51,497 nt of DNA from a virus. The stretch is from IMG/VR virus record IMGVR_UViG_3300034374_010380, positions 1-51,497 of that record; one strand, written 5' to 3'. A program made the position numbers and the translations under genes. Below the pieces are notes generated by a model that saw only the letters and a program-made list of their open reading frames with translations, had not been told where the DNA came from and did not search any database. This document shows, piece by piece, positions 1 to 51,497 of this stretch (the stretch's first letter is position 1; each line of letters starts with the position of its first letter).

Positions 1-1994
1 TCGTTTGAATACCCCTTAGTAGGAGCGTTAGCCACTGTGGGCTCTGGTGTTTCTTGGTTTTCATGTAGCTTCTGAAGTCCAACAGGCTCAGCAGATCCTA
101 GTTGACGAGTTGACCAGAAGTTTTTGATCTGATAGGCAGTATCTAAATTATAGAAAGCTGATTGTGCAATGATAGATTGCTTTTGACCTTCATTTAGAGA
201 CTCCCAAATCGGAGCATATGCTTCAGGCATTTCATCGATGAATTTGTGTCCTGATTTTTCTCCTTCGGCTTCATTTAAAACCTCCTCTGCTTTTTGTGTT
301 TGAGCAGCCGGCTGAATCTTAGATGCAGCCTCATTTATATTCTCCTCGGTCTTTTGTGTTTTGACCGACTCAATTAGAGAATCTATCTTACTAGAGATTG
401 TAGAATAATCTCCAGCAAATCCAGATTCAACCAATTCTGATTTTGAAACAGCTTCAGCGCTTTGTCTTGCACTTTCATTTAGGTTTTCACCCTTAGCTGC
501 TTTTGAACTCTCTGAGATGGATTGAACCTCCGAGATGTTCCCGTTTAGCTTCTCTGCCAAATAGTCAGAGTAAGCGATACCCTTATTTAGGTTTTCTGCG
601 ATATACTCAGAATAAGAAATATTTCTATTTACATTTTCCGCCAAGTATTCAGTGTATCCTATACCTTGGTCTAGTTTCTCTGCGATATACTCCGAGTAAG
701 CGATTCCTTTATCTAGGTTTTCTGCGATATACTCTGAGTAAGCTATACCTTTATCTAGATTTTCTGCAAGGTATTCTGAGTAAGAGATATTTCTATCAAG
801 ATTCTCAGCTACATACTCGGTATATTGTATTCCGTCGTCCAATTTCTCAGCTAAATATTTGCTATAGTCAATTGCTTGATCGACGTTTTCAGCGACATAC
901 TCAGAATAAGAGATAGACTTATCCACATTCTCGGCCAAGTATTTAGAATATGAAATGGTCTTATCCAAATTTTCTGCTAGGTATTTAGAATAAGTGATGC
1001 TGCTGTCAAGGTTTTCAGCTAGATACTCGCCATACTTGATAGCGCTCTCTAGATTCTCAGCTAAATACTCAGAGTACTTCTCTAATTTTTCCACCCTTTC
1101 CTCTAGGGCAGCACAATCAACAGATTTTTCGTTTGTCTCTGATTCAGAAACCTCCGCGTTAACCTGATTTTTCATTTCAACAATCTGTGACTCGATAGCT
1201 TCCATCTTATTCTTTAGCATAATGGAATACTGATTGAGCTCATCAGCAGTAACGTATTCTTTATTGGCCTCCATAATTTTGGATTTATTTTTTTCAGTAT
1301 TAAAGATTTCTTGGAACTCTTCGTTATTTTCAACTTTATATATCTTCACACCAGATTCATTTTCTATTCCTAGTGCCTCGTTTACACATTCTAAGTTGTC
1401 AATAATCGAAGTAGTGTTAATCTTATGTATATCATCCTCGGTAAACCCTGCGCTTTCGTATATTCTTTCTAGCTGTGCATCCTGAAATCCAGGATCAGCT
1501 ACAAGGTCATAAGTGAAGATCTTTTTGATTTGTACCTTCTTGTCAGGTCCGACATTACCCGCTGCTCTTGATGATATGGACAGAGGTATACCAGCATCAA
1601 CCAGTTTTTTAGCTATTTGTCCAGCTGGAGTATCAAGTAGTTTTACCTTTATCTTAAGAACTCTTCCGTCTTTATCGTATTCAAGATCCTCCACAACATG
1701 TGAGATATTCTTAAGTGAGACATCAAAATCCTTCGGGTGATCAAGCTCACCCAGCAATCTATTCTGCTTGATTTTTTCTCTTAGGTATTCTAAATGGGGA
1801 AGGTATTCGCCCTCTTCGTATACCCTTTTGTTATTATTCTCCTTGCCGAATTCAGCGGCAATACCTTGTAGAATATATTCACCGTCACTGGAATCCGCCT
1901 TAGAAACAGCAAGATTATTTTCTTGCTTTTCCAGAATGAATAATAGATTTTCATTCAGCATGTTTGAAAGATCTTCCATTTCTTGGCTTTTCAT
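1..1994 (-). CDS. 21: Prohead core protease (gp21-like) fused to repeat-rich scaffold-like region, 3' end off window
   Basis: The frame stays open from an ATG at 1994 to the left edge (664 codons, no stop), so the C-terminus lies outside the window. Residues about 40-180 match the T4 gp21-type prohead protease: GELDHP (His86) and SISSRAAG (Ser141/142) are placed like the family's catalytic His and Ser, with LDTPAGQIAKKL between them. Such enzymes mature the capsid and scaffold after assembly. After residue about 300 come thirteen copies of a 14-residue helical repeat, then an acidic Glu/Ala region. In T4 the protease (gp21) and scaffold (gp22) are separate proteins, so a fusion is inferred here. 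An in-frame ATG at codon 6 is an alternative start. A GATATATA element ends 11 nt upstream. The major capsid gene would be expected to follow, beyond the left edge. Protease assignment is fairly sure; the scaffold role is inference. Confidence 0.8.
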   Translation of the reverse strand, partial: MKSQEMEDLSNMLNENLLFILEKQENNLAVSKADSSDGEYILQGIAAEFGKENNNKRVYEEGEYLPHLEYLREKIKQNRLLGELDHPKDFDVSLKNISHVVEDLEYDKDGRVLKIKVKLLDTPAGQIAKKLVDAGIPLSISSRAAGNVGPDKKVQIKKIFTYDLVADPGFQDAQLERIYESAGFTEDDIHKINTTSIIDNLECVNEALGIENESGVKIYKVENNEEFQEIFNTEKNKSKIMEANKEYVTADELNQYSIMLKNKMEAIESQIVEMKNQVNAEVSESETNEKSVDCAALEERVEKLEKYSEYLAENLESAIKYGEYLAENLDSSITYSKYLAENLDKTISYSKYLAENVDKSISYSEYVAENVDQAIDYSKYLAEKLDDGIQYTEYVAENLDRNISYSEYLAENLDKGIAYSEYIAENLDKGIAYSEYIAEKLDQGIGYTEYLAENVNRNISYSEYIAENLNKGIAYSDYLAEKLNGNISEVQSISESSKAAKGENLNESARQSAEAVSKSELVESGFAGDYSTISSKIDSLIESVKTQKTEENINEAASKIQPAAQTQKAEEVLNEAEGEKSGHKFIDEMPEAYAPIWESLNEGQKQSIIAQSAFYNLDTAYQIKNFWSTRQLGSAEPVGLQKLHENQETPEPTVANAPTKGYSN
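531..1076 (-). repeat. 13 tandem copies of a 42-bp / 14-residue coding repeat
   Basis: Inside the protease-scaffold frame, thirteen consecutive 14-residue units of the form Y-S-E-Y-L-A-E-N-L-D-K-G-I-A run without gaps (546 bp). Tyr1, Tyr4, Ala6, Glu7, Leu/Val9 and Ile13 are nearly invariant while positions 10-12 and 14 vary. Fourteen residues equal two heptads, so a long amphipathic helix or coiled coil is likely. DNA copies are diverged at synonymous sites, so selection is on the protein. Confidence 0.9.
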
Positions 1995-2005
1995 TTATTT
2001 AACTT

Positions 2006-2013
2006 TATATATC
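2006..2013 (-). promoter_or_regulatory. GATATATA element (putative late promoter)
   Basis: On the minus strand this reads GGATATATAAA, ending 11 nt before the protease start. It belongs to a set of near-identical elements upstream of many genes here and resembles the T4 late promoter box (TATAAATA) in position and composition. Confidence 0.5.
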
Positions 2014-2047
2014 CAAACTAATTTTTGGAAAATTCGACGTTTTTTTA

Positions 2048-4774
2048 TCAGGCGTATTTAATAGCTGCTTCTAGCTTGGTTGCAAATCTCAATGCCGCAT
2101 CAAATCCTAATTCTCCCTTCTTAACCACTCTCTTCCTGTCACCAATTTTAGCGAGGTTGTTCTTGAGTATAATTCTCTTTGGTTCATGCTCTCTGTCGTA
2201 TCTAACCTTAGCGTATGTAATATTGTCCCAATCGGAAATTCCAAGATCTCTTTTTAGTTCCTCACTACCGAATTCATCCAATGGATTCGTACCTCCTCTA
2301 GCATCTTTATCCCTCAGAACGGTTGAGTTCTTTCTGGTTTTTACAACAAGATCATCCATGCTCATTTCTTCACCATCTGGGGTAGAAACTTCGACTTCCT
2401 CAGTTTCTTCAGTATCCTCTTCTGGTTCTGGAGGAGCTACATATTCAGCAAATCCATACCTTGGTGTTTCAACCTCATCCAATGAGGTTACCTCAACTAG
2501 AACAGGATCTCCGTCGGAAGGTCTTTTGCTTGTTTCGTCTACAACGAAATACTTATAGTCTCCAGCATCGTCGGTATCATTTGGATCTACAAATTCTATA
2601 GAATCAACCTTGTAGATTATAACCGGATATTGACCCCAATCATTCTCACTCACCGAAGCTAACTCAATTCCCGAGTATTCAGTTTCCCATTCTCCCTCAC
2701 CGTAATCAGGTGCTTCCGGAGCTTCAACTTCTTCAGCGGCCTCTTTTTCTGGTTTCTCAGTTTTTACCACAGGCTCATCCTCCGGAGCTACTTTGACACC
2801 CAGCTCTTTTTTGACCTCAGCTTCGATCTCGGCTTTTATATCATCATATTTTTCTTTCCTCTCCGTGAGCTCAGCTAATTTAGTAAACTCACTGAAAGTT
2901 AAAGCCTCATTTTTCTCAAGTATGTAGTTAGCTACAGATTCACTAACTGAAGCACCACGTAAAGACCCCTCACCAGGTAAAGGCATAATCTCAGCTAGAT
3001 CCAAATCCTGTATTTGGGTATCAGTTAAAAGTGTACCCTCTGTGTTTATCCTCTTACCGTCCGAATTGGAGTAATTAAACCTATATTTTTCCAAAGCGTC
3101 CTTAGGAACACACATAGGATAATCTGGAGCCTTTCCGTATGTCTTTTCTAAAAGTCTCCAGTCGCAATAACCAACTAGAGATGTACCTATAGTGAAATCT
3201 GCTATTTCCGGAATAGCAGCGATCTGGAACTCCAGATCATCATTGTCGAATGTTCCTCTTTCAAACTTATCAGTGTTAGAGAAAGATAGCATAACTATAT
3301 TATTGTCAGTAACTATCTTTTGAAGCATCTCTGAATTAACCTGCATCAAAACAAAAATTGATCTACCAGCTGCTTCTCCTATCTTAACTAGCTCCATAGT
3401 AGTTCTGGTATCGTCTTTCATCGCAGTCAAGATATCAAAGAAAACATCCCAACCTGAAGCTCCGCCGTCGCTAGTCCAGCAGACAGTGATTGATCTTCCT
3501 AACGGAATGTTCTTTGGGTTAAAGGTACCATAGGCAAAGTCCTCAACCTCTCCGTAACGGGGTGCTTGTTTATCACTATACCAATTCCAAAGCTGATTAA
3601 CCCCTGAACCAATCACCTGGAGTGCTAATAATATCCACCCGACCGGATTAGTTGATTCTGCTGCAACTACTGCACCTGCTCCGCCAGATGCCGCTGCTCT
3701 AGCTCCAACCCCTGCTGCTGCAGCAGCTCCCCTTGATGCTAATTGTGCTGCTGCCGCTTGCTTCACCGATTGTGCAGCTGCTCCTCTTAATAATACATTT
3801 CCAGTAGCTCTAGTGGAGTAAGCTAATCCACCTTTTACAAATGCACCAGATGGGAGAACCACCCTTCCGGCATTGGCCAGAGAGGTAGCGCCTCTTCCTG
3901 CAACTAGTCTGCTTGCGAAATTTTTCAAAGTAGAAAGTCCGCCAGCACCTGAAACTCTAGAGGCTAAAGAAGCTGGTCTAGCCCACTTGTATATCCCATA
4001 TCCAGTTTTAGCAAGTGTCCAAGTTGTAAATATTCCGCCTACCGCGGTGAGAGCAAGATAACCAGCTCCCATTGCACCTATAGCAATAACAGCGTCCTTA
4101 GCGTAATCCATGGTTTTTTCCATCAGATCCTCAGGATCGGTCACCTCTCCAGCAGGGATCGTGTAATCCATCTCACAAAGAATGAGTTCACCAACTTCAT
4201 ATTTTTTCGTCACTCTCAATGCGCTCCTAGATGCAGGAACTGGCTGTCCCTCACCATCGAAAAAATCAACAATAACAGCTTGTGGCGAATCTTCAGGAAT
4301 ATCCTCCATGTTTAGATCCGACTTTAGCTCCCCATCCTTTATGAGTTTTTGTATCGCCGCATTCAGCTTCTGAAATTTCCTAAGTGCTTCAGCATTAATG
4401 TCAGAATCGTCGTCTGCTGCTTCGTTTATATAGGATGAGAAATTCTGTACTTTATTACCGCTAACTAAATTCTTTATCTGATCTCCAACGTAATCATAAA
4501 CGGGATTACTAAAATTAGCTGCACCCTCTAATATAGATTCAGCTTTCTTGAATCTTCTATCCTCAGATTCAGCTTGCCATTCCCTAGGATTAGCATCTAG
4601 CCATTTTTGCCACTTATCGCTGTAAGCCCACCACTGGAAATCGTTTAATTCCATCTCCTCACCCTCCAGGGTAAGGGGCAGATTCATAAGAGGGAAAATA
4701 TTTTCCTCTGATCCTGGTTCTTCCCCACCAACTGTGCCCTTATAGGTGAGTCCTTTTTTGAAAGCTAATATCAT
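2048..4774 (-). CDS. Large Ala-rich hypothetical protein, possible internal virion protein
   Basis: This 908-residue protein is not recognised. Residues 1-200 are hydrophilic and Trp-containing. Residues 224-255 form a hydrophobic Gly/Ala segment, 275-375 are extremely Ala/Gly/Arg-rich, and 376-395 form a second hydrophobic stretch (GWILLALQVIGSG). Residues 650-800 are acidic with Pro/Glu runs, and the C-terminus is basic. The size, central membrane-like segments and position directly upstream of the prohead protease suggest a virion component, perhaps one packed in the head or delivered with DNA; that is inference. A GGATATATT element lies 25 nt upstream, inside the end of the preceding gene. 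The gap to the previous stop is only 16 nt. Confidence 0.7.
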   Translation of the reverse strand: MILAFKKGLTYKGTVGGEEPGSEENIFPLMNLPLTLEGEEMELNDFQWWAYSDKWQKWLDANPREWQAESEDRRFKKAESILEGAANFSNPVYDYVGDQIKNLVSGNKVQNFSSYINEAADDDSDINAEALRKFQKLNAAIQKLIKDGELKSDLNMEDIPEDSPQAVIVDFFDGEGQPVPASRSALRVTKKYEVGELILCEMDYTIPAGEVTDPEDLMEKTMDYAKDAVIAIGAMGAGYLALTAVGGIFTTWTLAKTGYGIYKWARPASLASRVSGAGGLSTLKNFASRLVAGRGATSLANAGRVVLPSGAFVKGGLAYSTRATGNVLLRGAAAQSVKQAAAAQLASRGAAAAAGVGARAAASGGAGAVVAAESTNPVGWILLALQVIGSGVNQLWNWYSDKQAPRYGEVEDFAYGTFNPKNIPLGRSITVCWTSDGGASGWDVFFDILTAMKDDTRTTMELVKIGEAAGRSIFVLMQVNSEMLQKIVTDNNIVMLSFSNTDKFERGTFDNDDLEFQIAAIPEIADFTIGTSLVGYCDWRLLEKTYGKAPDYPMCVPKDALEKYRFNYSNSDGKRINTEGTLLTDTQIQDLDLAEIMPLPGEGSLRGASVSESVANYILEKNEALTFSEFTKLAELTERKEKYDDIKAEIEAEVKKELGVKVAPEDEPVVKTEKPEKEAAEEVEAPEAPDYGEGEWETEYSGIELASVSENDWGQYPVIIYKVDSIEFVDPNDTDDAGDYKYFVVDETSKRPSDGDPVLVEVTSLDEVETPRYGFAEYVAPPEPEEDTEETEEVEVSTPDGEEMSMDDLVVKTRKNSTVLRDKDARGGTNPLDEFGSEELKRDLGISDWDNITYAKVRYDREHEPKRIILKNNLAKIGDRKRVVKKGELGFDAALRFATKLEAAIKYA

Positions 4775-4790
4775 ATCAGATAATTTAGTT

Positions 4791-5582
4791 TTATTCGGAA
4801 TATATCCTCTCGTAAGACTGGGATATCAAGTTTATTACCTTTTCTATATATCCCTCATTTCTGAGCTTTTTAAAGGCAAGATTACCGACTGAAAATTCCC
4901 CATTCTTGGAAAGACCCTCTTTCCTCATATTTTGTATTTTCTCCTTGAGTCTAATTAGTCTTCCGTACATCTTCTTAGCATCCGACGGAATCTCTGGCAT
5001 GGAGATAAGTTTAGTTTGCATAGAGTTTATCTCAGAAGCTATCCCGTCAAATTTTCGATTAACGTCTTGCTCGTCCACCTCGGGAGGATCGAATTTGGGT
5101 TTTCTAACCCATTTGCCATTTAGAAGAGAATAAAGGCCAGATGCTGTGTGAGGCTCCGATACGTCTTGTAGATAAAGTTCAACATCATGGTTGCGGATTA
5201 TGATATTATGTCTAAGATTCCATATAAATCTTATGCCATCTACCGCTTTTTTAAGAACCTCCTTTTTAGCATCAACTTTGGAAAAATCCACTAACACGTG
5301 GACATCCAGATCAGAGTAGTCCGTGTAATTGTAATTAGCTAGAGATCCAGTGAGCTGGATGTCTTCTATAGGAACACCTGGTAGCAACTCCGAAAACTTC
5401 TCATAGAAGTCTTCAGCAATGGACAAAAGCTTTCGCCTAACCAAAGGATCAAATACCCATTTTTCTCCACCACCGGAGGTTGAGTACTTTTCCCAGAAAT
5501 TAGGATTCAATTCATCGTTATAGAAAGGACCAACTCTATCCTCATTTAGAACGAATAAACGAAAATCTTTTACCTTCGACAC
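4791..5582 (-). CDS. Nucleotidyltransferase (Pol beta superfamily)
   Basis: This 263-residue protein carries the nucleotidyltransferase signature: LTGSLANYNY (Gly79-Ser80) followed by SDLDVHVLVDF, giving metal-binding Asp91 and Asp93, with a likely third carboxylate in NHDVELYLQD (about 133-140). This is the DNA polymerase beta-like fold used to transfer NMPs to nucleic acids, small molecules or proteins; the substrate cannot be told from sequence. The remaining C-terminal half is helical and basic. The start is GTG at 5582, and a GATATATA element lies 22 nt upstream. It sits at the downstream end of the DNA-metabolism block. Confidence 0.7.
   Translation of the reverse strand: MSKVKDFRLFVLNEDRVGPFYNDELNPNFWEKYSTSGGGEKWVFDPLVRRKLLSIAEDFYEKFSELLPGVPIEDIQLTGSLANYNYTDYSDLDVHVLVDFSKVDAKKEVLKKAVDGIRFIWNLRHNIIIRNHDVELYLQDVSEPHTASGLYSLLNGKWVRKPKFDPPEVDEQDVNRKFDGIASEINSMQTKLISMPEIPSDAKKMYGRLIRLKEKIQNMRKEGLSKNGEFSVGNLAFKKLRNEGYIEKVINLISQSYERIYSE
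4800..4807 (-). promoter_or_regulatory. GGATATAT element, probable variant late promoter
   Basis: Minus-strand AGGATATATTCC lies 25 nt upstream of the 908-residue gene, inside the last codons of the nucleotidyltransferase gene. It differs from the consensus in the last A, so support is weaker than for intergenic copies. Confidence 0.3.
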
Positions 5583-5604
5583 AAAAAAGGGAATTATTTG
5601 GATT

Positions 5605-5612
5605 TATATATC
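5605..5612 (-). promoter_or_regulatory. GATATATA element (putative late promoter)
   Basis: Minus strand TTTGGATATATAAATCC, 22 nt upstream of the GTG start of the nucleotidyltransferase, in a 63-nt intergenic gap. It is almost identical over 12 nt to the copy upstream of the prohead protease. Confidence 0.5.
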
Positions 5613-5645
5613 CAAACAATTCCCGGTATAACAGAGGAAGTACCT

Positions 5646-6362
5646 CTAGGAAGATATTTTCTGTAGTGACTTTATAACAGTCTCCACGTCCTTCTCGCAA
5701 TATTCCTTTATCCTTTCTAAGGATTCCGGCGAATCCACCCCGCCCCAGAATACTCCCGAAACCATAGAACCGTCAATATCGTCCTTTGGTGAATCTATAC
5801 CGAGTGCACAAGATAAAAGATCTAAGCTAAGATATTTTTGTTGAACCCAGCTTCCGAAGGCAAAGATCTCTGAGGTGTCCAAGAATGGCAAATCCCAGGG
5901 TTTTTTATCCCATATAACCAAGGATCTAGGTAAGTCAATCATACCATTGAATAGCATTCTCTTTGCTATGCAGGGCACGTCAAATCCTTTTATGTTGTGA
6001 CCACAAAGCTTCATGCCCTTAACAGATGCATTGTTGAAAACCTTTGATGCCTTCTCCAATATGTCCTTCTCGTCGGCCCCATAAAAAGAGGTGAATCTAC
6101 TGGATCCATTATCGTCTAAGGCACCAAAGGAGATACAAACAATCCTAGAAAATTCAGGCTCCAAGCTTGCCTTCTCGAGGTATATCTCGTCGTCGCTCAG
6201 ATCCGACAATTTCTCATCAGAACGCCTGTAATAGTCACAGCGCTTACCCCAAAGAGCAGCCATTCTAGGATTATCTTCCGCAAGGGATTTTAGATTCTTA
6301 TGTCCAGTGGCGGTTTCAACATCAAAGAATAGGCAATTATTTACTATCTTACTTTCTATCAT
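5646..6362 (-). CDS. DEDDy-type 3'-5' exonuclease (PolB proofreading domain-like)
   Basis: This 238-residue protein has the three exonuclease motifs of the DEDDy class: LFFDVET (Asp14, Glu16), GHNIKGFDVP (Asp128) and the YxxxD motif YCEKD (Tyr221, Asp225). It resembles stand-alone exonucleases related to the proofreading domain of family B polymerases. The likely activity is 3'-5' DNA degradation or proofreading in replication or repair. The ATG overlaps the stop of the upstream Fpg/Nei gene by 4 nt, so the two are probably translationally coupled and may act together in repair. Confidence 0.8.
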   Translation of the reverse strand: MIESKIVNNCLFFDVETATGHKNLKSLAEDNPRMAALWGKRCDYYRRSDEKLSDLSDDEIYLEKASLEPEFSRIVCISFGALDDNGSSRFTSFYGADEKDILEKASKVFNNASVKGMKLCGHNIKGFDVPCIAKRMLFNGMIDLPRSLVIWDKKPWDLPFLDTSEIFAFGSWVQQKYLSLDLLSCALGIDSPKDDIDGSMVSGVFWGGVDSPESLERIKEYCEKDVETVIKSLQKISS

Positions 6363-7156
6363 ATCAAATTAAAAACTGTTTCTAATGTCCATTTACGGTC
6401 ATACCAGAAGGTCCTCCCACCCCTGTCTGATATTTTCAGCATATCCGGGTTTCCATAGCATTTCATAAAACCAGAAATATCAGATTTCCCTCCAAATGGA
6501 TTTTTCCAATCCTTTATAGTTCCACCCCCGATCTCATACACGTGAAGCGGTATGTCACGGCAGAGTTCAAATAGGGGATCACCATATTTTTCTATGTAAT
6601 CCCTAGCAGGCAGAAATGGATTAGCTCCAGGTATTCGGTAAAGAATCTCTGCTCTGAGATAGTTACCAATACCATTGAAATATCTTTGATCCATCAAAAC
6701 CTCATAGATCGGTTTCCCAAAGGTCTTCCTATCAAGATTGGAGAGGACGTTGCTACGAAATTCGAAATACTCCTGGGTAGGATCCGGTCCTCTCGATTCA
6801 TTCCAGTCTCCCCATTTCCATTTACCAAATCTCCTGATATCCACGAAAGCAAGATGACCCCCATCAGAGCAGTGAAAAAATAGGTGGGTATGCTTAATCT
6901 CACATCCGGGATTAGCCCATTGAAAATTTCCACCCATTCCCATAGTCATAATAAGATCCCTGGTTTCTCCTGACAAGTCCGAAGTAAGTTTCAATTTTAG
7001 CTCTTTACCCCTACTTTCTGCATGTAAGGTAAAATTATCGAAATTTACCTCCTTCCATTTATGTTCAGGATTCTTAGTAATATGTGAAAAGGACTTACCC
7101 TCCGATAGGTAGTTAACGTAGTCGGCGGTTAATTTTAATTCAGCTAATTCTGGCAC
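6359..7156 (-). CDS. Fpg/Nei-family DNA glycosylase without zinc finger cysteines
   Basis: This 265-residue protein begins MPELAE, giving the catalytic Pro2 and Glu3 of the formamidopyrimidine/endonuclease VIII family; Pro2 forces the GTG at 7156 as the start. Other family features are the conserved Lys in SRGKEL (about 51), DIRRFG (106-111) and the helix-two-turn-helix NGIGNYLRAEIL (161-172). The family removes oxidised bases and nicks the abasic site. At the C-terminus, where a four-Cys zinc finger is usual, only one Cys remains, but the beta-hairpin with its Arg persists (DRGGRTFWYD), as in 'zincless finger' members. It overlaps the downstream exonuclease by 4 nt. A candidate promoter block lies at 7161-7193. 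Confidence 0.88.
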   Translation of the reverse strand: MPELAELKLTADYVNYLSEGKSFSHITKNPEHKWKEVNFDNFTLHAESRGKELKLKLTSDLSGETRDLIMTMGMGGNFQWANPGCEIKHTHLFFHCSDGGHLAFVDIRRFGKWKWGDWNESRGPDPTQEYFEFRSNVLSNLDRKTFGKPIYEVLMDQRYFNGIGNYLRAEILYRIPGANPFLPARDYIEKYGDPLFELCRDIPLHVYEIGGGTIKDWKNPFGGKSDISGFMKCYGNPDMLKISDRGGRTFWYDRKWTLETVFNLI

Positions 7157-7160
7157 CTCT

Positions 7161-7193
7161 AAATTTTTTACAATAATAAGGATTAGAAACGCA
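7161..7193 (-). promoter_or_regulatory. Candidate early/middle promoter block shared with the ligase gene
   Basis: Minus strand begins TGCGTTTCTAATCCTTATTA and continues TTGTAAAAAAT, 37 nt before the glycosylase start. A very similar block, TGCGTT-CTA-T-CTTA-T-TTGT--AAAAT, lies at the same distance before the ligase gene. It differs from the GATATATA element, suggesting a separate transcription class. Confidence 0.35.
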
Positions 7194-7194
7194 C

Positions 7195-7217
7195 AGAAAA
7201 AACTATTTCCGGGAAAT
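7195..7217 (-). terminator. Weak possible terminator overlapping the UVDE-like stop
   Basis: On the minus strand ATTTC-CCG-GAAAT is followed by AG and a run of six T. The 5-bp stem is AT-rich and overlaps the stop codon, so this is tentative. Confidence 0.25.
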
Positions 7218-8081
7218 TTTATTGATCACCATAGGTCTTAGAGAGCTGCACTCACTCATGTACCTCAAACAAGAAATCTCACCACCTCCTGAATCAATAA
7301 CGCAATCAAAACAAAGTCCGAATGTAGGTATACGGTAACTTAAAAAATCAGAGGGCACAGGGGAAAGAAAAAATCCATCCTGATCAACCTCAGCGGATTC
7401 TGAATGAATAACAACAGGAATTCCTGAGTCCTCCCATGTAGAGGAGCTTAAAAATATAGCCTCCCGGTATGAAAGATTACCAGAATTAAAGGAGTGAGCA
7501 AGGAATCTAAATAATATTGGTATCTTGGTTTCATAATAGACCCCAGACAATAGATCAGTCACCGAGAATAGACTTGGTTTTTCGTCATTCATCACAGTAA
7601 CAAGGCTAACTATACCTTTACCAAGACTGATTAGTTCTTTACAAAACCTTTCCATAGTAACCTTCCTCATCCCATAAGCACTACCAACTCTCAAACCTAT
7701 CGATCTGTACGAAATGCCAAGAACTTCTAAGAACCCGTGTATCCTCACCAAGATCTCTTTCGTTTTTTCAACAACCTCATCGATTTGTGAGCCCAGAAAA
7801 AAATATGAGGGAAGATAAAAAAATAGTCTTTGTCCAGACCTTATCGATTTAGCGGTTCTTAATAGAAGATCGCTGTCACCGGTTTCATCATAACTAGAAA
7901 AATCAGGAAAAATGAAATTGCCAGGGATTTCTATACAAGTAATATTTAAACCCAGGCTAGAGTCCCGCTCTAACCTATCAGCAATAAAATTGAGCATACT
8001 GTCGCAAGAATATTCCGACTTTGACAACTGCAATTTGCCAGAAACATACCCAATGTTATTGGTGTTTTTACTTAGTATCAT
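7203..8081 (-). CDS. UV damage endonuclease (UVDE/UvsE)-like TIM-barrel protein, ligands degenerate
   Basis: This 292-residue protein follows the UVDE family in order: IGYVSGKLQL at the N-terminus, SGQRLFFYLPSYF where the family has a QRLSMHPGQ-like strand, GLRVGSAYG, VTVMNDEK (family LENDE-like), KIPILFRFLAHSFN (family IPVVxDxxHH-like), EAIFLSSSTW and IPVVIHSES. The family nicks DNA 5' of UV photoproducts. Judged from memory of the family, most metal-binding His/Asp/Glu positions are replaced here, so it may be catalytically inactive or altered. It is flanked by the glycosylase/exonuclease pair, consistent with a repair cluster. Fold assignment is moderate; activity is doubtful. Confidence 0.5.
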   Translation of the reverse strand: MILSKNTNNIGYVSGKLQLSKSEYSCDSMLNFIADRLERDSSLGLNITCIEIPGNFIFPDFSSYDETGDSDLLLRTAKSIRSGQRLFFYLPSYFFLGSQIDEVVEKTKEILVRIHGFLEVLGISYRSIGLRVGSAYGMRKVTMERFCKELISLGKGIVSLVTVMNDEKPSLFSVTDLLSGVYYETKIPILFRFLAHSFNSGNLSYREAIFLSSSTWEDSGIPVVIHSESAEVDQDGFFLSPVPSDFLSYRIPTFGLCFDCVIDSGGGEISCLRYMSECSSLRPMVINKISRK

Positions 8082-8117
8082 ACATGGATTTTACGGAGGA
8101 AAGGAACAAAAGTTTCT

Positions 8118-8612
8118 TTAGCTTCCCACACCTTCTATGCCTAGCTTAGTGTTGTTATAAACAGTAGGAGAGTTGTAGACATCTGAAGGCATAGCATCGA
8201 ACTTAAATTTAGAAATAATCTCCATGTGACCCTTGTTGCCATTTTCAGCAAACTCAACAGTATCTGGAATCAGCTCTAATACTTCCTCCTTATCCTTACC
8301 CTTTGAACTTACCTGTGCGAAGTATCTATATGACTTATTATCCGGGGTCCTCTCAGATCTGACAATCATTCCAGCAACCTTGTCCTTTTTATTTATGGGA
8401 ACCCCTATAACAATATCTCCAACTTGAAACTGGGATCCTTTCACATTTCTCTTGAAGTTGGGATTCGGGCCAACACTAACCGACAGATCCTTGTAGGGCT
8501 TATACTGGATCTTAAAGATTCCGTTAGCTCCGCCATACCCATAGGTATCTCCGAATACACCGACGTCGAAGAATTCATTGATGTGCTTTATGTGCTTTAG
8601 ACTAGATCCCAT
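8118..8612 (-). CDS. Hypothetical protein
   Basis: This 164-residue protein has no recognised family. The N-terminus (LKHIKHINEFF) is a short amphipathic helix. Residues about 62-100 look like a small beta-barrel (FQVGDIVIGVPINKKDKVAG), followed by a Lys/Glu-rich segment and a disordered C-terminus. The ATG lies 5 nt after the stop of the preceding gene, so they are probably co-transcribed. Confidence 0.6.
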   Translation of the reverse strand: MGSSLKHIKHINEFFDVGVFGDTYGYGGANGIFKIQYKPYKDLSVSVGPNPNFKRNVKGSQFQVGDIVIGVPINKKDKVAGMIVRSERTPDNKSYRYFAQVSSKGKDKEEVLELIPDTVEFAENGNKGHMEIISKFKFDAMPSDVYNSPTVYNNTKLGIEGVGS

Positions 8613-8617
8613 ATTAA

Positions 8618-9172
8618 CTATTTATCTTTATTTCCCCCGTTATTTGTGAGATCCATAACATCCTTTATTTTCTTAGCCAATTCATAGTTCTCTTTTTTGA
8701 TGGCTTTATCCATCATCTGAGACAACATACTAAATTCAGGATCGCTACTTGAATCTTCTTTTTTATCAGCATTAACGGTCAGACAAATCCTCTGGGGAGA
8801 ATATATTGCTTCTAATCTGGAATCTATCTTTAGATCGTCGAGTTCATCCTGAAGATCTTCGTCGTTTACTTCCTCGTTATTTTCGGCGGAATCATATAGA
8901 ATCTCCCAATCCTGATTGAACCAAAAAACCATCCACGGACCGTAAACTATCTTAGAAATATCATTGTCGATAACAAATCTCAGTATTTTTCTAAGTTCAG
9001 CCTTGAGATCATTCTTACTGATATTCTCAGAATAAGCCTTCCTTTTTAGCCCGGGTATTACTTCACTACCCTCACCGACGCCTAATTTAAAAGCATGGTG
9101 AACCTCCTGAATAGAATCCCAGTCCAGGCTGGAAATTATCTTGTCTACAAGCTTTTTGAAATCCTTCCTCAT
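8618..9172 (-). CDS. Hypothetical protein with UVR-like C-terminal helix pair
   Basis: This 184-residue protein is of unknown function. The middle (110-135) is acidic. The C-terminus (MLSQMMDKAIKKENYELA, about 151-168) resembles the UvrB/UvrC-type UVR motif, a helical hairpin used for protein-protein contacts; the match is short and only suggestive. The start is an ATG at 9172 with a GATATATA element 16 nt upstream. It is followed 5 nt later by the next hypothetical gene. Confidence 0.6.
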   Translation of the reverse strand: MRKDFKKLVDKIISSLDWDSIQEVHHAFKLGVGEGSEVIPGLKRKAYSENISKNDLKAELRKILRFVIDNDISKIVYGPWMVFWFNQDWEILYDSAENNEEVNDEDLQDELDDLKIDSRLEAIYSPQRICLTVNADKKEDSSSDPEFSMLSQMMDKAIKKENYELAKKIKDVMDLTNNGGNKDK

Positions 9173-9188
9173 TATAAACTATATAGGT

Positions 9189-9196
9189 TATATATC
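9189..9196 (-). promoter_or_regulatory. GATATATA element (putative late promoter)
   Basis: Minus strand GTGGGATATATAACC in the 30-nt gap between two genes, 16 nt upstream of the ATG at 9172. Confidence 0.45.
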
Positions 9197-9202
9197 CCAC
9201 AA

Positions 9203-9622
9203 CTAACTCCGTCCTATCTGTTCAGAGACCCGATTAACCCAATCAGCATATTGCTCAGGATAGAATTTTTTTAGATCAGACATTTCCCTCCTTGATACCT
9301 CGAACTTTGACATCAGGAATTCCTCAACCTCGGGGTCCAATGTGTTTTGTGACTTAGATTTTCCTGCGGAAGAAGACTTCTTCGTTTTTGTGAAGATCCA
9401 TCCAGGAATTTTTGTGTAGTGCCTACTCAGAGTAGAGTGCCACCAATCAGCAACAGGACGGGGAGTCACTTTGGTGTGGTTAAACTGGTTGGCCTGACTA
9501 GGGAACTGGATACTCATAATTCTATTAATCATAAAGAAGTTCCGTACCTTGTCGTTCCTAGTGACCTTCGACCAATCCTTATCGGATTTAAATATGTTCT
9601 TTACAACATCAAAAAGTTCCAT
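9203..9622 (-). CDS. Hypothetical protein in replication cluster
   Basis: This 139-residue basic protein is not recognised. Visible features are a Phe/Met/Asn-rich segment (VRNFFMINRIMSIQFPSQAN, about 26-45), an aromatic WW pair, a Lys/Ser-rich linker (about 80-92) and a helical C-terminus. It sits 6 nt downstream of the RNase H gene in a run with guanylate kinase and clamp loader, so a replication accessory role is possible, but nothing in the sequence proves it. Confidence 0.6.
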   Translation of the reverse strand: MELFDVVKNIFKSDKDWSKVTRNDKVRNFFMINRIMSIQFPSQANQFNHTKVTPRPVADWWHSTLSRHYTKIPGWIFTKTKKSSSAGKSKSQNTLDPEVEEFLMSKFEVSRREMSDLKKFYPEQYADWVNRVSEQIGRS

Positions 9623-9628
9623 GGCAAA

Positions 9629-10759
9629 TTAGTAATTACTGAAGGGATCAAAAGACTTAGGAGCGGATCTACTAACCCATGAGGTTCCCTCCAATATTTT
9701 CACTCTATCGAGAGTTACTGGTTTTTTTTCCAAGCTTATTCCCCTTCTAATCTCAGAAATTATCCCATCTATAACATCACGAGGGATAACAGTCTTATCC
9801 AACCACATCAATTTGTAATTTCTCAACAAATTAGATACCGCTTTTTTTCTATTCTCAGTGCTGTCAAGGTCCTTTATTAGTCTCAGGGAAAATCCAGCTA
9901 TCCAATCTAGGAATTCCTCATCCCCGAGCATTTCTGAAAAAGAATATGATGACCATTTTGAATCCGAAAATGATTCCATAATCTTCTCCGCTCTTTTGGG
10001 AGTTATACGATGTGTTTTTCCGCCCTTTTCATATTCCCATATTCCAGGAACAGCGTCTCCTTTATCTCCTGTTAGCATCTTAGTAAAAACGAAGTCCCTA
10101 ACCATAATTTCGTTAACAGTAACACCATTAACAAAAGATCTCATCTTATCCTTATCCGGATCCATTACAGAGCCCATATTAAATATTGATCCCTCGTTCT
10201 CCTTATTCAACCACCTATCTTCCCATCCCTCCGGTATTGAAAGCACGTTATTCTTGGAATTACTATTCCATACCACCGTCCAATTGTCCGAATTCCACCT
10301 TGCCAGCTGGTGGAGATCCTTATCTCCGGAGATTATAATGCAGTCTTCACCCTTAGTATTAAAATAATCAGCCCAGAAGTACAGAAGATCATCACCCTCC
10401 GCACCATTTGACTTGGAGAATACAAAACCATTCTTCTCGAGATGATCACCAAAAGATTGTATCAGATCAAAGAAAATGGACCAATCGACATTTTCATCCT
10501 TAACTCTGTTCGATTTATATCCCCCTCCTTCTATCTCCACATCCTTTCTCCAACTCCGGCTATCCGCAGTAAAAACCAACCTACCCCCGCCGGGTATTTT
10601 TCGGAGAGCTGCACACAGGTCAGTTGAAATTTTTCTAATGAACATCGATTGCTCCGACTCAGGGCCTAATATTTCCGCTGGATCCTTAGATCCCCATCCA
10701 CCAAAAACTCCGAAGGTCTTGTGGAATATGTAGTTCCCGTCAATAAGTATATTAATCAT
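9629..10759 (-). CDS. rnh: 5'-3' exonuclease / RNase H (FEN family, T4 Rnh-like)
   Basis: This 376-residue protein has the FEN-family acidic residues in order: ILIDGN (Asp7), TADSRSWR (Asp66), GAEGDDLLY (Glu121, Asp123, Asp124), ISGDKDLHQL (Asp146, Asp148) and the helix-3-turn-helix TGDKGDAVPGIW (Asp232, Asp235). The YKSNR motif (81-85) matches the DNA-contacting basic segment of T4 RNase H. In T4 this enzyme removes RNA primers from lagging-strand fragments, which ligase (gene at 12592) then seals. It overlaps the guanylate kinase gene by 8 nt. It is longer than T4 Rnh (305 aa). Confidence 0.88.
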   Translation of the reverse strand: MINILIDGNYIFHKTFGVFGGWGSKDPAEILGPESEQSMFIRKISTDLCAALRKIPGGGRLVFTADSRSWRKDVEIEGGGYKSNRVKDENVDWSIFFDLIQSFGDHLEKNGFVFSKSNGAEGDDLLYFWADYFNTKGEDCIIISGDKDLHQLARWNSDNWTVVWNSNSKNNVLSIPEGWEDRWLNKENEGSIFNMGSVMDPDKDKMRSFVNGVTVNEIMVRDFVFTKMLTGDKGDAVPGIWEYEKGGKTHRITPKRAEKIMESFSDSKWSSYSFSEMLGDEEFLDWIAGFSLRLIKDLDSTENRKKAVSNLLRNYKLMWLDKTVIPRDVIDGIISEIRRGISLEKKPVTLDRVKILEGTSWVSRSAPKSFDPFSNY

Positions 10760-11288
10760 TTCTCCCGTAAAATTTTAAATTACCCCATTCGCCCAGATCA
10801 GTAAAGAAAGGATCTGTTATCCTTGCGTCAAAGTCACTAAATTTTAAAAAATCCTCTCTATCAGCTCCCAACCTTCTCTCCAAAACATCCGCATCATTCC
10901 TCGAGGAGAGCCTTTCTCTCCTGGTTTTTTCGTCTATATCCAAATAAACGACAAATGATTCTTCCCTATCTAACTTCTCCATAGAACTTAGACCAGAAGG
11001 AGTCATTATAAAAAGATCGCTTGAGATAAACTCATCGATGGACGTCCCGTATATCCAATCATTGAAGCTAACATATTCATAGAAAAGACCCTTCTCTATG
11101 AAATCACGATTTGCTTCGTCCTCTGTGATAAAATAATAGTCTTTACCGTTTATCTCTCCCTCTCTCGGTGGTCTGGTAGTATGAGAGACACAATACTTAA
11201 ATCCTCTGAGTTCAAGAATCTTCCTCATATAGTCCTTTCCAGAACCCCCTTTACCCACTATAATTAATCTTTTAGGTCTTTTATTCAT
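10752..11288 (-). CDS. gmk: Guanylate kinase
   Basis: This 178-residue protein has a P-loop GKGGSGK (12-18), the GMP-binding signature SHTTRPPREGE (35-45), DYYFIT (50-55) and YGTS (80-83), all typical of guanylate kinase (GMP + ATP to GDP + ADP). It is slightly short for the family (about 200 aa) but all core motifs are present. It would raise dGTP/GTP supply during replication. It overlaps genes on both sides by 8 nt, indicating translational coupling with the RNase H gene and the small upstream gene. Confidence 0.85.
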   Translation of the reverse strand: MNKRPKRLIIVGKGGSGKDYMRKILELRGFKYCVSHTTRPPREGEINGKDYYFITEDEANRDFIEKGLFYEYVSFNDWIYGTSIDEFISSDLFIMTPSGLSSMEKLDREESFVVYLDIDEKTRRERLSSRNDADVLERRLGADREDFLKFSDFDARITDPFFTDLGEWGNLKFYGRND

Positions 11289-11571
11289 CTTCTACATTCT
11301 CGAGAAATTCGAATTTAGACATAGCAGAATCAAAGTCACTGTGAGCCCAGGCCCATTTTCCAAAATCCTCATTACCCGGAAATATCTCCCTCTCATTAAG
11401 CTGAATTCCAAAAACTACCTTAGGCTTATCCACCTTTATCTTAAATACCTCCCAGGCAACAATTCTTTCTGTATCTGGTTCTATTTGCTCATATACCAGG
11501 GATTTATTTCCTCTCTTAAGGAACCTATAAATAAATCCATTTTTCCTTATTTCCTCAGCGAGTAACTCCAT
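11281..11571 (-). CDS. Small hypothetical protein
   Basis: This 96-residue protein is mixed alpha/beta with many charged residues and an aromatic patch (FGKWAWAHSDFD). No family is recognised. Its ATG overlaps the clamp-loader stop (TAATG) and its end overlaps guanylate kinase by 8 nt, so it is clearly part of the replication operon. A clamp-loader accessory role is possible, but there is no resemblance to T4 gp62 that I can see. Confidence 0.6.
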   Translation of the reverse strand: MELLAEEIRKNGFIYRFLKRGNKSLVYEQIEPDTERIVAWEVFKIKVDKPKVVFGIQLNEREIFPGNEDFGKWAWAHSDFDSAMSKFEFLENVEDE

Positions 11572-12518
11572 TAGTCTATAAGCTTTTGTATGTTAAACAT
11601 AAGGGCTAGCAAGCTTACTACCGGATCTATAACAACTTGTCTTTGCGCCTGATGATCAGCAACAAGCACAATAACACCGGGTATTATCTTAGCGTGCGAT
11701 GACTTATTCTTAATTATCCAGTTAATAAATTCTTCACCCAAGGCTGCCATGACTTCATCTACCTTAGTAGAATATTGGCCAACTATAACCTGGTAATTTT
11801 TCACAGGATCCTTGGAATCGAATAGCATGTTATAAAGCTCGTCATAAGACCAGCCTGAATCGCTAATTCTAGAGATGTCTATCTCTTTAACCCCCTCAAT
11901 CATCCACGATTGAATCCTATTCAGTGAGGACCTAAGATCCGGGAAATATTCCTTCTCAAACTCAGAGAGAGATTCCTCATCTATCGAGATATTGAGTTTT
12001 CCCAAGATAAGCTTAATTCTGTTCTTCCACTCCTCCCTGAGATCCTCTTCCTCCTTGGGTGTTATTGGATCAAAGTTTATAACCTCAAATCTGCTTTGTA
12101 TAGCATCCGGTACTTTGTTTAACCAGTTACACGTAGCAACAAATCTTGTGTTTCCGGCAAACTTTTCTATTGTTCCTCTTAGAGCTTTATAAAACTGGTC
12201 GGAAGCTCCATCAAACTCGTCTAGAACCACTACCTTTTTGGAAGACTTTCCATCCATTATCGAAATAGTGGAGCAGAAGTCGTTGATTTTAGTCCGGATG
12301 GTATCTACGGAACTCTCGTCGGAGACGTTTATGAAAAGATGGGGTAGATTACCCGAAAGGATCTTAGCCAGAGTTGTCTTTCCACAACCCGGAGACCCGG
12401 CTAGAAGTACGTTATGGTTTAATCCCTTCTCCTCGAAAAGAGACCTTATTCTAGGAGGGAGAATCATGTGCCTAATCTCTTTAGGTCTTAGCTTCTCCGT
12501 AAGTAACTGGTCAATCAT
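11571..12518 (-). CDS. 44: Sliding clamp loader large subunit (gp44-like AAA+ ATPase)
   Basis: This 315-residue AAA+ protein has Walker A GSPGCGKT (41-48), Walker B VVVLDEFD (97-104), sensor-1 ATCN (128-131) and the QSRF arginine-finger motif (141-144, like the SRC motif of clamp loaders). It opens and loads the sliding clamp at primer-template junctions using ATP. Size and motif order match T4 gp44 (319 aa). A 9-bp hairpin lies just before the ATG. It is followed by the coupled small gene and guanylate kinase. Confidence 0.88.
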   Translation of the reverse strand: MIDQLLTEKLRPKEIRHMILPPRIRSLFEEKGLNHNVLLAGSPGCGKTTLAKILSGNLPHLFINVSDESSVDTIRTKINDFCSTISIMDGKSSKKVVVLDEFDGASDQFYKALRGTIEKFAGNTRFVATCNWLNKVPDAIQSRFEVINFDPITPKEEEDLREEWKNRIKLILGKLNISIDEESLSEFEKEYFPDLRSSLNRIQSWMIEGVKEIDISRISDSGWSYDELYNMLFDSKDPVKNYQVIVGQYSTKVDEVMAALGEEFINWIIKNKSSHAKIIPGVIVLVADHQAQRQVVIDPVVSLLALMFNIQKLID

Positions 12519-12520
12519 AA

Positions 12521-12555
12521 AAAGCTCTTTAATGTCTTACAGACACAAGAGCTTT
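12521..12555 (-). other. Inverted repeat immediately upstream of clamp-loader start
   Basis: AAAGCTCTT (minus-strand 12555-12547) can pair with AAGAGCTTT (12529-12521), giving a 9-bp stem with a 17-nt loop, then TT and the ATG at 12518. It could be a weak terminator for the ligase transcript or a translational control hairpin. The T-run is short and merges with the start codon. Confidence 0.35.
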
Positions 12556-12591
12556 AAGTTTCCCCTTTTAAGGGCACTAAGTGATTAAAAA

Positions 12592-13932
12592 TTAATACAA
12601 AGAGGACATATCATCGGCGTCGCTCTTATCATTTCTAACCTCTATAAAACGGGGTAAAAATAGACTCCTATTCTCGTTCTTATCCGTGATCGGAACGTTG
12701 TATTGTACAGCAGCTATTTTCCCTATCAGATCCTCCCTCACTGGACTTAGCTCCTGTAGATCCTTGTCGGTAAACCCAGCTCCAATTTTGACATTGACCG
12801 TTCCTGATTTATCAGTACATATAAGACCACCTATGTAACCTTCCCTCTTTCCTTCTCCTTCATACCAGCCGGTAATTAGTAGGTCACAGTCGTTTACTTC
12901 CTTGAGTTTGATCCAGCTCTTACTCCTTTTACATTCGTAGACGTGGTCATTTTTACAAATAACCCCCTCACCGCCATCATCTACTATTCTTTTATAAATT
13001 TCAAGAGCTTCCTCCATATCTTCAACCTCCCACATCTGGCCGAGTCTAACACAGGAGTCAGATTCTAAAACGCTGAGAAGATCAGAGAGTAGCTGTCTTC
13101 TCTCTGTATACATAACCGAGCCCCGGCCAGAATTCAATACTTCAGATGAAACGACATCAAACACATTAAAAAGAAAACTCTTATCGATATCAGTAGGGGC
13201 CGTTCCTTTGAGTATCTGTGTAACTTTTCCAGAGACAGATTTTCTATTATGGTCAGTTAGCTCGCCGTCGAAGAATATACCCCGGAGGTTACCTGCAGCT
13301 TTCTTCAGCTCGTTTGAGATATTCTGGAGTTTTGATGAATCTAGCTCATTGAATGCTCTAGTATAAAAGGAAATATCCCCAGAATCACCCACAATGGCAA
13401 TTACTCGGACTCCGTCATACTTCTCCTCGCAGTATATCTCATCCCATTTTTCTATCTCCTCCTGCTTATCAGTAGCTAACATGACTGATGGATCGGGGAT
13501 AAGCTCCTCCCCGATAGCCTTGTTTATAAGCTTTGCCCCAATTCCCACATTCATTCTCTTAGTGAGAATCTTCATAAGCATCTTTCTTATCTCGAGATCC
13601 TGATCCGGATATTGGACAAAAGAATGGTCCAGCAAATCTTGCGCCCTTCCTCTCAATAAATCATTGGCTGCTGGTGCATTTTTCAGATCCTCTATGAGGG
13701 TAACGAAAGAAGTCCAAAATAAACCAGGGTTTGCTGAATAATTTCTCATCGGTTGCTCCTCTGAGAGATCCAGCTTGTGTAGTTTGGTTGTTACAAATGG
13801 ATTAAAACAGATATCCAGAATATAGGACATCTCCTCCGTGAGATTTTGTGAGATTAATCTTTGTTTCTCCTTCTGTGAGCCGTTACCTGTAAGTCCTTCC
13901 AGTTGACAAAATATCTCTAGCTCTTTAAGCAT
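12592..13932 (-). CDS. 30: ATP-dependent DNA ligase (gp30-like)
   Basis: This 446-residue protein has ligase motif I EKYDGVR with adenylated Lys171, motif III-like FFDGELTD (220-227), motif IV GEGVICK (321-327) and motif V SWIKLKE (339-345). It seals nicks using ATP. Spacing and length are close to T4 gp30 (487 aa, Lys159). It lies upstream of the clamp loader and RNase H genes, matching Okazaki-fragment processing. The region before its ATG carries the block also found before the glycosylase gene. Confidence 0.9.
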   Translation of the reverse strand: MLKELEIFCQLEGLTGNGSQKEKQRLISQNLTEEMSYILDICFNPFVTTKLHKLDLSEEQPMRNYSANPGLFWTSFVTLIEDLKNAPAANDLLRGRAQDLLDHSFVQYPDQDLEIRKMLMKILTKRMNVGIGAKLINKAIGEELIPDPSVMLATDKQEEIEKWDEIYCEEKYDGVRVIAIVGDSGDISFYTRAFNELDSSKLQNISNELKKAAGNLRGIFFDGELTDHNRKSVSGKVTQILKGTAPTDIDKSFLFNVFDVVSSEVLNSGRGSVMYTERRQLLSDLLSVLESDSCVRLGQMWEVEDMEEALEIYKRIVDDGGEGVICKNDHVYECKRSKSWIKLKEVNDCDLLITGWYEGEGKREGYIGGLICTDKSGTVNVKIGAGFTDKDLQELSPVREDLIGKIAAVQYNVPITDKNENRSLFLPRFIEVRNDKSDADDMSSLY

Positions 13933-13939
13933 ATCAATG

Positions 13940-13971
13940 TATTTTAAACAAAACTAAGCAATAGGAACGCA
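13940..13971 (-). promoter_or_regulatory. Candidate early/middle promoter block before ligase
   Basis: Minus strand begins TGCGTTCCTATTGCTTAGTT and continues TTGTTTAAAAT, about 39 nt before the ligase ATG. It matches the block at 7161-7193 at most positions and at the same distance from the start. It follows directly after the terminator of the kinase gene. Confidence 0.35.
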
Positions 13972-13974
13972 AAT

Positions 13975-14004
13975 AAAAAAAGAATCCACAGTAAAGTGGA
14001 TTCT
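13975..14004 (-). terminator. Rho-independent terminator after the PfkB-like kinase
   Basis: Perfect 9-bp stem AGAATCCAC / GTGGATTCT with a 6-nt loop (13981-14004), followed on the minus strand by a T-run (TTTTTTT). It lies 24 nt after the kinase stop and separates it from the ligase operon. Confidence 0.8.
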
Positions 14005-14028
14005 ATTAGCTAAAAAATATACGGAATG

Positions 14029-14799
14029 TTATATCTTAAAGGAAGAATCGGGGACTGCTACTCCTTTTTTATTTACCACATTCGCACAAGCGTTATTAGC
14101 GAATTTAATCGATTCACTAATATTGCCAGTAGATAAGTACTTCAGCGAAAAGGCAGATATAAAAGTATCCCCTGCCCCACTCACATCAATGGTATCCTGC
14201 GGATTTGAACTTGGGTAGACCTCTCCGTTATACATAGCACCTTTGGAACCTAGCGTTATTATAAACTTCTCGGGGTACTTATCCGCCAGCTCCTTGTTGT
14301 TTTCATATTCTATCTCATTCAGTTTAATGAATGTTATTTCCTGGATAAGATCCTCAGACAATTTCTTCTTACTATCCATAAGAACCAAGCTACCCTGGTT
14401 AGCTATTTGCTTTATATCCGATGGTGTAAGAAATCCCTTGTTATAATCGCTGATTATCACCAGATCAGACTCGTTAATCGTACCTCTTTTTCTAGAAGAC
14501 ATAAAGGAAAAAGAATCCATCGGAAAACTTTCTCCCTCGTCAACCCGAACAATCATATGGTTACTCTTCTTCTCAACAAACCTAATTTTCTCTATCTTAT
14601 TAGTCTGGTGCCAATGAACAACCTCTATGTCATCACTTAAGGAATTCAGGTTATCCACGACGTTCCCCGCCATCCCATTGTTTTCTACAATTTCGATTGG
14701 GTTCAAAACAGGAACTGGCGCTTCCGGGCACATTCTACTTACCTTCCCGTAAACAAACCGATCTATGCAGAGCTCACCTACTACTAAAACCTTTAACAT
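14029..14799 (-). CDS. PfkB-family kinase resembling heptose-7-phosphate kinase (HldE/RfaE N-domain)
   Basis: This 256-residue protein begins VVGELCIDRFVYGKVSRMCP and continues EAPVPVL, the RfaE/HldE domain-I signature (GD-x-DRY-x-G-x-SR-x-SPEAPVPV). It ends with the PfkB catalytic motif DTIDVSGAGDTF (Asp211 as base). The bacterial enzyme phosphorylates D-glycero-manno-heptose-7-phosphate on the way to ADP-heptose. It is shorter than the host domain (about 315 aa) and lacks the adenylyltransferase domain of HldE. It could feed the heptosyltransferase-like gene at 40960, though the two are 26 kb apart; another sugar substrate is possible. It has its own terminator. Confidence 0.75.
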   Translation of the reverse strand: MLKVLVVGELCIDRFVYGKVSRMCPEAPVPVLNPIEIVENNGMAGNVVDNLNSLSDDIEVVHWHQTNKIEKIRFVEKKSNHMIVRVDEGESFPMDSFSFMSSRKRGTINESDLVIISDYNKGFLTPSDIKQIANQGSLVLMDSKKKLSEDLIQEITFIKLNEIEYENNKELADKYPEKFIITLGSKGAMYNGEVYPSSNPQDTIDVSGAGDTFISAFSLKYLSTGNISESIKFANNACANVVNKKGVAVPDSSFKI

Positions 14800-14830
14800 A
14801 AAAATTAATTTAAGAACCTTACTTTCTCAT

Positions 14831-16426
14831 TTATAGTGTAAAATCAGCTGAAGATTCCTCCTCACCCCCAGCTTCCTTAGCCTTTTCCTCGGCCTCTTTC
14901 TCCTCCCTCTCTTTGTACTTCTCGTTTTTCTTATACTCGTCCACGGTTAGTCCAAGCCATCTCTTTATCAAGAATTCCTTATCAAAATAAGGAACCTCCT
15001 CCTCACCAATCTTCTGCTTCATTTCACCAAGATCATTCACAAAAGCTGCCCTCTTGGTATAGTTCTGAAGCTGTATGAATTGTTCAAAGATATTCTCCCT
15101 TGTAAATTCAAGACCAAGATTAACTTTGAAAGACCTATCTTTAGCAAGATGAGGGTAGTCCAGGCACATCTGTATATAAAGTGGTTTAACTAGTATCTCC
15201 TGGAATATCGATCTCAGTCTCGTCAAAAATTTCTCATACCTTATTTCATCCCTCTCCAATTGATCTATGCTTATTTGGTAATTAGCCGGAGTTCCACCAC
15301 GGAAAGAAAATCTAGCATATGGTATCTTAGAATCAAGCTTGAGTTTATTGTAGAAATATACCACGTTTTCCATTACATTAAAATCCGGCCCTGCAGGATC
15401 CAATGTGGAGATTTCAGGAGATTGCCCATCCTTCTCAGGGAAAAGATAGTTCTTATAGAATTGCACCTTTGGCCTTCCGTTAACAGTAAGTTCTCCTGAA
15501 AAATCGTTAAGTTCAATCTCTTCCTTATAAATGGACATCAATTGACCCAAGGTATTCATAGCTTTCTGAGGTGACTGGGTCCCAACAGGAATAACGAACT
15601 TGAGTCTATAAGAGGCATTCATCACATTCCATATAACCCTAGTATTCTCCATTATTCGGAGTATATTGTAGGATCTTATGAGTCTTTCGATATAGCTAAC
15701 TCTAGAAATAGTATTTCCCTTAGCATAGGATAAGTAAATTATTTGCTCATCCCTGAGCTTTCTGGTCATTTTGTTATCCTCCGGGTATTGTATCCAGATC
15801 TGCTTATACTCGCCATTTTCTTGTGGCTCAGTAGCAGGCTGAAGTGAGGTTGGATCGAGTTCTTTGAAACCCACTATTTTTTTACCATCAGTTGAGTATA
15901 CTATCTCAAAGGCCAAAAATCCATCAATCAAGAATTGTCTGAAGTATTGCCAAGCCAATATCGATTGTTGGAACCCGAACATCATATAGAGACTCCTGAA
16001 TCTACTGTCCATACTATCCAAAACCTCATCCTTTAGCTCCATGTTAGCTACCTTCGAGTATGCAAAGAAATTCTTATCATCATAATTTATTGCATCATCA
16101 GTAAGCGTATCTAGGATGAAATCTATCTCTCCATTAAGGGAGAACTTCCTTAGAAAATCCCTCTTACCCACATAGTCCTTGTCGAAATATGCTATGTACT
16201 TTCTTATCTTGGTATCCTGATACCCGAGTGTCCACCTAAAAGCCGAGTTTTCAGTAAATCCCGTTCCCTGCTGGTCAAAAAAATTGGACTCGGTCTGTCC
16301 GATAGCCTGAGAATTACGGATTACCATATCCTCATACTTCATACCAAACCTCCCGATTCTACTAAGGTTACGATATAAGTTACCTAAGAAGGTCCTTTCC
16401 TGTATGTTATCTAGAAATCCTGCCAT
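14831..16426 (-). CDS. 20: Portal protein, copy B (gp20-like)
   Basis: This 531-residue protein matches the T4 gp20 portal architecture, notably the C-terminal stretch VVYFYNKL--KIPYAR----ERDEIRYEKFLTRLRSIFQEIL, which corresponds to the gp20 region reading KYFQNKFYKAL-IP-SR...ELKFTKF-RLR. The portal forms the dodecameric DNA channel at the capsid vertex and start site of head assembly. The C-terminus (about 495-531) is a Lys/Glu helix. It is strongly similar along its whole length to the upstream gene (for example NSQAIGQTE, DKDYVGKRD, LRKFSLN, AWQYFRQ, DGFLAFEIVY). The gap to copy A is 10 nt. Confidence 0.85.
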   Translation of the reverse strand: MAGFLDNIQERTFLGNLYRNLSRIGRFGMKYEDMVIRNSQAIGQTESNFFDQQGTGFTENSAFRWTLGYQDTKIRKYIAYFDKDYVGKRDFLRKFSLNGEIDFILDTLTDDAINYDDKNFFAYSKVANMELKDEVLDSMDSRFRSLYMMFGFQQSILAWQYFRQFLIDGFLAFEIVYSTDGKKIVGFKELDPTSLQPATEPQENGEYKQIWIQYPEDNKMTRKLRDEQIIYLSYAKGNTISRVSYIERLIRSYNILRIMENTRVIWNVMNASYRLKFVIPVGTQSPQKAMNTLGQLMSIYKEEIELNDFSGELTVNGRPKVQFYKNYLFPEKDGQSPEISTLDPAGPDFNVMENVVYFYNKLKLDSKIPYARFSFRGGTPANYQISIDQLERDEIRYEKFLTRLRSIFQEILVKPLYIQMCLDYPHLAKDRSFKVNLGLEFTRENIFEQFIQLQNYTKRAAFVNDLGEMKQKIGEEEVPYFDKEFLIKRWLGLTVDEYKKNEKYKEREEKEAEEKAKEAGGEEESSADFTL

Positions 16427-16436
16427 TTAATTATTC

Positions 16437-18059
16437 TTAGGTTTCCCCCTCAGTACCCTCCGGGGTTTCTTCTGTGGTTTCCTCTGGTGTTTCTTCTCCA
16501 CCCTCTTCCTCTTTTTTACTTTCTTCCTCTTTTTTCTTCTCCTCTGCTCTCTTTTCCTTAGCCTCTTTGTTAGCTTTTATATCGTCTTCGTTCATGCCGA
16601 GATAGTTTTCTATCAGATAAGCCAAAGAAAAGAAAGGTTTCTCGTCATCATCAGTAAGACCATAGAGGGAATCGATCGATTCCTTCTTCTTTGTCATAAT
16701 CTCTATCTCCTGGTTGATCTTAAAAGGATTATCTGAAACAAAATTTAGACCAAGCTGACTTTTGAATAAGTAGTCTTTTTCCAGCTCTGGGAAATCTCTA
16801 CACATCTGAATCCAGAGTGGTTTAACCAGTATATCCTGAAAAATAGATCTCAACCTGCTAATAAATTTGGAGAATCTTATTTCTTCCTTGTCGAGTCCCT
16901 CAGCTCCATTGCTATAATTTCCAATCGATCCACCATCAGGCCCCTGGAATCTAGAGAATGGTATTTTAGATTCCTGCACAAGTTTATCGAAGAAATAAGC
17001 CAGCGGTTGAGGATCATTTAGGTTTGGTCCAGCATTGTTAAGTGGTTCTATAGTAGGTGTACCGTTTACACCTGAAGGCATAAGGTAATTCTTATAAAAT
17101 TGAATCTTAGGTCTTCCGTCTATGGTCAATTCCCCACTTTCGTCATTGAATCTTATATCCTCCTTGTAGATACTCATTAATTCTCCTAATGTCTGCATAG
17201 ACTTCTGAGGAGACCTAGAGCCAATAGGAACTGTCATCTTCATCCTGAATGAAGCATTCATAACAGACCATATAACCCTTGTGTATTCGATTATTCTTAG
17301 CACGTTATAAGGCCTTATCAATCTCTCCGTATAACTTACCCTCGAAACTGAATTACCCTTCGCATAGGAGATGTATATGACTTGAGAATCGTATAGCATT
17401 CTCCTCTTGTTCTGATCCTTTGGATATTGGTACCAAACATTCAACCAAGTTCCATCCTTCTGTTTTTCAACCGAAGGCATTAATGTGGTAGAATCTAATT
17501 CCTTAAATCCAATTATCTCCTTACCGCTATCATCATAAACAATCTCGAATGCAAGGAATCCATCTATAATCAGCTGTCTGAAATACTGCCACGCAGTTAT
17601 ATCATCACTGAAGCCGAACATATCATAGAGCTTCTTGTAATTCGATTCTATTCTGTCTTTAACCTTATCTTTAACATCAGTAAGATTTAGAAAAGCAGGG
17701 TAAGCAAAGAAATTGTAAGAGTCATATGTAATGGACTCATCACAAACAGTGTCGATAATATACTCAATCTCAGGATTGAGTGAAAACTTCCGGAGGTAAT
17801 CCCTCTTACCGACATAGTCCTTATCGTAATATCCAATAAACTGCCGGGTAGAGGTGTCCTGCCTCCCGAGGGAATAGAGCATCGTTTCATCCTCTATATT
17901 GCCCTTCTTCATGAACTCAGCCTCGGTCTGTCCTATGGCTTGAGAGTTCTTAATAACCATATCACCATAGCGCATACCAAAGTTACTCAGCCCCTTTACG
18001 GAGTCACGAATCCTTTGAAATATGGGATTTCCCTGTGGACTTTCAGTAAATCCTGCCAT
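16437..18059 (-). CDS. 20: Portal protein, copy A (gp20-like)
   Basis: This 540-residue portal paralogue shares the MAGF start, NSQAIGQTE, DKDYVGKRDYLRKFSLN, AWQYFRQ, RVSYTERLIRPYN, SPQKSMQTLGELMSIYKED and LRSIFQDILVKPLWIQMC with copy B. By eye more than half of aligned positions are identical. It has a longer Glu/Lys/Thr-rich tail (about 500-540). T4 has a single portal gene, so which copy, or both, is in the vertex is open. It is directly upstream of copy B and downstream of the gp4-like gene. Confidence 0.85.
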   Translation of the reverse strand: MAGFTESPQGNPIFQRIRDSVKGLSNFGMRYGDMVIKNSQAIGQTEAEFMKKGNIEDETMLYSLGRQDTSTRQFIGYYDKDYVGKRDYLRKFSLNPEIEYIIDTVCDESITYDSYNFFAYPAFLNLTDVKDKVKDRIESNYKKLYDMFGFSDDITAWQYFRQLIIDGFLAFEIVYDDSGKEIIGFKELDSTTLMPSVEKQKDGTWLNVWYQYPKDQNKRRMLYDSQVIYISYAKGNSVSRVSYTERLIRPYNVLRIIEYTRVIWSVMNASFRMKMTVPIGSRSPQKSMQTLGELMSIYKEDIRFNDESGELTIDGRPKIQFYKNYLMPSGVNGTPTIEPLNNAGPNLNDPQPLAYFFDKLVQESKIPFSRFQGPDGGSIGNYSNGAEGLDKEEIRFSKFISRLRSIFQDILVKPLWIQMCRDFPELEKDYLFKSQLGLNFVSDNPFKINQEIEIMTKKKESIDSLYGLTDDDEKPFFSLAYLIENYLGMNEDDIKANKEAKEKRAEEKKKEEESKKEEEGGEETPEETTEETPEGTEGET

Positions 18060-18094
18060 AGAATAGTTTTATTACTTGTTTTTTCTAGACCTCA

Positions 18095-18700
18095 CTAAAG
18101 ATTTAATTTCGATCTATAATCATTATATATCGAGTTAAGAGGAAGTCCCTGTACCAAAGCCTCAGATAAATATGGGATTTTACACCAGTCATCATAATCA
18201 ACAACTTTCACACCCCTCAGGTAAGTCTTCTTAAATCCAGTTAAAGCATAGGAGTATCCAGTTCCGTTGAGAAATGCTGGCAAAGATGAAAGGGTAAGCC
18301 TTAGGGGCTGTTGAGAGTTTGGTATATTTTCCCGGTTCTCCTTAATCAATTGATAAAACTGATTGAAGATTCTCATTAATATCTGTCCTCTATAATCTGG
18401 GGGGATTATATTAAGATCTATAGATCTTAAAATCGTGGTGTCACCGACCCTTTGCTGATCGATGAACAAAAACAGAGGATACCTGTTAATATACTTATGT
18501 TTCTTACCAATCTTAGAGTCTGTCAGGTATTCACCGGTGTATATTTTCCCGTTTAAGTAATTATCTAGAAATGGCTCATCTCCTCCACTACCTGATATAC
18601 CATAGGTTTCAGAAAAGTATGAATCCGAGTTGGCAGACAACAACGATATAGAACTAGCAGTATTCCTATATTCTTTTACCTGTTCTTCAAAGGTTTTCAC
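18095..18700 (-). CDS. Hypothetical, between gp4-like and portal genes
   Basis: This 201-residue protein is not assigned. It looks like a folded alpha/beta protein, with IYTGEYLTDSKIGKKHKY and SIDLNIIPPDYRGQILMRIF as its most distinctive stretches. The GTG start overlaps the gp4-like stop by 4 nt. Its position suggests a head-completion or neck function, but I see no diagnostic motif. A TATATATC copy (GATATATA on the minus strand) occurs at 18124-18131 near its end, 65 nt before portal copy A. Confidence 0.6.
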   Translation of the reverse strand: MKTFEEQVKEYRNTASSISLLSANSDSYFSETYGISGSGGDEPFLDNYLNGKIYTGEYLTDSKIGKKHKYINRYPLFLFIDQQRVGDTTILRSIDLNIIPPDYRGQILMRIFNQFYQLIKENRENIPNSQQPLRLTLSSLPAFLNGTGYSYALTGFKKTYLRGVKVVDYDDWCKIPYLSEALVQGLPLNSIYNDYRSKLNL

Positions 18701-19182
18701 TTACTTCTAAAAAGGAAATTTTCATCAACCACCCCAAATTTGTATCCCCTGGCATCAGCCCATTGTTTAGCATACTTAAATTTGGCTTGGTTAGTAATCC
18801 ATACCTGCATTTTATGGTTGTAGGACTTTAGTTTCTTGAGGGTAGAATTGCCTTCTAATATGGGTTTTTTAAACTGCGACTCAGGCTTTACTTCGATTAT
18901 CCACTCCTGAGTCTCCCCATCGTCCTTAAGTGTCATGATATAAAAGTCCACATTATATTGGTGTTCTTTTTTATCAAGAGGATTATAGTATGGGATCTTT
19001 ATGGGCTCGGAACTCCATTTCAAAATTCTCTCGTTAGTATCACAGTAGCGACAGAATCTAAATTCCCAAGAGGATCTGCATATTATATTGTGTATGTCAC
19101 CGATATATTTCTCCGGATTCTGAGGGACGTACAATCCGGATTTATAATCCCCATTGGGTTTTATTTTCTTTATATCAGTCAT
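18697..19182 (-). CDS. 4: Head completion protein gp4-like (TnsA-like nuclease fold)
   Basis: This 161-residue protein carries the gp4 pattern: NPEKYIGD, CRSSWEFRFCRYCD, ILKWSSEPIKIPYYNPLDKK, YNVDFYIMT and WIIEVKPESQ. The Glu, VDF (Asp) and EVK residues form a PD-(D/E)XK-like site resembling the TnsA N-terminal domain. In T4, gp4 acts in head completion before tail joining; its nuclease activity is not well established. It is coupled by a 4-nt overlap to the next gene and lies upstream of the portal genes. Confidence 0.75.
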   Translation of the reverse strand: MTDIKKIKPNGDYKSGLYVPQNPEKYIGDIHNIICRSSWEFRFCRYCDTNERILKWSSEPIKIPYYNPLDKKEHQYNVDFYIMTLKDDGETQEWIIEVKPESQFKKPILEGNSTLKKLKSYNHKMQVWITNQAKFKYAKQWADARGYKFGVVDENFLFRSK

Positions 19183-19191
19183 TAAAAAATC

Positions 19192-19548
19192 CTACACGTT
19201 GTAAGAATTGTCATCACCAGTGATATAAGAGAAAGGTATCATTTTAGGGGCTTTGGGCGGGTGTATTTTTTTCCACCCCTTGGCAAACCCATTCTTGGCT
19301 ATCTGGGTGTAATAAGCAAATGGATTGTTGGATTTCTCCGGGTTAAATCTATTCCAATATTTACAGAGATCCTCCATCGCAAAAGCCATACAATCCTCCT
19401 TGTCATCAGGATCCCTATAAGCCATTTTTTTAGATATTCCTTGAACCATCAGTGAAAACATCTCTACAGTGGCAGGTGTAAGCTCGCCTTTCTCCTTGGA
19501 CTCTAAAATAGCCTTCATGAGATCCGCATTTTTTACATAATTAGCCAT
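19192..19548 (-). CDS. 55: Late-transcription sigma factor (gp55-like)
   Basis: This 118-residue protein resembles T4 gp55 and its relatives: NYVKNADLMKAI at the N-terminus (gp55 YVNNKELLQAI), MVQGISKK, and a sigma region 2-like segment with KEDCMAFAMEDLCKYWNRF and NNPFAYYTQIAKNGF. It lacks a sigma region 4 helix-turn-helix, as gp55 does, so it would recognise only a -10-type box. It is shorter than T4 gp55 (185 aa). The recurring GATATATA element of this window is the natural candidate target. It is preceded by a 59-nt leader after the recoded tail of the large acidic protein. Confidence 0.7.
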   Translation of the reverse strand: MANYVKNADLMKAILESKEKGELTPATVEMFSLMVQGISKKMAYRDPDDKEDCMAFAMEDLCKYWNRFNPEKSNNPFAYYTQIAKNGFAKGWKKIHPPKAPKMIPFSYITGDDNSYNV

Positions 19549-19607
19549 AACTATAATCTGAGATAGATGTTTTTATTTTTAGTATAAACCTCGAGGTTAG
19601 TTTCAGG

Positions 19608-19790
19608 TTAAACCTTCTCCTCCTCTCCGTCATCAACAACAGAAATGAGCGAAGCCTCAGATGGTTTTTGCTTACCGTCTGGAGCTACGCTCATTTTATC
19701 TTGTATATCGTCTACAAAAGCCTCCGGTTTTTTATTCTGATCTTTACCGGTAGGAGCAAAAGCCCAAACCCTACTTAGGATTTTTTTTAG
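19608..19790 (-). CDS. -1 frame extension of the large acidic virion-type protein (candidate programmed frameshift)
   Basis: The 911-codon gene ends TCA AAA AAA AAC TAA. The heptamer A AAA AAC (minus 19796-19790) is a canonical -1 slippery site. After a -1 slip the frame stays open for 60 more codons to a TAA at 19608-19610, giving about 971 residues in total. The extension contains WAFAPTGKDQ and SVAPDGKQKP, which look like the (A)xAPxG repeats of the main protein, so it reads as the natural continuation. A hairpin (GTAG/CTAC outer, GGGC/GCTC inner, 19750-19774) follows 15 nt after the slip site. A real indel or a homopolymer sequencing error would look similar. Confidence 0.55.
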   Translation of the reverse strand, partial: LKKILSRVWAFAPTGKDQNKKPEAFVDDIQDKMSVAPDGKQKPSEASLISVVDDGEEEKV

Positions 19791-22522
19791 TTTTTTTTTG
19801 ACTCCTCGCTTTCGTCTAGATTATATCCCATCTCCTGGTTAACTTCCACGTCAGTCTCCGCTTCTGTACCAGCTGAAGGTGCTTCTGCTAATTCCTGGTT
19901 AGTCTTCATAATCTCGGCTGCTTTCTTCTCAGCTTTAACTACTTCAACATCATAATCAGCTTCTGTTCTTCCACCTGGTGCTTCCGCTAGATTTTGGTCA
20001 ACTTTTTCAATATCAGCGGCTTCATCCAGGTTATATCCCATTTCACCCTTAATTTCGTGATGTAACTCTTTATCAGTTCCGTCGCCAGGAGCTGAAGCGA
20101 ACTCAGGATCAGTCTTAACTATATCAGCCTTTCCTTTCTCCTCTGCCTTAACTACCTTGACGTCATAGTCTGCGTGTTGTCTACCCCCTGGTGCTTCTGC
20201 CAAGTTTTGATCAACGTTTTCTATGTCAGCCTCAGAAACTTCGTTATCTGCATCAACCGGAGCTGAGGCCATCGCTTCTTGTCCCTCATTAGGAACCTCG
20301 TCATTTTCATTTACGTTATAACCAATCTTATCAACCAATGAATCCTTCAGCTTAACTTCAAATTTTGTCTCCTTCTCAGTCCCTTCCGGAGCCTCCTCTA
20401 AATTAGCATGTTTTTCATTCTCTATGTCCTTCTTGCTAGTTTCTTCCTGCTCCTTCTTATCGTATGGTGCTTCTGAAGTATTAGCCTTTAGGGTAGCAGC
20501 TGGAGTAGCAGCTTCATCTAGTGTCTCTTTAGATTCATTTTCTTTGATTTCCTCCTCCTGCGAATCTGCAGCTTCCTGATTTTCTTCACCAGCATCTTTA
20601 AGGGCATCTTCTATGTTAACTATCTCGTCGAGTCTAAAATCCCCGGTTCTTCCATTATCCATCAGGACAGTGTATGAACCCGTAGTGCTATCAACTGATA
20701 TCACCTTACCAGTATTTCCAGATTCCTTGACCTTAACATAGTCACCTACAGTAAATTGAGCCTCCTCGCTAATATCCTCTACCTGCTCAGCCTGTCCATT
20801 CTCTATTTTCTCAATCTCCTCATTTACTGTTTGCCATTTCTTTCTAAGTGACTTCAATTCAGTCTCTAGAAGATGATGAGCTCTTTCAATTTCCTCCGAA
20901 TTAGAATAGAGAGGATTGTTCTCCATAAGATCCTGGAGTTTAGAGATTTGAGCCTCTATAATTGCTATATTCTCCATGATCTGCTTTCTATCATTCAGCA
21001 TAATAGATTTAACTCTGGCTTCACCTTCTAAGAATTCAGTTAATCCCTCAGAAATATCATATTTAAGGAATTCCTTAACCATCTTAGTTGCCTGGGTTCC
21101 GTTTACTTCATATACGGAATTCTCATTCATAGCGGTGTTTATTCTGTTTAAGAATATCTTGCCGCTCCATTTTATCAAGTTGACCGAAGCTCCTTCAAAT
21201 ACTTTAGAATCTATCTTCTTAGCAAAATCAAGCTCCACTATGCTATTGTAATTCTCGAATAGTCTGATGATGTCGGAAACTACCTTAGACTCATTTACAC
21301 CAAAACTTCCGGATATTTCCAATGCTATTTGTTTAGCAAGATTTCCTTTATCAGAAGTATTCATTTTGGAAGACTTATTGTAAAGATTAACTTGCTCATT
21401 CTCCTCGACTATCTTAAACACCTTATCGCCAACATAAACATTTAAACCCTGCTCATTGACCTTAACATATTTAGAATAGAAAGACTCAAGCAAAGATTTG
21501 TAGTCTTCAGGTAAGTTCTGGTATTCAGTTTTATTCAATCTTCTCAGACCCTCACTAGAACCTTCAAAGATATTGCTCCCTATAGTAAAGACGGTCTTTC
21601 CTCCCCCTACATGAACGGGCGAGAAAATCCTACCTACAGAAGAGTTACCTGAGCTTACCGGGATAGAAAGCTTCTCCTCGTTACTCTCCATCAAAGACAG
21701 AGTATTAACCAGATTTCTTACCGCCGGGTTAAAAGACCATCTAGAGATTTCCTTAGAAAGAAGAGAAACTGATTTATTCTCAGATATCATCCACTGATTC
21801 AACGACTCAAGAACAGGGGAGTAAAAATCAGACCCTGAGCTATTCTTAATTGAATGGATTGCCTTAGAAACCTCAATCTCAGGTCTTAAAGAATCTACCA
21901 CATTCTTTATAGACTCGTAAAATTTCTTAACCTTATCATCCCAAGTAAAATTAGAAAGCTCTGATAGGAAAGATTCCGCGATCAAGAATTCAGGAATTCC
22001 TCTATCCTTAATTAGATTGTAATATTTCTCACAAAGGATTTTTACATTGGGGTGCTCATAAATTCCAGAGCCCTTTATTTCTAAAATGGATTCATATATT
22101 CCCATATTGTTAACTCTCTGCGAGTCAACAAATGCTTTTGCAGCTGGATCTTTTTTAGCTACCTCCTTTAGGCTCTCTGATATGTCCTGAACATTGCTGG
22201 CAGACTTATCTTCTTTTTTACCGTCAACATAAGATCCCGCAGTAGAAGATCTTAAGGAACCAACTCCTCCCCAAGACTCCATTAGCCTCTGTGCAGCAGC
22301 CTTTGATCTATCTAGCTGTTCAGATCTTATCATATCGAGAGGACTGTTAACAGGCTCTTGAGAAGCAGCTTCCGCATCCTTCACAGACTCCAATATTTCA
22401 TTTTCATTTAAATTAGAGACTCCTCCAGATTCAATCTTGTGTATATGTGACTCACAGATTGATTTTACCTCAGGTGAAGTGGTAGTGTCCCTAAGAGCTT
22501 TCAATTGATTGAGTAAATCCAT
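19787..22522 (-). CDS. Large acidic virion-type protein with APxG repeats
   Basis: This 911-residue zero-frame product is unknown. Residues 1-510 are mostly helical, with a beta-rich patch at 295-375. Residues 515-578 are a predicted coiled coil. Residues 590-635 form a KOW/SH3-like barrel (TVGDYVKVKES, GKVISVD, YTVLMDNGR). Residues 640-911 are acidic, Ala/Glu-rich and repetitive, with units such as DQNLAEAPGGR, FASAPGDGTDKE and LAEAPSAGTEAE. The size, low-complexity tail and late-type promoter suggest a virion or scaffold-associated protein; this is inference. The stop sits directly in a slippery sequence and a 60-codon -1 extension follows. GATATATA lies 23 nt upstream of its ATG. Confidence 0.75.
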   Translation of the reverse strand: MDLLNQLKALRDTTTSPEVKSICESHIHKIESGGVSNLNENEILESVKDAEAASQEPVNSPLDMIRSEQLDRSKAAAQRLMESWGGVGSLRSSTAGSYVDGKKEDKSASNVQDISESLKEVAKKDPAAKAFVDSQRVNNMGIYESILEIKGSGIYEHPNVKILCEKYYNLIKDRGIPEFLIAESFLSELSNFTWDDKVKKFYESIKNVVDSLRPEIEVSKAIHSIKNSSGSDFYSPVLESLNQWMISENKSVSLLSKEISRWSFNPAVRNLVNTLSLMESNEEKLSIPVSSGNSSVGRIFSPVHVGGGKTVFTIGSNIFEGSSEGLRRLNKTEYQNLPEDYKSLLESFYSKYVKVNEQGLNVYVGDKVFKIVEENEQVNLYNKSSKMNTSDKGNLAKQIALEISGSFGVNESKVVSDIIRLFENYNSIVELDFAKKIDSKVFEGASVNLIKWSGKIFLNRINTAMNENSVYEVNGTQATKMVKEFLKYDISEGLTEFLEGEARVKSIMLNDRKQIMENIAIIEAQISKLQDLMENNPLYSNSEEIERAHHLLETELKSLRKKWQTVNEEIEKIENGQAEQVEDISEEAQFTVGDYVKVKESGNTGKVISVDSTTGSYTVLMDNGRTGDFRLDEIVNIEDALKDAGEENQEAADSQEEEIKENESKETLDEAATPAATLKANTSEAPYDKKEQEETSKKDIENEKHANLEEAPEGTEKETKFEVKLKDSLVDKIGYNVNENDEVPNEGQEAMASAPVDADNEVSEADIENVDQNLAEAPGGRQHADYDVKVVKAEEKGKADIVKTDPEFASAPGDGTDKELHHEIKGEMGYNLDEAADIEKVDQNLAEAPGGRTEADYDVEVVKAEKKAAEIMKTNQELAEAPSAGTEAETDVEVNQEMGYNLDESEESKKN

Positions 22523-22545
22523 TTTACTTTAGTTTTTTTACTTTC

Positions 22546-22553
22546 TATATATC
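22546..22553 (-). promoter_or_regulatory. GATATATA element (putative late promoter)
   Basis: Minus strand AAAGATATATAGAAAG, 23 nt upstream of the 911-codon gene. A second near-match (GAATATATAATTG) lies at 22581-22588 in the same 91-nt gap. Confidence 0.5.
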
Positions 22554-22613
22554 TTTCCGTAGATGTAGAAACTTTACAATTATATATTCTACCCCAACCA
22601 GAAAAAACGGAGA

Positions 22614-23159
22614 TTATCTAGCTATGAGCAATTCTAGCTTAACATCTATATTAGTATGAGGATTGGAAAAAACTATACCCCCATTATTGTAGGGCATGGT
22701 GGCTTCGCTTAAGTTCCATCCGCTCTTGGCAGAATTGGTTGATCCTAACTTATTACCAGTGAGTATCATGAGCTCACCTATGTTGTATGTAACCCCTTGA
22801 TAAGTCCATTCTATATATTTTCTCACCTGCGGGGTGCCGTTAGTTGGTGTAGGTACTCCTGGTATTATTGGGGTTTGGGCTCCGTATAGAATAGGGTTTT
22901 TTGGTTCTGGATATTTGACCTTTACTGCTATCCATCTAACATAACCATTATCATCACCCAGGTCAGTTTGACTTACCTTGACAGATTTACCTGACTTCAG
23001 CGTAATTCTCATCCTAGAATAAGCAACTACATCATCTAGCATATCACTAAAATCGATGAACGTAGTCTTATTATAGTCTTCCTCTAGAACAAACTTATCC
23101 TTGTAGAAGATGAATCCATTAGCTGGAACGGGGGGACATATTATGGGTCTAGTTGCCAT
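22614..23159 (-). CDS. Probable virion protein, paralogue of the upstream gene
   Basis: This 181-residue beta-rich protein is not assigned to a family. Its C-terminal half aligns with the upstream 224-residue protein: a W-T-Y-x-G-x-x-Y-x-x-G-x-L/M-M-x-L-T-G segment, then GGIVFSNPHTNIDVKLELL versus GGFVFSNPTEYSVKLTIL. The start overlaps the upstream stop by 1 nt (TAATG). The paired, beta-sandwich-like character and late location suggest decoration, collar or fibre-attachment proteins; no function can be stated from sequence alone. Confidence 0.65.
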   Translation of the reverse strand: MATRPIICPPVPANGFIFYKDKFVLEEDYNKTTFIDFSDMLDDVVAYSRMRITLKSGKSVKVSQTDLGDDNGYVRWIAVKVKYPEPKNPILYGAQTPIIPGVPTPTNGTPQVRKYIEWTYQGVTYNIGELMILTGNKLGSTNSAKSGWNLSEATMPYNNGGIVFSNPHTNIDVKLELLIAR

Positions 23160-23833
23160 TAGTTAGCCGTTAATATTGTTAGCTTTACTGAATATTCAGT
23201 AGGATTAGAAAAAACAAATCCGCCAGTAGCAGCACCTGTATAACCAACCTGGTTTTCCACATCTGCTCTAACTTCCCATCCCTTCCACGAAGCATCCTCC
23301 TTCACTTGGCCAGTAAGCATCATCATGTCGCCCATGACATATCTCCTTATGCCGTTATAGTGCCAGTAAAGCAACCTCTGATCGTCCGTGGCATCAGCAT
23401 AATATTCAGCTTTGGCTAGGAGTAAACTAACCTCTCCCAGAGTAGTATCAAAATCGCCAGGATCCAGGTTAATCGATGTATCAGGGGCAATCACGAAGGT
23501 TTGCCTCTGATATCCGGAGAAAGACTGCAGGGGGTGGAAATATTCACTCAGGTCTAATTTTTCTTCTGTAGCAGCATGGTACGTAACATTTAATGATGTG
23601 TTGAAAAGTCTTACCTCCTTAGGGTCGTTGTAATTGGTAAAGGTCAGATTAACCCTCCTCATCGAACCAGGGGTATTGGCTATAAGGGTATAATCGGTCT
23701 TGAAATCTCCGGTTTGTCCCGGATAAAGTCCCTTTACACTACTTCCGACACCAAAAAGAGTGCCGCTCCCAGTACCACCAGCGGATGATCCTCCGCCAAA
23801 TATTTCAAAGCTATCTCCTGTTACAGAACTCAT
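23159..23833 (-). CDS. Probable virion protein with Gly/Ser-rich N-terminus
   Basis: This 224-residue protein begins with a Gly/Ser-rich flexible segment (GGGSSAGGTGSGTLFG). Beta-strand-rich sequence follows, ending in the same GGFVFSNP C-terminal motif as its downstream neighbour. That shared domain shows a duplication followed by divergence of the N-terminal halves. It follows the membrane-protein pair by 6 nt. A structural role is inferred from composition and context. Confidence 0.65.
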   Translation of the reverse strand: MSSVTGDSFEIFGGGSSAGGTGSGTLFGVGSSVKGLYPGQTGDFKTDYTLIANTPGSMRRVNLTFTNYNDPKEVRLFNTSLNVTYHAATEEKLDLSEYFHPLQSFSGYQRQTFVIAPDTSINLDPGDFDTTLGEVSLLLAKAEYYADATDDQRLLYWHYNGIRRYVMGDMMMLTGQVKEDASWKGWEVRADVENQVGYTGAATGGFVFSNPTEYSVKLTILTAN

Positions 23834-23839
23834 TCTAGT

Positions 23840-24709
23840 TTATAATCTAGTGGGATTTGCATCCAGAGAAATCGGAACCTCCTTTGATGCAGGTTTATCC
23901 TTCTGGTCTAAACTTCCCTTATTTTGGTTAACATTGACTATCTCTTCGTTCGCATGTATTAAAGGCTTATTCCCAGATTTTGAAGAAGATTCGTAGTTTG
24001 GTAAGTCAGACTGTCCCGATACTGTCAGGATGTCCGGAGATTCATCGGAAACCTCAACCGGGACATAATCAGCAGCTACCCTTGCTCCGGTGGCTGATTT
24101 ATCGGTAATCAATTCAGCATTACCAAGGTCATGTATAATCGGTTCACTAATGTCATTATCGTCAGATATAGAACTATCCTGAAGGTCATAATAATAATTA
24201 GCCTGGTCGTCCATGTCATCTTCCTCCTCATTATCCGTCTCAATCCTTGAATCATCCCCGATATCTTCAGGTTTGATATAATCGACTAGGGATTTTATAA
24301 AGCCCAAAGCCACTATAGGAAGTATCGCTCCACTAACGACAGAGAGTATTCTCTTTTGATAAATGACCTCTTCCTCCATCAATCCAAACAGTTCACTCCA
24401 GCTAGAGAAATTTTCGATGTTCACATATGCATAATATGTGTTACCCATAGCTTGCATAAAGGTAAGGAGGAAGAAAAGCATCCAAACTAGAGACTTGTTC
24501 ATCTTTTCCATAGCAACTATAGATGCCAGAGAAGCTGCAGCACCAACTTCAAAAGCTATTGCCAGTGAAACAGCTAACCAAGTAGGATTTGATAGCTTGA
24601 AAAAGTCTATCACGTGGATAGTGGATATGACAGATACCATCAAATATAGAGAGACGAAGGTACCTATTATAAATCCACTAACCAGCTTTGATTTCTTATT
24701 TGTCGCCAC
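23840..24709 (-). CDS. Membrane protein with four predicted transmembrane helices
   Basis: This 289-residue protein starts at a GTG inside the end of the upstream gene (14-nt overlap). Hydrophobic segments are at about 11-33, 44-66, 73-95 and 121-143. A long soluble, acidic, disordered tail (EEEDDMDD and onward) follows. No family is recognised. Together with the overlapping single-span protein it forms a membrane gene pair in a late region; host-envelope modification or lysis roles are possible but unproven. Confidence 0.65.
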   Translation of the reverse strand: MATNKKSKLVSGFIIGTFVSLYLMVSVISTIHVIDFFKLSNPTWLAVSLAIAFEVGAAASLASIVAMEKMNKSLVWMLFFLLTFMQAMGNTYYAYVNIENFSSWSELFGLMEEEVIYQKRILSVVSGAILPIVALGFIKSLVDYIKPEDIGDDSRIETDNEEEDDMDDQANYYYDLQDSSISDDNDISEPIIHDLGNAELITDKSATGARVAADYVPVEVSDESPDILTVSGQSDLPNYESSSKSGNKPLIHANEEIVNVNQNKGSLDQKDKPASKEVPISLDANPTRL

Positions 24710-24992
24710 GAGACTCTATTTTATTTTTAATCTCAGATAATGATACTCTCTTTTTGTCGAAATCATCCTCGTAGATCAGAAACTGGAACATTACCTGCTC
24801 CATTTCATGCCTCATTTCATCCTTAGTCAGTGTATTGATTGAATCTAGCTTAGTTACAACCTCCTGATTGTAAGCTCTAGCCTCCTTCTTAATCTTGGAG
24901 ATCTCACTATTCACTCCGCACTGTCTAAAGAAAACAAGTACGAGAAATGCAAGTACGATGTACTGAAAGTTGTCTTTAATTTTCTGTAACAT
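24696..24992 (-). CDS. Small single-span membrane protein with coiled coil
   Basis: This 98-residue protein has one N-terminal hydrophobic helix (YIVLAFLVLVFF, about 11-22) followed by a charged helical region that looks like a coiled coil. The topology recalls spanin-like or virion-anchored proteins but carries no diagnostic motif. GATATATA lies 26 nt upstream, just after the terminator of the preceding gene. It overlaps the four-span protein gene by 14 nt. Confidence 0.6.
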   Translation of the reverse strand: MLQKIKDNFQYIVLAFLVLVFFRQCGVNSEISKIKKEARAYNQEVVTKLDSINTLTKDEMRHEMEQVMFQFLIYEDDFDKKRVSLSEIKNKIESRGDK

Positions 24993-25018
24993 ATCTTATG
25001 TTTTAAAGTTTATCACTC

Positions 25019-25026
25019 TATATATC
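25019..25026 (-). promoter_or_regulatory. GATATATA element (putative late promoter)
   Basis: Minus strand TCTGGATATATAGAG between the terminator at 25049-25075 and the small membrane protein start at 24992. It sits exactly where a new transcription unit must begin, which supports a promoter role. Confidence 0.55.
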
Positions 25027-25048
25027 CAGAAGATAAAACCTAATCAAC

Positions 25049-25075
25049 AAAAAAAGCATCCCATGTTGGGATGCT
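25049..25075 (-). terminator. Rho-independent terminator
   Basis: Perfect 9-bp stem AGCATCCCA / TGGGATGCT with a 3-nt loop, followed on the minus strand by TTTTTT. It lies 23 nt after the stop of the gene at 25098. Confidence 0.88.
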
Positions 25076-25097
25076 CCTTTCAAATGATATGGATTAC

Positions 25098-25622
25098 TTA
25101 CGCTAGAGCTATACCCTGCTGTGCAGCAGCAAGCTCTTTTTCCAGGTCTTGGTATTCCTGAGCATCAGCTTTAGCTAATTGTAGAGAGCTTTCCAAAGGC
25201 TTAAGCAGCGAAATAAATTTACGGGCCTGTTCTAATCCCCTTCCGCTACTCTTAGACAAGAAGTAGTGACTAGCTTCAAGCGGTAATGCGGTCATATAGA
25301 GGATGTTTTCCTTTACACCCTTCTTTTTCAGGTCGCTTAATATTTTACAGATTTCCATCACACCCAAGGCTTCTTTTTCTTTCCACTCTGCATCATTCTC
25401 CATAAAGGACTGGAAAGCATCAATATCCTCGGCGGAATCGAATTGAACCGCATACACTTTCGTCTTCAGTTTTTCTCTAGATTCATCCAATGCCTTTTGG
25501 GCTTGTTTAATTCTATTCTGATCCAACTTACCTACCATATCCTCAGGCATAGATCCCGCTAATTCTGATGCATCAACGGATAGAGTTTTTCCGGATGGTT
25601 TCGATTTACTGCTTTTTGCCAT
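25098..25622 (-). CDS. Hypothetical helical protein
   Basis: This 174-residue protein has a Ser/Lys-rich N-terminus, a long charged helix (about 35-55) and Ala/Glu-rich helices at the C-terminus. No family is recognised. It is the last gene of its unit, followed by a strong terminator, with a 49-nt gap after the nuclease gene. Confidence 0.6.
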   Translation of the reverse strand: MAKSSKSKPSGKTLSVDASELAGSMPEDMVGKLDQNRIKQAQKALDESREKLKTKVYAVQFDSAEDIDAFQSFMENDAEWKEKEALGVMEICKILSDLKKKGVKENILYMTALPLEASHYFLSKSSGRGLEQARKFISLLKPLESSLQLAKADAQEYQDLEKELAAAQQGIALA

Positions 25623-25671
25623 TTTTTATAATGCTTTTATTTTATACTTTACTCTAAAACTAATTTTTGTT

Positions 25672-26475
25672 TCACCCGGAAATATCAAATATGTCGAATT
25701 CCTCCCGGTTGTGCTGGAGATACACCTTAAGTCTCTCCCGAAGATCCTTTACCGGGTATAATTTAGGGGTCTCTTGCGGACCTAAATGACACAAAAATCC
25801 CCCATGTGTCTCTAACCCGGTCTCCTCTTCTATGATAAGTCGATAAAGACTTATCTGTATAGAATATTCATTATGGGAATTCTCATAGAGATCTGAGAAT
25901 GGATGTAGCAGCTTCTTATACCTGCCCTTAGAATGGTTATCGTCCTTAAACTCCTTATTAGTTTTCCAATCCCCAATTAGAAATAACAACCGGTTCTGTT
26001 TCTTATCCCACATGATAAAGGGCTGATCAACAGTTCCTGCCAATCTCCATTTTTTAGAAAAAACCTTAAGCTCGGATTCAAGGGGAACTAGATTCTCAAA
26101 CCTTTCTTCTCGAAGAAGCAAAAATTTCTCAACCCTATTTTTAACCTCCTCATCACTGGGTATCTCTGGATCTAATCCCGTCCAGTAGTCCTCGATCCAT
26201 TTATGAACCTTAGTTCCCAGCGAATTAGCAACATTAGCCTTCTCCTGCCACTCGTTTAAGATCTCATCGACTTCGACTCCTCTCTCGTTCGCCTTCCTCT
26301 TAGCCCAGTACATCCGGTCAAAGGGAGTTTTAAACCTTTTCAGGAAAGTTGTAACTGAATCATACTTGATACCTTCAAAGTGATATGTGTGTTCAGATTC
26401 ATTAAATATGAAGGAAGGGTCCTTAAATATGTCGAGCTTCCTCTGATACTCTTCTTTGGTTTTTCTTAAATCCAT
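25672..26475 (-). CDS. PD-(D/E)XK nuclease (RecB/Cas4-like exonuclease fold)
   Basis: This 267-residue protein has the ordered motifs of this nuclease class: GTKVHKWIED (His91), RLAGTVDQP (Asp150), LIGDWKTNK (Asp169, Lys171) and YSIQISLYR (the Q-x3-Y motif, Gln207/Tyr211). Such phage enzymes act as DNA exonucleases in recombination or host-DNA degradation. It sits between a small membrane-type protein and a terminal hypothetical gene, downstream of the ECF-like sigma gene. The catalytic set appears complete. Confidence 0.8.
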   Translation of the reverse strand: MDLRKTKEEYQRKLDIFKDPSFIFNESEHTYHFEGIKYDSVTTFLKRFKTPFDRMYWAKRKANERGVEVDEILNEWQEKANVANSLGTKVHKWIEDYWTGLDPEIPSDEEVKNRVEKFLLLREERFENLVPLESELKVFSKKWRLAGTVDQPFIMWDKKQNRLLFLIGDWKTNKEFKDDNHSKGRYKKLLHPFSDLYENSHNEYSIQISLYRLIIEEETGLETHGGFLCHLGPQETPKLYPVKDLRERLKVYLQHNREEFDIFDISG

Positions 26476-26488
26476 ATAACTTTAAGAT

Positions 26489-26947
26489 TTAAGAAAAAAC
26501 GGAAATGACATAATCCCACTTAAAATATAGAAGGGATAGAAGGAATAATTCACCAAAAAATCTAAGAATCCAAATCCAGCTAACATGTCTGAAGAAGTAA
26601 TAGTAGATGACCAAATACGAGTCCCCGTTCGTTTCGGGTATTGGTTTTAGAACTGGTGTTAAAACTTCCTGGAGATTCAGCCTAGTCAAGTATTCGTTTA
26701 CAGGCTTGATGTCCTCAAATACGTATGCTGGCCTAGCGTCGACAGGGAAATCCCGGGACATCGTAACCTCCGGCGGGAGATTAACAACGGTATATACGCG
26801 ACCTATCCAATCATACCTCAACTTGAGCTTAAGCCATTCAGGAGAATCCTGAGATTCCTTCCTGATAATCCCTCTGTATTGGGAATAAGTTCTCAATTCC
26901 TTGAGAACCTTAAAAATTCTAAATATGGCCAAAAGTCTACCCATCAT
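26489..26947 (-). CDS. Hypothetical protein with C-terminal hydrophobic segment
   Basis: This 152-residue protein is basic at the N-terminus. It has a strongly hydrophobic aromatic C-terminal region (about 112-145, including FGELFLLSLLYF) that could anchor it in a membrane. No family is recognised. Its ATG overlaps the sigma-factor stop (ATGA), so the two are probably co-translated; an anti-sigma or membrane-tether role is conceivable but unsupported by any motif. Confidence 0.55.
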   Translation of the reverse strand: MMGRLLAIFRIFKVLKELRTYSQYRGIIRKESQDSPEWLKLKLRYDWIGRVYTVVNLPPEVTMSRDFPVDARPAYVFEDIKPVNEYLTRLNLQEVLTPVLKPIPETNGDSYLVIYYYFFRHVSWIWILRFFGELFLLSLLYFKWDYVISVFS

Positions 26948-27561
26948 TGCAATTTCCTCTCTTTTTCTGCATCCTCCATTTTTTTCCTGATCTTTGTTCT
27001 AGCCCTTCTAATTCGGGTAGCAACCGATCTTTTCTTCAGCCCATATTTATCCGCGATATCCTTGTACTTCATACCATTGATCTCGCGATCGATCATGATA
27101 TCCCGGTATAAAGCATCCAATCCCTTGATCTCATCTATAACTTGTTCATAGATGTCGTCTATATCCGATCCACCAGATAAAAAGTCCCAGAGCGGATCAT
27201 CTTCCAAATCATAGGTCGGATTCCTTTCTTCTGCTTTTGCTGAGGTGTATTCCATCTCCTCTGAGGTCTGGGAGATGTATCTCTTCCTACTCTTCAGAAG
27301 GAGTAAAGACTCGTTCCGAGCAATATTGTAACACCAAGTCGAAAAATTACCTCTGTCGCTATCGTATTGATCTATCTTTTGCCAAACCTTTGACATAGCA
27401 TTAAGGAATGCATCCTCAGCTAATTCAAAATCTTTAAGTATGGTATAACAATGATTCAGAATACCCGGTTGTACCCGATCATATAGTGGTTTAAACTCCC
27501 TTTCTCCCTTTGTCCTTATGAATTCTTCTGCTAGTACCTGTATATTTTTTTCTTTTGCCAT
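26944..27561 (-). CDS. ECF-type sigma-70 family factor
   Basis: This 205-residue protein has a sigma region 2 (about 20-95: AEDAFLNAMSKVWQKIDQYD, GNFSTWCYNIARNE) and a region 4 helix-turn-helix (about 145-195: YKDIADKYGLKKRSVATRI, then RRARTKIRKK), with a variable acidic linker between. This is the two-domain layout of ECF sigma factors, which direct RNA polymerase to specific promoters. It is distinct from the gp55-like gene at 19192, so the phage encodes at least two specificity factors. It overlaps the next gene by 4 nt. Confidence 0.85.
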   Translation of the reverse strand: MAKEKNIQVLAEEFIRTKGEREFKPLYDRVQPGILNHCYTILKDFELAEDAFLNAMSKVWQKIDQYDSDRGNFSTWCYNIARNESLLLLKSRKRYISQTSEEMEYTSAKAEERNPTYDLEDDPLWDFLSGGSDIDDIYEQVIDEIKGLDALYRDIMIDREINGMKYKDIADKYGLKKRSVATRIRRARTKIRKKMEDAEKERKLQ

Positions 27562-27582
27562 TTGCCCTTTATTTCCCCTTTT

Positions 27583-28155
27583 TTATTCTCTTATCCTTAC
27601 TATCTCTATCCCTGCGTCATGTAAGAATTGAAGAGAATCAGTCTTTCTGTACAGGTCTCTAAAAATCATACGCTTAACGCCTGATTGAATTATTAATTTG
27701 GAGCATTCAAAGCAAGGAGAGACAGTAACATAAAGAGTAGACCCGTCCGAACTTTGCGTGCTCTTTGCTAACTTCGTTATCGCATTAGCCTCCGCATGTA
27801 AGACGTATGGCAGCGTAACGTTTTCCTCGTTCTCACACTGGTTAGAAAACCCCGTGGGAGATCCGTTATATCCATCCGAAATAATAGACTTACCCTTGAC
27901 AATCAAACTCCCCACCTTCATACGATTGCAATGGGAATTTTTAGACCAGACTTCTGCCATTTCTAGATAGACAAGATCCATCTTCTTATCCTTGGCAGAA
28001 TATATTGTTTCGTCTATTTTTGAAAATTTTGACTGGTCAATGTAGACCTCGCCAGAATCGGGTTTTGAAATCCAAGAGAGGCTGTCGTACTTATCGATGT
28101 TGCTGAAGAATTCAGCAGAATCCAGAATAGCCAAAGATGATTCGAAACTTGTCAT
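27583..28155 (-). CDS. cd: Deoxycytidylate deaminase with N-terminal extension
   Basis: This 190-residue protein has a zinc site HAEAN (His120, Glu122) and SPCFEC (Cys148, Cys151) plus the substrate-binding DGYNGSPTGF, matching dCMP deaminases that make dUMP for dTTP synthesis. The catalytic domain starts near residue 58, leaving about 57 extra N-terminal residues with no recognised domain. ATG at 28155 is preceded by a GGATATAT element 34 nt upstream. Confidence 0.88.
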   Translation of the reverse strand: MTSFESSLAILDSAEFFSNIDKYDSLSWISKPDSGEVYIDQSKFSKIDETIYSAKDKKMDLVYLEMAEVWSKNSHCNRMKVGSLIVKGKSIISDGYNGSPTGFSNQCENEENVTLPYVLHAEANAITKLAKSTQSSDGSTLYVTVSPCFECSKLIIQSGVKRMIFRDLYRKTDSLQFLHDAGIEIVRIRE

Positions 28156-28189
28156 AGCGATTTATCAGGATGAGAAATTCTCGAAACAA

Positions 28190-28197
28190 ATATATCC
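28190..28197 (-). promoter_or_regulatory. GGATATAT element (putative late promoter variant)
   Basis: Minus strand GATGGATATATTTG, 34 nt upstream of the deaminase start in an 81-nt gap. The last consensus A is replaced by T. Confidence 0.4.
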
Positions 28198-28236
28198 ATC
28201 CGTTCCGAACATAAAAAATGTTTTTCAAAAAAGTTA

Positions 28237-29796
28237 TTAGAACTGATTCGAATGAGGCCTGTATGGCTGGTCCCTACTGGCACTCATTGGACCTTTTAGC
28301 ACACTATAGATATTGGCAAGGAGTGACTTTATATCATTAAGATCCTTAGTTTGGTCCTGTGGTGAAATGGAAGAGAGTGCTTCCTTTAGATCGGAAACAG
28401 CAGATTTTGGAGTTTCCTTGCTATCTCTGGATGTGGTGGTAACAGTGCTTCCAGTGTCAGCAGGGGAGGAAGCGGGTTTAGCAGCGCTAGCATCGGATTG
28501 AGGTTTACTGCTTTTACCTTCCTTTTCTGCCAACTTAGCTTTTAGTCTTTCCGTTAGAGATGATATTTCACTTACTTTTAAGCTATCTGGGGTTTTCATA
28601 CTCTCTCCCTGAGATTCAGCAGGCTCGGGCATTTCTTTTTTCAGCGTAGTCACACTAGAGGGAGCTGACTCGACAGTTCCACCGGGGGTTTCCGAAGTAT
28701 TTTCAGATGCTGTATCTACCCTAGATTTAATCACTTCAGTTACAGAGCTTACTTCGCTATTAGGTGTGGATCTCTCTAAGTCTTGCTCATCAGATCCAAC
28801 TTTTTTGCTAAACATCCTTTCAAGGAGGCCAGGTTTAGGACCCATAACATCAGAGGAAACCTCAGACGATTTTTCAGCACCGATATCCTCAGTATTTTTA
28901 GGATACATGGTACCATAGAGTTCGAAGTTCTTCATCTCCTCGGGAGTAAAGTAAGACGCATCTTTTACTTGATCCTTCCAGTAATTGAATTCGTCCATGA
29001 AAGAATCCTCGTCATTCGCTAATTCTTCCCTGTCAGCCCTTTCCAGCTCCTCCCTCGCATAGGATAAGAACTCACTTCTTAGAGAATCATCAGAGATTAA
29101 CTTAGTTGCCTGTTTTGCTAATGGGATTTGGCTTTCTCTCTCAGTATCCCTATTAGCTCCAGCAATTATGGCTTCCTCTATAGAAGCTTGTCTTTCGTCT
29201 CTGCTTTTTTCAGCATCAGATATCTGCTGGGTTAAAGAATCAAGGGACGAATTCCCACCTGAGACAACTGACTCCAGCTTCTCCTTAGATATGATCTGAT
29301 CTCCCTCATCGAAAGAAGCTAATTCAGGTCCGTCCTCACCAACCACCGCAAGTCCTTTTTTCTTAAATATACCACCTGATTTAAGCCCGGGTATTTTAGA
29401 AGCTACGCCAGAGATAATCCCCTTCACAGAATCACCACCAAGCAAGGATCCGTAATCAATAGGGACATTACTCTTAACGGAAGCTATTTGTCCAGGTATG
29501 CTATTAGCAAATTCGCTAACGCTATCACCTAGACTTTTAGTTAGTGTGCTTATAATGTCTGAATTCTTATCCTCTATAGATTTCATAAAGCTCTCAGAAA
29601 ATCCCTCGAACAATTTCTCGGTTTCCTTTTTGGAATTATCATCCCTCTCAGTAATCCCCTTTACAACATCGCTTACGCTATCTGTTATTTTCTTAGTATT
29701 AGCATTACTTTCCTTTAGTTCACGAAAAAGCCCGTCCATATTCCTTGTTAGGTCGGACATTTCTTTAAGAATCTTATTTGTATCCTGCTGAGCCAA
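28237..29796 (-). CDS. Tail tape-measure candidate / tail structural protein
   Basis: This 519-residue protein has a helical N-terminus (1-100). A motif common in tape-measure proteins follows, KSGGIFKKKGLAVVGEDGPE (about 139-158) then LASFDEGDQI (family pattern GG-x-glalVGE-GPElv-x-G-x-vi). Residues 330-500 are a Ser/Thr/Pro/Glu-rich, low-complexity region. It lies directly downstream of the gp26-like gene and its out-of-frame extension, the usual position of a tape measure behind its chaperones. The length is near T4 gp29 (590 aa). The listed start is TTG (MAQQD); an ATG at codon 13 (29760) is an alternative. Function is inferred. Confidence 0.55.
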   Translation of the reverse strand: MAQQDTNKILKEMSDLTRNMDGLFRELKESNANTKKITDSVSDVVKGITERDDNSKKETEKLFEGFSESFMKSIEDKNSDIISTLTKSLGDSVSEFANSIPGQIASVKSNVPIDYGSLLGGDSVKGIISGVASKIPGLKSGGIFKKKGLAVVGEDGPELASFDEGDQIISKEKLESVVSGGNSSLDSLTQQISDAEKSRDERQASIEEAIIAGANRDTERESQIPLAKQATKLISDDSLRSEFLSYAREELERADREELANDEDSFMDEFNYWKDQVKDASYFTPEEMKNFELYGTMYPKNTEDIGAEKSSEVSSDVMGPKPGLLERMFSKKVGSDEQDLERSTPNSEVSSVTEVIKSRVDTASENTSETPGGTVESAPSSVTTLKKEMPEPAESQGESMKTPDSLKVSEISSLTERLKAKLAEKEGKSSKPQSDASAAKPASSPADTGSTVTTTSRDSKETPKSAVSDLKEALSSISPQDQTKDLNDIKSLLANIYSVLKGPMSASRDQPYRPHSNQF

Positions 29797-29816
29797 TTAT
29801 TAAGACATATTTCATC

Positions 29817-29824
29817 TATATATC
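29817..29824 (-). promoter_or_regulatory. GATATATA element (putative late promoter)
   Basis: Minus strand TATGATATATAGATG, 20 nt upstream of the TTG start of the tape-measure candidate, in the 42-nt gap after the chaperone extension. Confidence 0.45.
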
Positions 29825-29838
29825 ATAAACCCGAAGAT

Positions 29839-30114
29839 CTAGCCATTAGAAAAACTAAACAGTTCAGACTTTCCGGATTCCTCCATAGCTTTCTTATTCT
29901 CCTTTTCTATATAGAGATTAAGCTTCTCTATCCAAATCTGGTACTCGTAAAATGGTATGCTTTCTATCCAGCCTGGATCAAGACCGTGTTCCTTCCATAA
30001 TCTAAACTTAAGATCCAAGTAGTTCTCCAAAGATATCTGAAATAACGAAAAGAGATCTAAACCCTCCGGGAAAGTATATGGGAGCAGTGACCTCCCCATC
30101 ACTGCACTTATCAC
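29839..30114 (-). CDS. +1 frame extension of the gp26-like chaperone (tail assembly chaperone 'T' part)
   Basis: This open frame overlaps the end of the gp26-like gene by 107 nt. The overlapping part is unlikely to be translated from its own start (GTG inside coding sequence). A +1 slip at TTT CCC GGA (minus 30073-30065; CCC to CCG) joins frame one at ...APIYFP to EGLDLFSLFQISLENYL in this frame, adding 75 residues. The joined protein continues smoothly as a helical, aromatic C-terminal domain (IPFYEYQIWIEKLN). Position before a tape-measure candidate matches the G/GT arrangement of tail assembly chaperones. Independent expression from an internal ATG (codon 6, 30099) cannot be excluded. Confidence 0.6.
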   Translation of the reverse strand: MISAVMGRSLLPYTFPEGLDLFSLFQISLENYLDLKFRLWKEHGLDPGWIESIPFYEYQIWIEKLNLYIEKENKKAMEESGKSELFSFSNG

Positions 30115-31075
30115 ATTTTATTTTAACATTCAAATCTGTTCCGACCTTTATCATATCGGCCAACTGGAAGTAAATCGAGAATTCCTCCTTACTCCAATTG
30201 TTAGATTCTATCATAGCCTCGCTTATGACCGAATCACTCAGTGTTCTCCACTCAGTGAAATAAAAGGGGGCTATTTTAATGAAGCTCTCATCTACTTCCC
30301 TACCTTCTTTCACCATCCTGGTAATCCAATCAGACAAAATATTAGAAACCCCGATGGAAGGTATGGACATGCGGATTTTCTTATTCAGCTTTCTTATATG
30401 GAATACGAATGATCTTTCCTCTTGAGAATAGTATTTCATCAGCCTCTGGTCCAATTCATAGCTGCTCAGAACACCTGTTCTTAACTCTATAGCTTCTATT
30501 CCCTCGCAGCCATCAGTTGTGCATTTCCGTCTAGGTTTTATTATAATTCGATTCTCACCCTTCACGAAGGTAAGATCTCTAATCGCCATAATGATAAAAA
30601 ACCTATCCTCCTTCTTCAAATCCAAATAGCTAACCACATCATTAGTGCTAAACTTAACTCTAGAGCACGATTCAAGTATAAAATTTAGCTTAGTGTCTAG
30701 ATCTACCATATCTCCATCATCTATAGTAGAAAAAAGTCTAATCTCGCGAACTTCCGCAGGCCTAATCGCTATCTTAGTTCCCTCCGGGTAAAACATCCCA
30801 GCAGAAGGAAGCATGGAAACTGGAAGATTCTTCCAGCCCAAATCCATCGAATTTATCTGGGTCTCTATTGGTGCCTTATCTTGAGTAAGCTTAGATTTGC
30901 CAAGATCCGCTGTAGTATTACTTTCAGTAGGTTGTTTGCTTTCCTGATATACGTTACTAGGCATATCTGAATCCGCTATATCTGTAACTGGGGCATCTGT
31001 AGGATGGTCGTATTTAACACCACCCGCTATTTCCTTCTGCCTTAAAATATCCTCAGGGGATAAAGAATCTTTCAT
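30008..31075 (-). CDS. 26: Baseplate hub / tail assembly chaperone (gp26-like, T4_baseplate family)
   Basis: The protein matches the T4 gp26-type family: LPSAGMFYPEGTKIAIRPAE, EVREIRLFSTIDDGDMVDLD, FILESCSRV, KKEDRFFIIMAIRDLTF. It also has a CX4C plus CX2C pair (RRKCTTDGC, IKCDKC) that could bind zinc. The frame is open from a GTG at 31102, but I choose the ATG at 31075 because AAGAGGAG lies 5 nt upstream, one of the clearest ribosome binding sites here (355 aa). The zero frame ends shortly after the zinc pair, where related proteins usually continue; a +1 extension supplies that continuation. It lies downstream of the tail tubes. Confidence 0.7.
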   Translation of the reverse strand: MKDSLSPEDILRQKEIAGGVKYDHPTDAPVTDIADSDMPSNVYQESKQPTESNTTADLGKSKLTQDKAPIETQINSMDLGWKNLPVSMLPSAGMFYPEGTKIAIRPAEVREIRLFSTIDDGDMVDLDTKLNFILESCSRVKFSTNDVVSYLDLKKEDRFFIIMAIRDLTFVKGENRIIIKPRRKCTTDGCEGIEAIELRTGVLSSYELDQRLMKYYSQEERSFVFHIRKLNKKIRMSIPSIGVSNILSDWITRMVKEGREVDESFIKIAPFYFTEWRTLSDSVISEAMIESNNWSKEEFSIYFQLADMIKVGTDLNVKIKCDKCSDGEVTAPIYFPGGFRSLFVISDIFGELLGS

Positions 31076-31167
31076 TCTCCTCTTTTTTATTTTATATAAC
31101 ACACCATGGAATATTCCAGAAATTCCGGGCTATCTATTATAGAATGTTGGAGTGAATGAGTTCCAGA

Positions 31168-31746
31168 TTATAAGAACAGGTCCTTCCAATAGTCGGACTT
31201 CCAAGTAGTATCAATGGTGTAAAGTGCATCACCACTGTCATAACTTAGATTCATTGGGTTTATAGGCTCTACTGGGAAGCAGTTATTCAAAGTGATCCTT
31301 CTAAATACGTCTCCCTGCTTGTTAAAGATGGAGACGACCATCGTACCCACGTAATCTCTCTTTAGACCCATAGCACCAGTCAGTGGGTTGTAAATAAGAT
31401 CTGACCACTGTCTTAGTATCTTGTAAATGGTCATAGAGTTGCTGTCGCTCAGGTTTACCTCGAAGGATGCAGTAAACTGAACATCCGACGTAGATGGCTC
31501 ACCACCTGCGTACCTTCTTTCAGCAAACTTGTAGTATTGGGTTACCGGAGCACTAGGCTGGATGTCTACCAACAAACCACTTATATTCTTAACTTGCTGA
31601 GTCAGAATGCTCTCACCGTTAAAAGTGGTATTCGCAGCAGTTATAGCAGCAGGAGGAGTGATTAAAACCTCAAACTGATTTAGAAATACTGGTTCGTAGT
31701 TATTTCTAGCTGCTTTTGAATTATTAAAATGTGGTAAACCTGCCAT
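31168..31746 (-). CDS. 19: Tail tube protein, copy B (gp19-like)
   Basis: This 192-residue protein has the gp19 pattern: start MAGLPHF, YEPVFLNQFEV, YYKFAERRYAGG, ILRQWSDLIYNPLTGAMG, VFRRITLNNCFPVEPI and YWKDLF at the end. It forms the inner tube of the contractile tail. It is clearly paralogous to the upstream gene, with a longer insert near residues 35-50 (TFNGESILTQQ). The two are separated by 16 nt. Which copy makes the bulk of the tube and which a tip or terminator ring is unknown. Confidence 0.82.
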   Translation of the reverse strand: MAGLPHFNNSKAARNNYEPVFLNQFEVLITPPAAITAANTTFNGESILTQQVKNISGLLVDIQPSAPVTQYYKFAERRYAGGEPSTSDVQFTASFEVNLSDSNSMTIYKILRQWSDLIYNPLTGAMGLKRDYVGTMVVSIFNKQGDVFRRITLNNCFPVEPINPMNLSYDSGDALYTIDTTWKSDYWKDLFL

Positions 31747-31762
31747 CTATACTTCTGTTTTT

Positions 31763-32317
31763 TTATAGGAATAGATCCTGCCAGTAATCAACTGCCCAAG
31801 TCATATTTATCTCGTAGAGATTAGTACCATTAATGTACTCAAGTTCCATAGGATCTATAGCTTTTAGCGGAAAGCAATCCTTACAGGTAATTCTTCTAAA
31901 AACATCACCATTCTTATTAAATACCGATATAACTATAGTTCCAGTATAATCAGCCTTTATCCCCTGGGCACCCGTTATAGGATTATAGATAAGATCCGTC
32001 CATTGTCTTAGGGTTTTAAAGACATACATCGAATTAGCCTCGTCAAGGTTTACCGTAAACTTCACACCCAAGTCCAAGGTAGTAGTGTCTGGCTTACCCC
32101 CGGCATAGTTCCTTTTAGCAAATTTATACTTCTGAGAAACAAACCCAGGATTTTTATCAACATCCAAGCCAGCAACTGAGACCACATGTTCCAATAAAAC
32201 AGGACCACCCGCTACTGCAGCAGGAGGAACTACCGTTACCTCAAATTGATTGAGGAATACCGGCTCGAATTTATTTACTGCATTTAGCGAATTTTGATAA
32301 TGTGATAAACCAGCCAT
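31763..32317 (-). CDS. 19: Tail tube protein, copy A (gp19-like)
   Basis: This 184-residue paralogue of copy B shares FEPVFLNQFEV, KYKFAKRNYAGGKPDT, LRQWTDLIYNPITGAQG, GDVFRRIT, CFPLKAIDPMELEY and YWQDLF. It directly follows the sheath gene, as gene 19 follows 18 in T4, so it is the better candidate for the main tube subunit. An AT-rich GATAAATATAA element sits about 20 nt upstream. Confidence 0.85.
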   Translation of the reverse strand: MAGLSHYQNSLNAVNKFEPVFLNQFEVTVVPPAAVAGGPVLLEHVVSVAGLDVDKNPGFVSQKYKFAKRNYAGGKPDTTTLDLGVKFTVNLDEANSMYVFKTLRQWTDLIYNPITGAQGIKADYTGTIVISVFNKNGDVFRRITCKDCFPLKAIDPMELEYINGTNLYEINMTWAVDYWQDLFL

Positions 32318-32366
32318 CTAGTTAGTTTCTTTTTTATATTTATCTGGATTCCTACTAAAGTCTAAA

Positions 32367-35300
32367 TTAAACGAATTGTATGAATCCTCCCGCAGAAATA
32401 CCGCCAGTTCTTGTTACAGTTATTCTGTTTATGAACTTCTGTATTCCTCTAGCAGGTTCTATTATCACGTCTATAATTCCCATATTTTGGTCTATTATAG
32501 CAGGGGTATTATTCGAAGAGTCCATTATAACTTGGTAAGCATAAATTCCTCCGCCAGCTCTTACCCCATCCAGATAATTATCAACGAGGGTTTTTATCTC
32601 AAGTCTAATTGAATCCTCATTGAAATCAAATAGGTAATTTGATAGGATTTCCTCTACGTCGCTTTCTAAGCTAATGAGAAGGTCCCTAACATGTACGAGA
32701 TTAAAGGCAGAATTTACTGTTTGATATGCTGTCTGGTTACCAAAGATAACTACGCCTATCCCTCTTTTCTTTATCAGAGGGTTAAGTCCAACAGGCTCCA
32801 ACCAGCCTCTATCAGCATCGGTGAAGTCATATTCAACACCTACTAGGTTATTACCTGAAATAACCCCTCTTTTCTGTCCAGCTATGATATTATAAGGCTC
32901 GCCGTTAGCAAATTTCCTCACAAAGTTGTTGGAGATGTATGCCGCAGGGGGAACGTTTATATTCTTATTGTTCTCCCTAACAGTCAAATATGGGGTGTAA
33001 TAAGCCGCGAACTTAGCTCCCTGATCCTCAGTAGGTAAGCTGAAAGTATATGATGGGTTAAGAGATAAATTACCACCTTCAGCAATATACTGAGACTTTA
33101 GAGGAGGATAAGGATTAGTTGCTGTTGGTGCATCAGTAAATCTAGGATCTGTAGAGTTCCTGAATTGCTCCATTGAAGGTGCATTAATCAAAGCAAGAGC
33201 CTTCTGCCTCATCATTGCAAGTTTGCTAAGCTGATACTTAGAGTTAGGCAAAATTTGACCACTGAACGTATCAACAATATATCTGAATGATATCACATCC
33301 TTAGTAGCAAGGGTAGCAGCGATATTTGTATCATACATAACATCCAACAGTTCAGAAACTCGAGCGTCTGTCCCATTGGGTCTATGGCTGTTATTCATCG
33401 TGAATCCATTCAAGTAAGTGAAATCGAAAGACCTAGTAAACTGAGGGATCGATTTAAACTTCTGTACTTGGATAGGTGAGCCAGCATAGTAGTAAACTGG
33501 TCTAGCAGTCGTCACTTTAACAACCCCTGCAGTAGCAGTTTGTGCAACTGCTGTTACTCTAGTTAATCTGTTTTGTCTATTCTGTCCTACAGTTTCACAA
33601 ATATCCAAATCCGTTGATACTAGCAAGTCACCAACCGAGATAGGAGATGACGGTGAAGAAGATATAGTGAAGTTCGTTGGATCTATATTGGTAATAACAT
33701 TTACGAACTCATTGATTGAACCAACAGAGGAAACTATATCAGTTCTATTTGAAGAAACACTGGATCCTATATTATCCGAAGCATACACTGTACCAAAAGC
33801 AGGATAGTCTTCCAGTTGGGAAGGATTCTGTCTCGCCGTGTTATTGAAAGCCCTAGCGTAAGATACCTTGTACTGATCTCTGTCTATCGTGTTTTCGTAA
33901 GTTATGTAGTTCAGGCTAGTACCAGCAGAGTTCAACCAAAGTTGATCCCCGTCTGCTAATTCATCGTAAAATAAATCCTGGTAGAATTGGGTAGAGAGTT
34001 GCCCGTTAAGAGCATTAGATGCAGTACCACCAGTAACAGAGTTTACGCTATCTATATCAAGATAGTCAGATGCTACTACCTGGTAGTAATCAGCAACAAC
34101 CGCTCCCGTAGCTCCTTCTATATCGCTATATGGACTTACTGAAATACCCTGAGCAGCATATGAAGCAGTATCTAACGGGTGTGTCCACGTCAACAATACC
34201 TCTCCTCCACTCTGTATAGCTCCAGATATCTTAAGTTTAACTAGGTCGTTTTCAGAGAATTGGTTTATAACAGAGCCGGTTAAGCCACTAACCCCGGTAA
34301 CCTTACCTATAATATAGGGAGAGCTTGTAGCCGAAGGTTGTGCGAAATCAACAAGTGTTGTTTTCTGAGCAGATGTTAGAGAAGCTCCAGTGACACCGCT
34401 GTTTGTCTTTAGATAGTGTAATCCCCCGTAGGTTAGTGATGAGTCATAAGCATCAAAACCGTCCTTTGTAATACCCGCAGTTGCTCCTGCTGTATCGTAA
34501 AGCGAGAATAGAGTACCTGTTTTTATAGTACCGGTTGCACCCGTTGCACCGTCAGCTAGTGAATTGGAATTCTTTGCATATAGGTAATCAGCGGTCAGAT
34601 TCTGATCATAGCTAAGGAAGTCCAATCTAGCATCAACTATATCTCTATCAGCGGTCAGTTCATCAATAAGGTGATGTCCAACCAAATCTATCTTGTATGG
34701 ATTTGTACATAATGACTCCATCGCATCTTCGTCGACTGCACAGAAAAGTCCAGTAGAAGGGGTGTTGTTATTAATCAGGGTTTGGATATACTGATTATTA
34801 CCGTTCAGATCAACAAAATCGGGAATCAAACATCCAGTTTGCTGAGTTACTATATTCACATCCGGCTGAGATAAGAAGCTATTTATCTGGCTCTTAACAA
34901 ATCCGTTGTTGGTAAAGTAAGAACTCCATTTGGGGTCAAGAGCAAGAGTTTCATAGTCAGTCCAATCTCCGGAGACCGATATAACATCCACAAAATAGTC
35001 CGAAATATAGTCATACGGGTGCATGAAACTAGGAACGTTATCTGCACCATACCAGTCAATTGCAAAAACATCAAATCCTTGTAGGGGTGGATTGGCATCG
35101 GTTGATTTTCTAACAATCACACTCATTGGCTCCTTACCTAAGTTAACCAGGTTAAAGAGTCTACCAGTATCAACAGTAGAAAGAGTAGCTAAGAAGTAGT
35201 TAGTATCAGCAAACCAGAATCTCTCCTTATTATAGAATGATGAGTAAAGCCTGGAAGTTAATACCCCGTTAGGTTGTTCAGTATCAATAGAATATCCGAA

Positions 35301-35636
35301 GTAGTTAACCTTATCAGCGTTAGAGCTGCTTTCGTCGTTATTTAGACTTAACAAATTCAGAGCAAATACGGGTCCAGTAGATAAACAAGAGAATATAGAT
35401 CTATGGAAATAAGAGCCCTTTGCTTCTAAAGTCTTGTCTATATCTCCAAAGATTGCTACTGCAGTAGTGACATCTGGTAAATATACGGGAGCGTTAAAAG
35501 GTCCTTTATTCGAAAACCCAACAACCAATCTGATCGTCTGTGAGGTTAGAATAATATTCTCCGATGCATCAAACTCCAGTGTATAAACACCCGAGGCTTT
35601 GAATTGTGATAAATCAAGTTTGATTTTCTTTGCCAT
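32367..35636 (-). CDS. 18: Tail sheath protein (gp18-like), enlarged
   Basis: This 1089-residue contractile sheath has the family ends: an N-terminus with LDLSQFKASGVYTLEFD and RLVVGFSNKGPFN, and a C-terminal assembly domain with RGIGVVIFGNQTAY, NLVHVRDLLISLESDVEEIL, IYAYQVIMD and INRITVTRTGG. T4 gp18 has 659 residues, so about 400 extra residues are present. They lie in the middle (about 300-700), are Gly/Ala/Ser/Thr-rich with GATGATG-type stretches, and probably form surface-exposed domains. It is positioned between terminase and tube genes as in T4. Two GATATATA elements precede it. Confidence 0.88.
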   Translation of the reverse strand: MAKKIKLDLSQFKASGVYTLEFDASENIILTSQTIRLVVGFSNKGPFNAPVYLPDVTTAVAIFGDIDKTLEAKGSYFHRSIFSCLSTGPVFALNLLSLNNDESSSNADKVNYFGYSIDTEQPNGVLTSRLYSSFYNKERFWFADTNYFLATLSTVDTGRLFNLVNLGKEPMSVIVRKSTDANPPLQGFDVFAIDWYGADNVPSFMHPYDYISDYFVDVISVSGDWTDYETLALDPKWSSYFTNNGFVKSQINSFLSQPDVNIVTQQTGCLIPDFVDLNGNNQYIQTLINNNTPSTGLFCAVDEDAMESLCTNPYKIDLVGHHLIDELTADRDIVDARLDFLSYDQNLTADYLYAKNSNSLADGATGATGTIKTGTLFSLYDTAGATAGITKDGFDAYDSSLTYGGLHYLKTNSGVTGASLTSAQKTTLVDFAQPSATSSPYIIGKVTGVSGLTGSVINQFSENDLVKLKISGAIQSGGEVLLTWTHPLDTASYAAQGISVSPYSDIEGATGAVVADYYQVVASDYLDIDSVNSVTGGTASNALNGQLSTQFYQDLFYDELADGDQLWLNSAGTSLNYITYENTIDRDQYKVSYARAFNNTARQNPSQLEDYPAFGTVYASDNIGSSVSSNRTDIVSSVGSINEFVNVITNIDPTNFTISSSPSSPISVGDLLVSTDLDICETVGQNRQNRLTRVTAVAQTATAGVVKVTTARPVYYYAGSPIQVQKFKSIPQFTRSFDFTYLNGFTMNNSHRPNGTDARVSELLDVMYDTNIAATLATKDVISFRYIVDTFSGQILPNSKYQLSKLAMMRQKALALINAPSMEQFRNSTDPRFTDAPTATNPYPPLKSQYIAEGGNLSLNPSYTFSLPTEDQGAKFAAYYTPYLTVRENNKNINVPPAAYISNNFVRKFANGEPYNIIAGQKRGVISGNNLVGVEYDFTDADRGWLEPVGLNPLIKKRGIGVVIFGNQTAYQTVNSAFNLVHVRDLLISLESDVEEILSNYLFDFNEDSIRLEIKTLVDNYLDGVRAGGGIYAYQVIMDSSNNTPAIIDQNMGIIDVIIEPARGIQKFINRITVTRTGGISAGGFIQFV

Positions 35637-35663
35637 TATTATTCAAGAGATATTTTTGCTTAG

Positions 35664-35671
35664 TATATATC
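35664..35671 (-). promoter_or_regulatory. GATATATA element before tail sheath
   Basis: Minus strand GTTAGATATATACTAAG, 27 nt upstream of the sheath ATG, nearer of two copies in the 104-nt gap after the terminase gene. Confidence 0.5.
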
Positions 35672-35716
35672 TAACCGGGCTTCACTAAAAAGCAGTTGCT
35701 ACCCGATTTCTACTTT

Positions 35717-35724
35717 TATATATC
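35717..35724 (-). promoter_or_regulatory. Second GATATATA element before tail sheath
   Basis: Minus strand GTCAGATATATAAAAG, 80 nt upstream of the sheath start and 16 nt after the terminase stop. Paired promoters would suit a highly expressed structural gene. Confidence 0.45.
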
Positions 35725-35740
35725 TGACTAAAAGGAGCTT

Positions 35741-37534
35741 TTAGAGGAGCTGGCTAAACGAGGAGTAAAATCCACCTTCCTTTGTACCTGAATCGCCATT
35801 ACTCGCTTCATCCATCTTCAGATCTATTAGATCCCGATAAACATCGTCCAGATCGTCATACATCTCACCAACCAGATCATAAAAAGAGCTCGAATTAAAT
35901 ATACCACTGAGATTGACGACTGTCATAGCAACGTCGTCATGGCCCGATTGGCTAGAATAAGTACCTCTTGTGTTAAGTCCAAAAGAGAAAAGTTCAGGCA
36001 CGGTCCAATCTTGCTCATTAAGTATAATTCGATTCTGTCTGACGAGAGATCTGAGCAATTCACAATACTTAAGTTTGTTTTTCTCGTTATATTTTATACC
36101 AGGTTTCAGAGTTCTAGCAGATTCAGTGTGTTTAGTGTGTAATATGACTTCTGGTGAGATCTCTTCGTTGTTAAAAAGCTTGTCTATCAGAAGTTCACCC
36201 TTAAAGTTAATCTCTAGAAGAACCCTTATTTTCTCCGGATCGAATGCACTTACTATTAAAGCTTCCAGTATTTTTTTAAAATCTTCAACCTCTATCTCAT
36301 TATCCCGATAAACCCCGACCTGCAGAAGACCAAAAAAATCAGATTCGTCCATATAGTCATCCATAGATTCTATGACCTTCTTAGGTAGTGGAATTACTTT
36401 AAATATATTTAGTACAGTAAAATCCCCCTTGCCACCGCCGGCCAGGTCCACGGATAAAACGAATCTATTACTCTTCAAGACCTCGTCATCCAAATTGAAT
36501 TTGGGATGCCATCTAAACTTATCATAGCTAATCCCTAGGTCATCTAAAAAATCAAGTTCTCTCCACTCATACTCCACCTGGTTCCCCTTTATTTTCTTTA
36601 GCTCGTTGGATCCTAAAAGAAGAGTAGACGAGCTTAGAAATTGATTACCATACTCTTGATTAAAAAGCTCTATAGAGCCAAGATTAGCTATTTCCTGCTC
36701 CTTCCAATTTTCGTCCCTCCCTGGAACTTGCCACCAATCTACACGGATTGGGTTAAAGCTATTTTCTCCGGATACAGCACCCTGGTAGAGATCATAAAAT
36801 TTATTCATCCCATTAGGGGTGGAGGTAATTATTATCCTCGATACCTGGGAGGACGAGACAGTTGGATATGTGGACCTAAAGAAGGATTCTATAAAATTTG
36901 GGTGAATATGTGCAAATTCATCCATATACAGAAAGTGTATGGTAAAACCGATCGCAGATGTTTTGGTTGTTGTCTTAGCAATAGCTCTACATCCATTGTC
37001 AAATTTCATAGACATCACGTTATTCACAACCATACCAGGTTTTAAAAACCAGGGAAGCCCTTTAACTATTGCCTTTATTTTATCCATCAGCTCCTCCGCA
37101 GTAGAACCTACGTTGGCCAATATCATGGCATTTTTATCGTGATTGAAGAGTAGGTACCAAACCAGCACAATAGCGGAGGTTATTGATTTACCTACCTGTC
37201 TAGGGGCTAGGAAGATATTAAATCGATTGGACTGGTATTCGCGGAGAACAGACTCCTGGTAATCTCTAAGCTTCACGTAAAAAAGCCCATTGTCCGTCAT
37301 AACCCTACAATACTTGGAAAAATAAACGACATCCTTAGCGCATTTCTGCATTTCTAATATTTCGTCCTCCGTATATTCCCAGAGTAAATTGGATCTCTTA
37401 AGCTCTGGGTCTCCATCATGAAATGGGTTATCAACCGATTTATAATCTAGTCCTTCCTCCTCTACCTTAAACAGTAGATCCTCTACCCTTTTAGTAGTCC
37501 AATAGTTAGAATCTTTCTCTTTATTATCCTCCAT
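35741..37534 (-). CDS. 17: Terminase large subunit (gp17-like)
   Basis: This 597-residue DNA-packaging motor has Walker A APRQVGKS (110-117), Walker B FLYMDEF (201-207), coupling motif TSTPNG (237-242) and a nuclease domain beginning FVLSVDLAGG (Asp363) with later acidic residues. It translocates DNA into proheads through the portal and cuts concatemers. Length is close to T4 gp17 (610 aa). It follows the small-subunit candidate by 11 nt. Confidence 0.93.
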   Translation of the reverse strand: MEDNKEKDSNYWTTKRVEDLLFKVEEEGLDYKSVDNPFHDGDPELKRSNLLWEYTEDEILEMQKCAKDVVYFSKYCRVMTDNGLFYVKLRDYQESVLREYQSNRFNIFLAPRQVGKSITSAIVLVWYLLFNHDKNAMILANVGSTAEELMDKIKAIVKGLPWFLKPGMVVNNVMSMKFDNGCRAIAKTTTKTSAIGFTIHFLYMDEFAHIHPNFIESFFRSTYPTVSSSQVSRIIITSTPNGMNKFYDLYQGAVSGENSFNPIRVDWWQVPGRDENWKEQEIANLGSIELFNQEYGNQFLSSSTLLLGSNELKKIKGNQVEYEWRELDFLDDLGISYDKFRWHPKFNLDDEVLKSNRFVLSVDLAGGGKGDFTVLNIFKVIPLPKKVIESMDDYMDESDFFGLLQVGVYRDNEIEVEDFKKILEALIVSAFDPEKIRVLLEINFKGELLIDKLFNNEEISPEVILHTKHTESARTLKPGIKYNEKNKLKYCELLRSLVRQNRIILNEQDWTVPELFSFGLNTRGTYSSQSGHDDVAMTVVNLSGIFNSSSFYDLVGEMYDDLDDVYRDLIDLKMDEASNGDSGTKEGGFYSSFSQLL

Positions 37535-37545
37535 AAAAAGCGGGA

Positions 37546-38325
37546 TTAATTAAACAGGTCGTCATCAACCTCCAAATTGGAGTCGTCATTACCATCCAAT
37601 TCAATATGTCTGCCGGAGTCGATTTCAGCTTTCTTCTTAGCATTGACTATAGCATTATCCTCTATCTCGTCATCAATAGTTACGTCCTCTATCTCGGCAC
37701 CAATTATATCCCGGAGTCCCTCCATCAATCCCTTAGTTCCTCTGACTTTTATTCCACCAGTTTCTACCCTTTTTGGATTGTAAATATTATCGCCGGACTG
37801 CCCGACCTCTATCTCCAAAGATCCCTTGTCTGCATCCTGCTCCATTTGATCTTGAATTCTCTTATATCCCTCCTCCATCTTATTAAGATATGTCTGGTAA
37901 TCCTTTGGCATTTGCATGATTTGGGATTGCAGCTGAGCTAGAACCTCAAACATCCGAGGGTTAGCATTACCGAGATCGATCTCTTCCAGCAGCTTCGTTA
38001 TAGCGTGTTGGGCGGTTTTTGTTTGAAGCATCATAGATGCCAAGTTCATGGAATCTATCTTCTTCTTATACTCGACATATTCAGTTTGCTCTATGTAATT
38101 CTCATCCAAATAGAACTTAACAACCGAATCCATCAATGCTTTAGCATCGCTTCCTGTAGTTAACGATGCTTCCTTAAAATCCATCATTTCGGTGGACTTC
38201 AACCTTGGTAGCTCGTCGGGTTTAACCGATTCTATCCCCAAGTTCTCGTCATTCAATATAGAATCTAGAGAAGCTTTTATCTGCTCCTGTACAACCCTTT
38301 CTGGTTTCGGTTTTCTTCTAGGCAT
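37546..38325 (-). CDS. 16: Terminase small subunit candidate (gp16-like)
   Basis: This 259-residue protein has a basic N-terminus (MPRRKPKPER), a long helical middle (about 60-165: FYLDENYIEQTEYVEYKKK, ITKLLEEIDLGNANPRMFEV, LAQLQSQIMQMPKDYQ) and an acidic C-terminal tail. The NPRMFEVLAQL segment resembles the central oligomerisation helices of gp16-type small terminases. Position immediately before gene 17 supports this. It is longer than T4 gp16 (164 aa). AAGG lies directly before the ATG. Confidence 0.68.
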   Translation of the reverse strand: MPRRKPKPERVVQEQIKASLDSILNDENLGIESVKPDELPRLKSTEMMDFKEASLTTGSDAKALMDSVVKFYLDENYIEQTEYVEYKKKIDSMNLASMMLQTKTAQHAITKLLEEIDLGNANPRMFEVLAQLQSQIMQMPKDYQTYLNKMEEGYKRIQDQMEQDADKGSLEIEVGQSGDNIYNPKRVETGGIKVRGTKGLMEGLRDIIGAEIEDVTIDDEIEDNAIVNAKKKAEIDSGRHIELDGNDDSNLEVDDDLFN

Positions 38326-38349
38326 CCTTATAAGTTTCTAATATCTGAC

Positions 38350-40893
38350 TTACCGATTTCTAGCAAATTTTGGTAATATCAGCTTAGGTTTTGCATTGTC
38401 TATTATATAAGCAAGTTGCTCGTCTCTAACCACATTCTGGTTAAGGACTATGGATTGCTTATCTATATCTATCATGTTTTTAAACAGTCTAACGTTGCTC
38501 AATAGTATCGGAGAAGTCCATATCTTGTATGAATTGTTATCAGTTCCGTATAAGGGATTATCATAATTAGTTTCCTCGTCACGAGGAGCGTTAAAGGTAT
38601 AGGATTTGGTTAAAGCCCTATAATCCTCGTGAACCTTAACTAGATCGCTTGATTGCTGTGATGGATTCGTTGGGTCGTAAGACATTTTCCAAATGTTTAT
38701 TCCCATTTGCTTGTATCGATTAGATACATTAACAACAAGGCCATACCACTCACCCTGCTCCGGCACAAATTGTAATCTCGAGTCGTAGGTCAGATCGTTC
38801 AGTATTATTTCTATACTACCCTGCTCTATGTAATTGCTATTCGCGGGTTCATTAGTTCCGGAGTGGACCAGGTCAATTCTCAAACCTTTCAATTCCGAAT
38901 TTAAGTCGAGATATGTTCCATCTATTAGGTTTCTAGCCTGAGCTTTTTGCATTTTCCATGCTGGAGTGTTATCCCTATATGGTAAGTTGGTATTAGAAAT
39001 GCTAAATTTGTAATCGTCGGGGGTAGAAAGAACCTTATATCCTCCCGAATGGTTGTCATCAATTCTAACGGAAACATATCCCTCCGGATTACCCGCAAAA
39101 TTATAGAACGGAGAAAGACCATGCTTATAGGGGTACGTTGAGAAAGTTATCTGAGAAGAATTTTCAGAAACCTTTGTTATCGGAGCAGGGGAGAATGGTT
39201 TTTTAGCAAGACTGTTTTCGTTTACATAATTCTTGAGACTAAACCAGCAAGTGTAAGATATCTCCCCGTCCTCGCCCAAATAAGGTCTATTCTTGTACCT
39301 TACAGCATTTCTGTATTTATTAGGTTCAAACACAAACTCACTGTCAGTAACAAAAGCGTCTGCCATATCATAGTAGTTATTAAACACTATGGTCCAGTTG
39401 TTATTCAAATCATATCCAACTATGGGTAACTTCTCATATATGTAAGATCTTGTTGGGTCTTCTTCCCTCCTCTGGCTGGAGGTTACATACTGCTGGGGTT
39501 TTGTGATCTTTTCCTCCTCGTCAGTAACCTCAGCACCGAAGAGCTTCTCAGTATTAACTACAATTCCATCTAGCTCCTCTTTATAAGCAGGATCTCTAAA
39601 ATAGGTATTTGATTTCTGGCTGTACTTCTTAAGTTCTATCTTAAAATAAACGGGTGAGTACATGAAATCCCTAAAAAGATATGTTGAATTAATTTCATAG
39701 ATCCTATTAGTCAGAGGAAAGTATATGATGTCTCTCTTTCTGGGTTGGGATCCTCTCCCGAATATGCTCTCAAAATATGCCTTATCTATGTGAATTTCAA
39801 AAGGTTCTTCAAACTGTATTCCAAAAGGGTCGTAATTAACCTTGTTATCAGGAAATTGGTTTGATGGAACCACAACTTTTACACATTTCTCATCAACAAC
39901 GTCAAATAGTGTATATTCCTTCAAGACTACATCCTTTCCTCTGGCTTGTGGTTGAACCGAATAGTAATTAGTTTCAAACCCAAAAATCTTATTAACGACG
40001 AGACTTAAATCCTGATATAGATTAACCGCCTTGTTGATTGCATAAGGATCAAAGGTATAATTGCAATCATCGAAAACCACAGGTCTGTTTGACTTCTCGT
40101 CAGAGCAGCTAGGAACGGGTTTTCTTATAATAACATCGGAAGGACCGCTTGGACCAGTAGCATAAACCAGGTCAAGATCAAAATCTACGATTACTACCGA
40201 GGGATCAATCGGCTCCCTGGATTCATACGCGATAGATCCATCAGGATTGACCATTACAGAGGTAAACCGGAATTCAGGATAAAATGGTTTTTCCGGATCA
40301 AGATTCACAATAAAAATATCCGAATCTAGGTTCGATGTATAGTTTTGAGAAAGTCCGGTTAGAGCAGTTCCTACATTAGACCACAAAGACCAACTTTTAC
40401 CGTCGACGGAATATCTGAAGTCTATGGCTATGTCGTTGGGTATCACAGAATCCGCCTGACCGTCGAGTATAATAGAATTAGAAACTACAGCTCCCGCAGT
40501 ATCTATTATCCAACCCTTCAGCTCTTTTACATATTGAAAGGGTGTGTCCCAAGAAAGTACCCTGTAATTCCCTATATAGGTAAAATTAAGTGCACTCTCC
40601 AGTTGCTCTATCCTTTGTGCATACCATTCGGGAGTTTCACAAGGGACATAATAATAATCACCATCGGAGGCTAAAGCAGTATGATATCCGTTACATCCTA
40701 TCTGCTCTGCTCTTGCCAAAGCAGCCCCAGTAGTCCCATAGTAATTACCAGTTGAAGATTCCGGAATTTTCGTCGTATTTGCAAGGTCATCCTGGTACCT
40801 ATATCTAGGGTCTGAAAGATTCCTCTGATCTCCGTTACCATCATAAACTGGTAATCCCTTCTTCGGAGGTCTATTTTCTGGTGTAAAACTCAT
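38350..40893 (-). CDS. Large virion structural protein, neck-like region
   Basis: This 847-residue protein is beta-rich with many Tyr and Asn. Residues around 370-440 (FEIHIDKAYFESIFGRGSQP, RDIIYFPLTNRIYEI, PVYFKIELKKYSQ) resemble T4-type neck proteins of the gp13/gp14 group, which contain a similar 'GD-IYFP--N-L-EI' segment. An N-terminal Tyr/Thr-rich domain and a C-terminal lectin-like beta region (VSVRIDDNHSGGYKVLST and beyond) flank it. The position before terminase fits a neck or collar protein. The assignment is tentative. GATATATA lies 42 nt upstream. Confidence 0.6.
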   Translation of the reverse strand: MSFTPENRPPKKGLPVYDGNGDQRNLSDPRYRYQDDLANTTKIPESSTGNYYGTTGAALARAEQIGCNGYHTALASDGDYYYVPCETPEWYAQRIEQLESALNFTYIGNYRVLSWDTPFQYVKELKGWIIDTAGAVVSNSIILDGQADSVIPNDIAIDFRYSVDGKSWSLWSNVGTALTGLSQNYTSNLDSDIFIVNLDPEKPFYPEFRFTSVMVNPDGSIAYESREPIDPSVVIVDFDLDLVYATGPSGPSDVIIRKPVPSCSDEKSNRPVVFDDCNYTFDPYAINKAVNLYQDLSLVVNKIFGFETNYYSVQPQARGKDVVLKEYTLFDVVDEKCVKVVVPSNQFPDNKVNYDPFGIQFEEPFEIHIDKAYFESIFGRGSQPRKRDIIYFPLTNRIYEINSTYLFRDFMYSPVYFKIELKKYSQKSNTYFRDPAYKEELDGIVVNTEKLFGAEVTDEEEKITKPQQYVTSSQRREEDPTRSYIYEKLPIVGYDLNNNWTIVFNNYYDMADAFVTDSEFVFEPNKYRNAVRYKNRPYLGEDGEISYTCWFSLKNYVNENSLAKKPFSPAPITKVSENSSQITFSTYPYKHGLSPFYNFAGNPEGYVSVRIDDNHSGGYKVLSTPDDYKFSISNTNLPYRDNTPAWKMQKAQARNLIDGTYLDLNSELKGLRIDLVHSGTNEPANSNYIEQGSIEIILNDLTYDSRLQFVPEQGEWYGLVVNVSNRYKQMGINIWKMSYDPTNPSQQSSDLVKVHEDYRALTKSYTFNAPRDEETNYDNPLYGTDNNSYKIWTSPILLSNVRLFKNMIDIDKQSIVLNQNVVRDEQLAYIIDNAKPKLILPKFARNR

Positions 40894-40935
40894 TCAATCG
40901 GATCTAATTATTTAGGGAAAGCTATCTTCCCTGTT

Positions 40936-40943
40936 TATATATC
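40936..40943 (-). promoter_or_regulatory. GATATATA element (putative late promoter)
   Basis: Minus strand AATCGGATATATAAACAGG, 42 nt upstream of the neck-like protein gene, in the 66-nt gap after the heptosyltransferase-like gene. Confidence 0.5.
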
Positions 40944-40959
40944 CGATTTTTAAAAGCTC

Positions 40960-42153
40960 TTACTCCAGATTTGGAGTTATATTATTTTCCTGCATAAGAA
41001 GATCGATCTTATCGATAACCATCTCAGGAGTTATGGAAGTAGTGCAAATGAACCTATCCGGGGTTTCCTTCAATCTAGGGCACCAGTTCCAGTCACCCTT
41101 ATCGAATTTATGTCCAGGGTCATTGAAGCATCCGTGACAAACACCCCTGTTTATAACCCTATAATTTAAGTGCTCAAATTCACAAGACGGAAGGGAGAAA
41201 CCAGATATCATTACAACCGGTTTTTTTAAAGCCCAGGCCAACCAACTAAGACCTGACCCTATACCAATAAAAAAATCGGAGTGGTAGATATCGACTGCCC
41301 TATCCAATATACTAACATCACCGGTTTTATCCACAATACCTTCCAGCTGAACCTCCTGCTTCTGCACGACTACTACTTTATATCCAATACTATTAAGATA
41401 ATCAATGATAGATTGCCATCCTCCCGGATAGTGCCAATGCTTAGCATTTGCTGTGGAATCTAAAGCAATACAAACATACTTTCCATCTATTGAAGGGGAA
41501 GAATTAGAAATTATTCCAGGTGTATCTGGGAATAATACATCACCATCAACATTAATACCCAGTTGATCTCCAGCAACTTGCTGTAAAGAGATAGTCCTTG
41601 GATCCCTTTTGTGATAGTCCACATTATCCTCCTCATACCACCCTACTCCGATATAAGCACTTGTATTTTTTTCTCTGTAGACAGGAGGATGGAATCTGAT
41701 GTCGGGATAAAAAATAGATAAAAGCTCGTTCCACCATGAATTTACATATAGATCACAATCATACTTCTCTATCAACATGTGGATTACAGGGATCCAAGCT
41801 ATTGTATCACCCAAAGAAGAGCTATCTAGATGGACGTTAATTTTAGATCCCATTAAAACATCACGATCCAAGTCAGCAGAGTAAATTAATTCGTCCTCCT
41901 GGTAAACCTCGACCATCCACGGGGAAAGCCATTTCCTAAAAAGTTTAGTATAAAGACCTTTCTTAGTCTCTCCCGTATAAATATAAGGAGAATTATCCCC
42001 CTCCTTGAATTTAACAATCGCGGTACCAGTTCCGCTCAGCGTGTCTATCTTAGGTCCACGATCGAAATTAAATCTAAATTTAAAGGGCCTATCATACTGC
42101 TTTTTGGAAGCTTTAGTATTGTTCAGATATACTTCTATTCCTCTGTCTTTCAT
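40960..42153 (-). CDS. GT9-like O-heptosyltransferase resembling autotransporter heptosyltransferases (TibC/Aah)
   Basis: This 397-residue protein has a GT9-type C-terminal nucleotide-sugar fold: YVCIALDSTANAKHWHYPGG, YKVVVVQKQE, DIYHSDFFIGIGSGLSWLAW, KKPVVMISGFSLP. After this comes a cysteine finger: CHGC, 15 residues, WCP, 11 residues, C, including FDKGDWNWCP. This CX2C-X15-C arrangement is the iron-finger hallmark I recall for bacterial autotransporter heptosyltransferases, which transfer heptose from ADP-heptose to Ser. The N-terminal domain (1-130) includes SSLGDTIAWIPVIHML. Its ATG overlaps the upstream glycosyltransferase stop by 4 nt. The likely acceptor is a Ser/Thr-rich virion protein; inference. 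Confidence 0.78.
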   Translation of the reverse strand: MKDRGIEVYLNNTKASKKQYDRPFKFRFNFDRGPKIDTLSGTGTAIVKFKEGDNSPYIYTGETKKGLYTKLFRKWLSPWMVEVYQEDELIYSADLDRDVLMGSKINVHLDSSSLGDTIAWIPVIHMLIEKYDCDLYVNSWWNELLSIFYPDIRFHPPVYREKNTSAYIGVGWYEEDNVDYHKRDPRTISLQQVAGDQLGINVDGDVLFPDTPGIISNSSPSIDGKYVCIALDSTANAKHWHYPGGWQSIIDYLNSIGYKVVVVQKQEVQLEGIVDKTGDVSILDRAVDIYHSDFFIGIGSGLSWLAWALKKPVVMISGFSLPSCEFEHLNYRVINRGVCHGCFNDPGHKFDKGDWNWCPRLKETPDRFICTTSITPEMVIDKIDLLMQENNITPNLE

Positions 42154-43190
42154 GAAAGTTCAAGTATTTCCTTTATCTTATCTATATCTGCACTTACAGA
42201 GTCAGGACTCAAATAGGAAACTAGCGGGTCCTCGTCGTATGAATCCATATAAGGATCCAGTCTTTTCATCAAGATAGGGAGCTGCCACGATAGGGTTTCC
42301 TTGATAACTATGGGGTTTAATTCCCAGTTAGATGTGAAAACAAATAGATCCGCAGCTGCATAAAAATCATCAGTATCATTCCTTTCACCCCATATTTTAC
42401 AGTTGACCGGTAGATCCTCCATTAGGGGTTCCCAATAAGATTGGAAGTTAGGAGCTTGATTTCCTATAAAATGGAACTGCACCGGATAATCAACCATCAT
42501 CCTTGCAAATTCTATAAGGAGTCCCTGATTTTTACCAGGTGTAAACAGACCCACGTTTATCACGTGTTTCAGATCTGGATTTAACCCCAATTTTTCAAGA
42601 GCTCCTTTCCTTGGAGGTCTTTCTTTTTTTTCGATCGGATATTCCAGTATATCAATTGGAGTACCGAGGGGGGAGAACCTTTCAACCATCCACTGGTTAA
42701 CCATGACAAGCTTATCAGGAACCCATAATTTATCATCGGGGGAAATATTAGAGCTGTGGCAGGTTTCGTATATAAAATAAGGTCTATCTAAGGAAAAAAT
42801 CTTCTCACAGATATCCTCATCAACAAAGAACTCCACGAAATCATCAAAGTGTATAACATCGGGACAGATATCGTCAATGAGTCCTAGTATCTCACTCTTA
42901 TCCTCGCCCAAGCAATAAAATCTATCACCCAATTTTTCAGAAATCCTATCCCTCTGAACCACATAAGCCTCCGATGTATTGCTATATTGTATACAGTATA
43001 TCTCAGCATCCTCATATAAGCATTCTATCTTCTTATAAAGGTACTGGGGCATACCTCCAGTGGACAAATGGGGAGCAACAAATAATATCCTTGGTTTACC
43101 CCCAGTTATCTCACGTATCCTGCTATCCAGTCCATTTACAGTGCGGATTAACTCATATTTAACCTTTCTTAGTTCAGTCGAGGCAAGCAT
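42150..43190 (-). CDS. GT4-family glycosyltransferase
   Basis: The protein has an N-terminal FVAPHLSTGGMPQYLYKK (acceptor-domain loop typical of GT4). Its C-terminal donor domain contains INVGLFTPGKNQGLL, QFHFIGNQ, DDFYAAADLFVFTSNWELNP and the E-x7-E motif ELNPIVIKE. I choose the ATG at 43190 (346 aa); a TTG three codons earlier directly after the previous stop is possible. It overlaps the heptosyltransferase-like gene by 4 nt, so the two probably act in one glycosylation pathway. Donor and acceptor are unknown. Confidence 0.82.
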   Translation of the reverse strand: MLASTELRKVKYELIRTVNGLDSRIREITGGKPRILFVAPHLSTGGMPQYLYKKIECLYEDAEIYCIQYSNTSEAYVVQRDRISEKLGDRFYCLGEDKSEILGLIDDICPDVIHFDDFVEFFVDEDICEKIFSLDRPYFIYETCHSSNISPDDKLWVPDKLVMVNQWMVERFSPLGTPIDILEYPIEKKERPPRKGALEKLGLNPDLKHVINVGLFTPGKNQGLLIEFARMMVDYPVQFHFIGNQAPNFQSYWEPLMEDLPVNCKIWGERNDTDDFYAAADLFVFTSNWELNPIVIKETLSWQLPILMKRLDPYMDSYDEDPLVSYLSPDSVSADIDKIKEILELS

Positions 43191-43199
43191 AAGATCCAA

Positions 43200-43475
43200 T
43201 TAAGATTTCGTATAAACCCCAGTGGAAAAATCTAATTTACCCTCACCATATTTCTGAACGATCTTCTCCGTTAGCTCCCTCTCTTTGACATTAAGATCTT
43301 CGGATTCCTTTAGTCCCAGAGACATCTCAGTATTCAGATCTGATAAATCGACCTCCAGAAAATGTTTTTTGATGGAGATACGCCCAAGCAATTCCACATT
43401 CTCTCTTATTTTATTTCTGAGGTCAACTATTTCGTTAAACTCATCATCCTGCAGTTTTATTTCTTCAGTGCTCAT
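43200..43475 (-). CDS. Small coiled-coil hypothetical protein
   Basis: This 91-residue, highly charged helical protein has heptad-like Leu/Ile spacing (about 15-70). Its C-terminus EKIVQKYGEGKLDFSTGVY resembles tails seen in other small T4-like phage proteins of unknown role. It is followed immediately by the glycosyltransferase gene. Confidence 0.6.
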   Translation of the reverse strand: MSTEEIKLQDDEFNEIVDLRNKIRENVELLGRISIKKHFLEVDLSDLNTEMSLGLKESEDLNVKERELTEKIVQKYGEGKLDFSTGVYTKS

Positions 43476-43516
43476 ATACTTTTTCTATTTTATAGAATCG
43501 TTTTTCCTTTTATTCC

Positions 43517-44092
43517 CTATTTTTCCGTATTGAAACCAAAAACCTGACACAACCTACCATCCTCCATGGACTGTCCGAAATTATTTGTTATTCTATTAAA
43601 TGTGTCACTCTGATAAATAACCATCCTATTATACAGATTAGAAAAGCTATCCACAGTATGCCATTTAGTTAGATCGGATTTATCCAGATTAACCGGAGAG
43701 GTCTCGGAGATATCAGGAGGGAATTGTGAATCTTCCCATTTATTAAGTCCGGTCTCTTTGTGTCTCAGGATGGAAATTCCACCCTCGAGGGGTGCATTTG
43801 GGGTAAGGAATATAATTGCGGTCCAGTCAGGATATTCCGTATTGGATACCACTACCGGATCTGCAGATACAGAAAGGGTAAATCTTCCACTCCCTGGTTC
43901 CCACCCAGTTATCTCACCCGCAGTGGACATCATAATTCCAGCAATAGATTCCTTGATGGAATTAGCAAGAAACGGGGAGGATTCAGCCCTACCTAAATCC
44001 AGATTTTTGGAATACTCCTGGGATAGAGCAAAATTTCTTACATCTCCGGGGTTCTTATAAAAATCCTCTACAATAATGGATTTAACTCTCAT
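43517..44092 (-). CDS. 2OG-Fe(II) oxygenase-like protein (DUF6445-type), iron ligands apparently lost
   Basis: This 191-residue protein begins IIVEDFYKNPGDVRNFALSQ and contains WTAIIFLTPNAPLEGGISIL and NRMVIYQSDTFNRITNNFGQ, the order found in phage and bacterial DUF6445/2OG-oxygenase proteins. Where active members have an H-x-D before the LTPN strand and a second His in the 'D-F-H-S' position, this protein has non-ligand residues (SNTEY; DTFNR). It may be a non-catalytic binding version. It sits between the fibre block and the glycosyltransferases. Family moderately sure, activity doubtful. Confidence 0.5.
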   Translation of the reverse strand: MRVKSIIVEDFYKNPGDVRNFALSQEYSKNLDLGRAESSPFLANSIKESIAGIMMSTAGEITGWEPGSGRFTLSVSADPVVVSNTEYPDWTAIIFLTPNAPLEGGISILRHKETGLNKWEDSQFPPDISETSPVNLDKSDLTKWHTVDSFSNLYNRMVIYQSDTFNRITNNFGQSMEDGRLCQVFGFNTEK

Positions 44093-44164
44093 AGTAAAAA
44101 AATTCAGATGTTATACTGTAATAAGGGTTAAATATTTCACACCGAATCCAATTATAAATCGCTA

Positions 44165-44839
44165 TTAAGAATTATTCACGGTAGTTATATTAGCCAGATT
44201 AACATTGTTTACCTGAGCAATATCGCTGTTCGCAACCCAGTTAATGTCATGACCCCAAGCATTATAGGTTACAGTTATGGAGGAAGCAGACCCCACAGTG
44301 ATAGATCCCCAATAGCTTGATGTACCAGGACTAACATCGTCCAAGTCATGGTCTTTTTCTACTATTACCAAATTTAATGCCCCCGTATTAGCCAGAGTAA
44401 CCGCATTAGCATTTAGAGCGAAACTCATACCAGTATTGGCACTAAACGGCACGGGGCTACATAAGGTGTTAGCTGGATCCCACTTCGCTTCTATTTCAAA
44501 GTCAGTAGAGGCGAGAACGGTAGTTGTAGCGTTGGCAAAAGCGAAACTCTCGCACACAACAATGTCTCCTATACCATTATTGTTGCCGGTAAAAAAGTTA
44601 AGAGTTATGCCTGTAATACTTCCAGCGTAAGCCGAGGTATCATACCAATAATAAGTTCTACCCAAGTAATACTGGTTTCCTGCTCTAGCTATGATCACCC
44701 TATTACCTACATCAATCTGGCTCGACACAGTAGTAGTTTGCACCAAACCCGATGTCGCCCAGCGTGTATCGTACCATGCTGCATGTGCTCCTGTGCGTAT
44801 ACTTCCCCTTCCGCTCGAATTTACTGTTGCTGTTGCCAT
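44165..44839 (-). CDS. Beta-rich probable virion/fibre-associated protein
   Basis: This 224-residue protein is rich in Asn, Thr, Ser, Ala and Val, has few charged residues, and shows repeated alternating strands (GSITGITLNFFTGNNNGIGD, SITVGSASSITVTYNAWG). This composition is typical of phage fibre or adhesin beta-sandwich domains. No exact family is recognised. Its ATG lies inside the end of the methyltransferase gene (19-nt overlap), linking it to the fibre operon. Confidence 0.6.
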   Translation of the reverse strand: MATATVNSSGRGSIRTGAHAAWYDTRWATSGLVQTTTVSSQIDVGNRVIIARAGNQYYLGRTYYWYDTSAYAGSITGITLNFFTGNNNGIGDIVVCESFAFANATTTVLASTDFEIEAKWDPANTLCSPVPFSANTGMSFALNANAVTLANTGALNLVIVEKDHDLDDVSPGTSSYWGSITVGSASSITVTYNAWGHDINWVANSDIAQVNNVNLANITTVNNS

Positions 44840-45390
44840 TTAGGTAAATAATATGTTGTGTGATTAAAGTATTTATTTGGTGGGGGATTGATCTCATATT
44901 TATCGTAGGTAACACCCGATAATTTCCACACATTATCCCGTCCGTTAATTGCGTTCCACCAAGTAGCAAGGCCAGAGGGCTTCACAAGACTCGGGAGAAC
45001 CTCCCCAAAAAACTGATTATCCTCATCCCCGAAGGTATCATAAAGAACACCATCATAAGTGGATAAACTTTGAAGACTCTGATACCACCCATCGCTTACC
45101 ACAATCACATTAGGTTTATCCAAAGCCCATTCATTCAACCTTGGGATAACCTCGGGATGATTCTCCACGATGGTATGAGATCTTATTGGATGTGATTGTA
45201 TGTAATTAGCAGATATGCCCATACCGAATCCAATCTCCAATATATCACCACCTCTCTGACAAATGTAATCAGCAGAAGCCTTCATTAGCTCATCCTCCCA
45301 GTCCATCATTACTTCCATTTCCCCGTCCAGGTCTGAGTAATAAACTATTCTATCGTCATAAAAACTAAGGTTTCTCTCAATATACCTCAT
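44821..45390 (-). CDS. SAM-dependent methyltransferase, GAMT/RMT2-like
   Basis: This protein of about 189 residues has the SAM-binding motif GGDILEIGFGMGISANYIQ and the acidic motif HTIVENHPEVIPRLNEWA, then YDGVLYDTFGDE. The order WE-ELM, GG-ILE-GFGMGI, IVE-P-V, DG-LYDT matches guanidinoacetate methyltransferase and the related arginine methyltransferase RMT2. The frame opens upstream at a TTG inside the fibre gene, but the ATG at 45390, 4 nt after the fibre stop, is the plausible start. Substrate unknown; guanidino or arginine side chains are the family precedent. The position directly after the giant fibre gene suggests virion protein modification; inference. Confidence 0.78.
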   Translation of the reverse strand: MRYIERNLSFYDDRIVYYSDLDGEMEVMMDWEDELMKASADYICQRGGDILEIGFGMGISANYIQSHPIRSHTIVENHPEVIPRLNEWALDKPNVIVVSDGWYQSLQSLSTYDGVLYDTFGDEDNQFFGEVLPSLVKPSGLATWWNAINGRDNVWKLSGVTYDKYEINPPPNKYFNHTTYYLPKWQQQQ

Positions 45391-45394
45391 AATC

Positions 45395-48300
45395 TTATAG
45401 CTTAACAAAGGTGTTATCGGGACAGAAGTAAATGAGCTCCGTGCTTGCGTCCACGATATACCCAACTATCCTCACAATTTCGCCAGTTCCTGATGGGATT
45501 GTGGTACTACAACGTCCAGCAAATGAATCGTTTAGGTATAGAATATCACCCGCGTTACCTGATATATTAAATCCTAGATTAACCAACCCTCTAAGAAGGA
45601 TAGCTTTACCGGCAGCACCATCAAGTGAAACACCTAGCAAATCCGACGCGGTAGTACTTCCGTTATTAGCCTGAGCAGCGGCGTTCCAGTTACCCTGCCA
45701 TGCATAGATAAATCCAGCAGTTGTTGAATTCTGTAATCCCCATTGATCCGCAATTATCGATCCGGATCCAACATATCCCGCTGTAGTTACGGTAGGTTTT
45801 GTTTGTACTATTCCTGTCTGTGTATTCTTCGCGACACTTAAGAGCGAATCAATAGTGGCATTCTGTGAGACATCCAAAGCTCCAGTAACCTGTAGTAGCG
45901 AGCCAGTAAATAGGAGATTTGTCTCTCCGTTTAATTCACCCGTAGTATTGCTACCCGTGATTACTCTGTTGTTAGAGTTGTTGTTAATAGTAGCTGTTCC
46001 AGATGAACCCGAAGACCCAGAGGATCCAGAAGATCCTGAAGAACCTGAGTTACCTGAAGATCCAGAAGATCCTGAGTTACCTGAAGATCCTGATGATCCT
46101 GAAGAACCTGAGGTTCCAGAAGATCCAGAAGATCCTGAGTTACCCGAGTTACCTGAAGATCCTGAAGAACCTGAGTTACCAGATGATCCTGAAGAACCTG
46201 AGGTTCCAGAAGATCCTGAAGAACCTGAGTTACCTGAAGATCCAGAAGATCCTGAGTTACCTGAAGATCCTGATGATCCTGAAGAACCTGAGGTTCCAGA
46301 AGATCCAGAAGATCCTGAGTTACCCGAGTTACCTGAAGATCCTGAAGAACCTGAGTTACCTGAAGATCCTGATGAACCTGATGATCCCGAAGATCCTGAC
46401 GAACCCGAAGAACCTGAGGTTCCAGAAGATCCAGAAGATCCAGAAGAACCTGAGGAACCGGAAGTTCCAGAAGATCCTGATGATCCCGAGTTACCTGAGG
46501 ATCCCGAAGAACCTGAGTTACCTGAAGATCCTGATGAGCCTGATGATCCCGAAGATCCTGATGAACCCGAAGAACCTGAGGTTCCAGAAGATCCAGAAGA
46601 ACCTGAGTTACCTGAAGATCCAGAGGAACCTGATGATCCCGAAGATCCTGATGAACCCGACGAGCCTGAGGTTCCAGAAGATCCAGAAGAACCTGAAGAA
46701 CCTGAAGAACCTGAGGTTCCAGAAGATCCTGAAGAACCTGAGTTACCTGAGGATCCCGAAGAACCTGAGTTACCTGAAGATCCTGATGAGCCTGATGATC
46801 CCGAAGATCCTGATGAACCCGAAGAACCTGAGGTTCCAGAAGATCCAGAAGAACCTGAGTTACCTGAAGATCCAGAGGAACCTGATGATCCCGAAGAACC
46901 GCTAGATCCTGAGGATCCTGAGGTTCCAGAAGATCCAGAAGAACCTGAGTTACCTGAAGATCCTGATGAACCTGATGATCCCGAAGATCCTGATGAACCC
47001 GAAGAACCTGAGGTTCCAGAAGATCCAGAAGAACCTGAGTTACCAGAAGAACCTGATGATCCGGAAGAACCTGATGAACCCGACGAACCTGAGGTTCCAG
47101 AAGAACCAGAAGAGCCTGAGTTACCGGAAGAACCAGAAGAACCTGATGATCCGGAAGAACCTGATGATCCGGAAGAACCGGAAGAACCTGATGAGCCGGA
47201 AGTTCCAGAAGATCCAGAAGAACCTGAGGTTCCAGAAGCCCCAGATACACCCGAGGTTCCCGATGAACCAGAAGAACCCGAAGAACCGGAGGAACCACTA
47301 GATCCTGATGATCCAGATGAGCCTGATGAACCGCTAGATCCTGAAGATCCCGAAGAACCGCTAGATCCTGAGGATCCTGAGGTTCCAGAAGAACCCGATG
47401 AACCGCTAGATCCTGATGAACCTGAAGTTCCAGAAGAACCTGAAGAACCCGATGATCCAGATGAACCCGATGATCCAGATGAACCACTAGATCCTGATGA
47501 TCCCGATGAACCGCTAGATCCTGATGATCCTGAAGTTCCAGAAGAACCCGATGAACCTGAAGATCCAGATGAACCACTAGAACCTGATGTTCCAGAAGAC
47601 CCTGATGATCCAGAAGATCCAGAAGATCCCGATGAACCTGATGAACCACTAGATCCTGAAGTTCCAGCAGTTCCTGATGAACCTGAAGAACCTGATGTTC
47701 CAGAAGACCCTGATGATCCAGAAGATCCAGAAGATCCAGAAGAGCCTGAAGTTCCAGCAGTTCCTGATGAACCTGAGGATCCTGAAGTTCCAGAAGAACC
47801 GCTAGATCCTGATGATCCAGAAGATCCCGATGATCCAGAAGAGCCGCTAGAGCCTGAAGTTCCAGCAGTTCCTGATGAACCTGAGGATCCTGAAGTTCCA
47901 GAAGAACCGCTAGATCCTGATGATCCAGAAGATCCCGATGATCCAGAAGAGCCGCTAGAGCCTGAAGTTCCAGCAGTTCCTGATGAACCTGAAGAACCTG
48001 AAGAACCTGAAGAACCTGATGTTCCAGAAGACCCTGATGATCCAGAAGATCCAGAAGATCCAGAAGATCCTGAAGTTCCAGCAGTTCCTGATGAACCTGA
48101 AGACCCAGACGATCCAGAAGACCCAGAGGATCCAGAAGAGCCGCTAGAGCCTGAAGTTCCAGCAGTTCCTGATGAACCCGATGAACCAGAAGCTCCAGAA
48201 ACTCCAGAGGTTCCAGAAGTTCCAGAAGATCCAGAGGTTCCAGAAGAACCTGATGAACCCGAAGAGCCAGAAGAACCGCTAGATCCAGAAGATCCCGAAG

Positions 48301-51300
48301 ATCCCGAAGATCCAGAAGAGCCGCTAGATCCTGAAGTTCCAGCAGTTCCTGATGAACCTGAAGATCCTGAAGTTCCAGAAGAACCGCTAGATCCAGAAGA
48401 TCCAGAAGATCCCGATGATCCAGAAGAGCCGCTAGAGCCTGAAGTTCCAGCAGTTCCTGATGAACCTGAAGATCCTGAAGAGCCAGAAGAACCGCTAGAT
48501 CCCGAAGATCCCGAAGATCCAGAAGAGCCGCTAGATCCTGAAGTTCCAGCAGTTCCTGATGAACCTGAAGATCCTGAAGTTCCAGAAGAACCGCTAGATC
48601 CAGAAGATCCAGAAGATCCCGATGATCCAGAAGAGCCGCTAGAACCTGAAGTTCCAGCAGTTCCTGATGAACCTGAAGATCCTGAAGTTCCAGAAGAACC
48701 ACTAGATCCCGAAGATCCCGAAGATCCAGAAGAGCCGCTAGATCCTGAAGTTCCAGCAGTTCCTGATGAACCCGAAGATCCTGAAGTTCCAGAAGAACCG
48801 CTAGATCCAGAAGATCCCGATGATCCAGAAGAGCCGCTAGAGCCTGAAGTTCCAGCAGTTCCTGATGAACCTGAAGAGCCAGATGAACCACTAGATCCAG
48901 AAGATCCTGATGATCCCGATGAACCGCTAGATCCTGATGAACCTGAAGTTCCAGAAGAACCTGAGGAACCGCTAGATCCAGAAGATCCAGAAGATCCTGA
49001 TGATCCTGATGATCCTGATGATCCTGAAGTTCCAGAAGAACCTGAGGTTCCAGAAGAACCTGAAGAGCCAGATGAACCGCTAGATCCTGAAGATCCAGAA
49101 GATCCTGATGATCCCGATGAACCGCTAGATCCTGATGATCCAGATGAACCGCTAGATCCCGATGATCCTGAAGTTCCAGAAGAACCTGAGGTTCCAGAAG
49201 ATCCAGAAGAACCTGAAGATCCAGATGAACCTGATGAACCGCTAGATCCAGAAGAACCTGATGAACCACTAGATCCTGAAGTTCCAGAAGAACCTGAGGT
49301 TCCAGAAGATCCAGAAGAACCGCTAGATCCTGATGATCCAGAAGAACCGCTAGATCCCGATGAACCACTAGATCCTGAAGATCCTGAAGTTCCAGAAGAA
49401 CCTGAGGTTCCAGAAGATCCGCTAGATCCTGATGATCCAGATGAACCGCTAGATCCTGATGATCCCGAAGTTCCAGCAGATCCTGATGAACCTGAAGAGC
49501 CAGACGAACCGCTAGATCCAGAAGATCCTGAAGTTCCAGCAGATCCAGAGGTTCCAGAAGATCCTGATGAACCTGAAGAGCCAGATGAACCGCTAGATCC
49601 AGAAGATCCTGATGAACCTGATGATCCTGAAGTTCCAGCAGATCCTGATGAACCTGATGAACCGCTAGATCCCGATGATCCTGAAGTTCCGGAAGATCCT
49701 GAAGATCCAGAAGAACCTGATGAACCGCTAGATCCTGATGAACCTGAAGATCCTGATGAACCTGATGATCCTGAAGTTCCAGCAGATCCTGATGAACCTG
49801 AAGAGCCAGACGAACCGCTAGATCCCGATGATCCTGAAGTTCCAGCAGATCCAGAGGTTCCAGAAGATCCTGATGAACCTGAAGAGCCAGACGAACCGCT
49901 AGATCCAGAAGATCCTGATGAACCTGATGAACCTGATGATCCTGAAGTTCCAGCAGATCCTGATGAACCTGAAGAGCCAGATGAACCGCTAGATCCCGAT
50001 GATCCTGAAGTTCCAGCAGATCCAGAGGTTCCAGAAGATCCAGAAGAACCTGAAGATCCAGAAGAACCTGATGAACCGCTAGATCCCGATGATCCTGAAG
50101 TTCCGGAAGAACCTGAGGTTCCGGAAGATCCTGAAGATCCAGAAGAACCTGATGAACCGCTAGATCCTGATGAACCTGAAGATCCTGATGAACCTGATGA
50201 TCCTGAAGTTCCAGCAGATCCTGATGAACCTGATGAACCGCTAGATCCCGATGATCCCGAAGTTCCGGAAGAACCTGATGAACCGCTAGATCCTGAAGAT
50301 CCAGAAGAGCCTGAGGTTCCAGAAGATCCAGAAGAACCGCTAGATCCTGATGAACCTGATGAACCGCTAGATCCTGATGATCCTGAAGTTCCAGAAGAAC
50401 CTGATGAACCGCTAGATCCTGATGATCCCGAAGTTCCAGCAGATCCAGAGGTTCCAGAAGATCCAGAAGAACCTGAAGATCCAGATGAACCTGATGAACC
50501 TGATGAACCGCTAGATCCTGAAGATCCAGAAGATCCAGATGAACCTGATGAACCACTAGATCCTGAAGTTCCAGAAGAACCTGAGGTTCCAGAAGATCCA
50601 GAAGAACCTGAAGATCCAGATGAACCTGATGAACCTGATGAACCGCTAGATCCTGAAGATCCAGAAGATCCAGATGAACCTGATGAACCACTAGATCCTG
50701 AAGTTCCAGAAGAACCTGAGGTTCCAGAAGATCCAGAAGATCCAGAAGAACCAGAAGAACCTGAAGATCCAGAAGAACCTGAAGATCCAGAAGAACCTGA
50801 TGAACCGCTAGATCCTGAAGATCCTGAAGTTCCAGAAGAACCTGAGGTTCCAGCAGATCCTGAAGATCCAGAAGAACCTGATGAACCGCTAGATCCAGAT
50901 GAACCTGATGAACCGCTAGATCCTGATGATCCCGACGAACCGCTAGATCCTGATGATCCTGAAGTTCCAGAAGAACCTGAGGTTCCAGAAGATCCAGAAG
51001 AACCTGAAGATCCAGATGAACCTGATGAACCGCTAGATCCTGAAGATCCTGAAGTTCCAGAAGAACCTGAGGTTCCAGAAGATCCAGAAGAACCTGAAGA
51101 TCCAGAAGAACCTGATGAACCGCTAGATCCTGATGACCCTGAAGTTCCAGAAGAACCTGAGGTTCCAGAAGATCCGGAAGAACCGCTAGATCCTGATGAT
51201 CCAGAAGAACCGCTAGATCCTGATGATCCCGATGAACCGCTAGATCCTGATGATCCTGAAGTTCCAGAAGAACCTGAGGTTCCAGAAGATCCAGAAGATC

Positions 51301-51497
51301 CAGAAGAACCAGAAGAACCTGAAGATCCAGAAGAACCTGATGAACCGCTAGATCCTGAAGATCCTGAAGTTCCAGAAGAACCTGAGGTTCCAGCAGATCC
51401 TGAAGATCCAGAAGAACCTGATGAACCGCTAGATCCTGAAGATCCTGAAGTTCCAGAAGATCCAGAAGAACCTGAAGATCCAGAAGAACCAGAAGAA
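45395..51497 (-). CDS. Giant Gly-Ser/Thr collagen-like fibre protein, C-terminal part (5' end off window)
   Basis: The true frame is Gly-X-Y (GSS, GTS, GNS, GTA) and runs without a stop from the right edge through the repeat into a unique C-terminal region ending at TAA 45395, 2034 codons in view. The C-terminal 195 residues after the repeat include TINNNSNNRVITGSNTTGEL, LLQVTGALDVSQNATIDSLL, a Trp/Asn-rich region and GDILYLNDSFAGRCS; this resembles a phage fibre tip or shaft-end domain. A 1576-codon open frame on the same strand is out of register and gives only Leu/Asp/His/Gln low complexity, so it is a shadow. The likely role is a long virion fibre. Codons are nearly restricted to Gly, Ser, Thr, Asn and Ala; no Pro. 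Confidence 0.85.
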   Translation of the reverse strand, partial: SSGSSGSSGSSGSSGTSGSSGSSGSSGSSGSSGSAGTSGSSGTSGSSGSSGSSGSSGSSGSSGSSGSSGSSGTSGSSGTSGSSGSSGSSGSSGSSGSSGSSGSSGSSGSSGTSGSSGTSGSSGSSGSSGSSGSSGSSGSSGTSGSSGTSGSSGSSGSSGSSGSSGSSGSSGTSGSSGTSGSSGSSGSSGSSGSSGSSGSSGSSGSSGSSGSSGSAGTSGSSGTSGSSGSSGSSGSSGSSGSSGSSGSSGSSGSSGSSGTSGSSGTSGSSGSSGSSGSSGSSGSSGSSGSSGSSGSSGSSGSSGTSGSSGTSGSSGSSGSSGSSGSSGSSGSSGSSGSSGSSGSSGSSGTSGSAGTSGSSGSSGSSGSSGTSGSSGSSGSSGSSGSSGSSGSSGTSGSSGSSGSSGSSGSSGTSGSSGSSGSSGSSGSAGTSGSSGSSGSSGSSGSSGSSGSSGSSGSSGTSGSSGTSGSSGSSGSSGSSGSSGSSGSSGTSGSAGTSGSSGSSGSSGSSGSSGSAGTSGSSGSSGSSGSSGSSGSSGSSGSSGSSGTSGSAGTSGSSGSSGSSGSSGSSGSAGTSGSSGSSGSSGSSGSSGSSGSSGSSGSSGTSGSSGSSGSSGSSGSAGTSGSSGSSGSSGSSGSSGSSGSSGSSGTSGSAGTSGSSGSSGSSGSSGSSGSAGTSGSSGSSGSSGSSGSSGSSGTSGSSGTSGSSGSSGSSGSSGSSGSSGSSGSSGSSGTSGSSGTSGSSGSSGSSGSSGSSGSSGSSGSSGSSGTSGSSGTSGSSGSSGSSGSSGSSGSSGSSGSSGSSGSSGSSGSSGSSGTSGSSGTSGSSGSSGSSGSSGSSGSSGSSGSSGTSGSSGSSGSSGSSGSSGSSGSSGSSGSSGTAGTSGSSGSSGSSGSSGSSGSSGTSGSSGSSGTAGTSGSSGSSGSSGSSGSSGSSGTSGSSGSSGTAGTSGSSGSSGSSGSSGSSGSSGSSGTSGSSGSSGTAGTSGSSGSSGSSGSSGSSGSSGSSGSSGSSGTAGTSGSSGSSGSSGSSGSSGSSGSSGTSGSSGSSGTAGTSGSSGSSGSSGSSGSSGSSGSSGSSGSSGSSGTSGSSGTSGTSGVSGASGSSGSSGTAGTSGSSGSSGSSGSSGSSGSSGSSGTAGTSGSSGSSGSSGSSGSSGTSGSSGSSGSSGSSGTAGTSGSSGSSGSSGSSGSSGSSGSSGTSGSSGSSGTAGTSGSSGSSGSSGSSGSSGSSGSSGTSGSSGSSGTAGTSGSSGSSGSSGSSGSSGTSGSSGSSGTAGTSGSSGSSGSSGSSGSSGSSGSSGTSGSSGSSGSSGSSGSSGTSGSSGSSGSSGSSGSSGSSGSSGSSGSSGSSGSSGTSGSSGSSGSSGSSGTSGSSGSSGSSGSSGSSGSSGSSGSSGSSGSSGSSGSSGSSGTSGVSGASGTSGSSGSSGTSGSSGSSGSSGSSGSSGSSGSSGSSGNSGSSGSSGTSGSSGSSGSSGSSGSSGNSGSSGSSGTSGSSGSSGSSGSSGSSGSSGNSGSSGSSGTSGSSGSSGSSGSSGSSGSSGNSGSSGSSGTSGSSGSSGSSGSSGSSGSSGNSGSSGSSGNSGSSGSSGTSGSSGSSGSSGSSGTSGSSGSSGSSGSSGSSGSSGNSGSSGSSGTSGSSGSSGSSGSSGSSGSSGNSGSSGSSGNSGSSGSSGTSGSSGSSGSSGSSGTSGSSGSSGSSGSSGSSGSSGNSGSSGSSGNSGNSGSSGSSGTSGSSGSSGSSGNSGSSGSSGNSGSSGSSGTSGSSGSSGNSGSSGSSGNSGNSGSSGSSGTSGSSGSSGSSGNSGSSGSSGNSGSSGSSGSSGSSGSSGTATINNNSNNRVITGSNTTGELNGETNLLFTGSLLQVTGALDVSQNATIDSLLSVAKNTQTGIVQTKPTVTTAGYVGSGSIIADQWGLQNSTTAGFIYAWQGNWNAAAQANNGSTTASDLLGVSLDGAAGKAILLRGLVNLGFNISGNAGDILYLNDSFAGRCSTTIPSGTGEIVRIVGYIVDASTELIYFCPDNTFVKL
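45992..51497 (-). repeat. Imperfect 9-bp (Gly-X-Y) coding repeat, >5.5 kb
   Basis: More than 600 tandem Gly-X-Y triplets, continuing past the right edge. X and Y are almost always Ser or Thr. A C-terminal block (about 46.0-47.1 kb) mixes GSS, GTS and GNS (plus-strand GAGTTACC). From about 46.9 kb onward GNS disappears and units with TCTAGC (plus-strand CGCTAGATCC) dominate. GTA-type units (plus-strand GTTCCAGCAG) recur from 47.65 kb. Higher-order units of a few dozen bases repeat, suggesting growth by unequal recombination. Confidence 0.95.

Follow-up and report, generated by a model that had tools for sequence, protein, structure and literature searches.

The gene at the left end of the window (here, the whole analysed stretch of 51,497 nucleotides) quite likely encodes two products: a T4 gp21-type prohead protease fused to a scaffold, and the scaffold alone, made from a promoter and an ATG nested within the same gene, with the protease later cutting itself free. 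In the model that we propose, the full-length 678-aa protein would take the protease into the prohead core, and the scaffold-only protein (residues 241-678, 438 aa), whose expression would start from a GATATATAA-type promoter in the linker between the two parts and from an ATG some 70 nt further on, would form most of that core. The 14-residue repeats would make up a long acidic helix packing the core, and the C-terminal domain would be likely to contact the capsid protein. Following assembly, the protease would release itself at the invariant [VLIM]NE206/[SAN] site and would then degrade the scaffold at L/I-x-E sites, one possible site being present in most repeats. That the nested promoter and start are active, how much of each product is made, the cleavage and the scaffold function are inferred from sequence. 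The features concerned are the following.

2005..2013, minus strand: GATATATAA motif that may serve as promoter for the entire fusion gene
3..1994, minus strand: fusion gene of protease and scaffold, with 664 of its 678 codons in the window and the remaining 14 and the stop beyond it, completed from contig L002
1377..1910, minus strand: prohead protease domain, residues about 29-206 (PF03420 and phrog_207)
1377..1385, minus strand: VNE206/A, putative site at the protease-scaffold junction where the protease would release itself
1336..1344, minus strand: GATATATAA inside the coding sequence (AAG ATA TAT AAA, K-I-Y-K), putative nested scaffold promoter
1284..1292, minus strand: conserved A-rich sequence AAAAATAAA leading up to the internal start, with the lowest synonymous variation among 653 windows of codons
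1272..1274, minus strand: internal ATG (Met241), where translation of the scaffold-only protein (438 aa, 49 kDa) would begin
3..1274, minus strand: putative nested scaffold cistron, residues 241-678, its 3' end outside the window
531..1076, minus strand: array of 13 repeats of 14 residues (residues 307-488), predicted long alpha helix
3..530, minus strand: C-terminal region, residues 489 onward, a linker with LxE sites, a small conserved helical domain and a C-terminal helix
426..434, minus strand: LVE523/S, conserved putative cleavage site past the repeats (LxE/S in 27/29 relatives)
189..197, minus strand: LNE602/G, putative cleavage site within the C-terminal domain, LxE being conserved in 29/29 relatives
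60..68, minus strand: LHE645/N, putative site that would free the last 33 residues (E645 invariant)

In the window the gene is a single frame, open on the minus strand from the ATG to the window edge (1994..3, 664 codons). The leftward extension to its end, proposed in the initial annotation, was achieved through contig L002, which is 100% identical and completes the gene with 14 more codons and the stop, bringing the total to 678 aa; the major capsid gene of this contig begins 24 bp after that stop. Pfam Peptidase_S77 (PF03420) matches residues 43-149 of the N-terminal half with 31.1 bits, above the curated cutoff of 27 (E 2.1e-7), and phrog_207 (head maturation protease) matches residues 9-288 (E 1.4e-37). 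The single open frame and these two matches bear out the initial annotation in its reading of a protease that runs in frame into thirteen 14-residue units. H86 (in GELDHP) and S141/S142 (in SSRAAG), which we take to be catalytic, are invariant among the aligned relatives, and the sole match of the protease in a PDB search was T4 gp21 (5jbl, E 0.034).

The AlphaFold models are of low to moderate confidence, with a poor pLDDT of 51 for the whole protein and a moderate one of 63 for the scaffold part. Foldseek comparison of the predicted structure with the PDB returned nothing significant, and the structural matches in BFVD were mainly uncharacterised or fused relatives. The best BFVD match to the scaffold half, A0A7S9SUJ9 of Virus NIOZ-UU157 (389 aa), is near the nested product in size and is possibly a stand-alone scaffold or a protein annotated from an internal start. 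As to the C-terminal region, it is acidic, as its earlier description as an acidic tail implied (pI 4.69), but less so than the repeats (pI 4.14), and it holds a conserved helical domain predicted with a pLDDT of about 90.

Synonymous codon variation, measured along the gene in 28 non-redundant relatives (653 windows of codons), is near saturation (median ratio 0.89) and falls lowest at codons 234-243 (0.32) and then at codons 210-220 (0.36). The latter stretch reads NNG ATA TAT A in 28/28 relatives, that is, GATATATA, in genes where AAG makes up only 35% of lysine codons. The same GATATATA precedes the start of the fusion gene by 16-35 nt in 26 loci of close relatives, and in contig L002 the upstream and the embedded copies have an identical GATATATAAAGTT. 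The window has twelve copies, each of them on the coding strand, against a mean of 3.65 over both strands in shuffled windows, and none of 100 shuffles reached 12. Of the copies in the 26 related loci, 113 precede an ORF by 12-80 nt, 26 occupy one and the same place within the fusion gene and 9 lie elsewhere, the chance expectation of a copy at a promoter position being 9%. The consensus GATATATAA, which was derived in this analysis as a putative promoter, stands 12-88 nt upstream of genes, apart from its embedded copy. We read the GATATATAA-type motif as a promoter of the window's phage group, probably a late one because of the genes that follow its copies; our literature search found no description of GATATATAA as a late promoter. 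Most members of the clade of 635-735-kb phages keep an internal AGGATATATGA (AGG ATA TAT), but the intergenic promoters resemble AATATATA, and because of this difference the nested promoter is less certain there. The internal motif is lost in L138 and L161, and in a group of loci similar to L081 the Met is kept and the motif is not.

About 70-76 nt after the embedded motif stands the ATG of Met241. The 25 nt upstream of it contain 60% A, the highest value among the 264 in-frame internal ATGs of the window, the mean upstream A content being 41% for gene starts and 30% for internal ATGs. Met241 is present in every relative inspected, the 735-kb phage included, with the single exception of L141, which has ETEVTSTPEAVKVEDFNKY in its place; the linker before it varies among relatives in both length and sequence. 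The internal Met is often followed by typical N-terminal sequence, e.g., MAEFVKAEDFNKY. The codon after the internal ATG (window 1272-1267, minus strand) is GAG in 25/28 relatives, and since GAG is kept here though GAA dominates elsewhere, ATGGAG appears to be conserved as DNA. A -1 frameshift at A-AAA-AAT was considered as well and rejected, the slippery base not being conserved.

It could be argued that the gene is a plain fusion yielding one protein, in which each scaffold chain carries a protease that is cut off later and the constraint has some other cause. Such an explanation agrees with the continuity of the open frame, with the known single-gene protease and scaffold of P2 (PMC8508860) and with the loss of the internal Met in L141. 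However, it accounts neither for the invariance of ATA TAT in all 28 relatives, where ATA makes up 21% of isoleucine codons, nor for the match of the embedded motif to the one found upstream of genes throughout the genome, nor for the conservation of a Met within a linker of variable length. The other causes of constraint on which it would depend were looked for and not found: no RNA structure is predicted at the constrained stretch, and no alternative frame, overlapping or antisense, stays open across the relatives. We regard a plain fusion as rather unlikely; the embedded motif and the conserved start indicate that the scaffold can also be made alone, from a promoter and a start codon of its own inside the fused gene. 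The initial annotation had described the fused gene correctly, but the putative nested promoter and start codon are absent from its reading.

The putative cleavage sites follow what is known of related proteases, T4 gp21 cleaving after L/I-x-E (PMC9026906) and gp245 of SPN3US removing its own C-terminus (PMC5694885). The [VLIM]NE/[SAN] motif at residue 206 is present in 29/29 aligned relatives, and its Asn-Glu is invariant in alignment A2, which includes huge phages. The capsid protein of this family keeps LNE/SAGAY at the expected propeptide boundary. Most repeat units contain L/I-A-E, which could let the core be cut into 14-residue pieces, although these sites are only suggestive, since any motif of one unit will come back in the others through repetition alone.

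The same plan is found in about 150 relatives, among them phages of 462-735 kb. In IMG/VR, 80 relatives with 46-100% identity came up in a scan, and a profile scan added distant loci; by tblastn the fusion was also located in huge phages deposited separately, of 462, 635, 636, 642 and 735 kb. In the 735-kb record (L086) the portal, fusion and major capsid genes follow in this order with no gene between them. The T4 gp22 family (phrog_237) was not found in 15 large records, the 735-kb phage included. The repeat half was also considered as a gp22 homologue by sequence, and this was rejected, hhalign of the repeat and C-terminal parts with T4 gp22 giving probabilities of 1.3% and 5.3%; what the repeat half shares with phrog_237 is its position between the protease and the major capsid gene. 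Because the order portal-fusion-capsid leaves no recognisable gp22 gene, the repeat half is most likely the head scaffold, as its position, predicted helicity and cleavage motifs suggest. We find it improbable that this half is instead a virion protein, internal or ejected, that the protease brings in: giant phages do package numerous internal proteins that their prohead protease cleaves (PMC5694885), but the gene occupies the gene-22 position right before the capsid gene with no other gp22-like gene found, and LxE sites along the chain fit degradation better than retention.

The array consists of thirteen in-register units with the consensus Y-S-E-Y-L-A-E-N-L-D-K-G-I-S/A, and its 42-nt period was detected independently by Tandem Repeats Finder. 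The DNA copies are only about 70% identical, which implies that the array is old and maintained by selection on the protein. Positions 1, 4, 5, 9 and 13 of the unit are hydrophobic and positions 8, 11 and 12 are polar or Gly; the hydrophobic a/d positions do not repeat every 7 residues within it, and the suggestion of two heptads thus fails, although a long helix is predicted all the same (in a low-confidence model). The initial annotation had further proposed that the copy number sets the dimensions of the prohead. A molecular ruler of this kind is tempting, as an exact period and copy changes by whole units, the only kind of variation seen among relatives, would make changes of length easy. 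However, the count is nearly constant in phages of about 373-735 kb: 13 units are the mode (61 of 145 arrays, with 14 units in another 26), and phages of 735, 642, 636, 635, 462 and 373 kb have 13, 12, 13, 14, 12 and 13 units, respectively. With genome length as a proxy for head size, and the IMG/VR record lengths being lower bounds, unit number shows no relation to it (Spearman rho -0.14, p 0.57, n=20 records), so the scaling of length with the structure measured that is expected of a molecular ruler is not seen, and the corresponding protein of the 540-kb Lak phage is without these 14-residue repeats. A repeat number that stays constant whatever the capsid size is the very outcome that the initial annotation had named as refuting its idea. 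The ruler is excluded in its simple form, and we give the idea very little credence. Of the earlier notion of a protease fused to a helical scaffold-like region, the scaffold part is supported by synteny, the predicted long helix and the conserved L/I-x-E sites, and the ruler role is not supported.

An assembly artefact joining two genes has practically no chance of being the explanation: the same fusion, with no stop or frameshift between protease and repeats, runs uninterrupted in dozens of independent contigs, which is why the frame cannot be an accident of assembly, and in five separately deposited huge-phage genomes, while the broken frames of the short contigs L013 and L065 are of the opposite sense and lend it no support.

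Elsewhere in the window, two adjacent genes on the minus strand (14831-16426 and 16437-18059) both match phrog_213 (T4-type portal) over nearly their full length (E about 1e-58 and 5e-57), and by these matches this is a tandem pair of portal-like proteins. The tail sheath protein (32367-35636, minus strand, 1089 aa) matches the sheath family mainly in its C-terminal third and has a long N-terminal extension. At the right edge a repetitive ORF of more than 1,800 codons (45395-51496, minus strand) remains open, with periods of 45-108 nt over 5.4 kb.

Among the closest known systems is T4, whose genes 21 and 22 share with the locus described here the protease family, the same gene order ahead of the capsid gene, a promoter (here putative) where 21 and 22 meet and the L/I-x-E cleavage logic. 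They differ in being two separate genes and in the promoter overlapping the gene-21 stop; T4 gp22, in turn, has no 14-residue array and no detectable sequence homology with the repeat half. In T4 and four other T4-like phages (loci L092 and L172-L175) gene 22 is preceded at 34-40 nt by its late promoter TATAAATA, part of which coincides with the gene-21 stop codon, whereas in the window's group the boundary motif GATATATAA is translated as K-I-Y-K and contains no stop. A shift of the promoter sequence at the 21/22 boundary could therefore have fused the proteins and left scaffold transcription intact. We think it on balance probable that phages of up to 735 kb have a separately promoted scaffold gene nested in a protease-scaffold fusion by the logic of herpes simplex virus (HSV) UL26/UL26.5, in the T4-type protease lineage, and that the fusion could stem from a change of the stop-containing boundary promoter (TATAAATA) to the sense-readable GATATATAA, the promoter being kept under selection. 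The T4 core contains about 580 copies of gp22 and about 55 of gp21 (PMC9958956). The nested gene would explain how a fusion in one gene could yield far more scaffold than protease, and could thus keep a T4-like ratio of the two.

The fusion itself is not new, because databases already hold fusions of an S77 protease to scaffold-like regions. ORF-300 of Tenacibaculum phage PTm1 (564 aa), annotated as prohead core scaffolding protein and protease, likewise combines the two right before the capsid gene, and its C-terminal domain matches with 39% identity over 44 residues (E 5e-3). Its repeats are different, being W-rich, and neither GATATATA nor TATAAATA occurs inside its gene. The product name as such was dropped as evidence of fusion, since unfused gp21 proteins elsewhere share it.

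The proteases of lambda and P2 are ClpP-like or P2-type, not S77, and lambda Nu3 is made by internal translation and not from its own promoter. The likeness of lambda C/Nu3 and P2 gpO to the present gene is that a single gene encodes both protease and scaffold (PMC8508860); according to Shaw and Murialdo (1980, as cited in PMC8508860), lambda genes C and Nu3 overlap.

The literature that we searched gives no account of a nested scaffold gene in such phages, and as far as it reaches, a nested scaffold with a promoter of its own appears to be new for the T4-type protease lineage. Scaffolds of giant phages are poorly known, the counterpart of T4 gp22 in the phiKZ-like group being unconfirmed as of 2017 (PMC5694885), and the fusion provides a strong scaffold candidate in a separate and abundant set of huge phages. 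It is also a warning for annotators that a functional gene can hide in frame within another.

The overall plan proposed here is that of HSV UL26/UL26.5, where protease and scaffold form one frame with a release site between them and an in-frame scaffold gene nested inside. The release site of UL26 lies after residue 247 of 635 and UL26.5 is identical to the C-terminal part; the long form makes up only about 10% of the scaffold, and UL26.5 supplies most of it (PMC12474303). Of this plan the phage gene shows a protease at the N-terminal and a scaffold, identified by synteny, at the C-terminal end of one frame, and a cleavage site between them, recognised at the sequence level. A putative in-frame internal start has strong comparative support (Met241 conservation, constraint and A-rich context), and the embedded GATATATA, present in every close relative, would be the separate promoter. 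HSV belongs to another virus lineage and infects another host, and a scaffold built from repeats and a motif of the GATATATAA type are particular to the phage group described here. The parallel between them raises the question of whether a separate supply of scaffold is a general need of protease-scaffold fusions.
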